Of a stretch of DNA of 44,761 nucleotides, positions 1-44,761 are shown one piece after another. Origin of the DNA: Elusimicrobiota bacterium (GTDB lineage Bacteria > Elusimicrobiota > Elusimicrobia > Elusimicrobiales > UBA9959); NCBI GenBank assembly GCA_009773155.1, contig WOVA01000018.1, positions 1-44,761 of the forward strand, given 5' to 3'. Position numbers and translations under genes: made by a program. The notes below the pieces were generated by a model, which saw only the letters and a program-made list of their open reading frames with translations, was not told the DNA's origin and ran no database searches. How positions within the stretch are numbered: the stretch's first letter is position 1; each line of letters opens with the position of its first letter.

Positions 1-72
1 GAAGGTGCTGGCCCGTATGACAAGGTAAGCCGCCGCGGCGAAGAGCAGGTAATAGGAGAGCTTTTTCTTCAT
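1..72 (-). CDS. 5' end of an exported or membrane protein (cut by window edge)
   Basis: Only the first 24 codons are visible. The protein begins MKKKLSYYLLFAAAAYLVIR, a lysine-rich start followed by a hydrophobic stretch, which reads as a signal peptide or first membrane helix. The start codon lies exactly 6 nt downstream of a TAATAT -10 hexamer preceded by TGC, so the mRNA is probably leaderless. It is divergent from radC. The rest of the gene lies outside the window, so no function can be given. Confidence 0.55.
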   Translation of the reverse strand, partial: MKKKLSYYLLFAAAAYLVIRASTF

Positions 73-78
73 CGCGAA

Positions 79-84
79 ATATTA
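79..84 (-). promoter_or_regulatory. Extended -10 promoter (TGC-TAATAT) for the truncated gene
   Basis: On the minus strand TGC directly precedes TAATAT, and 6 nt separate it from the ATG. No Shine-Dalgarno fits between. The same architecture occurs at seven other genes in this window. Confidence 0.5.
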
Positions 85-152
85 GCAAAAAGGGGGCGAC
101 ACTACGCTGTCGCGCGGTGTGTTTACGCTATGGGGGCGGAAAAGGAGGCTAT

Positions 153-836
153 ATGGGGAGGGGCTGCGTTTCGCTGATAAAGGATATGCCGAGGGTGGAG
201 CGGCCGAGGGAGCGGATGATGCGCTACGGCCCCGACAAGCTCAGCGACGAGGAACTGCTGGCGCTGCTGCTGCGCACGGGCGTGCGCGGCACCGGCGTGA
301 TGGACTTCGCGGCGGGGCTGGTCAAGCGCTTCGGCCGCGAGGGGCTCGCGCGGGCCGGCTTCGCGGAGCTTAAAAGCGCGCACGGGCTGGGGCCGGCGCG
401 GGCCTGCGAGATCATGGCCGCCTTCGAACTGGGCCGGCGGGTGCTGGGCGGCAAGAAGACGTCGGTGTACCTCAAGCCGCGCGACGTCTGGGAGGAGCTG
501 CGCGACATCCGCGAGCAGAAGAAGGAGCATTTCGTCGTCTTTTTCCTCGACACGCGCAACCAGGAGATAAAACGCGACATAGTCTCCATCGGCACGCTCA
601 ACTACAACCTGGTGCACCCGCGGGAGGTGTTCGAGCCGGCGGTGAAGAACCTGGCGGCGGGCGTCATAGTGGCGCACAATCACCCGTCGGGCTGCCTGGA
701 GCCGTCGGACGAGGATATCTCGCTGACCAAGCGGCTGGCCGAGGCCGGGCGGCTGCTGGGCATCGAACTGCTCGACCATGTCATAGTGGCCAAGGGGGGG
801 TGGCTGAGCTTCAAGGAGAAAGGGCTGATGCGCTGA
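153..836 (+). CDS. radC: RadC family JAB/MPN-domain protein
   Basis: This 227-aa protein has the full RadC plan. A helix-hairpin-helix-like N-terminal part includes the ERPRERMMRYG and LSDEELLALLLRTG motifs. A C-terminal JAMM/MPN domain follows, with the metal-binding pattern HNHPSG (H175, H177) and D188 in the PSDED segment, plus the family signature EHFVVFFLDTRN. The start chosen has a strong AAAGGAGG ribosome site at 141-148; an in-frame upstream GTG at 117 has none. RadC was named for DNA repair, but its biochemical role is unsettled; in several bacteria it is linked to competence or mobile elements. It stands alone, divergent from the truncated gene on its left. Confidence 0.93.
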   Translation: MGRGCVSLIKDMPRVERPRERMMRYGPDKLSDEELLALLLRTGVRGTGVMDFAAGLVKRFGREGLARAGFAELKSAHGLGPARACEIMAAFELGRRVLGGKKTSVYLKPRDVWEELRDIREQKKEHFVVFFLDTRNQEIKRDIVSIGTLNYNLVHPREVFEPAVKNLAAGVIVAHNHPSGCLEPSDEDISLTKRLAEAGRLLGIELLDHVIVAKGGWLSFKEKGLMR

Positions 837-964
837 CGGGCGCCGGAGCAGGGAGGCATTGCCCGCAGCCGGTGGCCGGTCGTATAACTCCCGGCACCTG
901 GGGCGCCAGAGGCGCTGTTCCGCCCGGAGCTCTGCGACGGGCCGGAAGCGGCCGCGCTATTTCC

Positions 965-970
965 TATAAT
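965..970 (+). promoter_or_regulatory. TATAAT -10 element upstream of the PAS protein
   Basis: A perfect TATAAT lies in the only AT-rich patch of the 837-1015 gap and would give a leader of about 40 nt. I see no convincing -35. Nothing else in the gap is recognisable. Confidence 0.45.
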
Positions 971-1015
971 TGTTACCTAATAATATTAAGGCGGCGGCGC
1001 CCCACGGAGGTAATC

Positions 1016-1423
1016 ATGCTTTTCGACAGGATGAGCGCGGAGATGGTGAAGGCGATGATAGAGGCCATACCGGCCGAAGTTACGGTGATAGACGCCGACG
1101 ACGAGGTGGTAGGCTGGAACAAGCACGATAAGCGGCTTTTCCACAGACCGATGACCTGTATAGGCATGAACTTCCGCGACTGCCACCCCAGGAAGAGCCT
1201 GGACCAGGTGGAGCGGCTGGTCGGCGAGATGAAGTCCGGCAAGCGCGACGGCGCCCGGTTCTGGATAGACCTGCCCGTCGGCCCGGAGAAGAAGGTCCAT
1301 AAGATACTTATCGAGTTCTACGCCCTGCGCGGCGACGATGGGAAATACCTGGGCTGCCTGGAATTCACCCAGGACGTGCAGTATATACGCGAACTGGAAG
1401 GCCAGAAGCGCCTGATGGACTGA
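1016..1423 (+). CDS. Stand-alone PAS-domain protein (DUF438 C-terminal/PAS_10 type)
   Basis: This 135-aa protein is essentially a single PAS domain. Its sequence (IPAEVTVIDADDEVVGWNKHD, FRDCHPRKSLDQVERL, FWIDL, YLGCLEFTQDVQYIRELEGQKRL) resembles the C-terminal PAS domain of DUF438/hemerythrin-domain proteins. The CHP motif and the TQD...RELEG ending are the features I rely on. There is no output domain, so it may be a small ligand or redox sensor acting through protein contact. The start has a textbook ACGGAGG site 6 nt upstream. It is monocistronic and convergent with the lipoprotein gene on its right. Ligand and partner are unknown. Confidence 0.75.
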   Translation: MLFDRMSAEMVKAMIEAIPAEVTVIDADDEVVGWNKHDKRLFHRPMTCIGMNFRDCHPRKSLDQVERLVGEMKSGKRDGARFWIDLPVGPEKKVHKILIEFYALRGDDGKYLGCLEFTQDVQYIRELEGQKRLMD

Positions 1424-1450
1424 AAAGGAGCGCCGTCCTCTCCGGTCCGG

Positions 1451-2080
1451 TCAGCGCTGTAAGATCAGCTCCGGCCAGATCTGCGCGAGCGAGCGGGCGA
1501 AGGCCTCGGTGATGCCGTTCATGGCCGAGGAGACGTCGAAACCCTCGTAGGACATGGAGGCCGCCCAGAGCACCGCGCCGGTCTGCACGTCCACCATCCG
1601 CGAGACCAGCGAGACATTGGCGGTGGTGCTGAGTATCTGGGAGTCGGGCAATCCCATCACGCCTCCTTCAGAATAGACCGAGCCGCCGGAAACCTGGGTG
1701 ACGGTGGTGCGCCTCGAGTCCCTGGCGCCGCTGACCAGGTAGCTTGCCTGCGGCGTGCTTTGCCCCACCGTGCCGACGAATATCGCGTCCACGCCCAGCA
1801 GCCGTCCCAGCTGCTTGGCCGTGGAGGGGTCGAAGGCGGTGGAGGCGGTGAGGCGCTGCTCCTCCATGACGGCGTTGAGACGCTGGCGCTCCACCACGTC
1901 TGCGCCGCGGGCCAGGAGGCTCTGCGTCATGACATCGGCGGCGAGCTCGCCGTTGGGGCCGCCGAAGGACATGACCGCCACGCGCTTGACCGCGGAGAAA
2001 TCGGCGCGCGGGTTTACCGCCACGTTGGGCGTGACGCAGGCGGAGAGCAGCAGGAGCAGGGGCAGTGATATCCTTTTCAT
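1451..2080 (-). CDS. Secreted lipoprotein, CsgG-like fold (putative)
   Basis: About 209 aa. The protein begins MKRISLPLLLLLSAC, a lipoprotein signal with lipobox LSAC. The mature part has a CsgG/GNA1162-like order: a strand with RVAVMSFGG, then LLARGADVVERQRLNAVMEEQ, then AKQLGRLLGVDAIFVGTVGQ, then a C-terminal segment with VDVQTGAVLWAASM. CsgG-type proteins form or assist outer-membrane secretion pores, but many small relatives have no known role. The GTG at 2092 overlaps the stop of the upstream TPR gene (GTGA) and is an alternative start adding four residues. I prefer the ATG because it gives a canonical signal peptide. It is the second gene of a two-gene operon. Confidence 0.68.
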   Translation of the reverse strand: MKRISLPLLLLLSACVTPNVAVNPRADFSAVKRVAVMSFGGPNGELAADVMTQSLLARGADVVERQRLNAVMEEQRLTASTAFDPSTAKQLGRLLGVDAIFVGTVGQSTPQASYLVSGARDSRRTTVTQVSGGSVYSEGGVMGLPDSQILSTTANVSLVSRMVDVQTGAVLWAASMSYEGFDVSSAMNGITEAFARSLAQIWPELILQR

Positions 2081-2088
2081 GGGGGCGC

Positions 2089-2496
2089 TCACTTCCCGGC
2101 CGCCAGGTTGTGTATGTGGCGGGTCGCGGTGGCGCGCATGGCCGGGTCGGAAGCGTTCTCCAGGCAGGTCCGCCAGGCGGCCAGCGCCCTGTCCCTCATG
2201 CCTTTTTTTTCGTAGATGAGGCCGAGCATATAATGGGCTTTCGCCCTTTTAGGGTCCAGGGATATGACCGTTTCGAAGGCGCGCTGCGCGTCGTCGGCCT
2301 GCTTGAGCCGGGCGTAGGTGAAGCCCAGCCGCATAAAGGCGTCCGCGTTCTTTGGGTCGGCGGCGGTCTGCCGCTCCAGCGCGGCGGCCTCCTGTTTAAG
2401 GCGCGCTACGGCCTCGGGCGATCCGGGCGGCCGGTCACCGACAGCCGCGGCCAGCGCGGGAATAAAAAAAAGTGCCGCCAGCAAGTATCTTTTCAT
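2089..2496 (-). CDS. Periplasmic TPR-repeat protein
   Basis: This 135-aa protein has a cleavable signal peptide (MKRYLLAALFFIPALAAA) followed by tetratricopeptide repeats. The clearest units are ADAFMRLGFTYARLKQADDAQRAFETVISLDP and the following AKAHYMLGLIYEKKGMRDRALAAWR, each about 34 residues with the expected small and aromatic positions. TPR domains are protein-binding scaffolds. An AGGTGA ribosome site precedes the ATG. It overlaps or abuts the CsgG-like lipoprotein downstream, so the two probably act together at the envelope. The partner is not evident. Confidence 0.8.
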   Translation of the reverse strand: MKRYLLAALFFIPALAAAVGDRPPGSPEAVARLKQEAAALERQTAADPKNADAFMRLGFTYARLKQADDAQRAFETVISLDPKRAKAHYMLGLIYEKKGMRDRALAAWRTCLENASDPAMRATATRHIHNLAAGK

Positions 2497-2553
2497 GATT
2501 CACCTCATCCTGCCTAAACGATATAAAATTTTCACCCTCCCGTGATAGAGAAC

Positions 2554-2605
2554 GGGGACGTTGTTTAGTTCTTTAGTAGAAACTAAAGAACTAAACAACG
2601 TCCCC
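2554..2605. repeat. Perfect 24-bp palindromic repeat, family A (GGGGACGTTG...CAACGTCCCC)
   Basis: Left arm 2554-2577 and right arm 2582-2605 are exact reverse complements separated by a 4-nt loop (AGAA). The same 24-bp arms recur at 20504-20596 around a longer centre, so this is a dispersed repeat. It sits between the divergent TPR operon and the alpha-2-macroglobulin gene. It is followed by CCTTTTATT, so it could also terminate transcription. The form resembles REP-like substrates of Y1 (RAYT) transposases; no such transposase is in the window. Confidence 0.9.
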
Positions 2606-2612
2606 CTTTTAT

Positions 2613-2618
2613 TATAAT
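2613..2618 (+). promoter_or_regulatory. TATAAT -10 element for the alpha-2-macroglobulin gene
   Basis: A perfect TATAAT lies immediately downstream of the palindromic repeat, giving a leader of about 53 nt. The -35 position would fall inside the right arm of the repeat, so the insertion may have shaped this promoter. Confidence 0.4.
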
Positions 2619-2677
2619 AAGGGCGGATTGACGCGCGGTCCCGTTTCGCGGGGCCGCCTATCGACGCAGGGGGAAAG

Positions 2678-5600
2678 ATGCTCAGACTCGCCGCCATCCT
2701 CTTATTTTCGTTCCAGCCCTTACACGCGCAGCCCGCGGCCGGGGCCGACGCCCTTTTCGACAAGGGCCTCTACCAGGAGGCCCTGGAGCTCTATTCCAAA
2801 AAGGCGGGCTACGGGAGCGAGGCCGCGATGCGGGCCTTATACCGCTCGGCCGAGTGCGAGGCCCTGCTGTTCCGTTACGCTGAGGCCAATGCCCGGCTCT
2901 ATGACCTGAAGCTTCCCGCCGACCCCGTGTGGAAGGGCCGCCTGCTGGCGCTGCGCGCGGAACTGGGCAAGGAATTCCTCCGGCAATACGGCTATTCCCT
3001 GCCGGCCGACCTGCAGAAGGGGACCACGGACCTTACCAAACTCACCCGCAAGGAGTGGCAGGCCAGGATAAATTCGGACTACGACGCGCTCTGGCCGCTG
3101 GCGGAGAAGATCGCCGCGGCGCCGCTGGCGGAAGAGGGATATTTTGTCGACCTGGAGAAGGCCTACCTGGGCTATACTCCTTCGCTCTGGGATTTTTACG
3201 CGCTCAAATGGGCGGCGTGGCTAATCGACGGGGCTGACAAGCCTTCGGAGAACCCCGCCGCGGAGCGGTTCCTGTCCGAAAAATACAAGTACGATTTTTC
3301 TCGGGAGATGCATCCCGCGCTCAAGGCCGCCGCCGTCTATGAGCGCGCCTCGGGATTCGCCCCGTCCGGTTCGACACCGGGCGAATACTGGAAAGTGCGG
3401 CGGGCCCTTATCCCCTACAGGCTGGGCTATCGTTTAGAGAAGGGAAATAACGAAGGTCATAAAAGCCCTAAGTCTAAGCGCGGTCTCGCCGTCAAGGGAG
3501 AGATGGGCGCGGTCGCGGAACTGCTGGCCGGCTGGTCGGTCTCTTTCGCCTCGCCGCAGGGAAAGACCTGGGCCGCCAGGGAGGCCGCGTATATCTACAA
3601 TGATATGGGGGAGTTTAAGCGGGCGGTGGAACTCTGCTCGGCGGCGGGAGATTACGCCCCGGGCTCGAAGCCGGCCCATGAGTGCGAGCAGCTGAAGTCC
3701 CGGATAGAAATGCCGAGCCTTTCCCTGGCCGTCAGGACGGCGCCGCCTCCGGGCAGGGGAGGGCTTTCGGTCACCGCCCGCAACCTCAGCCAGGTGTATT
3801 TCCGGGCTTACCGGACTTCGCCGGCGGGGCTCGAATTCGCCGGCGCCCGCTCCGACCGGGGCTGGGACAGGCTGCGGCGGCTCAGTCTAGAAACGGCGGA
3901 ATTCTTCCTCAAAAAGGGGCACGACGTTTCCTGGAAGACGGATATCGCCTATCCCGCGCCATACGAGCATCACACGCAGGAGGCCGGCGGGCCGGGGCTC
4001 AAGAAAGGCCTCTACGTGGTGGTCGCCGCCGGCGACCCGGCTTTCGACAGCGGCTCGTCCCTTATGCAGGCCGGGGTTCTCAATGTCACTGACATCTGGC
4101 TGATGGCCGCCGGCGCGCCCAAGGGGGACCCCGAGGATTTCCTCGCCTCTCCCGACGGGGCGAGGCGGGCGGCCGCGCCCATGTTCCACCTCTACGCCCT
4201 GGACGGGAAGGACGGCTCCCCGCTGGCCGGCGCGAAACTGGACTACTTCTATTCCCTGCCGCGCCGCGGGGACTGGCACAAGTCCTCCGCGTCTTTCGGA
4301 CCCGACGGCTCGCTGGAGCTGCCTTTCGACCTGAGCGTCTCCTATCCTTCCCGGGAGAGTTTTTCGCTGGACCCGCTGGTGGCGCATGGCGGGGCCTACG
4401 CCTATACCGGCGGCACGCTGAGTTCCTCGCTGCCGGTGCCGCAGCCCCTCGTAGTGGGCGTGGACACGGACAGGCCGGTGTACCGTCCCGGCCAGGAGGT
4501 CGGGTTCAAGGTAACAGTGCTGGAGCGCCGGCCCCGCGGTTACTCCGTCCACGCGCGCGGGAGAAAGATAAAGGTGAGCGCGCGCGACGCGAACTGGCAG
4601 GAATTCTTCAGCAGCTCTTACGAACTTAACGACATGGGCAGCGCGGCCGGATCCTTCACCATCCCGTCGGGCCGGCTGCTGGGGAACTACCAGCTCAACG
4701 CCGAGCTCCTCGGCTACGGGACCTCGTTCCGGGGCACGGCTTCTTTCGGGGTGGAGGAGTATAAGCGCCCCGAGTTCGAGGTGCTGCTGGAGGAGGCGAA
4801 GGGCCCGCTGCGCTTCGGCCGCAAGGCGAAGATAAGCGGTTCGGCCAGGTATTATTTCGGTTCGCCGGTGCCCGGCGCGGAGATACGCTACCGCGTGGCC
4901 CGGTCCCGCTACGTCCCGTGGTACGCCTGGTGGATGCCCCGCGACGCCTCTTCCGGCGAGGTCGCCGCCGGGAACATTAAGACGTCCCCCGACGGCGGGT
5001 TCTCTTTCGAGTTCACGCCGGAGGGGGAAGGCGATCATCCCGCCGACTTCAGGGTTACGGCCGAGGCCCGTGACGCCGGTGGGCGCGTGATAACTGCGGC
5101 GCGCTCCTATCGCGCCGGCGCCAGGTCTTATATCGTCGATATGCAGCCCGCCGCCGGCTTTTTCACGCCGTCCGACGCCCCTTCGGTGAAGGTCCGCCTG
5201 ATGAACCTCAGCGACGCGCAGGTCTCCGGCCGGGGGGCCTACGAACTTTACCGGCTGGACAAGACCCCGGATTTCACGCCGTCGCCGGGCTGGAGGGGCT
5301 CTTTCGAAAGGAACCCCGACCTGAACGCCTTCTTCGCCCCGGCCCCGGACGGCAGGCTGATGGAAAAGGGGGCGGTCGAGTTCGACGAGAAGAGCGCGCG
5401 CGACCTGAAACTGAAGCCGCTGACCGAGGGGGTCTACCGGCTGCGGCTGAAAGCCGCCGACCCCTGGGGCGGCGAGTCCTCTGGCTCGCTGGTACTGGTG
5501 TCCTACGCCCCGGGGAAGAAGATCTCGTCGCTGAACCTGCCGCCGGTCGCGATATTCGAGCGCCCCTCGTACCAGGAGGGAGAGACGGCCCGCCTGCTGC

Positions 5601-8600
5601 TGGGCGCTTCGGCGCTCAAGGGCGCCAAGTTCCTGGAGATCTTCGCCGGCAGTTTCCTGCTGGAGAAGAGGGTCCTCAAGGCGCCGGGCGTTTCGATGAC
5701 CGGGATAAAGATAGGCCCGGAGCATCGCGGCGGCTTCGACGCGCGCTGGTTCGGCGTTTACGACTTCGCCGGCTATTCCGCGTCGGAGCACGCCGAAGTG
5801 CCTTTTTCCGACAGGGCGCTTTCGCTTACCCTGGACCACCAGAAGTCGCTCCTGCCCGGCGGGAGGGCCGACTGGAAACTCGTCGCGCGCGACGGCGGCG
5901 GCCGTCCGGTCGATGGAGAGGCGACGGTCCGGGTCTTCGACAGGTCGCTGGAATACTACCGCGGCTTAGGCGGTTCCTGGCTGGACGGGCTCTACCCGGA
6001 CCGGCGCTCCCGCGTTCACTCGCTTTCGTCGCTTTTCCAGTCGCAGGCGACCGGTTTCCCGGTCAAGCGCGGCCTGATCTCCCGCATGTTCAGTATTTTC
6101 GAGCGGTCGGCGGTGGAGGAGGTGTTCCCCTCATTCCGGCTGAACTCGTCCCGGCTGGGCGGCGGCGGTTTAGCTTCAGGTTACGGCGGTAAGTCGCTGC
6201 GCTACGAGCTGGAGGAGGGGTTCGCCGATTCCGCCATGCAGGCGGCGCCGGCGGCCGCGCCCGGCGCCAGCATAGCCAGGGCCAAATCCGCTTCCGCCGG
6301 GTCTGAAAATAAGGAAGATGCCGCGCCGAGGGAAGCCGTCGCGCCGGTCCGCTCGGATTTTTCCGAGACCGCTTATTTCAACCCGCAGCTGAAGATAGAG
6401 AAAGGCCGCGGCGCGGTCTCTTTTAAGATGCCCGAGAGGCTGACCTCGTGGAAGGTCACGGCCCGGGTCATGACTCCCGACGTCAGGCGCGGCGGGATCT
6501 CCGCCGAGGTCGTGACGCGCAAGGACCTGATGGCGCGGCTGGACCTGCCGCGCTACCTGCGCGAGGGCGACGAGTCGGAGCTGGTCGCGGTCATTACCAA
6601 CGCCTCCGACGGGCCGCTCGGCGGCACGGCCGTCCTTTCCGTGACCCGGGACGGGGCTGACGCGGCGGGGGAACTGGGGCTGAAGGACCTGACCAGGTCC
6701 TTCTCCGTGAAAAAGGACGGGTCCGCCTCGATGAAGTGGCCCGTAAAAGCGCCGCTCTCCACCGGGCTATATAAGGTGAGGCTGGTCGCGCGCGCCGGCC
6801 GCTTCTCCGACGCGCAGGAGAACGATCTGCCGCTGCTGCCTTCCCGCGAGCGCCTCTTCGCCTCCGTCAACGCCGCGCTGGACGGCGATGTCCGCAAAGA
6901 ATTGCGCCTGAAGGAGCTTGAGAAGAAGGACGCCTCGCGCGTAATGGAGTCCTCGCACCTGGAGATACAGCCGCAGCTGGCGCTCACCGTGCTCAACAGC
7001 CTGCCCTACCTGGTGCGCTACCCTCACGAATGCACCGAGCAGCTGCTCAACCGCTACGTGCCGCTCTCGATAGTCAACGCCGTGTACTCCAAGCACCCGG
7101 CGCTGGCGGCGGCCGCGGCTAAGCTGCCGAAGCGCTCCGCTCTGACGCCGGCCTGGGAGAGGGACAACCCTCTGCGCCTGATCTCGCTGCTGGAAACGCC
7201 GTGGGAGGAGGCCTCCAAAGGCCGCGCTTCTTCACTGCCCGCGATAGACACGCTGGACCCGCGGCTGGTGGAGGCCGAGCGCAAGGCGGCGCTGGAGAAG
7301 CTCGGGTCCTATCAGCTCGCCGACGGTTCCTTTCCGTGGTTCCCCGGCGGCCGCTCCAACCTGCATATGACGCTCTATGTGCTGGAGGGTTTCGCCGAAG
7401 GCGAGCGCTACGGCGTGGCCGCGCCCGCCGCCCTGGCCAGGCGGGCGCTCAAGTACGTCCTCGCCGAGGCGCCGGGGTATATGAAGCCGGAGCCCGCGGA
7501 GACTTCGATGCTGCTCTATGCCGCCTACGTGGTCTCCTCTCTCGACAAAAAATGGCCCGAGGCCGGCACGGCACTTAAATACGCCAAGCTCTGGGCCGAT
7601 TACGCCGACGGGCATTACCGCGCCATGACGCCGATGGGCAAGGCCTACGCGGCCTATATCTACCTGCGGCTGGGAGAGAAGGAGAAGGCGGACCTTTACC
7701 TCAAGCGCGCGATGGACGGCTCGCGCGAGGACGAGGTCTCCGGTCTCTACTGGGCGCCGGAGAAGATCTCCTGGCTCTGGTACAACGACACGGTGGAGAA
7801 GCACGCTTTCCTGATGAGAACCCTGGTCGCGTTCAGGCCGGAGGACCCGCGCGCCGCGAAGATGGCCCAGTGGCTGCTTTTCAACAGGCGGGCGACGGAG
7901 TGGAAATCAACGCGGGCCTCGGCCGCGGCCATCTACTCGCTGCTGGACTTCATGAAAGCCCGCGGCGCGCTGGACAAGGGCGAGTCCTTCTCGCTCGACT
8001 GGGGCGGGCTGAAGGAAAAAGCCGCCGTCGGCCCGGCGGACTGGCTGGAGAAGCCGCTGCGCTGGTCGCTCTACGGCGCGGACGCGAAGCCGGAGCACGC
8101 CAGGGCGGCGATAACCAAGAAAGGCCCGGGCCTTGCCTTCGCCTCGCTGTCGGCGATCTACACCGGCGGCGGGCTTGCCGAGGCCTCGCCCTCCGGGATG
8201 ATGAACGTAGGGCGGAAATATTTCCTCCGTGAAAAGGAGGGGGACGGCTACGCCCTGAAACCGCTGAAGAGCGGCGATACGGTCCCGGCGGGCTCCGAGA
8301 TAGAAGTGATGCTGACGGTGAGGACGCGTTCGGCCTTCGAGTATGTGCACCTCAAGGATCCCAAGCCGGCCGGCTTCGAGGCGGAATCCCTGCTGAGCGG
8401 CTGGAAGTGGGACAAGGTCTCCCGCTACGAGGAGCAGCGCGATTCGCTGACCAACTTCTTCATGGAATGGGTGCCGCGCGGCGAGTACGAGTTCGGTTAC
8501 CGCCTGCGCCCGTCGCTGCCGGGGACCTACCGCCTTGGCGCGGCGACCATACAGTCCATGTACGCGCCGGAATTCGGCGCGCATTCGGACGGCATGATCA

Positions 8601-8614
8601 TAAAGGTGAAGTAG
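2678..8614 (+). CDS. Bacterial alpha-2-macroglobulin family protein with thioester motif
   Basis: This 1978-aa exported protein has a type I signal peptide (MLRLAAILLFSFQPLHAQ) and no lipobox. A TPR-like N-terminal region is followed by macroglobulin domains, including the YRPGQEVGF motif near residue 600. The A2M signature TAYFNPQLKIEKG and PERLTSWKVTARV follow. The thioester motif is YPHECTEQ with Cys1452, after which comes an alpha/alpha-toroid complement-like domain and a C-terminal receptor-like domain. In the family the Cys-Gln thioester covalently traps attacking proteases, protecting the periplasm. Bacterial A2Ms are often paired with PbpC; here the next gene is dinB, 6 bp downstream. 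A GGGGGAAAG ribosome site supports the start. Confidence 0.93.
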   Translation: MLRLAAILLFSFQPLHAQPAAGADALFDKGLYQEALELYSKKAGYGSEAAMRALYRSAECEALLFRYAEANARLYDLKLPADPVWKGRLLALRAELGKEFLRQYGYSLPADLQKGTTDLTKLTRKEWQARINSDYDALWPLAEKIAAAPLAEEGYFVDLEKAYLGYTPSLWDFYALKWAAWLIDGADKPSENPAAERFLSEKYKYDFSREMHPALKAAAVYERASGFAPSGSTPGEYWKVRRALIPYRLGYRLEKGNNEGHKSPKSKRGLAVKGEMGAVAELLAGWSVSFASPQGKTWAAREAAYIYNDMGEFKRAVELCSAAGDYAPGSKPAHECEQLKSRIEMPSLSLAVRTAPPPGRGGLSVTARNLSQVYFRAYRTSPAGLEFAGARSDRGWDRLRRLSLETAEFFLKKGHDVSWKTDIAYPAPYEHHTQEAGGPGLKKGLYVVVAAGDPAFDSGSSLMQAGVLNVTDIWLMAAGAPKGDPEDFLASPDGARRAAAPMFHLYALDGKDGSPLAGAKLDYFYSLPRRGDWHKSSASFGPDGSLELPFDLSVSYPSRESFSLDPLVAHGGAYAYTGGTLSSSLPVPQPLVVGVDTDRPVYRPGQEVGFKVTVLERRPRGYSVHARGRKIKVSARDANWQEFFSSSYELNDMGSAAGSFTIPSGRLLGNYQLNAELLGYGTSFRGTASFGVEEYKRPEFEVLLEEAKGPLRFGRKAKISGSARYYFGSPVPGAEIRYRVARSRYVPWYAWWMPRDASSGEVAAGNIKTSPDGGFSFEFTPEGEGDHPADFRVTAEARDAGGRVITAARSYRAGARSYIVDMQPAAGFFTPSDAPSVKVRLMNLSDAQVSGRGAYELYRLDKTPDFTPSPGWRGSFERNPDLNAFFAPAPDGRLMEKGAVEFDEKSARDLKLKPLTEGVYRLRLKAADPWGGESSGSLVLVSYAPGKKISSLNLPPVAIFERPSYQEGETARLLLGASALKGAKFLEIFAGSFLLEKRVLKAPGVSMTGIKIGPEHRGGFDARWFGVYDFAGYSASEHAEVPFSDRALSLTLDHQKSLLPGGRADWKLVARDGGGRPVDGEATVRVFDRSLEYYRGLGGSWLDGLYPDRRSRVHSLSSLFQSQATGFPVKRGLISRMFSIFERSAVEEVFPSFRLNSSRLGGGGLASGYGGKSLRYELEEGFADSAMQAAPAAAPGASIARAKSASAGSENKEDAAPREAVAPVRSDFSETAYFNPQLKIEKGRGAVSFKMPERLTSWKVTARVMTPDVRRGGISAEVVTRKDLMARLDLPRYLREGDESELVAVITNASDGPLGGTAVLSVTRDGADAAGELGLKDLTRSFSVKKDGSASMKWPVKAPLSTGLYKVRLVARAGRFSDAQENDLPLLPSRERLFASVNAALDGDVRKELRLKELEKKDASRVMESSHLEIQPQLALTVLNSLPYLVRYPHECTEQLLNRYVPLSIVNAVYSKHPALAAAAAKLPKRSALTPAWERDNPLRLISLLETPWEEASKGRASSLPAIDTLDPRLVEAERKAALEKLGSYQLADGSFPWFPGGRSNLHMTLYVLEGFAEGERYGVAAPAALARRALKYVLAEAPGYMKPEPAETSMLLYAAYVVSSLDKKWPEAGTALKYAKLWADYADGHYRAMTPMGKAYAAYIYLRLGEKEKADLYLKRAMDGSREDEVSGLYWAPEKISWLWYNDTVEKHAFLMRTLVAFRPEDPRAAKMAQWLLFNRRATEWKSTRASAAAIYSLLDFMKARGALDKGESFSLDWGGLKEKAAVGPADWLEKPLRWSLYGADAKPEHARAAITKKGPGLAFASLSAIYTGGGLAEASPSGMMNVGRKYFLREKEGDGYALKPLKSGDTVPAGSEIEVMLTVRTRSAFEYVHLKDPKPAGFEAESLLSGWKWDKVSRYEEQRDSLTNFFMEWVPRGEYEFGYRLRPSLPGTYRLGAATIQSMYAPEFGAHSDGMIIKVK

Positions 8615-8620
8615 CCGGCC

Positions 8621-9793
8621 ATGGCGGACCGCCATATCGTCCACGTGGACATGGACGCTTTCTTCGCCGCCGTGGAACAGCGCGACGACCCGTCGCTGCG
8701 CGGCAGGCCCGTTATAATAGGGGCGGACCCGAAAGGCGGCCGCGGCCGCGGAGTGGTCTCCACCTGCTCCTACGAGGCGCGCAAATTCGGCGTCCGCTCG
8801 GCCATGCCCATCTCCGAGGCCTGGCGGCGCTGCCCGGGCGGCGTCTATCTTCAGCCGGATTTCCGCAAATACAGCCGCGCTTCCTCTATCATAGAAAAGG
8901 CCTTCCACGAGTTCACTCCCGACGTGGAGATGGTCAGCGTGGACGAGGCCTTTCTCGACATCACGCTGAGCGCGCATCTTTTCGGCGGGCCGGCGGAGGC
9001 CTGCCGCCGGCTCAAGGACCGCGTGAAAGAGCTTACGGGCCTGACCTGTTCCGTCGGCCTGGCCCCCACCAAAATGTGCGCCAAGATAGCCTCCGATCTG
9101 CGCAAGCCGGACGGTTTAGTGACCGTGCCGCCCGGCGGGGAGGCCGCTTTCCTGGCGCCGCTGGATATCTCCAGGCTCTGGGGCCTGGGGCCGAAGACCG
9201 CGGCGTCGCTTCGCTCCATCGGCCTGAACACCATAGGGGAACTGGCGGCCTGTCCGGAGGAGCGGCTGCTGTTCCTTGGCTTGGCCGGGCCGGCGCTCAG
9301 GACGCTGGGCATGGGTCTGGATCCGCGGCCGGTCTCGCCGGAGGGTGAGGCTAAGTCCGTCTCCAACGAGATCACTTTCGACACCGACACGGACGACGAG
9401 AGGGAGATAAAGGAGTCGCTGGTGGCGCTCTGCGACAAAGTGTCGTCGCGGCTCAGGGAGGCGGGCCTCAAGGGGCGCACCGTGGGCCTGAAGATAAGGC
9501 TGGAGGGTTTCGTCACTTATACGCGCGCCAGGACCATCCCGCTGGCGACCAATTACGCGGACGTGATATGGAAAGAGATCTCCGGCCTCTACGCCGCCTT
9601 CGGCCGTGGCCGCAGGAAGGCGCGTCTGCTGGGGGTGAAAGTGTCCGGGCTGATGCCGGCGGCTGAGAAGGAAAGTCTTTTCGAAGAGGCGGGGGACGAC
9701 AGGAGGGAGCGGTCGCACCGCGCGGTGGATGAGATACGCCGCAAGTTCGGCCGGGGCTCCATTTACAGGGCCGGCGGCAAGAAAGACATATAG
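8621..9793 (+). CDS. dinB: DNA polymerase IV (Y-family)
   Basis: This 390-aa protein carries all Y-family landmarks. The N-terminal VDMDAFFAAVEQ supplies catalytic D10, and SVDEAFLD supplies D108 and E109. STCSYEARKFGVRSAMP is the finger motif, GLAPTKMCAKIASDLRKPDG follows, and a helix-hairpin-helix segment (ISRLWGLGPKTAASLRSIG) precedes the little-finger domain. It performs error-prone translesion synthesis. No C-terminal beta-clamp motif is obvious. The ATG follows the A2M stop by 6 bp, suggesting co-transcription, although a functional link is unclear. No LexA-type box was identified upstream. Confidence 0.95.
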   Translation: MADRHIVHVDMDAFFAAVEQRDDPSLRGRPVIIGADPKGGRGRGVVSTCSYEARKFGVRSAMPISEAWRRCPGGVYLQPDFRKYSRASSIIEKAFHEFTPDVEMVSVDEAFLDITLSAHLFGGPAEACRRLKDRVKELTGLTCSVGLAPTKMCAKIASDLRKPDGLVTVPPGGEAAFLAPLDISRLWGLGPKTAASLRSIGLNTIGELAACPEERLLFLGLAGPALRTLGMGLDPRPVSPEGEAKSVSNEITFDTDTDDEREIKESLVALCDKVSSRLREAGLKGRTVGLKIRLEGFVTYTRARTIPLATNYADVIWKEISGLYAAFGRGRRKARLLGVKVSGLMPAAEKESLFEEAGDDRRERSHRAVDEIRRKFGRGSIYRAGGKKDI

Positions 9794-9807
9794 CCTGGCA
9801 AAAGAGG

Positions 9808-9831
9808 GGCCCCCGCCAGGGGGCGGGGGCC
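9808..9831 (+). terminator. GC-rich hairpin after dinB
   Basis: A 10-bp stem (GGCCCCCGCC paired with GGCGGGGGCC, loop AGGG) starts 14 bp after the dinB stop. There is no T-tract, so it is either a weak intrinsic terminator or a transcript-stabilising hairpin. Confidence 0.55.
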
Positions 9832-9878
9832 GTACACCAGCTGGGTCCTGTTGTGGGCCGGACCGGAGCACTGCGCTG

Positions 9879-9972
9879 CAACCGCACTGCACCGACACCG
9901 CAACCGCACTGCACCGCACCGACACCGCACCGCACCGACACCGCAACTGCCGCTGTTACCGCACCGCACTCG
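9879..9972. repeat. CACCG-rich minisatellite (degenerate tandem repeat)
   Basis: Units built from CAACCGCACTGCACCGACACCG are repeated with internal CACCG additions: 22 nt at 9879-9900, 27 nt at 9901-9927, 16 nt at 9928-9943, then a decaying tail. It lies in the 9794-10215 gene-free gap. Short overlapping reading frames through it are low-complexity and not gene-like. The rest of the gap holds the dinB hairpin, a perfect GACTATAGTC palindrome at 10051-10060, and the htpX promoter region. Confidence 0.85.
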
Positions 9973-10078
9973 CTGCTGTTCGCCCTCCCGGGGGACGGCC
10001 CGCGGGGACCGGCCGGGACACCGCAAAACACCGGACTTCACTTACTCTGCGACTATAGTCTAACATCCGGCGCTTGAC

Positions 10079-10106
10079 TTGTCAAGGGGTAAAAAATGTG
10101 TAAAAT
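10079..10106 (+). promoter_or_regulatory. Candidate htpX promoter (TTGTCA-16-TAAAAT) with overlapping inverted repeat
   Basis: The -35-like TTGTCA (10079-10084) and -10-like TAAAAT (10101-10106) are 16 nt apart. TTGAC and GTCAA at 10074-10085 form a short inverted repeat over the -35, a possible operator. The predicted leader is about 100 nt and contains a CGGGG/CCCCG hairpin at about 10177-10192. A second AT-rich candidate (TAAAAT, 10158-10163) lies nearer the gene. Confidence 0.45.
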
Positions 10107-10215
10107 AAGGATATTTTTTTCGAACTAGCGGAGAGTGCGCCGGCTCCCGGTATTTTGTAAAATATAGGCTGGAAACCGGGGCAGCATCCCCGATTGATCC
10201 GGAGGTAAAAAGATC

Positions 10216-11103
10216 ATGAAATTCGCCAAGCGCATGGTTCTCTTCGTTCTTTTGAATATCCTTATAATAACCACGCTGTCCATAACGATGCAGCTGCTGG
10301 GCGTGCGTCCTTATCTGGACGCCAAAGGCATCGATTACACCACACTGCTGATCTTCTGCCTGATCTGGGGCATGGGCGGCGCTTTCATCTCTCTGGGCCT
10401 GTCCCGCGTGATGGCAAAGTGGATGATGGGCGTGAAGGTCATAGATCCCAACACGACCAACCCTGAACTCTCCCGCCTCGTGGCCTCGGTGCACAACCTG
10501 GCCAAGGCGGCCGGCCTGCCCAGGATGCCCGAAGTCGGCGTTTACGACAGCCCCGAGGTCAACGCCTTCGCCACCGGGCCTACGCGCTCGCGCGCGCTGG
10601 TCGCTGTATCGGCCGGCCTGCTCGACTCCATGGACTGGGAGCAGGTCGAGGGCGTGCTCGGCCACGAAATCGCCCATGTCGCCAACGGCGATATGGTCAC
10701 GATGACCCTGCTGCAGGGCGTCATCAACGCGATAGTGATGTTCCTGGCCCGCGTTATAGCCTTCTTCATCTTCCGCAACTCGCGCGACGGCGGCGGGGGC
10801 ATGCAGCACCTGGTGGTGATAGTTCTTCAGATAGCGCTGAGCTTTTTGGGCATGATACTGCTCGCCGCTTTCTCCCGCTACCGCGAATACCGCGCGGACG
10901 CCGGCGGCGCCGGCCTGGCGGGCCGGGAGAAGATGATAAACGCGCTCGAAGGCCTGCGGCGCACGGTAAAATACGCCGACCTGACCGGGCGGGAGTCGGT
11001 AGCCGCTTTCAAGATCTCCTCCAGGCCGGGCGGTTTCGCCATGCTCTTCTCCACCCACCCGCCGCTGGAGGAGCGCATCGCCAGGCTGAAGGCGGGGGCG
11101 TGA
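10216..11103 (+). CDS. htpX: Membrane zinc metalloprotease HtpX
   Basis: This 295-aa M48-family protease has two N-terminal membrane helices (KRMVLFVLLNILIITTL and LLIFCLIWGMGGAFISL). The zinc motif is HEIAH (H150, E151, H154). Further hydrophobic segments follow near residues 172-222, and the conserved EYRADAGGA supplies the third zinc ligand. HtpX degrades damaged inner-membrane proteins and is usually stress-induced. The ATG follows a GGAGG site. The gene overlaps the downstream lipoprotein gene by 4 nt, so the two are translationally coupled. Confidence 0.95.
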   Translation: MKFAKRMVLFVLLNILIITTLSITMQLLGVRPYLDAKGIDYTTLLIFCLIWGMGGAFISLGLSRVMAKWMMGVKVIDPNTTNPELSRLVASVHNLAKAAGLPRMPEVGVYDSPEVNAFATGPTRSRALVAVSAGLLDSMDWEQVEGVLGHEIAHVANGDMVTMTLLQGVINAIVMFLARVIAFFIFRNSRDGGGGMQHLVVIVLQIALSFLGMILLAAFSRYREYRADAGGAGLAGREKMINALEGLRRTVKYADLTGRESVAAFKISSRPGGFAMLFSTHPPLEERIARLKAGA

Positions 11104-11777
11104 ACCGCCCCGCTCTGCTGCTGGCGGCCCTGCTGCCTTTCGTCGCGCAGGGCTGCGCCAGGACCCCAGACAGCCAGTACCGCAATTCGCTGCGCAAGGT
11201 GAAGGCCGCCCTTGAGGCCGATACCGCGGCCGGACGGTTCAGGGAATCCCTTTCGGCCGACATGCGGCTCAAGACCGCCCGGGACAGGCTGGACGCCACG
11301 CTTATAAGCTATCCCTCCAATCCCTTCGCCGACGACGCTTACCTGGTGAGGGCGCTGCTGAGGGACCCCGATTCTTCCAGTCCCGAAACCTGGCGGGATT
11401 TTATCAGGAAGCATCCGAATGCGGAGTTCGAGCCCTGGTCGGAGGAGAACCTGCAGGGAGTATTCGCTGATTCCGTGCTGAAGGCCCCGAAGGGGCCGGT
11501 CTTCGAGGCCCGCTTCCGCCTGATATCCGCGTTGGTCTCCCGCAAAGCCTGCTCCGCGGCGCTGGCAGAAGCCCGCTCTTCCATGTCCCTTTATTCTTCG
11601 GCCGGCAAGCCGGGTTCCGTAGAGGCCATGCTGTCGCTGGGCTATCTCCGGGCCGGCTCCTGCTTCTCAAAAGCGGGCGACAGGAAGGCCGCCGAGGCCG
11701 CCTACCGGGAGGCCGCGGACTTCTTCGACGAGCCGCGCCTCAGGGCCTCTTTCGAGCGGGAACTGGCGAAGCGCTGA
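11100..11777 (+). CDS. Outer-membrane-type lipoprotein with TPR-like repeats
   Basis: About 225 aa, starting at a GTG that overlaps the htpX stop (GTGA). The N-terminus is a lipoprotein signal ending in the lipobox VAQGC. The mature protein is helical; SYPSNPFADDAYLVRALL and AEAAYREAADFF look like TPR or BamD-like helices, but the match is weak. Coupling to htpX suggests a role in envelope quality control, which is inference only. No catalytic motif is visible. Confidence 0.7.
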   Translation: MNRPALLLAALLPFVAQGCARTPDSQYRNSLRKVKAALEADTAAGRFRESLSADMRLKTARDRLDATLISYPSNPFADDAYLVRALLRDPDSSSPETWRDFIRKHPNAEFEPWSEENLQGVFADSVLKAPKGPVFEARFRLISALVSRKACSAALAEARSSMSLYSSAGKPGSVEAMLSLGYLRAGSCFSKAGDRKAAEAAYREAADFFDEPRLRASFERELAKR

Positions 11778-11927
11778 AAGGGCTTCACAAGCGCCGTTTA
11801 ATTTTGTAATAATTCCCTAGGGGTAGGGATAGTCTCAAAACGAGTCGCTGAGGCGGGCCGAAAAGGCCTTGCCCGTTCTTTCGCCATCGGCCATTTACGG
11901 CCGGGGCGGAGCCGTTTCGGGGGGGAT
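11778..11927. other. Gap and probable leader of the histidine-kinase gene
   Basis: This 150-bp gap contains an AT-rich patch (TTTAATTTTGTAATAATT near 11799-11816) that could hold a promoter. A nested GC hairpin follows near 11856-11876 (GGCC-GAAA-GGCC inside CGGGC/GCCCG), then GGCC-ATTTAC-GGCC. I could not match it to a known riboswitch; the GEMM c-di-GMP consensus is absent. Confidence 0.35.
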
Positions 11928-14417
11928 ATGTCAAAGAAGGGAGCTAAACCCGTCACTTCGGTGCCGGAAGAACCGGCCGGCTTCAGGTCCAGGCTGGCGC
12001 GGGCTTTCGGTTCCGATTCTTTTTTCTACCGCCACGACGGGAAAGGCGTTTTTACCTACGTCAGCCCCTCCGTCCGCGGCGTCCTCGGCTATGCCGTGAA
12101 GGATTTTCTCAGGCATTACACCCGCTACCTCACGCCCGACCCCCGCAATGAGGAGGCCCGCCGCCGCACCGTGCTGAGCCTCAAGGGCAAAAAACAGAAA
12201 CCCTATCTGCTGGAGGTGTTCCACGCCCGGGGCGGCACGAGGTGGCTGGAAGCGCTGGAGGTCCCCGTTAAGGACCAGCGCGGCAAGGTGGCCGGCGTGG
12301 AGGGCGTGGCCAGGGACGTGACCGCGCGCGTGAATGCCGAAAAAGAGCTGGAGGAAAAGAAGCGGGGCCTTGAAGCCGAAGTGACGGAGCGCACCCGGCA
12401 GCTGGCGGCCGGGCACGCCGCGCTGAAGAAGAACTGGGCCAACCTGGAGGGCCTGCTGAACAACACCAGCGACCTCATCTGGTCCGTGGACAGGGGCCTG
12501 AAGTTCATAACTTTCAACGAGGCCTATCGGAAGATCTGCGAATCCCGCCTCTCCCGCCGTGTAAAACCCGGCGATCCCGTGTTAGCCAACGCGCTGGCCC
12601 CGGACGTACACAAGTGGAAGAAACGGTATAGCCGGGCGCTGTCCGGCCAGTCCTTCAGGGAGGAGGACAGCTATGTCCGCTCCGGGCGCCGACACTACTA
12701 CGATCTCACTTTCGGTCCCATACTGCTGGACGGCAAAATTATAGGGGCCGCCTGCTCCGGGAGGGACATCACGGCCCGGCGCAGGATGGAAGAGGAGTTG
12801 AGGCGCGGCTCGGCGCAGCTCAACGCCATCTTCAATAACTCGCCCATGATAATGCTGCTGGTCAATAAGGACCGGAGGATAACCAGGATAAGCCTTTCGG
12901 GCGTCCCCAACAAGGCCGCTAATATCGGCCGCATGGCCGGCGAGGCGCTGGGCTGCGAGGCGGCGAAGAGCGGCCTCTGCGGCAAAGAGAAAGAGTGCGC
13001 CAACTGCCCGTTGCGCGAACTGCTGAGCGAGACTTTCCGTTCGCGTAAAGCCATAAGCCGCAGGGAGATAGGTCTGACGATCGATAACGAGCAGGTCTGC
13101 TTCGTGGCCTCCACGGCGGTCATAACGGAAGAGGGCGAGCCGCAGGTCCTCATCTGCCTGGACGATGTGACCCGCCTGAAGAAAGCCGAGCTGGCCTTAA
13201 AAAAACAGAACGAGGTGCTCGAGGCCCAGAACATAACCCTGATGACGCTGGGCAGGAGCCGCAAGGCCGCCGGCCAGGGCCTGGACGCCGCTTTCAGGGA
13301 GGCGGCCGAGATCTGCGCCCACGCCCTGGGCGTGGACCGCGTCGGAGTCTGGCTTTTCACCGAGGACAAGACCGCCATGGTCTGCCGGGACGTCTACGAC
13401 GCCCCGACGCGCAGGCATTTTTCCGGCGAGCGCTGGGAGAGGGCCAAGTCGCCGCTTTATTTCAAGGTAATCGAGAGCGAGGGCGCGGTGGCGGCGGCTG
13501 ACGCCAGGCGGGACCCGCGCACGGCCGAGTTCTCCAGGGAATATTTCATCCCCAACGGTATCCTGTCCGTGCTGGACATGCAGATAGTGGCCGAGGGCCG
13601 TCCGGCCGGGATAGTCTGCGCGGAGAACGCCCGGGAGCCCAGGGAATGGTCGGCCGCCGACCGGAACCTGATTTCGGCCGTCTGCGATTATTCCGCGCTG
13701 GCCATACTGGAGGAGCGCCGCGTACAGCTGGAACGCAGCAAGGACCTGCTCGCTCACGCCATAGTCCACGACCTCAACAACCCCATGACCGCGCTGCTCT
13801 GCAGCTGCGAATTCCTGGAGGACGAGCTCAAGGGGACGATGAGCGAGGCGCAGCACGAGAGGTTCAAGGACATCTACTACGTCCTCAACGAGATGCGCGA
13901 GATGATAAACGACATACTGCGCATCAGCAAGATGGAGGCCGGCTCGATGCAGCTCGACATAAAGCCCGTGCCGGTCAGGGACATCATCGGCGGGGCGATA
14001 AAGACGATGCTCCCCCGGGCGCAGGCCGAGCGCAAGTCGCTCAAGGCCGGCGCCGCCCCCGCCCGGGTGGTGAAGGCCGACCGCGAGATGGTCGGACGCG
14101 TGCTTCAGAACCTGATCAACAACGCGCTCAAGTTCAGCCCCTCGTCCGGCCGGGTCGGCGTAAAGGCCGAGAGCGGGGAGGGGGGGGCGGAAGTGCTGTT
14201 CTCCGTAAGCGACGCCGGCCCGGGTATTCCCGAGGAATATATAGGGAAGATCTTCGACAAATTCTTCCAGGGCCCCACGGCGGCCGCGGCGCGCGGCGGC
14301 ATGGGACTGGGGCTGACGTTCTGCCGGATGGTGATATGCGCCCACGGCGGCCGCATCTGGGCCGAGAATTGCCCCGGCGGCGGCAGCGTTTTCCGCTTCA
14401 CCCTGCCGCTCAATTAA
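11928..14417 (+). CDS. PAS-PAS-PAS-GAF sensor histidine kinase
   Basis: This 829-aa kinase has no membrane segment and is likely cytoplasmic. PAS domains lie at roughly 20-130, 170-285 and 295-420, with coiled-coil linkers. A GAF domain at about 440-600 includes ALGVDRVGVWLF. The HisKA domain carries HDLNNP with phospho-acceptor H614. The HATPase domain has the N box (NLINNALKFSPSSG), G1 (SDAGPGIPEEY) and G2 (GMGLGLTFC). The third PAS contains four cysteines (C343, C351, C357, C360) in a Cx7Cx5CxxC arrangement that could bind metal or an Fe-S cluster. No response regulator is adjacent; the CheY-like protein at 36363-36731 is a possible but unproven partner. A GGGGGG stretch precedes the ATG. 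Confidence 0.93.
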   Translation: MSKKGAKPVTSVPEEPAGFRSRLARAFGSDSFFYRHDGKGVFTYVSPSVRGVLGYAVKDFLRHYTRYLTPDPRNEEARRRTVLSLKGKKQKPYLLEVFHARGGTRWLEALEVPVKDQRGKVAGVEGVARDVTARVNAEKELEEKKRGLEAEVTERTRQLAAGHAALKKNWANLEGLLNNTSDLIWSVDRGLKFITFNEAYRKICESRLSRRVKPGDPVLANALAPDVHKWKKRYSRALSGQSFREEDSYVRSGRRHYYDLTFGPILLDGKIIGAACSGRDITARRRMEEELRRGSAQLNAIFNNSPMIMLLVNKDRRITRISLSGVPNKAANIGRMAGEALGCEAAKSGLCGKEKECANCPLRELLSETFRSRKAISRREIGLTIDNEQVCFVASTAVITEEGEPQVLICLDDVTRLKKAELALKKQNEVLEAQNITLMTLGRSRKAAGQGLDAAFREAAEICAHALGVDRVGVWLFTEDKTAMVCRDVYDAPTRRHFSGERWERAKSPLYFKVIESEGAVAAADARRDPRTAEFSREYFIPNGILSVLDMQIVAEGRPAGIVCAENAREPREWSAADRNLISAVCDYSALAILEERRVQLERSKDLLAHAIVHDLNNPMTALLCSCEFLEDELKGTMSEAQHERFKDIYYVLNEMREMINDILRISKMEAGSMQLDIKPVPVRDIIGGAIKTMLPRAQAERKSLKAGAAPARVVKADREMVGRVLQNLINNALKFSPSSGRVGVKAESGEGGAEVLFSVSDAGPGIPEEYIGKIFDKFFQGPTAAAARGGMGLGLTFCRMVICAHGGRIWAENCPGGGSVFRFTLPLN

Positions 14418-14461
14418 GGAGGCGCCTGTCGCAAGCCCGGCGCGCCACCCCCGCAGTAAAG

Positions 14462-14467
14462 TATAAT
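14462..14467 (+). promoter_or_regulatory. TATAAT -10 element, leaderless start of the SRAP gene
   Basis: A perfect TATAAT is separated from the ATG by exactly 6 nt (GGCTCT), so transcription would start at or next to the start codon. There is no Shine-Dalgarno. Confidence 0.6.
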
Positions 14468-14473
14468 GGCTCT

Positions 14474-15205
14474 ATGTGCGGCCGTTATTCCCGGTCGGCG
14501 GACCTCGCCGACCTTATAAATCGTTTCGGGCTCAAGCAGCCCCCGTTCCATTATGCTCCCGGCTATAATATCGCCCCCGGCGCCTCTACGCCGGTAATAA
14601 CACCCGCCGGCCTGCGCCTCATGAAGTGGGGCTTTGTTCCCTCCTGGTCGGGCGGACCGTTCCGCTCCGGCCCCGCCGTGCCGCTGTTCCCCGCGGGCAG
14701 CCCGCTGGAACGCAAGTACTCCGGCGAGGAGGGGCAGCCCGAGGCCCAGCCCGAGCTCGAGCCGGAGGGGTTCATAAACGCGAGGGCGGAGGGCATAGCC
14801 TCCAGGCCCGCTTTCCGGGGCGTCTTTTATAATTCGCGCTGCATAATACCGGCCGACGGCTTCTACGAGTGGAGCGGCTCGGCCGGCGAGAAGATCCCCT
14901 ACCGGTTCTCCCTGCGCGACGGCGGGCTTTTCGGTATGGCGGGCGTATACGAGGAGAAGCGCGGTACTTTCGCGATAATAACGGCGGCGGCCTCCGCTCT
15001 TGTACGGACGGTGCATCACAGAATGCCGGTGATACTGGAGCCGCGCCACGAAGCGCTCTGGCTCAATCCGCGCATGCGAGACGGCGAGACCCTGCTGCCG
15101 CTGCTGCGCGCCTACGATTCCTCGCTGATGCGGGGCCACCGGGTCTCGGACATAGTCAATGACCCGAAGAACGATTCCCCCGACTGCGTCAAGCCGCTGG
15201 AGTAA
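14474..15205 (+). CDS. SRAP-domain protein (YedK/HMCES family)
   Basis: This 243-aa protein begins MCGRYS, placing the catalytic cysteine at position 2 after Met removal. It also shows PGYNIAPG, LMKWGFVPSW, the INARAEG segment, CIIPADGFYEW and VHHRMPVIL, all family hallmarks. SRAP proteins form a thiazolidine crosslink with abasic sites in single-stranded DNA and shield them from cleavage. The start is fixed by the need for Cys2 and by the TATAAT 6 nt upstream. An insertion of roughly 30 residues rich in Glu/Pro (EEGQPEAQPELEPEG) precedes INARAEG. It stands apart from the kinase upstream and converges on the cyclophilin gene. Confidence 0.95.
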   Translation: MCGRYSRSADLADLINRFGLKQPPFHYAPGYNIAPGASTPVITPAGLRLMKWGFVPSWSGGPFRSGPAVPLFPAGSPLERKYSGEEGQPEAQPELEPEGFINARAEGIASRPAFRGVFYNSRCIIPADGFYEWSGSAGEKIPYRFSLRDGGLFGMAGVYEEKRGTFAIITAAASALVRTVHHRMPVILEPRHEALWLNPRMRDGETLLPLLRAYDSSLMRGHRVSDIVNDPKNDSPDCVKPLE

Positions 15206-15236
15206 CCCGGCCGGCGGGCCGGGCCCCCGGGAAAAG

Positions 15237-15266
15237 CAAGGGCCGCCCCCCGCGGGGCGGCCCTTG
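15237..15266. terminator. Strong bidirectional hairpin between convergent SRAP and cyclophilin genes
   Basis: A perfect 13-bp stem (CAAGGGCCGCCCC paired with GGGGCGGCCCTTG, loop CCGC) lies between two converging stop codons. It has no strong T-tract in either direction, but its position and stability fit a shared terminator. Confidence 0.7.
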
Positions 15267-15285
15267 TCATGCGAGGGGACCGTCT

Positions 15286-15999
15286 TCAGTTAAGCAGCGA
15301 GGCGGACTTGATGTAGTCCAGCTTGGGGAAGTCGGCCTTCAGGTAGGAGTTGCCCTGCGTCTGCACGCGGCCCTGGTCCGGACCCCGGCCGTTGGGCGCG
15401 CCCTCGCCGTAGCCGTCGTGGAGCGAGTCCACTATCTCCATGCCGGAGACGACCTTGCCGAAAGGCGAGAAACCCATCGAGTCCAGCTGCGAGTTGTCGC
15501 CGAAGCTGATGAAGAGCTGGGTGGTGCGGGTGTTGGGGCCGGCCATCGCGTAGGAGACATAGCCGCGCTTATTGGACTGCTTCACCGGGTCGTCCTGTAT
15601 GCGCGCGCCGCGCCAGGCCGCGGAGACCTTGGGGTCGCCGTGTATGCCGAACTGGGCCATGAAGCCGCCGATGACGCGGAAGAAGGCGACGTCGGTGAAG
15701 TAGCCGGCCTTGACCAGGTTGTAGAACCTGTCGGCGCCCAGCGGCGACCAGTCGCGGTTCACCTCAAGCGTGAAATCGCCCTTGGTTGTATTGAAAAGCA
15801 CTTTGAAGCTGGCGGGAGCCTGCTCGGTGAGCCCGGCGGGGTTGAGAAGTGGTGACATGTCGGTGCTGGCCTCCTTGGCCGTCGCGTGCGCGACCGGCGG
15901 TTCCTGGCTGGCCGTTGCCTGCTCCGCTTCCGGTTTGCAGGCCGCGGCGGTGGAGAGAAGTATCGCGGCCGCGAGGACCGCAAGGGTTCTGTTTTCCAT
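15286..15999 (-). CDS. Cyclophilin-type peptidyl-prolyl isomerase, lipoprotein
   Basis: This 237-aa protein has a lipoprotein signal ending in STAAAC, then an Ala/Glu-rich linker, then a cyclophilin domain from about residue 65. Landmarks are [60 protein letters not shown] and [14 protein letters not shown]. It would catalyse proline isomerisation in the periplasm, anchored to a membrane. The FFRVI segment retains the catalytic arginine position. The ATG is 6 nt from a TAGAAT hexamer, so the mRNA is probably leaderless. It is divergent from the OsmC-MsrA operon. Confidence 0.93.
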
Positions 16000-16005
16000 G
16001 GAGGT

Positions 16006-16011
16006 ATTCTA
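16006..16011 (-). promoter_or_regulatory. TAGAAT -10 element, leaderless start of the cyclophilin gene
   Basis: The minus-strand TAGAAT is exactly 6 nt from the ATG. The spacer reads ACCTCC on the coding strand, so it is not a ribosome-binding site. Confidence 0.5.
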
Positions 16012-16039
16012 CATTTTTACCCGGCGGCTCCTCAATTGC

Positions 16040-16045
16040 TACAAT
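16040..16045 (+). promoter_or_regulatory. Extended -10 (TGC-TACAAT), leaderless start of the OsmC gene
   Basis: TGC immediately precedes TACAAT, and the ATG follows 6 nt later. A TTACCC at 16017-16022 is at -35 distance. It shares a 52-bp divergent region with the cyclophilin promoter. Confidence 0.55.
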
Positions 16046-16051
16046 CCCGGC

Positions 16052-16453
16052 ATGGCTACCGAAATAAAAGCCGAATATATAGGCGACGAGCAGGTCCGGC
16101 TGACGCACGGGCCCACCGGCGCCGTTATAGTCACCGACCTGCCACCCGACAACGGGGGGAAAGGCCGCATGTTCTCGCCGACCGACCTGTTCGCCTCCTC
16201 CCTGGCTTCCTGCGTCCTGACGATAATGGCCAAGGTCGCCGCGCGCGAGAGGATCCCGTTCGAGGGCTCCTCCATCGCCATAGTCAAGGAGATGACGGAG
16301 TCCCCGCGCCGGGTGGCGCGCTTCGCGGCGCGCGTGAAGCTGCCGGCCGGCCTGTCCGCCGTCCAGCGGGAGAAGCTGATGGCCTGCGTGAAGGTCTGCC
16401 CCGTGCACCGCAGCCTGCACCCGGACATAAAAGTGGAGTTCGCGGAGATGTGA
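16052..16453 (+). CDS. OsmC/Ohr family peroxidase-like protein
   Basis: This 133-aa protein has the OsmC fold signature. [22 protein letters not shown] contains the first redox cysteine, and the second lies in [13 protein letters not shown]. Both positions are expected in thiol peroxidases that reduce organic hydroperoxides. It is followed with a 4-nt overlap by a methionine sulfoxide reductase gene, so the pair forms an oxidative-damage operon. The sequence alone does not separate the OsmC, Ohr and YhfA subfamilies. Confidence 0.9.
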
Positions 16454-17031
16454 GGGGCCTGGCCGCGGCCGCGCTGCTGGCGCTGTGCGCCTGTTCGCCG
16501 GCGGCGTCCCCGGCGCCGGAAAAAAAGGAGACCGTCATGGCCGAAAAGACCGAAACAGCGCTGCTTGCGGGAGGATGTTTCTGGGGGATGGAGGACCTGG
16601 TCCGGGCCCTGCCCGGCGTGCTGGAGACCCGCGTCGGCTATACCGGCGGGACGCTGAAGACTCCGTCTTACGAGGACGTGAAGACCGGCGATACCGGCCA
16701 CGCCGAGTCCATCGAGGTGAAGTTCGACCCGGCGCGCATCTCCTACGGCGCGCTGCTGGATTTCTTCTTCAGGATCCACGATCCGACAACGCCGAACAGG
16801 CAGGGCAACGATATCGGCACTCAGTACCGCTCGGCGATATTCTATTCCTCGCCGGAACAGAAGGCGGAGGCGGAGGCCGCCGTAAAGAGGGCGGCCCACA
16901 CGGGCCGCTGGCAGCGGCCGGTGACGACCTCGCTGGAGCCGGCGGGGGAGTTCTGGCCGGCGGAGGACTACCACCAGGATTACCTGCGTAAGCATCCAGG
17001 CGGCTATACCTGCCACTATATCAGGGACTGA
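16450..17031 (+). CDS. msrA: Peptide methionine sulfoxide reductase MsrA, lipoprotein form
   Basis: This 193-aa protein starts at a GTG overlapping the OsmC stop (GTGA). The first ~20 residues form a lipoprotein-like signal ([10 protein letters not shown]), so the enzyme is probably exported and membrane-anchored. The MsrA domain shows [10 protein letters not shown] with catalytic C43, [42 protein letters not shown] and EDYHQDYL. It reduces methionine-S-sulfoxide in damaged proteins. An internal ATG at 16537 would give a cytoplasmic form; I prefer the GTG because the upstream codons form a coherent signal sequence. Confidence 0.93.
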
Positions 17032-17046
17032 TTTTCCGCGCCGGAT

Positions 17047-17080
17047 AAAAAAAAGAGCCGCCTCGGGGCGGCTCTTTTTT
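17047..17080. terminator. Bidirectional rho-independent terminator (msrA / cNMP gene)
   Basis: A 12-bp stem (AAAAGAGCCGCC paired with GGCGGCTCTTTT, loop TCGG) has a T-run on each strand. It lies between convergent genes and is the clearest intrinsic terminator in the window. Confidence 0.9.
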
Positions 17081-17094
17081 GCCGGGGCCGGAAC

Positions 17095-17550
17095 TTATTT
17101 GTGCCCGAGCTCTAACTTGCGCTCGTCGGAGAGCTTGCGTATCTCCTCGGCGAACTTCGGGTTCTCTTTCGCGGCCGCCTCGAAATGGTCCGCCAGCAGA
17201 ACGAATACGCGGGTGGGCTCCTCGCAGGTGACCGTGGCGTTGCGCGGCTGGCGCGAGAGCAGCGCCATCTCGCCGAAGAAGTCGCCGGGCCCGAGATCCG
17301 CCATCTTTTTGGGGAAGGGCAGGAAGCCTCGTTTGACCTTTACGCTCACGGCGCCGGATTCTATGGCGTAGAAGGCGTCGCCCGGGTCGCCCTGCGAGCA
17401 GATCTTCTCGCCTTTCCCGTATTCGCAGAGCGTCACCCAGGCCAATATCTTCTCCAGCAGGGCCATGCTCATGGAGGAAAAGAACTTTATCTTCGCCGTT
17501 ATGCCGGTGAACCTCACCGTGTCGGCGTCGGTCATCGTGATCTTTTTCAT
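17095..17550 (-). CDS. Cyclic-nucleotide-binding domain protein
   Basis: This 151-aa protein is a single CRP-type cNMP-binding beta-barrel. It shows GEKICSQGDPGDAFYAIESGAVSVKV, then LGPGDFFGEMALLSRQPRNATVTC, which matches the phosphate-binding cassette (FGEMALL...RNATV). There is no DNA-binding HTH, so it probably acts through protein contact. Its ATG overlaps the stop of the small upstream gene (ATGA), giving a coupled pair. Which cyclic nucleotide it binds, if any, cannot be read from the sequence. Confidence 0.9.
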   Translation of the reverse strand: MKKITMTDADTVRFTGITAKIKFFSSMSMALLEKILAWVTLCEYGKGEKICSQGDPGDAFYAIESGAVSVKVKRGFLPFPKKMADLGPGDFFGEMALLSRQPRNATVTCEEPTRVFVLLADHFEAAAKENPKFAEEIRKLSDERKLELGHK

Positions 17551-17771
17551 TTTTCTTCCTTCTCCGCTATCAGCTTGAGGGCGGCGTCCTTGCTGGAGGC
17601 CGACACCATGACCCGGAACATCACGGCCGGGCCGAAGAGCGCCGCGCTGCCGGTCGCGTTGGAATCGAAGAGGAAGGCCGGTACCCCGGCGGCGTCCAGC
17701 ATCTCCCGCACGATGGCGGCCTCATGGAAACTCTGGCTGCGGAAAACGCATTCCGGATCTTCCTGTTTCAT
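17547..17771 (-). CDS. Small DUF2007-like putative signal-transducing protein
   Basis: This 74-aa protein shows FRSQSFHEAAIVREMLDAAGVPAFLFDSN and a C-terminal VMVSASSKDAALKLIAE. That plan resembles DUF2007 proteins, where an F...EA.....L...GI segment and a final V...D...A..L helix recur. The ATG has a GGAGGG site upstream and a TGG-TAGAAT promoter at 17792-17797. It is translationally coupled to the cNMP-binding protein, so the two may form one regulatory unit. The function is unknown. Confidence 0.65.
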   Translation of the reverse strand: MKQEDPECVFRSQSFHEAAIVREMLDAAGVPAFLFDSNATGSAALFGPAVMFRVMVSASSKDAALKLIAEKEEK

Positions 17772-17791
17772 TGGGGACCTCACCCTCCGAT

Positions 17792-17797
17792 ATTCTA
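17792..17797 (-). promoter_or_regulatory. Extended -10 (TGG-TAGAAT) for the DUF2007-like/cNMP operon
   Basis: On the minus strand TGG precedes TAGAAT. The ATG lies 20 nt downstream with a GGAGGGTGAGG ribosome site between, so this gene is leadered. Confidence 0.5.
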
Positions 17798-17855
17798 CCA
17801 AAAAAAGCGCCGCGGCCTTCCCGTCGGCGGGGTTTAATTTTATACTTTCATTTGC

Positions 17856-17861
17856 TAAACT
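17856..17861 (+). promoter_or_regulatory. Extended -10 (TGC-TAAACT) for the deoxyhypusine-synthase-like gene
   Basis: TGC precedes TAAACT, and an AT-rich TTTAAT occupies the -35 distance. The predicted leader is about 65 nt and includes the GGAGG site. Confidence 0.45.
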
Positions 17862-17931
17862 GAATACGCGGGGATAAAGGGAAATAATGCGCGTTCCTGC
17901 GTTCTTCCCCGGGTTACGGAGGTCTGACTTT

Positions 17932-18939
17932 ATGGGAAATGCCACTTCAGCCAAGCCCGCGCAGGCCGTCAAGGGCGCGATAAGCTCTTTCATAGAGCGC
18001 AACTACCGGCATTTCAATTCCCTGGCCCTCAGGAACGCGGCCGACGCCTACAACGTCCACATCGAAAAGGGCGGTAAAATGTTCCTGTCCATGGCCGGCG
18101 CGATGAGTACCGCCGAGCTGGGCATAACGCTGGCCGAGATGATACGCCAGGGCAAGATACACGGCATTTCCTGCACCGGCGCCAACCTGGAAGAGGACGT
18201 CTTCAACCTGGTCGCCAGCAACGAGTACGAGAAAGTCCCCAATTACCGCGACCTGAGCCCCGAGCAGGAGAAGGAGCTGATGGAGCGCGGTTTCAACCGC
18301 GTCACCGACACCTGTATCCCGCAGGACGTGATGTACCACATCGAGGACCACATAGTGAAGCGCTGGAAGGCCTCGGAGAAGACCGGCAACCGCAAGTTCC
18401 CCCACGAACATTTTTACGACCTCCTGCTCTCCGGCGACATCAGGAAATATTACCAGGCGGACCCGGCCGACAGCTGGCTGCTGGCCGCCGCCGAAAAGAA
18501 CCTGCCCATCTACGTGCCCGGCTGGGAGGACTCCACGCTCGGCAACGTCTACGCCGCCAAGTGCATCAAGGGCCAGCTCAAGCCCGGCACGATGAAGACC
18601 GGCATCGAGTACATGATGCACCTGGCCGACTGGTACCAGAAGACCAGCCGGGAGACCGACCCCGGCATAGGCTTCTTCCAGATCGGCGGCGGCATAGCCG
18701 GCGACTTCCCCATCTGCGTGGTCCCGATGATAGAGTGCGACCTGCGCAAGGAGGTCAAGATGTGGGGCTATTTCTGCCAGATCTCCGACAGCATCACCAG
18801 CTTCGGCTCCTATTCCGGCGCCGTGCCCAACGAGAAGATCACCTGGGGCAAGCTGGCCGTGGACACTCCCAGGTTCGTCATAGAAAGCGACGCGACTATA
18901 GTGGCCCCGCTTCTGTTCAGCTATGTGCTGAACCACTGA
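17932..18939 (+). CDS. Deoxyhypusine synthase family protein (possible homospermidine synthase)
   Basis: This 335-aa NAD-dependent enzyme shows family motifs MFLSMAGAMSTAELG, ISCTGANLEEDVF, FFQIGGGIAGDFPICVVP and SGAVPNEKITWGKLAVD. The last contains the catalytic lysine (K307) that carries the aminobutyl group in deoxyhypusine synthase. Bacteria lack eIF5A, so bacterial members are thought to make homospermidine or to modify another target. The ATG chosen has a GGAGG site 9 nt upstream; an in-frame ATG at 17887 has none. The secreted amylase gene follows 14 bp after its stop, with no obvious metabolic link. Confidence 0.88.
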   Translation: MGNATSAKPAQAVKGAISSFIERNYRHFNSLALRNAADAYNVHIEKGGKMFLSMAGAMSTAELGITLAEMIRQGKIHGISCTGANLEEDVFNLVASNEYEKVPNYRDLSPEQEKELMERGFNRVTDTCIPQDVMYHIEDHIVKRWKASEKTGNRKFPHEHFYDLLLSGDIRKYYQADPADSWLLAAAEKNLPIYVPGWEDSTLGNVYAAKCIKGQLKPGTMKTGIEYMMHLADWYQKTSRETDPGIGFFQIGGGIAGDFPICVVPMIECDLRKEVKMWGYFCQISDSITSFGSYSGAVPNEKITWGKLAVDTPRFVIESDATIVAPLLFSYVLNH

Positions 18940-18953
18940 ACGCCAGGGCCCTG

Positions 18954-20585
18954 ATGAAGACCGCCGCCGCGCTGTTTTTCCTGCTCCTGTCGCCGGCCCT
19001 CCCCGGGTCGGCGGCGGACTTCCGCGACGAGACGATATACCTGGTCCTCACCGACCGCTTCGCCGACGGCGACCCCTCCAATAACGACATCTACGGGGAC
19101 GAATATCTCCCCGGTAACCTGCGCTACTACCAGGGCGGGGATTTCCGCGGCCTGATGGACAATCTCGCCCACATAAAGGACATGGGCTTCACGGCCGTCT
19201 GGATAACCCCGCCGGTCATGCAGCCTCCGGGCCGCTACGTGAACTCCTCGGAGACCTACGACGCGGCCGGCTACCACGGCTACTGGGGCTGGGATTTCTC
19301 CAGGATAGACCCGCACCTGGAGTCGGACGGCGCGACTTACGCCGACCTCATAAAGAAGGTCCACTCCAGGGGGATGAAACTGATACAGGACGTAGTCCCC
19401 AACCACGCGCACGGCGGCGACACCCATCCTTCGGTGAAATGGCACGCCGACAACGGCAAGGTGCGCGGTCTGGGCCTGGAGTTCGACTATCACGCCGACG
19501 ACAGGGGCTGGTTCACCCGTTCGGGCCCGGTGCTGGCCGACCTGCTGGACTTCAACGACTCCAACCCGGAGACGGTGAAGTGGCTCACGGACATCTACCT
19601 GAAGTACCAGGCGCTGGGCGTGGACGCGTTCCGCCTGGATACCGTCGTCTGGATGAGCGACGAGTTCTGGCGCCATTTTACGGGCGCGCTGCACGCGGCG
19701 AAGAAGGATTTCTTTATCTTCGGCGAGGCCTGGACGCGCGACGATTTCGATATGCTGGCCCGCTACAGCAACCTCGCCCCGGGCGATCCGATGAACAGCG
19801 CCATGAGCCTGCTCGACATGCCGCTCTCCGCGATGGGGACCTGGGGGCCGATGGAGGAAGTGTTCAAAGGCGGGGACTATTCGAAGGCCGACGCCATATT
19901 CGCGCACGACCATAAGTACAAGGACGCCACTTACCTGGTCACTTATCTGGACAATCACGACAAGCCGAGGTTCAACGGCACCGGCGAGGAGGGCCAGGGC
20001 ACGCCGGCGTCCGCGGAGCAGTATTTCGACGCGCTCAACTTCTATTTCACGGTACGCGGCATCCCCTGCGTCTATTACGGCACCGAGGTCCGGATGGCCG
20101 GCGGCAATGACCCGGACAACCGCAGGATGCTCGGAGCCGAAGGCATAAAGAAGGCGAAGACCGACCCCGTCTATCATCACCTGAAGAAGCTCAACGCCAT
20201 GCGCAGGTCCGCCGCGCCGCTGCGGCGCGGCGCGCAGACGCTTATCTCCTCTTCGAAGGACTCCTATGTCTTCAGGCGGGACTATGAGGGCGAGACCGCC
20301 GTGGTCCTGCTCAACAAGGGTTCCTCGCCGGCGCTGCTCAGGGCCGGCGGCGTTCCCGCCGGAAAATACCGCGAACTCTATGCCGGGGAGAAGGCCCGGG
20401 TCTCTTCCGGCGCGCTTGAAGCGGAGGTCCCCGCGCACGGCGTCCGCGTTTTCGTAAAGGGTAAAGTCAAAGGCCGCCCCTGGCGCCTGTCCGGCGGCCC
20501 GAGGGGGACGTTGTTTAGTTCTTTAGTTTTCGACCCTCCAGAGACCCCTATTAAGCCCCTGAAACGGCGAAAACTAAAGAACTAA
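18954..20585 (+). CDS. Secreted GH13 alpha-amylase family protein with repeat-derived C-terminal tail
   Basis: This 543-aa protein has a signal peptide (MKTAAALFFLLLSPALPGSAA) and the four GH13 regions. Region I is DVVPNH, region II FRLDT (nucleophile D229), region III FGEAW (acid/base E258) and region IV LDNHDK (D336). It hydrolyses or rearranges alpha-glucans outside the inner membrane. A C-terminal beta-sandwich ends near HGVRVFVKG. The last ~27 residues (from about 517) and the stop codon are encoded by the palindromic repeat at 20504-20596, so the native C-terminus seems to have been replaced. The start is inferred from the signal peptide; its ribosome site is weak. Confidence 0.9.
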   Translation: MKTAAALFFLLLSPALPGSAADFRDETIYLVLTDRFADGDPSNNDIYGDEYLPGNLRYYQGGDFRGLMDNLAHIKDMGFTAVWITPPVMQPPGRYVNSSETYDAAGYHGYWGWDFSRIDPHLESDGATYADLIKKVHSRGMKLIQDVVPNHAHGGDTHPSVKWHADNGKVRGLGLEFDYHADDRGWFTRSGPVLADLLDFNDSNPETVKWLTDIYLKYQALGVDAFRLDTVVWMSDEFWRHFTGALHAAKKDFFIFGEAWTRDDFDMLARYSNLAPGDPMNSAMSLLDMPLSAMGTWGPMEEVFKGGDYSKADAIFAHDHKYKDATYLVTYLDNHDKPRFNGTGEEGQGTPASAEQYFDALNFYFTVRGIPCVYYGTEVRMAGGNDPDNRRMLGAEGIKKAKTDPVYHHLKKLNAMRRSAAPLRRGAQTLISSSKDSYVFRRDYEGETAVVLLNKGSSPALLRAGGVPAGKYRELYAGEKARVSSGALEAEVPAHGVRVFVKGKVKGRPWRLSGGPRGTLFSSLVFDPPETPIKPLKRRKLKN

Positions 20586-20596
20586 ACAACGTCCCC
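20504..20596. repeat. Palindromic repeat, family A, second copy with longer centre
   Basis: The arms 20504-20532 and 20568-20596 are exact 29-bp reverse complements. The outer 24 bp are identical to the copy at 2554-2605. The 35-bp centre is unrelated to the 4-nt loop of that copy. It overlaps the 3' end of the amylase gene and ends 11 bp before the prfC start, so it fills the whole gene boundary. Confidence 0.9.
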
Positions 20597-20607
20597 TTTA
20601 TGACTTT

Positions 20608-22191
20608 ATGATAAATCCCAAAGAGATAGCCAAGAGGCGCACTTTCGCCATCATCTCCCACCCGGACGCCGGCAAGACCACGCTGACGGAAAAATTCCTG
20701 CTCTACGGCGGCGCCGTGCAGCTGGCCGGTTCGGTCACGGCCCGCCGCAGGCAGCAGAGCACCTCGTCGGACTGGATGGAGCTGGAGAAGAAGCGCGGCA
20801 TCTCGGTCAGCTCCACCGTGCTGCAGTTCGACTACGGCGGCCGCAAGGTCAATCTGCTCGACACCCCCGGCCACCGCGACTTTTCAGAGGACACCTACCG
20901 CGTGCTGATGGCCGTGGACTCGGTCATCATGGTGCTCGACGCCGCCAAAGGCATAGAGACGCAGACGCTCAAACTCTTCGAGATCTGCCGCATGAGGCAG
21001 ATCCCGATCTTCACTTTCATAAACAAGATGGACCGCCCCGCCAGGGAGCCGCTGGAGCTGCTCGACGAGATAGACAAGTCGCTGCGGCTGCAGACCTATC
21101 CCGTCAACTGGCCGCTGGGCATGGGGTCGGATTTTAAGGGCGTCTTCGACAGGCGCTCGCGCGGCCTGCACCTCTTCGAGCGCGTGCCGGGCGGGGCGTA
21201 CCGCGCGCCGCTGACCGTGGTGAAGGCCCTCGACAAGGAACTGGACGGCAAGGCCGACCGGATATCCGCGGCGCGGTTCCTGGAGGAAGTTTCGATGCTC
21301 GACGCCGTGGGCGACGGGTTCGACCGCGAGGCCGTGCTGCGCGGGGACCTGACGCCCGTCTTCTTCGGCAGCGCCGTCAATAATTTCGGCGTGCAGCTGC
21401 TGCTGGACAACTTCCTGACCATGGCGCCAGAGCCGCGCGCGCAGACCGCCCTCTCCGGCCCCGTGGCCGTCGACGACCCCCGGTTCTCCGGCTTCGTCTT
21501 CAAGATACAGTCGAACATGGACCCCAAACACCGCGACCAGATCGCCTTCCTGCGCGTCTGCTCGGGCCGTTTCGAGCGCGACATGAAGGTGTTCAACGCG
21601 CGGACCAAAGAAACGCTACGCATCTCCAGCTCCCACAAGCTCTTCGGCCGCGAGCGCGAGACCGTGGACGAGGCCTACGCCGGCGACGTCATCGGCATAG
21701 TCGGCCACGAGGAGTTCCGCATCGGCGACACCCTGACCGAGGACCCGGCGATAATCTACCCCGAGGTGCCGCGCTTCCCGCCCGAGCACCTGGCCTTCCT
21801 GCACTGCGGCAATACGGCGCAGTTCAAGCGCTTCCGCTCCGGCTTCGACCACCTGCTGCGGGAGGGCGTGGTGCAGACTTTCAATATCCCGAGCTCTCAG
21901 TCGCGCGTGCCGCTGCTGGGCGCCGTCGGGCCGCTGCAGTTCGAAGTGCTGCAGTACCGCCTCGCCAACGAGTACGGCGCCGACGCGCGGCTGGAGCAGA
22001 CCACCTGGGAGGTGCTGCGCTGGCTGGGCAGGGATTCGGAGCCGGTCACCGAGGACATGCTGCCCGCGGGGGCGCGGCTGGCCGAGGACCCCGAAGGCAG
22101 GCCGGTCCTGCTCTTCGCCAGGGAGTGGGACTGCAAGTATTTCCTGGAGCGCCACCCCAGGGTGACGCTGTCAAAGCTTCCGCCCCGTTAG
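20608..22191 (+). CDS. prfC: Peptide chain release factor 3 (RF3)
   Basis: This 527-aa translational GTPase recycles RF1/RF2 from the ribosome. The G motifs are clear: G1 HPDAGKTTLTE, G2 KKRGISVSST, G3 DTPGHRDFSEDTYR, G4 NKMDR. RF3-specific stretches include SDWMELEKKRGIS, KIQSNMDPKHRDQIAFLRVCSG and GAVGPLQFEVLQYRL. The length matches the family. No Shine-Dalgarno or typical -10 is visible upstream, because the palindromic repeat ends only 11 bp before the ATG. Its expression signals may have been altered by that insertion. Confidence 0.96.
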   Translation: MINPKEIAKRRTFAIISHPDAGKTTLTEKFLLYGGAVQLAGSVTARRRQQSTSSDWMELEKKRGISVSSTVLQFDYGGRKVNLLDTPGHRDFSEDTYRVLMAVDSVIMVLDAAKGIETQTLKLFEICRMRQIPIFTFINKMDRPAREPLELLDEIDKSLRLQTYPVNWPLGMGSDFKGVFDRRSRGLHLFERVPGGAYRAPLTVVKALDKELDGKADRISAARFLEEVSMLDAVGDGFDREAVLRGDLTPVFFGSAVNNFGVQLLLDNFLTMAPEPRAQTALSGPVAVDDPRFSGFVFKIQSNMDPKHRDQIAFLRVCSGRFERDMKVFNARTKETLRISSSHKLFGRERETVDEAYAGDVIGIVGHEEFRIGDTLTEDPAIIYPEVPRFPPEHLAFLHCGNTAQFKRFRSGFDHLLREGVVQTFNIPSSQSRVPLLGAVGPLQFEVLQYRLANEYGADARLEQTTWEVLRWLGRDSEPVTEDMLPAGARLAEDPEGRPVLLFAREWDCKYFLERHPRVTLSKLPPR

Positions 22192-22238
22192 TGCTCGTCC
22201 GCGACGGACCTCTTGCCGGCGGCCAAAGGATGCATGAA

Positions 22239-22418
22239 ATGAAAAAACTGGTGATGTGGGAAATACTTCTTATACTGGCCAGCGTGCTGATGTTCCGCTC
22301 TTTCTGGGTGTTCCTGGACGGGTTCGACTGGATGAATTCCACAGCCGGACTCCTGGTCTCTTTCGCCGCGGGGATGCTGCTGGCCGGGCGCGCCCTGGCC
22401 GGCATCAATTCCCGCTAA
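22239..22418 (+). CDS. Small two-helix membrane protein
   Basis: About 59 aa: MKKLVMWEILLILASVLMFRS, then FWVFLDGFDWMN, then a second hydrophobic helix TAGLLVSFAAGMLLAGRALAG. The ATG follows an AAAGGA site by 8 nt. Starts at 22230 (ATG) or 22191 (GTG overlapping the prfC stop) are alternatives. It lies just after prfC on the same strand and converges on the next gene with a 2-bp gap. The function is unknown; the clean ribosome site and helix pattern suggest it is real. Confidence 0.6.
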   Translation: MKKLVMWEILLILASVLMFRSFWVFLDGFDWMNSTAGLLVSFAAGMLLAGRALAGINSR

Positions 22419-22420
22419 CT

Positions 22421-24727
22421 TCAGCGCCGCAGTACCTTTATCCCGAGAGCGGAAGCCTTTTTCGATATCTCCGGAGCCGCCCCCGGTGTCTTGATCAGAG
22501 CTATTTCCTCGACGGGGACCGACTCCCAGAGCCGCCCCTCCAGCCAGCCCACGTCGTGGCGGGCGATGAGGCCGGGGAGGTCTTTCTCCGCCGCGCCGAG
22601 GAAGTCGGCGGAGGCCCGCGGCGGCAGCGCCCGCAGTTCGCCGACGACCTGCAGCGCCAGCGCGCGGGGGAGTTGCGCCGGCGCTATTATCCACGAATTA
22701 AAAAGTTCCTCCGCGTCCGCGGCCATATCCGGGTCCTCCGCCGCCTGGTCAGTCGTCACGCCGGCCCCCTCCGCCACAATGGCCAGCGCCCGCATGGCCG
22801 AGCGGCGCGTGGCCCAGGTCCTGCGCTTCCATGTCCTTTCCTTCACCCGCACCACCGTGTCGCCGTATTTCTCCGGGCCGTCCCAGTAGGACAGCGTGCC
22901 GAAGATATAGCGCCGCGCCCCGTATGACAGCTGTTCGTAGTCCGGCGTGAACGGCTTAACCTCGTCGCCCTTGAGCAGGCTGACCAGCTCGGTGGAGAGG
23001 AAGGCTTCGTCCTCCAGCAGCCTGGCGGCGCGCGCCCGGCTCATCCTGACGGAGAAGGCGGGGGGATGGGAACTGAAATAGGCCTCCAGCTTCGCGAGCA
23101 GTCCCGCCTCGTCCGCCGAGAGCGGGGCGATCAGGCGCTCTTCCGCCGCCAGGTTGAGCGCGGACTGTTCCGCCAGGGTGCGGCCGAGCCGCTTCTCTAT
23201 CGGCTGCCAGCCCGGCGGTATGCCGCGCAGCAGCCAGTCGCCCAGCCCGCCTATGTAATTCTCTATGTTCGCGTATTTCGCCCCGGAGTCCTGTCTGGCC
23301 AGGCTGGCCCGCGCCAGCACCTTGTCGATGACGGGCCTGTGCAGCGGGAAATCGGTGACCAGCACGGCGAAGCCCAGCTTAAGCCCCAGCCCCGAGAGTA
23401 TTTCGGCGGCCGGCCCCATCTCTACGTCAACGGTGGAGACTCCCGCGTCCAGCGCGCGCCTGATCCAGTCCGGAGTCTCTTCCAGCGGTGACAGCGCGCT
23501 GCTATGGGCTCTGAAATCGGCGGCCGAGCCCAGTTCATTGGGCACCGCGTCGCCGGAAGGGGTTATGACATGCGAAGGATAGGCCATGTCGTAGAGGCCG
23601 CGGGGGTCCAGCGAGCCGCCCGAGCCGGCTATTATGACGGTATGTATGCCGGTGGACTTTTTCACCAGGTACCTGATGTTCTCGCCCAGCGTCTCGCCGT
23701 AGAAAGAGGAATGCGCCGTGATCACGCCCCAGCGGCCTGCGCCGGCAGGCTTGTATACGTCCATCCGCCAGTCGCCCTCGCTGTCCGAGACGGAGGTAAG
23801 GGAATACGGGGCCCAGTAAGTCCTGAAAGCTTCGCCGTAGCCCGCGATGACTCCCTCGAGGGAGTTCAGGGCGGCGGGAGCCTGCTGGTGCAGGCGCTCC
23901 AGCGCCTTGTAGTAGCGTTCGTAGGCCGACCGCGCCTCGGCCGCTTTTATGGACGGGCCCTTCCGGCCGGAAAAATATCTTTTCAGCAGCAGCTCGAAGT
24001 GGCGCAGGTAGACCCGGCCCTGAAAATCTGACAGCAGCAGCGTCTTCCGTCCTCCCTTTCCCTCTATCAGCCAGAGCTTCTTGGCGTAGGAGCTTATGGG
24101 CAGGTTCAGCGCGGTTATCCCTGCGGCCGCGTCCAGCCGCGGCAGCAGGGCGGGCAGGCCCAGGTTGGAGAGCCAGATCTCGTCGCCGGGTCCCAGCGCG
24201 TCCAACAATACCGTAAGAGGTCCCAGCCGTGAGGCGGCGTAGCCAGACGCGTCCTTCCAATCGACCAGCCCGGGGTCGGTGCCGGCCGTCTCCGGGGTCC
24301 CTCCGTCGTAGAATTTGGAATCCGGCGGCGGCTCCGCGGGCAGGGGGGGGAGCGTCTCTTCGCAGGCCGGGCGGTCCGCTGGCGCTATATAAGCCCGGGC
24401 TTCGGCTATGGCGGCCTCGGCCTCGCCGCGCGCGTCCGGACCGAGGGAGTCCAGCGGCAGCGCGGCCGCCGTCCGGGCGAAGAGATCGCCCTGCGCGAGG
24501 CCCGTTTCGGCGGCGGCCGCCGCCAGCGCGGCGTCCAGGGCCGCTGGCGCGATACCGCCGGCCAGCTTCCCGACGGCCGGGCTCTTTTTCAGCTCATAGA
24601 CGATGGAGTCCCAGAAAGCGCCGGCGCTCTTAAGCCGCAGGTCGCGGCACAGCGCCGGGTCCGCGGCGGCCCGCAGCGGCGCGGCCGAAGCAAGGAAAAA
24701 GACAAACAGTGATATCGTCCGTATCAT
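22421..24727 (-). CDS. Large secreted protein of unknown function (central nucleoside-phosphorylase-like segment)
   Basis: This 768-aa protein has a signal peptide (MIRTISLFVFFLASAAPLRAA) and no lipobox. A central stretch includes RWGVITAHSSFYGETLGENI, TVIIAGSGGSLDPRGLYD, VSTVDVEMGPAAEILSGLG and FAVLVTDFP. This recalls the purine/uridine phosphorylase fold, where a Gly-rich loop and a V-E-M-(G/E) motif line the nucleoside site. The likeness is by eye and not firm. The C-terminal ~250 residues look helical and repeat-like. It is downstream of, and probably co-transcribed with, the ankyrin protein gene (13-bp gap). I would not name an activity. Confidence 0.6.
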   Translation of the reverse strand: MIRTISLFVFFLASAAPLRAAADPALCRDLRLKSAGAFWDSIVYELKKSPAVGKLAGGIAPAALDAALAAAAAETGLAQGDLFARTAAALPLDSLGPDARGEAEAAIAEARAYIAPADRPACEETLPPLPAEPPPDSKFYDGGTPETAGTDPGLVDWKDASGYAASRLGPLTVLLDALGPGDEIWLSNLGLPALLPRLDAAAGITALNLPISSYAKKLWLIEGKGGRKTLLLSDFQGRVYLRHFELLLKRYFSGRKGPSIKAAEARSAYERYYKALERLHQQAPAALNSLEGVIAGYGEAFRTYWAPYSLTSVSDSEGDWRMDVYKPAGAGRWGVITAHSSFYGETLGENIRYLVKKSTGIHTVIIAGSGGSLDPRGLYDMAYPSHVITPSGDAVPNELGSAADFRAHSSALSPLEETPDWIRRALDAGVSTVDVEMGPAAEILSGLGLKLGFAVLVTDFPLHRPVIDKVLARASLARQDSGAKYANIENYIGGLGDWLLRGIPPGWQPIEKRLGRTLAEQSALNLAAEERLIAPLSADEAGLLAKLEAYFSSHPPAFSVRMSRARAARLLEDEAFLSTELVSLLKGDEVKPFTPDYEQLSYGARRYIFGTLSYWDGPEKYGDTVVRVKERTWKRRTWATRRSAMRALAIVAEGAGVTTDQAAEDPDMAADAEELFNSWIIAPAQLPRALALQVVGELRALPPRASADFLGAAEKDLPGLIARHDVGWLEGRLWESVPVEEIALIKTPGAAPEISKKASALGIKVLRR

Positions 24728-24740
24728 TATCAGGCTCCGT

Positions 24741-25958
24741 TCAGCGCGCCGCGCGGTAGATCAGCGTGGCGCCGTCCGCCCCGACCAGGCGCAGCGTTCT
24801 CCGGCCTTTCATGTTCTCCGCCGAAGCCGCGTAGCGCTCCGCCCCGCCCTCATGCTCCAGCACAAGCTCGCCGTCTTCTATCCGCCAGCTCCCGGAACTG
24901 ACGGTTTTATCGCCGCGCTTCAGCGAATAGAGCCGCTCCTGCGGCGTAGAAAGGGTCAGGGTCTCGGTCCCCTTGCCGTAGGGTCTCGCCCAGTTGGCGG
25001 GCAGCGCGGCTTCGTTCAGCCAGGGCCCGCCGGCCGATATCCCGGAGAGGCAGGTGTCGTCGTACTTAGAACCGCGGTACACCTCGGCCGGCTCGACGCG
25101 CAGTGCGAAAGAGGAGTAAAGCCGCTTGCGGCCGCGGTAGTCGGCGCGCTTCATGATGACGGAGGCAGCCTCGGCCTTTTTGAAGCGCAGCTCCTCCCAG
25201 TTGAACGGGAACGGGAACTCCTGCGGCTCCGGCGCGTCCTTCAGTTCCACGGCCATATCCGGCGTGAGGCGCGCCATCTTCCAGGCCCGCGCCGTTTCCG
25301 TCACGTCGCCGTCGAAATGCTCGGCGGTCCAGACGGAGACCAGCAGCTTTTTGACCCGGTTGTTGGCGCCGAAGAGCTGGCCGCTCCTGCCGCAGCCGTT
25401 GAGCAGGCGCAGCGAGGGGGCGCCGGAGTTGATGAAGAGCCAGAGCTCCGCCCCGGTCCCTTTCGACGCCCAGGCCGTGGCCTTGTCGCCGTCGGCGGCG
25501 CTGGCCGCCGGCAGCACCTGAGGGTCCCGCGACAGCGCGGGGGAGACGGCGGGGTCGGGCATGAAGAGGGGAAGCCAGGCGTAGGGAAGCCTGACGCTTT
25601 TTTCGGCCGCTGTATCGTAGATAAGCCGGCGCAGCCGCTTGTGGGCCGGCTTATTGGAAGGGATCAGGTATTCCTCTACGGGCCGGCCGCCGGCGTCAAC
25701 GCCGGCTATGTCCGCGCCGCGTTCTATCAGCAGCCGGGCCATCTCCTCGTTGCCTTCCCGGCAGGCCAGCATCAGCGGCGAGGTGTCATTGTCGTCGTAG
25801 GCGACGTTCACGTCCTGGCCGCTGTCTTCCAGTATGGCCTTTACGGCCTTCAGGTCGCCGGCCCCGACGGCCTTGTAGAGTTCTTCGGTCCTGTCCTCGA
25901 CGCGCGCCGGCGAGGGCGCCGCGGACAGTATAAGGACCGCCGTCAGTAAATTTCTCAT
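24741..25958 (-). CDS. Exported ankyrin-repeat protein with NADase-type glycan-binding-like domain
   Basis: This 405-aa protein has a signal peptide, then ankyrin repeats at about residues 22-95 (TEELYKAVGAGDLKAVKAIL, TSPLMLACREGNEEMARLLIERGADI). A domain at about 150-270 follows (LPAASAADGDKATAWASKGTGAELWLF, LLNGCGRSGQLFGANNRVKKLLV). That pattern matches the NADase-type glycan-binding or discoidin-like domain often fused to bacterial extracellular enzymes. The C-terminal ~100 residues form a beta-rich unknown part. A GGGAGGGAG site precedes the ATG. It heads an operon with the large secreted unknown. A binding or adhesion role is inferred. Confidence 0.75.
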   Translation of the reverse strand: MRNLLTAVLILSAAPSPARVEDRTEELYKAVGAGDLKAVKAILEDSGQDVNVAYDDNDTSPLMLACREGNEEMARLLIERGADIAGVDAGGRPVEEYLIPSNKPAHKRLRRLIYDTAAEKSVRLPYAWLPLFMPDPAVSPALSRDPQVLPAASAADGDKATAWASKGTGAELWLFINSGAPSLRLLNGCGRSGQLFGANNRVKKLLVSVWTAEHFDGDVTETARAWKMARLTPDMAVELKDAPEPQEFPFPFNWEELRFKKAEAASVIMKRADYRGRKRLYSSFALRVEPAEVYRGSKYDDTCLSGISAGGPWLNEAALPANWARPYGKGTETLTLSTPQERLYSLKRGDKTVSSGSWRIEDGELVLEHEGGAERYAASAENMKGRRTLRLVGADGATLIYRAAR

Positions 25959-26009
25959 CTCTCCCTCCCCACGGGTGCTGACCCGGCGTAACCCTGATTT
26001 TACGCGGAT

Positions 26010-26015
26010 ATTCTA
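26010..26015 (-). promoter_or_regulatory. TAGAAT -10 element for the ankyrin-protein operon
   Basis: It lies in the AT-rich part of the 83-bp gap upstream of the ankyrin gene, about 50 nt before the ATG. A GCGTAA/TTACGC inverted repeat lies between promoter and gene. Confidence 0.4.
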
Positions 26016-26041
26016 TATTATTCCGGCAGCCAGGCGCCCGG

Positions 26042-28123
26042 CTAGTCGCGGCGCATGAGCCGGAAGAGGTTGCTGAACCTGTCGGTGAATACCATAGGTT
26101 TACGGCCTTCTTCCAGCGCGCGCGCGCGGCGGTCGATCAGCGGCTGCGACATCAGCGTCTGGTCCGCGCTGACCAGTACCCAAGTGCTGCCCGAGGCCCC
26201 GCTTTCCGCGTCCTCCCAGCCTTCGATTATAGAGGCGCGGCGTCCGGCCTGCAGCGCCAGGCCGACGACTAGCGGCTCCAGGTCCAGGAAATGGTTGGAG
26301 ACGTGCACGGCCAGGACGCCGTCGGGCTTGAGGCGGCGGAAATAGGTCCGGAAGGCTTCGGTGGTCAGCAGGTGGAGCGGGATGGAGTCCCCGCTGAAGG
26401 CGTCCAGGACCAGCAGGTCCAGCGGCGGCGCGCGGCGCGCGGCTTCGCGCTCCAGGCTGAGCCGGGCGTCGCCCATTATGATCCCCAGGCTGGCGTCCGT
26501 CTCGTCGAGGTAGGTGAAATACGCGTAGCTCAGCCGGGTGACCAGCGGGTTGAGCTCGTAGAAGGTTATGCGGTCGCCGCGCCGGCCCCAGGCAGCCATG
26601 ATGCCCGCGCCCAGCCCGACGAAGCCCATATCCAGCTTCGCTGTGCCGCCGCCTCGCCGGCGCAACGCGCGCACGGCCAGGCCGGCACCGCTTTCCGGCC
26701 CGTAATAAGATACCGGCCTGTTCCTGCGCGGGTCGCCCTCGCCGAACTGAAAGCCGTGGTCGATCTGGCCGTGCATCATGGTCAGCGCGGTCGAGCCGAA
26801 ATGTTCCCATTCGTATATCTGGAGAGTCCCGTAGAAGTTGCGGGCGGTCTCCCTGCGGGAGGACGACTCCTCGGAGTAATTGGCGTAAAGCGAGTAGGCG
26901 AACCCGCCGTAGAGGGCCAGCAGCGCCGCCGCGGCCAGGCCGCCGCGCCGGGAGCGCGGGTTCAGGCCGGCTGCGAGCGGCCACAGCGCCACGGCCGCCA
27001 GCGCCGCCCAGGCGATATGGTATTCCCAGGGCCCGTTGAGCAGCAGCGGGGCGCCCAGCGCCGTCAGCAGCCCGCCCAGCGCGCCCCCGGCGGAGACCGC
27101 CGCGTAGAACAGCGTCAGGCGCTCCGGCGCCGGCCTGCGGGCGGCCAGCTCGCCGTGGCAGACCATGCAGGCGATGAAGATGGACAGCGAATATATCAGG
27201 ATCTGCATCGCCAGCGGCGTCGTCATCCATTCGGAGAGCAGGTAGACCACGCCCGCGCAGGCGAAGCCGAAATAGACCAGCCACCTGCCGCGCGCGTACC
27301 AGCGGTCGCTTTCGAAGCAGAGGATGAACGAGAGCAGGTAGAGCGAGAGCGGGAGTATCCATAGAAAAGGCACGGCCGCCACGTTCTGCGTGAGCTGGGC
27401 CGTGCCGGCCAGCAGTATGGCCGAGCCGCAGGCCGAGAGCAGCGTCCAGAGCGCGATCCGGCCGGCCGTCGGGCGGGGCGCGGCGGCGGCCGGTGCCGCG
27501 CCGGTCACCGCCGCCGCGGAGGAGGCCAGGAAACTCCTGGCCGCGTACCAGAGCGCCATGGCGAACAGGATGTAGAATATGCCCCACAGCGAAGACTGCC
27601 GGCCGAGGTCCAGGAAAGGCTCCACCAGGAAAGGATAGCTCAACAGCGCCAGCATCGAGCCGGTGTTGGAGAGCGAGTAGAGCCGGTAGGGGGAACGGCC
27701 TGGCGCCGCCGCCCTGTACCAGGCCTGCACCAGCGGGCTGGTGGCCGAAAGGACGAAGAAGGGAAGCCCGACGCTGGCGGAGAGCAGCAGCAGTATCCGG
27801 AGAGCCGGGCTGCCGCCGCCGTCCGGCCGCCAGGCTTCCGAAGGAAGTATCTTTATGAAAAGGACGCTGAGCAGGATGAGCGAGAAGTGAAGCGCCACCT
27901 GCGCGCCGGGTTTGAGACGTGTGGTGATGAGGTGGGCGTAGAGGTAGCCGCCCAGCAGCAGCATCTGGAAGAAGAGCATGCAGGTGGTCCACACCGCCTG
28001 CGCGCCGCCGAACCACGGCAGTATGGCCTTGGCCATGAGCGGCTGGACCTGGAAAAGCAGGAAGGCGCCCAGGAATATGGCGATGGCGAAATGGGCCGGC
28101 GGCGCCGAGCGTGTCGTTTCCAT
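26042..28123 (-). CDS. Fused membrane / spermidine-synthase-like protein
   Basis: This 693-aa protein has an N-terminal polytopic region (about residues 10-410, roughly ten hydrophobic segments, starting AIAIFLGAFLLFQVQPLMAK). A C-terminal Rossmann domain of the spermidine synthase type follows. Markers are GFVGLGAGIMAAW (SAM-binding-like loop), FYELNPLV, IIMGDARL, DLLVLDAFSGDSIPLHLLT and the terminal FTDRFSNLF. These match the widespread fused MFS/spermidine-synthase family, whose substrate is mostly unestablished. It is monocistronic on the minus strand. A GGGGACAGTATA half-repeat begins 5 bp upstream of its start, so its native promoter may have been disturbed. Confidence 0.88.
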   Translation of the reverse strand: METTRSAPPAHFAIAIFLGAFLLFQVQPLMAKAILPWFGGAQAVWTTCMLFFQMLLLGGYLYAHLITTRLKPGAQVALHFSLILLSVLFIKILPSEAWRPDGGGSPALRILLLLSASVGLPFFVLSATSPLVQAWYRAAAPGRSPYRLYSLSNTGSMLALLSYPFLVEPFLDLGRQSSLWGIFYILFAMALWYAARSFLASSAAAVTGAAPAAAAPRPTAGRIALWTLLSACGSAILLAGTAQLTQNVAAVPFLWILPLSLYLLSFILCFESDRWYARGRWLVYFGFACAGVVYLLSEWMTTPLAMQILIYSLSIFIACMVCHGELAARRPAPERLTLFYAAVSAGGALGGLLTALGAPLLLNGPWEYHIAWAALAAVALWPLAAGLNPRSRRGGLAAAALLALYGGFAYSLYANYSEESSSRRETARNFYGTLQIYEWEHFGSTALTMMHGQIDHGFQFGEGDPRRNRPVSYYGPESGAGLAVRALRRRGGGTAKLDMGFVGLGAGIMAAWGRRGDRITFYELNPLVTRLSYAYFTYLDETDASLGIIMGDARLSLEREAARRAPPLDLLVLDAFSGDSIPLHLLTTEAFRTYFRRLKPDGVLAVHVSNHFLDLEPLVVGLALQAGRRASIIEGWEDAESGASGSTWVLVSADQTLMSQPLIDRRARALEEGRKPMVFTDRFSNLFRLMRRD

Positions 28124-28128
28124 ATTAT

Positions 28129-28147
28129 GGGGACAGTATATTTAATT
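28129..28147. repeat. Half-palindrome with GGGGAC tip (GGGGACAGTATATTTAATT)
   Basis: This 19-nt sequence begins with the same GGGGAC tip as the palindromes at 2554 and 20504, but its body differs and its mirror arm is missing. Similar sequences occur at RAYT/REP-type repeats as I recall them. It may be a truncated element. It sits directly upstream of the spermidine-synthase-like gene. Confidence 0.5.
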
Positions 28148-28189
28148 GGGAGGGGGTTCGGCTGACTGTTTGGCCCCCGTAAATAACAA

Positions 28190-28207
28190 AAGCCCCTTTC
28201 GGGGCTT
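28190..28207 (-). terminator. Rho-independent terminator downstream of tRNA-Asp
   Basis: On the minus strand a 7-bp stem (AAGCCCC paired with GGGGCTT, GAAA loop) is followed by TTTTGTTATTTA, right after the tRNA-Asp CCA end. Confidence 0.8.
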
Positions 28208-28211
28208 AAGT

Positions 28212-28288
28212 TGGCGGGGTCGACGGGACTCGAACCCGCGGTCTCCGCCTTGACAGGGCGGCGTGTTAACCAGCTACACCACGACCCC
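28212..28288 (-). tRNA. tRNA-Asp (anticodon GTC), CCA encoded
   Basis: The minus strand folds into a standard cloverleaf. The acceptor is GGGGTCG/CGACCCC, the anticodon stem CCGCC/GGCGG with loop CTGTCAA, and the T arm contains TTCGAGT. The discriminator is G and the CCA is genomically encoded (28212-28214). An extended -10 (TGA-TATTAT at 28304-28309) precedes it and a terminator follows, so it has its own transcription unit. Confidence 0.97.
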
Positions 28289-28303
28289 ACGGGTAACGAA
28301 GAA

Positions 28304-28309
28304 ATAATA
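28304..28309 (-). promoter_or_regulatory. Extended -10 (TGA-TATTAT) for tRNA-Asp
   Basis: On the minus strand TGA precedes TATTAT, which is 15 nt upstream of the tRNA 5' end. It lies between the tRNA and the tRNA-Val 3'-end copy. Confidence 0.5.
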
Positions 28310-28366
28310 TCAAAAGTGCCGCCGTCGTGGCAAATCGGGCGGGGAGGAGGCAGGGAGGAAAAGATA

Positions 28367-28384
28367 TGCGCAGTACAGGATTTG
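28367..28384 (-). repeat. 18-bp copy of the tRNA-Val 3' end (att-like direct repeat)
   Basis: TGCGCAGTACAGGATTTG is identical to 28652-28669, which is the discriminator base plus the 3' acceptor and T-stem part of tRNA-Val. Both copies are in the same orientation, 285 bp apart. The copy lies downstream of the tRNA 3' end, as expected for the distal junction of an element integrated into a tRNA gene. Confidence 0.85.
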
Positions 28385-28651
28385 GTCACGGGTCCCCTCG
28401 TCGCCGTCGCTCCTCGGGGCCCGCGCCTCCGATAAGCCGCATAGCGGCTTTCTCCGGCCACGCCTCACCGGTTCCGCTACCGCATGGAACCGGTTCCGGC
28501 CTTGCGGACCGCACGCGGCCTCCACCGGAGGCCGCTCCAAGGGGCGGTCCTCACCCCGCCTCGCCGCTGCCGCCTGCTGGCTCGCGGCTCCGGCTTTCAA
28601 ATCCTGGCGCAAGCCAAATCGTTGGCTTGCTTACTGCTCTGCTAAAACTGG
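28385..28651. mobile_element. Hairpin-rich block between the tRNA-Val copies (possible non-autonomous insertion)
   Basis: No credible gene is present. The block contains four separate perfect hairpins. They are AAGCCGC/GCGGCTT (28434-28450), ACCGGTTCC/GGAACCGGT (28467-28494), GCGGCCTCC/GGAGGCCGC (28515-28535) and GCAAGCCAA/TTGGCTTGC (28609-28630). A CAAATCCTG at 28598-28606 is an inverted copy of CAGGATTTG in the flanking repeat. Framed by the 18-bp direct repeats, it looks like a tiny tRNA-targeting element or a structured RNA locus. Neither can be proved here. Confidence 0.5.
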
Positions 28652-28723
28652 TGCGCAGTACAGGATTTGAACCTGTGACATCCTCTGTGTAAGAGAGGCG
28701 CTCTACCGCTGAGCTAACTGCGC
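28649..28723 (-). tRNA. tRNA-Val (anticodon TAC), CCA encoded
   Basis: The cloverleaf is complete. The acceptor is GCGCAGT/ACTGCGC, the D arm is intact, the anticodon stem is CCTCT/AGAGG with loop CTTACAC, and the T arm is ACAGG-TTCAAAT-CCTGT. The discriminator is A and the CCA is encoded (28649-28651). Its 3' 18 bp are duplicated at 28367-28384. Confidence 0.97.
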
Positions 28724-28739
28724 TCTGAGTGACGCCGTT

Positions 28740-28745
28740 ATTTTA
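28740..28745 (-). promoter_or_regulatory. Extended -10 (TGA-TAAAAT) for tRNA-Val
   Basis: On the minus strand TGA precedes TAAAAT, 16 nt from the mature tRNA 5' end. It is back to back with the sigma-factor promoter. Confidence 0.5.
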
Positions 28746-28756
28746 TCACTTTTGTG

Positions 28757-28762
28757 TATAAT
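28757..28762 (+). promoter_or_regulatory. TATAAT -10 element, leaderless start of the sigma-factor gene
   Basis: A perfect TATAAT is exactly 6 nt upstream of the ATG. A GTG at 28754 overlaps the promoter and is therefore an unlikely start. Confidence 0.6.
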
Positions 28763-28768
28763 CGGAAT

Positions 28769-29305
28769 ATGGACGAGAAAGAAGCGGCTCTGATCGGCAA
28801 GGCGAAGGACGGCGACATCGCCAGCTTCGAGGAGCTGATAAAGATGCACAAGGACCGCATCTACGGCCTGGCGCATTATGTCTGCAGCGGCCTGCCGTCC
28901 GAGGCGGAGGACGTCTACCAGGACACCATGGTGACGGCTTTCACCAAGATAAAGAGCTTCAAGGGCCAGTCCGGCTTCAGCACCTGGCTCTACCGCATCG
29001 CCGCCAACAACTGCTGGATGAAGTTCCGCCGCAAGAAGCGCGAGAAGCTCGTCAGCCTCGAGGGCATAAAGGATATAAAGGACGTGGTTGCCCACGAGGA
29101 GTCCATAAAGAAGGACCTCTCCGAGAGCGTCGCCAGGGCGCTGTCAGCCCTGACGGTGGATTACAGGATGGCGATAACCCTGGTGGATATACAGGAAATG
29201 TCGCTGGAAGAGGCGGCTAAGGTGCTCAAGATAACCGTCGGCGCGCTGAAATCCCGCCTGCTGCGCGGCCGGCTCAAACTCCGCGAAGAATTCAACAAGA
29301 AGTGA
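28769..29305 (+). CDS. ECF-type RNA polymerase sigma factor
   Basis: This 178-aa sigma-70 family protein has region 2 (FEELIKMHKDRIYGLAHYVCSG, AEDVYQDTMVTAFTKIKSFKGQSGFSTWLYRIAANNCWMKFRR). Region 4 (MAITLVDIQEMSLEEAAKVLKITVGALKSRLLRGRLKLREEF) follows. Both DNA-contacting helices look intact. No anti-sigma gene is adjacent: it diverges from tRNA-Val and converges on ispH with directly abutting stop codons (TGATCA). Its signal and targets are unknown. Its own promoter looks housekeeping-type. Confidence 0.94.
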   Translation: MDEKEAALIGKAKDGDIASFEELIKMHKDRIYGLAHYVCSGLPSEAEDVYQDTMVTAFTKIKSFKGQSGFSTWLYRIAANNCWMKFRRKKREKLVSLEGIKDIKDVVAHEESIKKDLSESVARALSALTVDYRMAITLVDIQEMSLEEAAKVLKITVGALKSRLLRGRLKLREEFNKK

Positions 29306-31024
29306 TCAGGAGATCCAGACAAGGCCGGCCAGTATCAGGAACTGGCTGTCGATGAGGGTTTCCGCCAGCGTCTTCTCCGGCATCCGCCGGAAGTAGAAGA
29401 AGATTATCAGCCCCAGGTAGTAGAACATCCCCGCTATCATCGCGTTGACCAGCGGCTCTTTCCAGGCCAGGTTCTTTAGCGCGATGAGCACCGCCTCCAT
29501 GAAGATGAAGACCGACAGCACCGCCGCGTAGGTGCGGCGCGGGCCTGCCGCTTTGTAGAAGTTCTCATTGCCTACTATCATGTCGCTGTGCACATGGCTG
29601 ATGCCGAACATGACCGACCGCGCGAAGACCAGCGTGAAGGCGAAGACGATGGCGAGCTGCGACGACTTGTAGGCCAGCGAACCGTAGGACAGCGCGGGCA
29701 GCGCGGCGCAGACGAAGGCCCAGCCCAGCGCGGTCATGATGTCCTTGGAGCCCGGGAATTTGGCGAAGGTGTCCAGCCCCAGCGGCATTTTATACGGGTA
29801 GAGCATGCCCATGCCCCAGAAGAAGGCGGTCAGCAGGAAGGCGACGGTGCCGGTAGTCCTGGCCGCCAGGACTATGGCCGCCACGCCGGCCAGCAGCGCT
29901 ATGGCCCGCGTGGCCCGGCCGAAGCGTACGAAGAGCAATTGTTTGGCCCTGTCGGGCACGGCGGTGCCTTTCTCGGCGGCGCGGTTGGTCAGGTGCAGGC
30001 TGAAGACGAAAAGCCCCGCCAGGGCCAGCATGTCGGCGCTCGTCGGCAGGCCCTGCAGGCGCATGGAAGCGTAAGCCAGCGCTACGGCGGCGGCCGCGGT
30101 GAAAACGCAGCTGGTCACGGTGAGGAGCCACAGGAATTCCAGCCGGCCCGCCAGCGCGGACCTGCGTACTTCGGTCAGAGCCCGAGCGCGAGCCAGGACT
30201 TTTTCTATCATCCAGACGGGCGTGGACGCGCCGGCGGTGATGAACACCGACGAGACGCCGTCGAAAAGGTCCGGCTCCAGCTCGTCCTCGCGCTCTATGT
30301 GGACGGCGCGTGGGGCCAGTTTTGCGCAGATCTGGAAAAGGCGGGCCGTGTTGGCGGAGTTCCTGCCGCCCACGACTATGACGAGGTCGCTCCTGGCGGA
30401 TAGCTCGAGCGTTTCGCGCTGGCGCTCGCGGGTGGGGGCGCAGATGGTGTTGGAGACGATGAGCTCGCCGGCCCGGCCGCGGAGTGCCTCCACGGTTTTG
30501 ACGAAGACGTCGCCTTCCTGGGTAGTCTGCGCCACGACATTGGCCCGCTCCAGGCGGGGCAGCCGCCCGGCTTCCTCCGGGCCGCTGACCACATGGCCGC
30601 GGCCGGCGGTATAGCCCATCAGGCCGATCACTTCCGCGTGGTCGGCGTCGCCGACTATAACGGTGGAATAGCCTTTTTCCGCCCATTCGGCGATATTGCG
30701 GTGGACTTTTTTGACCAGCGGGCAGGTGGCGTCCACCACGTTGAGGGCCAGCGCCCGGACGGCGGCCTCGGCTTCCGGGGGTATTCCGTGCGCGCGGATG
30801 ACGAGCGTGGCGCCTTTTTCTTTTATCTCGGAGGCGTCGTTGACGGCGCGGATGCCTTTTTCCTCGAGGGTCTGTATTACCTGCTTGTTGTGGATGAGGG
30901 GGCCGAGGGTGTAGACCGGGCCCTTATTCTCTTTGGCCAGTTCGAGGACCTTGTCGATGGCGCCCTTGACGCCGGGGCAGAACCCCGCGCTGGCGGCCAC
31001 CGTTATCTGCGCCCTGTAGGACAT
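29306..31024 (-). CDS. ispH: IspH (HMBPP reductase) fused to a UbiA-like membrane domain
   Basis: This protein has 572 aa, about twice the usual IspH length. Residues 1-285 are IspH: Fe-S ligands C16, C101 and C195, substrate residues H45, H79 and H129, and catalytic E131 (DHAEVIG). It makes IPP and DMAPP from HMBPP in the last MEP step. Residues ~295-572 contain about nine hydrophobic segments. Two stretches recall UbiA prenyltransferases: FPGSKDIMTALGWAF, and FARSVMFGISHVHSDMIVGNENF, which aligns with the second Asp-rich motif but has lost the first Asp. The first NDxxDxxxD motif is not seen. The tail may be an inactive or divergent prenyltransferase. The mRNA is predicted leaderless. Confidence 0.92.
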   Translation of the reverse strand: MSYRAQITVAASAGFCPGVKGAIDKVLELAKENKGPVYTLGPLIHNKQVIQTLEEKGIRAVNDASEIKEKGATLVIRAHGIPPEAEAAVRALALNVVDATCPLVKKVHRNIAEWAEKGYSTVIVGDADHAEVIGLMGYTAGRGHVVSGPEEAGRLPRLERANVVAQTTQEGDVFVKTVEALRGRAGELIVSNTICAPTRERQRETLELSARSDLVIVVGGRNSANTARLFQICAKLAPRAVHIEREDELEPDLFDGVSSVFITAGASTPVWMIEKVLARARALTEVRRSALAGRLEFLWLLTVTSCVFTAAAAVALAYASMRLQGLPTSADMLALAGLFVFSLHLTNRAAEKGTAVPDRAKQLLFVRFGRATRAIALLAGVAAIVLAARTTGTVAFLLTAFFWGMGMLYPYKMPLGLDTFAKFPGSKDIMTALGWAFVCAALPALSYGSLAYKSSQLAIVFAFTLVFARSVMFGISHVHSDMIVGNENFYKAAGPRRTYAAVLSVFIFMEAVLIALKNLAWKEPLVNAMIAGMFYYLGLIIFFYFRRMPEKTLAETLIDSQFLILAGLVWIS

Positions 31025-31030
31025 ACGGCA

Positions 31031-31036
31031 ATTCTA
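31031..31036 (-). promoter_or_regulatory. Extended -10 (TGA-TAGAAT), leaderless start of ispH
   Basis: On the minus strand TGA precedes TAGAAT, with 6 nt to the ATG. It lies 24 bp from the oppositely oriented uvrB -10, in a 48-bp divergent region. Confidence 0.55.
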
Positions 31037-31060
31037 TCAAAAAGGAATTATCGGATTTGT

Positions 31061-31066
31061 TAGAAT
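31061..31066 (+). promoter_or_regulatory. Extended -10 (TGT-TAGAAT), leaderless start of uvrB
   Basis: TGT precedes TAGAAT and the ATG follows after 6 nt. No Shine-Dalgarno is present and no LexA-type box was recognised. Confidence 0.55.
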
Positions 31067-31072
31067 TCAACC

Positions 31073-33103
31073 ATGGCGGGAAAGTTCAAGCTGAAGGCGC
31101 CGTTCAGGGCGGCGGGCGACCAGCCGGCGGCGATAAAGCGGCTGCGCGCCGGGCTCGACGGCGGCCTGCGCGACCAGGTGCTGCTGGGCGTGACCGGCTC
31201 GGGCAAGACGTTCACGATGGCCTCGCTCATAGCCGAGATGAACCGGCCCGCGCTCGTCATCTCGCCCAACAAAGTGCTGGCCGCCCAGCTCTACTCCGAG
31301 TTCCGGACCTTCTTCCCGGAGAACGCCGTAGAGTATTTCGTCTCGTATTACGACTATTACCAGCCCGAAGCCTATATCCCGTCCACCGACACCTACATCG
31401 AGAAGGACTCGGCCATAAACCAGCAGCTCGATAAACTGCGGCTGAAGGCGACGGCCTCCATCCTTTCGCGGCCCGACACCATAGTCGTCGCCTCGGTCTC
31501 TTGTATCTACAATATCGGCTCGCCCGAGAACTTCGCCAGGATGGGCCTCTACATCGAGAAGGGCCGCCCGCTGGGACGTAAAGAGCTGACGGAGCGGCTC
31601 GTGGCCATCCGCTACGAGCGCAACGACCTGGAACTCTCGCGCGGCAAGTTCCGCCCGCGCGGGGCCTTCGTCGATATCTTCCCCGGCGACTCGGAGACGG
31701 CCTTCCGGATACAGCTCTCCGACGCGGTGGAGTCCATAGTCGAGTTCGACCCGCTGACCGGCGCCGAGCTGCGCGAGCATAAGCACGCCTGGATCTACCC
31801 GGCCAATCACTTCGTCTCCACGCCGGACGAGATCGGCGAGGCGCTCAAGCTGATCTCGTCCGAGCTGGCGGAGCGGCTGGCCGTGCTGAAGGCGGAGAAC
31901 AAGCTGGTCGAGGCGCAGCGGCTGGAGCAGCGCACGCGTTACGACATGGAGATGCTGGCCCAGACCGGCTACTGCCACGGCATTGAGAACTATTCACGCC
32001 ACCTGGCGGGACGGCCCTCCGGAGAGCGGCCCGCCTGCCTGTTCGATTATTTCCCCAAGGATTTTCTCTTCTTCGTGGACGAATCCCACGTCACCGTGCC
32101 GCAGGTGCGCGGTATGTACGCCGGCGACCGCAGTCGTAAGCAGACGCTGGTGAACTTCGGCTTCCGTCTGCCTTCGGCGCTGGACAACCGGCCGCTCAAG
32201 TTCGACGAGTTCGAGGCGCTGCGCCCGCGCACGGTCTATGTCTCGGCCACGCCCGGCCCCTATGAGCTCGGCCTGGCCGGAAAGACGGCCGTCGCCGAGC
32301 AGATCATCCGTCCGACCGGCCTGGTGGACCCGCCGGTGCGCGTCCTGCCGCTGAAAGGCCAGGTGAAGGCGCTCACGGAGGAGATAGAGAAGCGCGCGAA
32401 ACTTAAAGAGCGCACGCTGGTGCTGACGCTTACCAAGCGGACGGCCGAGGACCTCAGCGAATTCCTGGCCGGCAAAGGCGTGCGCGCGAAATACATTCAT
32501 TCCTCGATGGACACGCTGGAGCGGCTGGACATACTGGGCCGGTTCAAGCGGGGGGATTTCGACGCGCTGGTCGGGATAAACCTGCTGCGCGAGGGCCTGG
32601 ACATCCCCGAGGTTTCGCTGGTCGCCATACTCAACGCCGACAACGAGGGCTTCCTGCGCAGCGAGACCACGCTGATGCAGATCTCGGGCCGCGCCGCGCG
32701 CAACAAATGCGGCGAGGTGCTGCTCTTCGCCGACCGCAGGACCGGCTCCATAGCCCGCGCGCTGGGCGAGATGGACCGCCGCCGCAAGACGCAGCTGGAA
32801 TACAACGAGAAGCACGGCATAAAGCCCGAGAGCGTGGCCCGCCGCGAGCTGGCCGGGCTGGAACTTTACGAGGCGGACCGAGGGCGCGGCTACGACCTGG
32901 TAAAGGACCTCTCCGCCGTGGCGGTCAAGCCGGAGAACATAAAGGGCATACGCCTGCAGCTGGAGCGCGAGATGAAAGAGGCCGCGGACCAGCTGAACTT
33001 CGAGCTGGCGGCCAGGCTGCGCGACCGGCTTTTCGAGCTGTCCGACATGGCGGGGGCCAAGGGGCCAAATCCGGCCTTGTCATGGAGAAGAAAAGCTGTA
33101 TAA
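31073..33103 (+). CDS. uvrB: Excinuclease ABC subunit B
   Basis: This 676-aa protein is the damage-verifying helicase of nucleotide excision repair. The Walker A motif is GVTGSGKTFTMA. The beta-hairpin region is VEYFVSYYDYYQPEAYIPSTDTYIEKD, the DEAH-like box is VDESHVTVPQ, and helicase motifs V and VI are VGINLLREGLDIPEVSLV and QISGRAARN. A C-terminal UVR motif (MKEAADQLNFELAARLRDRLFEL) contacts UvrC. Length and motif order are standard. The DinD-like gene follows 12 bp downstream but has its own promoter-like sequence. Confidence 0.97.
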   Translation: MAGKFKLKAPFRAAGDQPAAIKRLRAGLDGGLRDQVLLGVTGSGKTFTMASLIAEMNRPALVISPNKVLAAQLYSEFRTFFPENAVEYFVSYYDYYQPEAYIPSTDTYIEKDSAINQQLDKLRLKATASILSRPDTIVVASVSCIYNIGSPENFARMGLYIEKGRPLGRKELTERLVAIRYERNDLELSRGKFRPRGAFVDIFPGDSETAFRIQLSDAVESIVEFDPLTGAELREHKHAWIYPANHFVSTPDEIGEALKLISSELAERLAVLKAENKLVEAQRLEQRTRYDMEMLAQTGYCHGIENYSRHLAGRPSGERPACLFDYFPKDFLFFVDESHVTVPQVRGMYAGDRSRKQTLVNFGFRLPSALDNRPLKFDEFEALRPRTVYVSATPGPYELGLAGKTAVAEQIIRPTGLVDPPVRVLPLKGQVKALTEEIEKRAKLKERTLVLTLTKRTAEDLSEFLAGKGVRAKYIHSSMDTLERLDILGRFKRGDFDALVGINLLREGLDIPEVSLVAILNADNEGFLRSETTLMQISGRAARNKCGEVLLFADRRTGSIARALGEMDRRRKTQLEYNEKHGIKPESVARRELAGLELYEADRGRGYDLVKDLSAVAVKPENIKGIRLQLEREMKEAADQLNFELAARLRDRLFELSDMAGAKGPNPALSWRRKAV

Positions 33104-33104
33104 T
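33099..33104 (+). promoter_or_regulatory. TATAAT -10 element for the DinD-like gene
   Basis: A perfect TATAAT overlaps the uvrB stop region, 11 nt before the ATG, which would give a leader of about 5 nt. Confidence 0.45.
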
Positions 33105-33115
33105 GATAAAATCTT

Positions 33116-33952
33116 ATGGACACGAAAATGGCGGTTTTCAAAGGAAAAGGGATTAGAAGAACTCTCCATAAAAACGAGTGGTGGTTTTCGATTGCGGATA
33201 TATGCGGGGCTCTTACAGACAGCATTGATGCCGGGGCGTATTGGAGGAAATTGAAACAAAGACTAGGAGAAGAAGGAAGCGAGGTCGTGACATTTTGTCA
33301 CGGACTGAAATTAGAAGCCCCTGACGGTAAAAAATACGAAACTGACTGCGCCGATACTGAGGGAGTTTTCCGGATAATTCAGTCCATCCCTTCCCCAAAA
33401 GCCGAGCCTTTCAAACGCTGGCTGGCAAAAGTCGGTTATGAGCGGGTGCAGGAGATAGAGGACCCCGAACTTGCCACAAAAAGGACGCGGGCTCTTTTCA
33501 AGGCTAAAGGCTATTCGGATGAATGGATAGAAAAAAGGATGCGCGGCATTGCCGTACGCGAAGAATTGACCGATGAGTGGAAAAAACGTGACGTTAAAAA
33601 GCCCAAAGAGTATGAAATTCTGACTGCGGAAATAGCAAAGGCCGCTTTCGGGGTGACTCCATCCGCCCATAAAGAAATCAAAGGGCTTGAGCGGGAAAAT
33701 CTGCGCGACCACATGACGGATTTGGAGCTTATCTTCACCATGCTGGGTGAAGCGTCCACAACCGCTATCGCCAGGGCGGATGATGCCCGGGGTTTTCCGG
33801 CCAACCGGTATGCTGCCGTCAAAGGCGGAGGCGTAGCGGGGAAAGCCCGGAAGGATCTGGAAAAGAAAACTGGCAAGCGTGTTGTTTCCGCTGAAAATTA
33901 TCTGACGGAGCCTGAAAGCCGCAAGAGGCTGGAACGAGAACAGCATGACTGA
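33116..33952 (+). CDS. Bro-N / DinD-like protein (phage antirepressor type)
   Basis: This 278-aa protein has an N-terminal Bro-N-like domain (FKGKGIRRTLHKNEWWFSIADICGALT, GVFRIIQSIPSPKAEPFKRWLAKVG) and a C-terminal part resembling E. coli DinD (EIKGLERENLRDHMTDLELIFTMLGEASTTAIARAD). Bro-N domains bind DNA and are common in phage antirepressors; DinD is SOS-induced and reported to inhibit RecA. Its base composition is visibly more AT-rich than its neighbours, and AAA/GAA codons are common, pointing to transfer. It sits directly after uvrB. An alternative start is ATG 33128. No other phage gene is near. Confidence 0.85.
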   Translation: MDTKMAVFKGKGIRRTLHKNEWWFSIADICGALTDSIDAGAYWRKLKQRLGEEGSEVVTFCHGLKLEAPDGKKYETDCADTEGVFRIIQSIPSPKAEPFKRWLAKVGYERVQEIEDPELATKRTRALFKAKGYSDEWIEKRMRGIAVREELTDEWKKRDVKKPKEYEILTAEIAKAAFGVTPSAHKEIKGLERENLRDHMTDLELIFTMLGEASTTAIARADDARGFPANRYAAVKGGGVAGKARKDLEKKTGKRVVSAENYLTEPESRKRLEREQHD

Positions 33953-34030
33953 ACCAGTTCTGCTGCCGCTTTCACCGATAAGCATTACTTACCTAGAGGT
34001 CAATAAGATACCGGCGTCAGATTTCTACCG

Positions 34031-34885
34031 ATGAAAGAAGCCGAAGCGATAATAAGGCTCGCCCTTAAGGAAGATATCGGCGCGGGCGACCTGACCACGC
34101 TGGCTTTCGCGCCGGCAAAAGGTGTCTTCGAAGGCTATATGGTGGCCAGGCAGGCCGGGACTTTCTGCGGCGCCCCGGTGGCCGAAAGGGTCTTTAAGAT
34201 AGCCGCTCCCCGCTGCCGCGTGACCAGGCTGGTCCGCGAAGGAGCGAAGGTGAACCCCGGCGCCCGGCTGATGAAGATACGCGGCGGCCGGGCCATACTT
34301 ACCGCCGAGCGCACCGCCCTCAATTTCCTCCAGCACATGTCCGGCATAGCCACCGCCGCCTCGCTGTACGCGTCGGCGCTGGGCCGCGGCCGGACGAAAA
34401 TATACGATACGCGCAAGACGCAGCCCGGCCTGCGCGCCCTGGCCAAGTACGCCGTCCGCTGCGGCGGCGGGCGGAACCATCGCTCCGGCCTCTGGGACGC
34501 CTACCTTATAAAGGACAATCATATCGCCATGCTGGGCCCCGGCGCAGCCGGGAAGCTGGCGGCAATGATAAAGAAAATACGCGCGCGCCGGCCCGGCGTA
34601 CCGGTGGAGATAGAAGCCCAGAACCGGGAGCAGGCGCTGGCCTTCGCCGCGCTCCGGCCCGACATACTCATGCTGGACAATATGCCCCGGCCGCTGATGA
34701 AGAGGCTCATTCCCGAACTGCGCCGCCTGGCTCCCGGGATGGAGATAGAACTGTCCGGCGGCATAAAACTCAAAGATCTGCGCGGTCTGGCCGGCCTGGG
34801 CGCGGACAGGATATCGTCGGGCGCCATAACGGCCGCGGCGGGCACTTTGGACATCTCTTTCCAGGTAAGCGAGGTAAAAAAATGA
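34031..34885 (+). CDS. nadC: Nicotinate-nucleotide pyrophosphorylase (quinolinate phosphoribosyltransferase)
   Basis: This 284-aa protein converts quinolinate and PRPP to nicotinate mononucleotide in NAD synthesis. It shows the N-terminal LKEDIGAGDLTT, then ERTALNFLQHMSGIAT, the active-site segment DTRKTQPGLRALAKYAVRCGGG...NHR, LIKDNH, VEIEAQN and the phosphate-binding ELSGGI. Length is standard. Its stop overlaps the birA-like start (ATGA), giving a nadC-birA-queG operon. nadA and nadB are not in the window. Confidence 0.96.
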   Translation: MKEAEAIIRLALKEDIGAGDLTTLAFAPAKGVFEGYMVARQAGTFCGAPVAERVFKIAAPRCRVTRLVREGAKVNPGARLMKIRGGRAILTAERTALNFLQHMSGIATAASLYASALGRGRTKIYDTRKTQPGLRALAKYAVRCGGGRNHRSGLWDAYLIKDNHIAMLGPGAAGKLAAMIKKIRARRPGVPVEIEAQNREQALAFAALRPDILMLDNMPRPLMKRLIPELRRLAPGMEIELSGGIKLKDLRGLAGLGADRISSGAITAAAGTLDISFQVSEVKK

Positions 34886-35490
34886 AGACTTTCGAGCACG
34901 TAACCTGCGGCAATGTCCCCGGCGCCACCAAGGTGCTGTGCCTGGACGAGGCGGTCTCGACCCAGGAGGTCGCGCGCGAGCTGGCGCTGGAAGGCAATAA
35001 CGAGCGCACGGTCGTCATCGCCGCCTCGCAGACCGGCGGCAAGGGCCGCCTCGGCCGCAAATGGGATTCCGGCCTCGGCGGTCTTTACCTGACCGTCATC
35101 CTCAGGCCGCGCATCAGCGTCCGGTTCCTCGGCAACCTCAGCCTGATGGCCGGAGCCGTGATCTCGGAGACGCTGCGCGAGGATTACGGCGTGACCACCC
35201 GGGTCAAGGCGCCCAACGACGTCTACGCCCTGCAGCCGCGCAAAAAAAAGTTCTTCAAGATCTCCGGCGTCCTCACCGAATCCGCCTCCGTCAACCAGAA
35301 CCCGGACTGGGTGCTGCTCGGCATGGGAATAAACCTCAATAATCCGATACCGAAGGAACTGGCCGAGGCGGTCTCTCTCTCGGCCATACTCGGCCGGCCC
35401 GTCGATCGCGACGAGTTCCTGGAAAAACTTTTCGCCCGCTTCTGGAAGGCCTACTCGGCCTGGCAGTATTCCTCCGAAGCCAACAGTTGA
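34882..35490 (+). CDS. birA: Biotin--[acetyl-CoA carboxylase] ligase, short form
   Basis: This 202-aa protein contains the catalytic core: SQTGGKGRLGRKWDS (the biotinyl-AMP loop GRGRxGRxW with an extra Gly and Lys substitutions), LYLTVILRP, VKAPNDVY (usually KWPND) and LLGMGINLN. It lacks the N-terminal HTH that makes E. coli BirA a repressor, and the C-terminal SH3-like domain appears very short or absent. It would attach biotin to acyl-CoA carboxylases without regulating transcription. It is coupled to nadC by a 4-nt overlap. Confidence 0.9.
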   Translation: MKTFEHVTCGNVPGATKVLCLDEAVSTQEVARELALEGNNERTVVIAASQTGGKGRLGRKWDSGLGGLYLTVILRPRISVRFLGNLSLMAGAVISETLREDYGVTTRVKAPNDVYALQPRKKKFFKISGVLTESASVNQNPDWVLLGMGINLNNPIPKELAEAVSLSAILGRPVDRDEFLEKLFARFWKAYSAWQYSSEANS

Positions 35491-35491
35491 G

Positions 35492-36373
35492 ATGGGCGCG
35501 GCGGCGGATACTGCGGCCCTGAAACGGCTGGCGCTGGAAGCCGGCGCGGCGGCCTGCGCCGTCGCGGCCGCCGGTCCGCTGGCCGCGCTACCCCGTTTCC
35601 GCTCCGCGCTGGCGGCGCAGGAGGGGCCCGTCCCCGCCTGGCTGGCCCGCGGCCCGGAGCGGCGCGCCGGTATAAGGACCTGGGATCCCGCCGCCCGCTC
35701 CGTCCTTGTCTGCCTTTTCCCTTACTGGAATTCTTCGCTCGACAAGGACTTCGCGTCCCTTCAGCCGGAGGACCCGGAGACTTTTCTCCGCGACGCCGGC
35801 CGTAAAAAGATAAATGTCCCGCTGCTGGAGCGCCTCAAGTCGTCCGGCGCGAAACCCATGATATCGCGCTACGCGCTTTCGCGCGACTACCATTCTTCGA
35901 TAAGGGAAGCGCTGGAGGCCGTCCTCTCCCGCGCCGCCGGCGTTTTCCCCGGTCTGGAGGGGAAGGTTTTCTGCGACACTTCGCAGGTGATGGAGAAGCC
36001 GCTGGCCGCCGCCGCCGGCCTGGGCTGGCAGGGCCGCAATACCCTGCTCCTCAACTCGCGGCTAGGCAGCTGGTTCTTCATCGGCGGCTTCACGCTCAAC
36101 CTGGATTTTGCCGCCGATGTGCAGCCGGAATATCCCGGCTGCGGCTCCTGCCGCGAATGCGAAAAAGCGTGTCCCTCGGGCGCGCTGTCCGGCGGGCGGC
36201 TGGAGATCTCGCGCTGCCTGTCCTGGCACAATACGATGGAAACCGCCGGCGGGCCTTTCCCCGGCGAGCGGAGCGGCTGGGCCTACGGCTGCGACGACTG
36301 CCAAAAAAAATGCCCCTTCAACGAAGGGGCATCGGGAACGGTCCCGGAATTCCTGCGGCCGCTCAGGTCTTAG
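35492..36373 (+). CDS. queG: Epoxyqueuosine reductase-like Fe-S protein (QueG family)
   Basis: This 293-aa protein follows QueG closely. ISRYALSRDYHSSIREAL, CDTSQVMEKPLAAAAGLGWQGRNTLLLN and LGSWFFIGGFTLNLDF are followed by two Fe-S clusters from CGSCRECEKACPSGAL and CDDCQKKCPFNEG. QueG reduces epoxyqueuosine to queuosine in tRNA using cobalamin. It is shorter than E. coli QueG (no C-terminal HEAT region). The usual RC(I)SYLTIE segment reads RCLSWHNTMET, so substrate details could differ. It starts 1 nt after the birA stop. Its last cluster codons overlap a terminator for the opposite strand. Confidence 0.88.
   Translation: MGAAADTAALKRLALEAGAAACAVAAAGPLAALPRFRSALAAQEGPVPAWLARGPERRAGIRTWDPAARSVLVCLFPYWNSSLDKDFASLQPEDPETFLRDAGRKKINVPLLERLKSSGAKPMISRYALSRDYHSSIREALEAVLSRAAGVFPGLEGKVFCDTSQVMEKPLAAAAGLGWQGRNTLLLNSRLGSWFFIGGFTLNLDFAADVQPEYPGCGSCRECEKACPSGALSGGRLEISRCLSWHNTMETAGGPFPGERSGWAYGCDDCQKKCPFNEGASGTVPEFLRPLRS
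36303..36332 (-). terminator. Rho-independent terminator of the response regulator, inside the queG coding region
   Basis: On the minus strand a 10-bp stem (ATGCCCCTTC paired with GAAGGGGCAT, 3-nt loop) is followed by eight T residues. It lies downstream of the minus-strand response-regulator gene but within the plus-strand queG codons for the second Fe-S motif (QKKCPFNEGAS). Confidence 0.85.
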
Positions 36374-36731
36374 GCGTCAGGGCGGTCTTGACCGCTTCCA
36401 TGAAGTCGTCCGTGTTGAACGGCTTGGTCATGAAGGCGGCGACCTGCGTGAAGCGCTGGAACATCGTGCGCGAAGGCTCGAGGGCCGAGAGAACGATTAT
36501 CGGGATGTTCTGCGTTTCGGCGTCCTCGGTGATCTGGTTGGTGAGGGAGTACCCGTCGATCCCGGGCAGCATGACGTCCAGGATGAGCAGCTCGGGCTTG
36601 AAGCTCTTGAGCGTGTCCATCACGTCGCGGCCGTTGTCGCAGACCTTGACCTCGTGGCCGAGCGACTCCAGCGTGTACTGCACCAGGCTGGATATTTCGG
36701 GATCGTCGTCAACCGCCAGTATTTTTGCCAT
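36363..36731 (-). CDS. Single-domain response regulator (CheY-like receiver)
   Basis: This 122-aa protein is a lone receiver domain. It has the acidic cluster AVDDDPE, phospho-acceptor Asp in LLILDVMLPGIDGY, a Ser in IIVLSALEP and the conserved lysine in FMTKPF. There is no output domain, so it would signal by protein contact. GGAGGG precedes the ATG. It has its own extended -10 promoter and terminator. The orphan histidine kinase at 11928-14417 is a candidate partner only by absence of others nearby. Confidence 0.95.
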   Translation of the reverse strand: MAKILAVDDDPEISSLVQYTLESLGHEVKVCDNGRDVMDTLKSFKPELLILDVMLPGIDGYSLTNQITEDAETQNIPIIVLSALEPSRTMFQRFTQVAAFMTKPFNTDDFMEAVKTALTPKT

Positions 36732-36755
36732 AACCCTCCACTTTCTGCCGGGAAA

Positions 36756-36761
36756 AGTTTA
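36756..36761 (-). promoter_or_regulatory. Extended -10 (TGT-TAAACT) for the response regulator
   Basis: On the minus strand TGT precedes TAAACT, about 24 nt before the ATG, with the GGAGGG ribosome site between. Confidence 0.5.
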
Positions 36762-36787
36762 ACACATAGGGGCCGGACGGGTCAAAT

Positions 36788-37984
36788 TCAGTAAAGCAGC
36801 CATTTCGCGCGGTTCTTTTGGAACGCCGCGCTTTCCCGCGCGTATTTTTTTATGACCGCGCCGGCGGGGCGTCCCTTCTGCAGCGCCTCCCCGAGCAGGC
36901 CGCTGCCGGTCATCTTGCGCAGTTCCGCCGGCCGGTAGGAGAAATCGCGGGGATGGGCCTTTTTCATCAGCGCGCAGGCGTGAACGAAGATATCCAGCGA
37001 CCGCAGTGCGTGCCTGTCCGTTATCTCCACTTCCACGCCTCCGCATTCCTTCCCGGCGTACACGTCGGAGGACGGCGTTTTCTTCACCGCGGTGAACGAG
37101 GCGCCGGGGAGGCCGATGTCGTTGAGCTCCGCTGCCAGCTTGTCGCCGTCCAGCCAGGGCGCGCCGAACCAGGTGAAGGGGGAAGCCGTGCCGCGGCCCA
37201 CCGAGAGATTGGTGCTCTCGAAGCAGCCGATGCCGGGGTAGAGTATTTCCGCCTCGACGGTCCTTATATTGGGAGAGGGATTGGTCCAGACCAGGCCGGT
37301 CTCGTCGAAGAACATCTCGCGCCGCCAGTTCTCCATCCTGACGACTACCAGGTCCAGCGCCAGCCGCAGGCCGTCGCGGTGGAACAGCGCCATCTCGCCG
37401 GCCGTGAAGCCGTGGCGGGGAGGTACGGGAAAATAGGCGGTGAAGGCGCGGACGCCTTCTTCCAGCACCGGCCCTTCCACTATATGGCCCCCGGCGGGAT
37501 TGGGCCGGTCGAGGACCATGAAAGAGATCCCGGCTTTGGCGGCTTCCTCCATCGCGTAGCCCATCGTGGTCAGGTAGGTGTAGAAGCGCGCGCCCACGTC
37601 CTGTATGTCGAAGACCAGTATGTCCAGGCCGGCCAGCTGCTCCGGAGAGGGGCGCATGTTCCTGCCGTAGAGGCTGTAGATGGGCGCGCCGGTGACCGCG
37701 TCGGAGGAGTGCGCGATATGGGCGCCGTGGTCCTCCGTTCCGCGGAAGCCGTGCTCGGGCGCGAAGATGGCCGCCAGGTCCACGCCGGCCCCGTGCAGCA
37801 GGTCCGCCGCGTGGCGGCCCTGCAGGTTTATGGCCGTGTGATTGGTGATGAGCCCTACCCGCCTGTTCCGCAGCGCCTTGAACCCGTCCTGTTCAAGGAC
37901 GTCCAGGCCGCTGAGCGTCATCGTGGCGCAGGAGGCCGGCAGGGCCAGCCCGGCCAGCAGCGTCAGCACGGCCGACGCCCTCAT
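36788..37984 (-). CDS. namZ: Exo-beta-N-acetylmuramidase NamZ (DUF1343), exported
   Basis: This 398-aa protein has an N-terminal signal (MRASAVLTLLAGLALPASCA; the PASCA end could be a lipobox). The DUF1343 domain shows RVGLITNHTAI, FAPEHGFRGTEDHG, VFDIQDVGARFYTYL, FMVLDRPNPAGG, FPVPPRHGFTAGEMA and NLSVGRGTASPFTWFGAPW. Family members release terminal MurNAc from peptidoglycan fragments. The ATG overlaps the mltA stop, so a lytic transglycosylase and an exo-muramidase are made from one message, which fits stepwise cell-wall turnover or recycling. Confidence 0.92.
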   Translation of the reverse strand: MRASAVLTLLAGLALPASCATMTLSGLDVLEQDGFKALRNRRVGLITNHTAINLQGRHAADLLHGAGVDLAAIFAPEHGFRGTEDHGAHIAHSSDAVTGAPIYSLYGRNMRPSPEQLAGLDILVFDIQDVGARFYTYLTTMGYAMEEAAKAGISFMVLDRPNPAGGHIVEGPVLEEGVRAFTAYFPVPPRHGFTAGEMALFHRDGLRLALDLVVVRMENWRREMFFDETGLVWTNPSPNIRTVEAEILYPGIGCFESTNLSVGRGTASPFTWFGAPWLDGDKLAAELNDIGLPGASFTAVKKTPSSDVYAGKECGGVEVEITDRHALRSLDIFVHACALMKKAHPRDFSYRPAELRKMTGSGLLGEALQKGRPAGAVIKKYARESAAFQKNRAKWLLY

Positions 37985-39267
37985 TTTTTCTCCTTGAGGA
38001 CCAGCAGGTGGATAGTGCCGGTGTCCCAGAGTTTGAACGCGAAGCTCCGCGCCTTTTTGCCCCTGCCGGAGAAGAAGTCTATGCGGCCGGGCCCCTTGAT
38101 CGCCCCGCCGGTGTCCTGGCAGAAGACGAAGCGGGCGTCCTGCTTCTTGCCCAGCATCCCGCCGTCGTCGGTGACGTCGGGAATGGTAGCGCGCATGAAG
38201 GCCAGCGTGCCCATCGGGACCAGGTTATTGTCCACCGCCACGGAGCGCCAGCCGACCAGCGGCATGCCGTAGGTGCCGTCCGGCCCTTCTTCGGGATCGG
38301 TTATCTCCTGCAGACGGAAGAAGGTGTAGCGGCGGTTGGCCGTCATTATCGCGCGCTCTTTCTCCGGGTTTTTTTCTATGTATTCCTTCCCCTTCTCGTG
38401 GCTGAGCCCTTCGCGCGTCATGGCGCCGGCTTCCACCAGCGCGGTCAGCCAGCCCTTGAATTTGAGGCTGTTGGTGGCGGCGAACAGCGCCTTGATCTCC
38501 TTGCCGTCCGGGTAGCGCAGGCGGCCGGAGCCTTCTATGTGCAGGTCCATGATGTCGGCGCGGTTGGTGAGCCAGGCCAGCTCGAGCCCCTTGCCGTCCA
38601 GCGCGCCGCGGAAGTCGATGGCGTCGCGGTCCAGGTAGGGCACCAATTGGGTTCCCTTCATCATGCCGGTCAGCCGCTCGCCCCTGAACTTCTCGTTGAA
38701 CTCCTCCAGGTTGAGGCTGATCATGTCCGGCGGCTTGGCGTAGAGCGGGTATTTGTACTCTTCCGTCCTGACCGGGCTGGCATCCAGGGTGGGCTCGTAG
38801 TAGGAGCTGAAGACCACGGTGCCGGTGGAGTCGCGGCCGGTCATCTGGTAGACGTCGAACCGCTCTTTCACCAGGGCTTCCAGTTCCCCGGGCGTTCCGG
38901 CCAGGTCCAGCAATTTCAGGAATTCGGCGGAGGAGGCTTCCAGCTCCGCCTTGCCGACCTTGCGGCCGTCGAAATCATAGGCGATGGCGGAGGGGCTCAG
39001 CTTCCGCGCGTATTTCAGGTTGAGCTCCGCGGCCTTGCGCAGGCTCTTCATGGAGTCCGCGTCCGCGAAGGAGGGTACGTTCTCCGGGGCGACTTTCATT
39101 ATCGCCTTGACTTCCGGCGGTTTCACGGGGACTTCGGGGCAGGGAGGGCAGGCCGGGCAGGCCGGGCCGACGGGGCAGACGGCCGGTACTTCGACCGTCC
39201 GTTTGGGGGCCGTTGAACAGCCGGAGGCCAGGAATGCGAAGGCTAGCGCGATAAGGGTCTTTCTCAT
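37981..39267 (-). CDS. mltA: Membrane-bound lytic murein transglycosylase A (lipoprotein)
   Basis: This 428-aa protein has a lipobox (LASGC), then a Cys/Pro-rich linker with repeated CP motifs (CPVGPACPACPPCP). The MltA domain follows: VVFSSYYEPTLDAS, YKYPLYAKP, ELAWLTNRADIMDLHIEGSGRL, and the 3D-type barrel CQDTGGAIKGPGRIDFFSG with the catalytic Asp. MltA cleaves glycan strands to 1,6-anhydro-MurNAc ends. It is first in an operon with namZ. A TATACA hexamer at 39284-39289 on the minus strand is a candidate promoter. The Cys-rich linker is unusual for the family. Confidence 0.94.
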   Translation of the reverse strand: MRKTLIALAFAFLASGCSTAPKRTVEVPAVCPVGPACPACPPCPEVPVKPPEVKAIMKVAPENVPSFADADSMKSLRKAAELNLKYARKLSPSAIAYDFDGRKVGKAELEASSAEFLKLLDLAGTPGELEALVKERFDVYQMTGRDSTGTVVFSSYYEPTLDASPVRTEEYKYPLYAKPPDMISLNLEEFNEKFRGERLTGMMKGTQLVPYLDRDAIDFRGALDGKGLELAWLTNRADIMDLHIEGSGRLRYPDGKEIKALFAATNSLKFKGWLTALVEAGAMTREGLSHEKGKEYIEKNPEKERAIMTANRRYTFFRLQEITDPEEGPDGTYGMPLVGWRSVAVDNNLVPMGTLAFMRATIPDVTDDGGMLGKKQDARFVFCQDTGGAIKGPGRIDFFSGRGKKARSFAFKLWDTGTIHLLVLKEKK

Positions 39268-39373
39268 CAGAGGTATCTCCCTGTGTATACAAAGTTAAAC
39301 TTCCGGCGGACCGGGTGCCGAGACCTCCGTCGTGGAGGACCGAGGCCGTTTCCATTATCCCAAAAACAGGTTA

Positions 39374-39402
39374 TTGACACAAGCGGGCATATCTAATAAA
39401 CT
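39374..39402 (+). promoter_or_regulatory. Consensus promoter TTGACA-17-TAAACT, leaderless start of the FecR-domain gene
   Basis: A perfect TTGACA (39374-39379) is spaced 17 nt from TAAACT (39397-39402), which is 6 nt from the ATG. This is the best complete sigma-70 promoter in the window and it supports the leaderless reading of the others. Confidence 0.75.
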
Positions 39403-39408
39403 TCCCCT

Positions 39409-41169
39409 ATGAGGAAATACATATCCGCAGCCTGTTTTATTCTCGCGTTCCCGGCCCTGTCGCCGGCCCAGGAGGCCAGGGTTCTCAGCTTTGCCGGCTC
39501 CGTTGAGGTTAAGGCCGACAGGGACGTCGAATGGGCGCCCGCCGAAAAGAACATGGAGATAAAGGAAGGCGGGGCCGTGCGCACCGGGGCGGACGGGGCC
39601 GCCATGGTGCTGATGCCCAATAAAGCCAAAGTCTGGATGCGGGAGAACTCCGGCCTGGAGATAGAGCAGCGCAAGACGCTGGCCAGCCGGCTCTCGCTCC
39701 TGTTCGGCAGGATGAAGGTGCGCGTGCCGCACCTGATGCGCAAGGAGCGCTTCGAGGTCCGCACCCCGTCCGCCGTCTGCGCGGTGCGCGGCACCGAGTT
39801 CACCGTGGACGCCACGCCCGAGGGCGCGATGGACATAAAGGTGCTCTACGGCGAAGTGAAGCTGAATTTCACGGTCCCGCCGGTCAAGGGGAAGTCGGAG
39901 ATACATCTCCCCCAGGGGCAGTTCCTCAGCCTGGCCGAAAAAGGCAAGCCCGCCAGGCAGGCCCTGCTGACGAAAGAGCAGGAGTACCGGGCGCTGGAGA
40001 ACTGGCACCCGGGCCTGGACCCCAGGGAGCGGATGGCCGGGATAGCGGAGAAGGAGAACTCCCGCGCGCAGATAAAGGAGTTCGCCAAGACCACGACCGG
40101 CGCCGAGCAGCAGGTGAAGGCCTTCATCAATACGGCCAAGGAGAGCGACCTGGAGGCCGGCCGCACGCTCAACGACGTGCACGGCAACCTGGTGCGCGTG
40201 GAGCAGCGGCTGATACGGCCCGACCCGCAGACGCTGCAGTTCGTCAATATCGTCAAGCGGCCGACCTACGCCAATTACAGTTACTCCAGCTCCATGTCCA
40301 ATACTTACGGGTTTAAGTATAACTACGGTGGAGCCATCACCAACCGGCTGGATATGTTCCAGGTCAACCTGGCCTTCGACAGGGCCCTGCCGCAGCGCAT
40401 AGAGGAGTGGCCTTCTTTCTTCAATGATAACACCATAAAGCCCTCCTATATGACCACGGTGGCGGCCAACCGTACCGATGCTTCCAACATCTTCTTCGTG
40501 GCCGAAGGCTGGAAATACGAGGCCGCACGGGACGAACTTATAAATAACATCAGGGTTGTAAAACCTGCCGAGGCGCTCAACTCTGCTAATGACCAGGACG
40601 TGATAATCACCGGCGTGCTTACCGGCGCTGCCGCTATAGCGGGGCTCAATAAGATCTCCAAGCTGGAGATCACGGACGCCGGTTCGGGGGCGCTTAATTA
40701 CACCGGCACCGGCCTGGCTGGCTCTGTCGGAGCCAGCGTCGTCTGGGCCCAGCGCGAAACCGCCGGCGGGAACCTGGTCGCAGGCTATGACAGGGACGCC
40801 AACGATGTAGGCAGCGACCAGCTCTGGCGGTTCTCCGCCGATCCCTATCTTATAGGCGGCAGCGGCGGCGCCAAGATATGGCTGGCCCGGGAGTCCTATG
40901 TGATCGGCAATAGCGGCAATATCCGCAATACCGCCGACTTCACCAGCTCCGGTTCGGACCCGTTCGCTATACTCAAGGAAAATGCGGCCCAGGTGCTGAT
41001 GTACATAAAGCAGAATATTGGCGCCACCACACCCAACACCGTGGACCGCGTGAACGATTACGCCTTCGGGGTGGGAAATACCCGCAACATAGACCTGGTC
41101 TTCATACCCGACCTGGCCGTGGCCGCGATACAGCGCATGCTGCCGGCCATCACGGAACTGGGGAACTAA
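39409..41169 (+). CDS. Exported FecR-domain protein with large unknown C-terminal region
   Basis: This 586-aa protein has a signal peptide (MRKYISAACFILAFPALSPA). A FecR domain lies at about residues 20-165: ARVLSFAGSVEVKAD, KEGGAVRTGADGAAMVLMPN, RLSLLFGRMKVRVPH, FEVRTPSAVCAVRGTEFTV. In many secreted proteins this domain is a beta-helical module, unlike the TonB-linked FecR regulator. The remaining ~400 residues contain TYGFKYNYGG and other mixed alpha/beta sequence that I do not recognise. It heads a three-gene operon with two outer-membrane-protein-like genes; the next ATG follows its stop directly. Confidence 0.8.
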   Translation: MRKYISAACFILAFPALSPAQEARVLSFAGSVEVKADRDVEWAPAEKNMEIKEGGAVRTGADGAAMVLMPNKAKVWMRENSGLEIEQRKTLASRLSLLFGRMKVRVPHLMRKERFEVRTPSAVCAVRGTEFTVDATPEGAMDIKVLYGEVKLNFTVPPVKGKSEIHLPQGQFLSLAEKGKPARQALLTKEQEYRALENWHPGLDPRERMAGIAEKENSRAQIKEFAKTTTGAEQQVKAFINTAKESDLEAGRTLNDVHGNLVRVEQRLIRPDPQTLQFVNIVKRPTYANYSYSSSMSNTYGFKYNYGGAITNRLDMFQVNLAFDRALPQRIEEWPSFFNDNTIKPSYMTTVAANRTDASNIFFVAEGWKYEAARDELINNIRVVKPAEALNSANDQDVIITGVLTGAAAIAGLNKISKLEITDAGSGALNYTGTGLAGSVGASVVWAQRETAGGNLVAGYDRDANDVGSDQLWRFSADPYLIGGSGGAKIWLARESYVIGNSGNIRNTADFTSSGSDPFAILKENAAQVLMYIKQNIGATTPNTVDRVNDYAFGVGNTRNIDLVFIPDLAVAAIQRMLPAITELGN

Positions 41170-41190
41170 ATGACAAGGGGATTTGAGAAC

Positions 41191-41940
41191 ATGAAAAGGA
41201 TCATCCTGATTACGGCCTGCCTCGGCCTGCTGGCCGGGCCGGCGCGCGCGGGCATAGACTGGGAATCCAAGGGGATGCAGATAGCCGGCGAGATACTGGC
41301 CAACCCGGCCGCCTTCCTCTACGAGTTCCAGCAGGACCTGGAGGCCACCACTCCGCTGCCGCCCGGCAAGCGTTTCGGCTTCCAGACCGGCCTCTGGGGC
41401 GGCGCGCTGCCGACCATAGGCGCGATGCCCAGCCTGTCCGGGAAGTACCGGCTGCACGGAGAGGGGCGCATCGCCCCCGGCCTGCCGCAGCTGGACATTA
41501 TGGGCGGCTACTGGAATTCGCCGCTGGCCGGCATGGCCGCGGACCAGTCGAACGACATCAAAGACGCCAAGTTCAACGGCCATTACTACGGCTTCCTGCT
41601 GAGTTCCTCGGTAAGCCCGCGGGTGCGGACTTTCTGGGGGTTCAAGAAGTCGCAGTTGAAAGCGAAGATAAGCTTCGCTCCCACGGCTAACGTCAAGCTG
41701 CTGGGTACGCCGGTCCGCAGCATCGACACGGGCTTCGACGACGAATTCTTCGTGGTCGGCCTGGAGTCGCCCAAAGGCCTCGACAAGCTCTGGAGCATAC
41801 AGCTCAATTACGGCATTGACACGCAGACCATCGCCTCCAAGGTGAGCTGGTACGGCAAGTACTTCGAACTCGGCCTGAACATCTACCCGGAGGGCGTCTT
41901 CGTGGTCCACCCGGTCTGGAACTTCCACCTTAATTTCTGA
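41191..41940 (+). CDS. Putative outer-membrane beta-barrel protein
   Basis: About 249 aa with signal peptide MKRIILITACLGLLAGPARA. The mature sequence alternates polar and hydrophobic residues in strand-length stretches (GFQTGLWGG, SIQLNYGID, FELGLNIYP) and ends HLNF, with the terminal Phe typical of BAM substrates. The start at 41191 follows an AAGGGG site; an in-frame ATG at 41170 abuts the previous stop but precedes that site. It is the second gene of the FecR-domain operon. No family was recognised. Confidence 0.65.
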   Translation: MKRIILITACLGLLAGPARAGIDWESKGMQIAGEILANPAAFLYEFQQDLEATTPLPPGKRFGFQTGLWGGALPTIGAMPSLSGKYRLHGEGRIAPGLPQLDIMGGYWNSPLAGMAADQSNDIKDAKFNGHYYGFLLSSSVSPRVRTFWGFKKSQLKAKISFAPTANVKLLGTPVRSIDTGFDDEFFVVGLESPKGLDKLWSIQLNYGIDTQTIASKVSWYGKYFELGLNIYPEGVFVVHPVWNFHLNF

Positions 41941-41945
41941 GGAAT

Positions 41946-43202
41946 ATGATGAAAAAACTCACGCTTATTCTGGCGATAACGGCGGGACTGGCCGGCGGAG
42001 GCGCCGGCCCCATGGCCGGCCGGCTGTCGGCGGCTACGGCCGAAAGTTCGAGGATCTTCACTCCCTTCTTCGACATGACCCTGTCCGAGAACGGCTACCT
42101 GCCCAGCAAAGGCAACCTGTTCAGCGGCGGCCACATCAATACGCAGGTGGGCCTGCTGGCGAAAGTAACGGAGAAGGACCAGGTCTTCGGCCTGTATAAC
42201 TTCAACTATGGCGGCCCGGGCTTCGCGCCCCAAGACACGAGGCAGTTCACGGACCGCTCGCTGACCCACGGCTTCAACTTCGAGTACCGGCGCAAACTGG
42301 GGGAGCGGTTCCGCGTCAGGCCGGGCGTCTCGCTGTCTATGGACTATACCCGCTCGGGCGCCAACGAGGCCTGGGACCAGGGGCTCTACAATACGGAGTC
42401 CAAAGGTTTCCAGCTCGCGGTGGACTATAACTTCGACTTCGCGCGCAACGGCTTCCTTACGGCGCAGTTCCTGACCCGCGATATCGAATTCCCGAACTAC
42501 ACGGACCTGTTCCAGGAGTTCATGAACGCCGGCGCCGCCTCCGAGCTCTCCGGCGGCCAGCAGGACCAGCGGCTGACGCAGGTCTCGCTGCGGCCCAACT
42601 GGAACAAGTTCTTCGGCGGGGTCACGCTGACCACCCAGAAGTATAAGACACAGCGCGTGGTGAGCGCGACCGGCGCCTACGCGAACGAGAAGCAGAAGGA
42701 CACCAGCACGGCCCTGGACTTCGGCTTCCATCACCGGCTCTGGATATTCGAGCTGTACCCGGTGATCTCCTACACCGTGAGGGATTCCAACCAGAACTAT
42801 ATGCGCTATAAGACCATAGGCGCGACCGGGCTGGCCACCAATCCCTCCGGCGATATCTACTTCATGGCCGACAACTACTCCTTCAACGAACTGGCCTTCG
42901 TGGCGCCGGTGGACCTCAATCTCACCGGCAAATGGGCCGTGGGCGGCGCGATGAGCGTGGTGAAGCGCAATTACGACAGCCGCCTGCGCCGGGACGCGCG
43001 GAACAATTATATCCCCGGCGAGAAGCAGGAGAATACCATGACCACGCTGACCGGCTCCATCCGCAAGCGTATAAACGACGTGGCCCTGGTGCGACTGGCC
43101 TATTCGCTGGTGGTGGCCGGCTCGAACAACAAGTTCGAGCAGTATATGCCCTACAACTACACGGGCAACAGCTTCGGTATCTCCTACCAGCTGTCGTATT
43201 GA
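41946..43202 (+). CDS. Putative outer-membrane beta-barrel protein (porin-like)
   Basis: This 418-aa protein has a signal peptide beginning MMKKLTLILAITAGLAGG. The mature part is rich in aromatic, alternating strands separated by polar loops (GLYNFNYGG, HGFNFEYRRKLGERFRV, YPVISYTVRDSN) and ends GISYQLSY, a terminal aromatic as in BAM clients. TGAGGAATATG provides the ribosome site, overlapping the previous stop. It is the last gene of the FecR-domain operon. It may be a transporter or secretion pore; nothing in the sequence specifies cargo. Confidence 0.7.
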   Translation: MMKKLTLILAITAGLAGGGAGPMAGRLSAATAESSRIFTPFFDMTLSENGYLPSKGNLFSGGHINTQVGLLAKVTEKDQVFGLYNFNYGGPGFAPQDTRQFTDRSLTHGFNFEYRRKLGERFRVRPGVSLSMDYTRSGANEAWDQGLYNTESKGFQLAVDYNFDFARNGFLTAQFLTRDIEFPNYTDLFQEFMNAGAASELSGGQQDQRLTQVSLRPNWNKFFGGVTLTTQKYKTQRVVSATGAYANEKQKDTSTALDFGFHHRLWIFELYPVISYTVRDSNQNYMRYKTIGATGLATNPSGDIYFMADNYSFNELAFVAPVDLNLTGKWAVGGAMSVVKRNYDSRLRRDARNNYIPGEKQENTMTTLTGSIRKRINDVALVRLAYSLVVAGSNNKFEQYMPYNYTGNSFGISYQLSY

Positions 43203-43207
43203 GTTCC

Positions 43208-43269
43208 GGGGTCAGGTCTTTACTTTTGACCTTTTCATTGGTGAAGGTCAAAAGTAAAGACCTGACCCC
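43208..43269. repeat. Palindromic repeat, family B (GGGGTCAGGTC...GACCTGACCCC)
   Basis: The arms 43208-43233 and 43244-43269 are exact 26-bp reverse complements around a 10-nt loop. Its tip GGGGTC parallels the GGGGAC tip of family A, but the body differs. It starts 5 bp after the stop codon of the porin-like gene and is followed by CTCCCTTTTTC, so it may also terminate that operon. I recall this motif as a recurrent RAYT/REP-type repeat in diverse bacteria, which a search would have to confirm. Confidence 0.9.
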
Positions 43270-43299
43270 TCCCTTTTTCATTGGCGGGTCCATAAATGT

Positions 43300-43305
43300 T
43301 ATAAT
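43300..43305 (+). promoter_or_regulatory. Extended -10 (TGT-TATAAT) for smc
   Basis: TGT precedes a perfect TATAAT. The predicted leader of about 50 nt contains a GGCGGC/GCCGCC hairpin (43316-43334) and a GAGG ribosome site. Confidence 0.6.
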
Positions 43306-43360
43306 TCCCCTGATAGGCGGCCCGGGAAGCCGCCCGTATACCCCTTTTTACGAGGTCTGA

Positions 43361-44761
43361 ATGTACCTTAAAGCGATAGAAGTCTACGGTTTCAAATCCT
43401 TCTCCAACCGCGTCAAGATCCCGCTCAAGCCCGGCGTGACCTGCATAGTCGGCCCCAACGGCTGCGGCAAGTCCAACGTGGTGGACGCCATACGCTGGTG
43501 CATAGGCGAGATGTCCTGGAAGCAGCTGCGCCTGCCGTCCATGATGGACGTGATCTTCGCCGGCACCGAGAAGCGCCAGCCGCTCAACGTGGCCGAGGTC
43601 TCGATGACCTTCGACAACGAGGGCCGCAAGCTGCCGCTGGACTTCAGCGAGGTCACCACCACCCGCAAGATCTACCGCTCGGACGAGTCCGAGTATTTCA
43701 TAAACCGCGTGCAGTGCCGCCTCAAGGACATCCGCGAGATGTTCCTGGACACCGGCATCGGCGCCGACGGCTACGCCATCATCGACCAGGGCGGCGTCAA
43801 CGCCGTCCTCAAGGCCAATCCCGAGGCGCGCCGCGAGCTGTTCGAGGAGGCGGCCGGCGTCTCCAAGTATAAGGCCAAGCGCGAGGAGGCCATACGCCGG
43901 CTGGAGCGCGTGGACCAGGACCTGGCCCGCCTGGCCGACTCGATGACGCTCATCGACGAACAGATCAAGAAGCTCGAGAGCGAGGCGCGCAAGGCCAGGC
44001 TGCAGCAGAAATGCCGCGAAGAGCTGACCTCGGGCGAGATCGCCCTGCTGGTGCGCGAGATAGGCGCCCTGCGCGCGCAGATGGACGAGGAGAAGAGGGC
44101 GCTGGAGCCGGTCGAGACCGAGACCAAAGAAATTTCCTCCGCCGTCATCGCGCTGGAGGCCGAACAGAGCGCGCTCAATCTTACCGCCGTGCAGAAGCAG
44201 AACGACGAGCGCCTGGCCATGGAAGCCGTCTATTCGCTGCGCTCCCAGGTCTCCCAGTTGGAAGGCAAATCCATAAACAACGTGAAGCTCGCCGAGGAAA
44301 GCCGGGCCGGCTTCGCCTCCGCCGAGCGGCAGGAGCGGGCCGACCGCGAGCATGACGCCAGGCTGGAGGCCGATGCCGGCGGGACCTCCGCCAGACTCTC
44401 CGGACTGGAGACCGGTTTCGAAGGACTCAAGGCCGGGTATGAGGCGCTCAACGCCCGCCTCGCCGCCCAGGAACAGGAACTTTCCCGCATTTCCGGCGAG
44501 GCCGCGGCCGTGGAGGCCAAGGTCACCGCCGCCTACCAGGAAGAGATGGCTCTTTCCCGGGACAAGGCCGCCGCCGAATCCGATATCACGCACCTGCGCG
44601 AGGATCTGGAAGGCCTCGCCAGGGACATGGAAGAATTAGCGGGTCAGAAGGCCGCCCACGAGGCGCGGCTGGGCGAGCTCTCGGCCAGGCTGGCCGAGGC
44701 CGACGCGGCGCTGGCCGCCGACGGGGCCGCGCTGGCCGCCGCCGAGTCCGACAGGACCGCC
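43361..44761 (+). CDS. smc: Chromosome segregation protein SMC (N-terminal part, cut by window edge)
   Basis: The frame is open from the ATG to the window end (467 codons). The N-terminal ATPase lobe is clear: MYLKAIEVYGFKSFSNRV, Walker A GPNGCGKSNVVDAIRW, then GTEKRQPLNVAEVSMTFDNE and FEEAAGVSKYKAKREEA. After that come long heptad-rich coiled-coil sequences. SMC forms a dimeric ring with ScpA and ScpB that compacts and segregates the chromosome. The usual GQG(R/K)I segment reads DQGGVNAVL, a variation worth noting. GAGGTCTGA supplies the ribosome site. Confidence 0.94.
   Translation, partial: MYLKAIEVYGFKSFSNRVKIPLKPGVTCIVGPNGCGKSNVVDAIRWCIGEMSWKQLRLPSMMDVIFAGTEKRQPLNVAEVSMTFDNEGRKLPLDFSEVTTTRKIYRSDESEYFINRVQCRLKDIREMFLDTGIGADGYAIIDQGGVNAVLKANPEARRELFEEAAGVSKYKAKREEAIRRLERVDQDLARLADSMTLIDEQIKKLESEARKARLQQKCREELTSGEIALLVREIGALRAQMDEEKRALEPVETETKEISSAVIALEAEQSALNLTAVQKQNDERLAMEAVYSLRSQVSQLEGKSINNVKLAEESRAGFASAERQERADREHDARLEADAGGTSARLSGLETGFEGLKAGYEALNARLAAQEQELSRISGEAAAVEAKVTAAYQEEMALSRDKAAAESDITHLREDLEGLARDMEELAGQKAAHEARLGELSARLAEADAALAADGAALAAAESDRTA

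Follow-up and report, generated by a model that had tools for sequence, protein, structure and literature searches.

Why should the 3' end of an intact tRNA-Val gene be repeated on the far side of a hairpin-rich block of DNA? In the 44,761-nt stretch of DNA analysed here (the window), the sequence TGCGCAGTACAGGATTTG is exact at both edges of such a block, 285 bp apart (Table 1). By inference, a stretch of 300 bp would contain an exact 18-bp match by chance with a probability of about 300/4^18, which places the repeat far beyond coincidence. The first-pass annotation of this locus had described the direct repeat, perfect hairpins and the absence of a gene between the copies, and all three were confirmed: hairpins are present at 28467-28494, 28515-28535 and 28609-28630, and the open reading frames that cross the block are mechanical ones without any Pfam match. 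The inverted copy reported near the tRNA is also real (TTCAAATCCTG, against 28661-28671), although its length of 11 bp had been slightly understated. The annotation overlooked that the acceptor strand has a complement in the block (tactgc) and that the block itself is composite, and it did not foresee the target-matched inverted arms, the extension to Patescibacteria, the non-tRNA targets or the nested second repeat. We interpret the block as a single inserted copy of a non-autonomous mobile element that has no gene and whose targets are the 3' ends of tRNA genes and of a few conserved genes, and assign this reading a probability of about 0.72. Only the insertion product is demonstrated; the enzyme, the chemistry and the order of the steps are unproven.

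Table 1. Parts of the tRNA-Val locus, in window positions, from the tRNA to the distal repeat
Feature	Position	Strand	Basis or remark
Host tRNA-Val (anticodon tac)	28649..28723	-	ARAGORN and Rfam; intact, CCA encoded
3' part of tRNA-Val(tac), the tRNA-proximal copy of the target repeat	28649-28669	-	
Proximal repeat copy, by which the tRNA is restored	28652..28669	-	Exact 18-bp repeat
acc', 6 nt complementary to the acceptor 3' strand of the tRNA (tRNA sense: GCAGTA)	28632..28637	-	Sequence; present in homologues too
Third hairpin (F), GCAAGCCAA-CGAT-TTGGCTTGC in tRNA sense	28609..28630	-	Perfect 9-bp inverted repeat; homologous hairpins elsewhere
T', inverted copy of 11 nt of the T-arm (tRNA sense: CAGGATTTGAA)	28596..28606	-	Repeat search; own-tRNA specificity tested
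Core hairpin hp1 (module E)	28558..28594	-	Fits the consensus of alignment A1 / model R1
5' base of hp2, GGGGT	28553-28557	-	
Second dispersed hairpin repeat (BCD), 127 bp, in the base of hp2	28426..28552	-	Between GGGGT and CGCGG, without duplication
Remainder of core hairpin hp2 (module A), conserved GAGCGACGGCGA loop, ends GTGAC	28385..28425	-	
Distal repeat copy (tRNA 3' end), interpreted as the displaced original	28367..28384	-	Exact repeat

The block is not confined to this locus. The host genome (2.76 Mb in 93 contigs) has pieces of it in about 15 further positions, with copies directly behind tRNA-Met, tRNA-Arg(tcg) and tRNA-Ala(cgc). Each of these three contains an inverted copy of the T-arm of its own tRNA, and those at tRNA-Met and tRNA-Arg(tcg) are flanked by a duplication of that tRNA's own 3' end. 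Matches to the block were obtained in 72 of the 121 relatives searched, many of them behind tRNA genes, and the recurrence beside other tRNA 3' ends for which the first-pass annotation had proposed to look was therefore found both within the genome and outside it. A decayed tandem tRNA-Val gene was rejected as the source of the repeat, as the copy is restricted to the 3' end and this layout is seen at many tRNAs. When 84,980 species were scanned with an exact pattern, 52 stretches were obtained; those with a name come from Elusimicrobia or Patescibacteria groups, except for three (L059, L083 and L098) which look like chance matches in coding DNA. The model detected 1-12 copies in each of 28 pattern-carrying genomes, mostly of Patescibacteria with 0.5-1.6 Mb, and gave matches in 31 of 61 relatives. 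The distribution is patchy, with model matches in 9 of the 287 genomes sampled across the phylum of G126. No match was found when viral contigs were scanned with the exact pattern, or when phages and plasmids were searched by blastn with one Patescibacteria core.

Read in the direction of the tRNA, the element begins after the tRNA 3' end with a spacer of ~10-60 nt, containing a terminator in some copies, which leads to acc'. This is followed by hairpin F (its loop is often AACTGCTT), by T', the 11-nt complement of the T-arm, and by hp1; then come GGGG, hp2 with its GAGCGACGGCGA loop, GTGAC and a second tRNA 3' end that starts from C56. Some Patescibacteria copies deviate from this order, in that the arm spans the acceptor end only or F is fused with the terminator. 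The whole unit measures about 160-285 bp, and its mobile part is a gene-free core of two hairpins and ~85 nt. The length of the target duplication varies (18 bp for the window copy, ~21 bp at tRNA-Val-gac and an 82-bp overlap at tRNA-Met), and the distal copy has decayed at many sites. Tandem units occur at L043 and L091.

The association with the target is specific. A tRNA gene was present on the same strand at most 320 nt upstream for 71 of 91 pattern-found cores, while tRNAs in any other arrangement numbered 7; since the cores were gathered by patterns and BLAST starting from a window sited at a tRNA, the share of tRNAs is inflated. An inverted match of 11 nt or more to the own tRNA was detected in 68% of cases, compared with 3.9% for tRNAs of other amino acids, and a direct copy in 70% compared with 1.8%. 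The layout was found behind at least 14 tRNA species and, in addition, at the 3' ends of rpsI (S9), efp (EF-P) and topA (topoisomerase I), where the gene stays complete; these cases come from Elusimicrobiota and Patescibacteria, phyla that are only distantly related. At L091, which belongs to a MAG, we observed tandem 135-bp units, in each of which the rpsI 3' end is repeated and is accompanied by a terminator-like hairpin and a core.

The duplicated tRNA ends could also have been left by a larger tRNA-integrating element with an integrase gene, of which the blocks would be deletion remnants. Integrases that target tRNA genes leave a duplication of the tRNA 3' end, so that on general knowledge the repeat is what such elements would produce. 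However, the copies share one short anatomy at unrelated targets, and a larger version was never encountered. A single integrase would not be expected to produce arms inverted from the target or to use a different target for each copy, and neither viral contigs (exact pattern) nor phages and plasmids (one Patescibacteria core) gave a match. We attach scarcely any credence to this explanation.

The core folds as a single strand. In an alignment of 56 core sequences, 88.5% of the cells were paired (65.9% after shuffling), 363 double changes were counted (119.9 after shuffling) and the covariation score was 0.541, as opposed to 0.165 in shuffled and 0.09-0.14 in slid controls. The structure had partly been read from the same sequences, which favours the comparison with the slid control; the shuffles are less affected. 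The covariance analysis suggested for the hairpins by the first-pass annotation bore out a real single-stranded structure. In hp2, 90 GT/TG pairs were counted against 6 AC/CA mismatches, and this excess of G-T over A-C indicates that constraint acts on the tRNA-sense strand, in the form of RNA or of single-stranded DNA. The fixed GAGCGACGGCGA loop, a fixed G.U pair and a bulged A recur in both phyla.

These data raise the possibility that the core is a functional host RNA, a cis-acting structure in the tRNA 3' trailer whose arms pair with the 3' half of the tRNA or with the distal copy and act as a switch, terminator or processing signal. The strong covariation and the G.U bias of the tRNA-sense strand would be in accordance with this, and the complement still fits the tRNA where the distal copy has decayed, for example in the tRNA-Arg-ccg copies and in L032, where the arm follows the TACTGCGC of the tRNA and the distal copy reads TACCG. 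Moreover, both pairings are predicted, that of the arm with the proximal copy in L173 and that with the distal copy in the window. However, a terminator often stands between the tRNA and the arms, so that the arms would mostly not be co-transcribed with the tRNA, and the element is also found behind unrelated protein genes. In addition, orthologous tRNAs of the same genus lack the block, and its occurrence in the phylum of G126 is patchy. A host RNA function for the core is therefore unlikely, and we retain the insertion of a mobile element as the preferred reading.

Direct support for insertion comes from filled and empty sites. In G000, a genome of the same genus, the tRNA-Val-gac gene with its CCA is followed by a terminator, and in G002 the element and, after it, a second tRNA 3' end separate the corresponding tRNA and CCA from that terminator; the upstream flanks are orthologous (645 of 733 aligned bases identical). 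From the position of the original terminator, on the outer side of the far copy, it follows that this distal copy represents the original end and that the copy attached to the tRNA is the new one. By analogy with this pair, the proximal repeat copy of the window would be the newly made one, and the polarity given in Table 1, with the distal copy as the displaced original, is inferred in the same way. The tRNA-Val-cac gene is likewise empty in G000 and filled in G001 of the same genus, with 713 of 791 positions of the upstream flank identical. The empty sites in relatives that the first-pass annotation had suggested seeking thus exist at orthologous tRNA loci within the genus, and the outcome that would have refuted the element, a block present everywhere at this position with neutral divergence and occurring nowhere else, was not observed. 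At tRNA-Met, the site is filled in G000 and in G003 (cut by a contig end in the latter), and no core is present in G001 and G002. The coreless sites retain the acceptor complement and half of hairpin F, so that deletion between the repeats, and not absence of insertion, is possible there.

Comparison of cores at different tRNAs suggests what is inherited. Cores at tRNA-Met, tRNA-Arg and the window tRNA-Val of the host genome, and at tRNA-Met and tRNA-Gln of G035, are 95-98% identical, and hp1 of the window is identical to hp1 at tRNA-Met and tRNA-Arg. The third hairpins next to these near-identical cores are only 55-68% identical, and the arms fit the tRNA at which each copy resides. From this combination we infer that the core seems to be the inherited unit and that the left side is rewritten, either with every insertion or by replacement shortly afterwards. 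Selection or quasi-palindrome correction after insertion could also keep the arms and stems matched. Blocks of hp1 and hp2 swap between copies, and part of the core similarity could be due to gene conversion. The mean core identity within genomes (0.80) was not above that between genomes at the same tRNA (0.81), and 5 of 43 cores had their nearest neighbour within their own genome. Clustering by genome is therefore only partial, and the claim of dispersal rests on the near-identical pairs and not on averages; no transposition event was observed.

It could also be argued that no dedicated element exists and that mobility is mimicked by template switching of the host polymerase at hairpins, combined with tandem duplication at tRNA 3' ends. 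Inverted arms, tandem units and repeats of variable length are products of such errors, and the hairpin stems differ blockwise between copies, but copying errors would have to account for a conserved core of ~85 nt in two phyla and at many loci per genome. We regard this explanation as very unlikely in comparison with the insertion of a mobile element.

The block in the window contains a second insertion. When 28426-28552 is excised, the consensus core is restored exactly, without a gap or an extra base. The excised BCD repeat represents a second dispersed family, copies of which are found elsewhere and are matched by model R1, and it is built of a hairpin followed by two core-like hairpins. 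A member of this related three-hairpin family would have entered the core of the window at a later stage. In the tRNA-Val-tac copy of G002, BCD occupies the same place, and that copy lacks the distal repeat as well as the last part of hp2.

Several other repeats were recorded in the same material. An 85-bp copy of BCD lies in frame within the endoribonuclease gene ybeY at ~2030-2130 of L009 (G000:C73:125500-129700), and the Pfam match runs across it. Single B hairpins (GATAAGC..GCTTTC) are located just 5' of start codons near position 2040 of L015, L017 and L020, with GAGG or GGAGG adjoining the hairpin in a Shine-Dalgarno-like position. Another repeat (L012:1849-1997, G000:C27), up to 99% identical, is present at several dozen places in three same-genus genomes and is unrelated to the core as far as tested, and a short motif (L011:3444-3517, G000:C42) occurs at about 25 places in same-genus genomes.

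The first-pass annotation had offered three readings: a non-autonomous element mobilised in trans, a remnant left by deletion and a structured RNA. Its own checks favour the first. The element itself is supported and mobilisation in trans remains plausible, but no mobiliser was found. Y1_Tnp and RVT_1 were considered and rejected, as they track neither the presence nor the copy number of the element, although incomplete drafts limit this conclusion. RVT_1 was detected in 19 of 35 carrier genomes and was absent from the incomplete drafts G131, G135, G138, G121, G125, G002, G022 and G032. Y1_Tnp was missing from the drafts G131, G121, G127, G141, G032 and G035, which carry 6-12 copies, and both domains were absent from G131, a draft of unknown completeness with 12 copies. 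No core was located beside these genes at the 14 Y1 and 4 RVT_1 loci examined.

The anatomy nevertheless permits a hypothetical course of insertion. An enzyme supplied in trans would recognise the core in a folded single-stranded state, either RNA or ssDNA, and would open the target at a T^C step, which in tRNAs is the T-loop position T55^C56. Extension of the free 3' end might then recopy the gene end, after which snap-back synthesis could copy the inverted arms before a switch to the core, and the GTGAC end of the core would be joined to C56 of the displaced original strand. As the gene is left whole, this would explain how insertions in essential tRNAs survive. We propose only tentatively, at somewhat less than an even chance, that the family constitutes a new class of element in Elusimicrobiota and Patescibacteria, in which the 85-nt two-hairpin core alone is inherited, the left side, with its new gene end, third hairpin and target-complementary arms, is snap-back copied from each target so that every jump rebuilds the target-specific ends, and an unidentified enzyme does the work. 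If true, this would be an unrecognised minimal bacterial mobile element with no gene, a structured core and ends written from the target. It would explain why tRNA-end fragments are repeated, and why hairpin blocks occur, in genomes of Patescibacteria and Elusimicrobiota. It would also be a sign of recombination or copying in genomes that are tiny and streamlined, and would point to an unidentified enzyme able to add sequence to the ends of conserved genes while leaving these intact. Its mobility could be tested by comparing tRNA loci between strains.

The family is apparently undescribed. Only tRNA and rRNA scored above the Rfam gathering threshold, without any curated family for the element, and no like element was described in the open-access literature, subscription journals and preprints being outside the scope of the search. 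Tyrosine-recombinase islands and satellites, the integrative elements that target tRNA genes, also insert at the tRNA 3' end, restore the gene by a copy and displace the original end. In contrast to them, the present element is gene-free, with no integrase in the block (no gene, and open reading frames without a Pfam match), has a core of 85 nt, uses many targets per genome, contains inverted copies of the target and has a repeat of variable length with one fixed boundary. Nor does it have a fixed attachment site in common with its target, as cores 95-98% identical reside at tRNAs with different repeats. MITEs, too, are non-autonomous elements of small size whose inverted ends are flanked by a direct repeat. 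Their criteria of constant terminal inverted repeats and fixed duplication length are not fulfilled, since the inverted ends of the present element are derived from the target tRNA and differ per site and its direct repeat of 18-82 bp has one variable end.

The REP/RAYT system and the GTAG and CGTC repeats share with the element a short, gene-free, hairpin-forming and dispersed form and probable mobilisation in trans. The repeats with GTAG or CGTC tags are single palindromes of 20-40 bp with an unpaired tag at one end, and no transposase is known for the CGTC repeats (PMC3733652). All of these, however, lack target-derived arms and duplication of the gene end, and in the draft genomes examined Y1 genes do not track the present element. 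Rickettsia palindromic elements resemble the in-frame copy in ybeY in form only, as palindromic repeats inside coding genes, whereas BCD has three hairpins and a core architecture in common with the tRNA element. Target-primed retroelements (SINE/R2-like elements and group II introns) come close in their structured single strand, variable target duplication and one fixed boundary, and SINEs also encode no protein. Unlike in these systems, no Rfam intron match exceeded the cut-off here (the best match to the group II intron covariance model had 16.9 bits and E 0.12, against a cut-off of 49), and no reverse transcriptase was detected in several high-copy genomes, which are incomplete drafts. Among the known classes, tRNA-targeting integrative elements, REP/RAYT, MITEs and group II introns each fail a defining feature that was tested.
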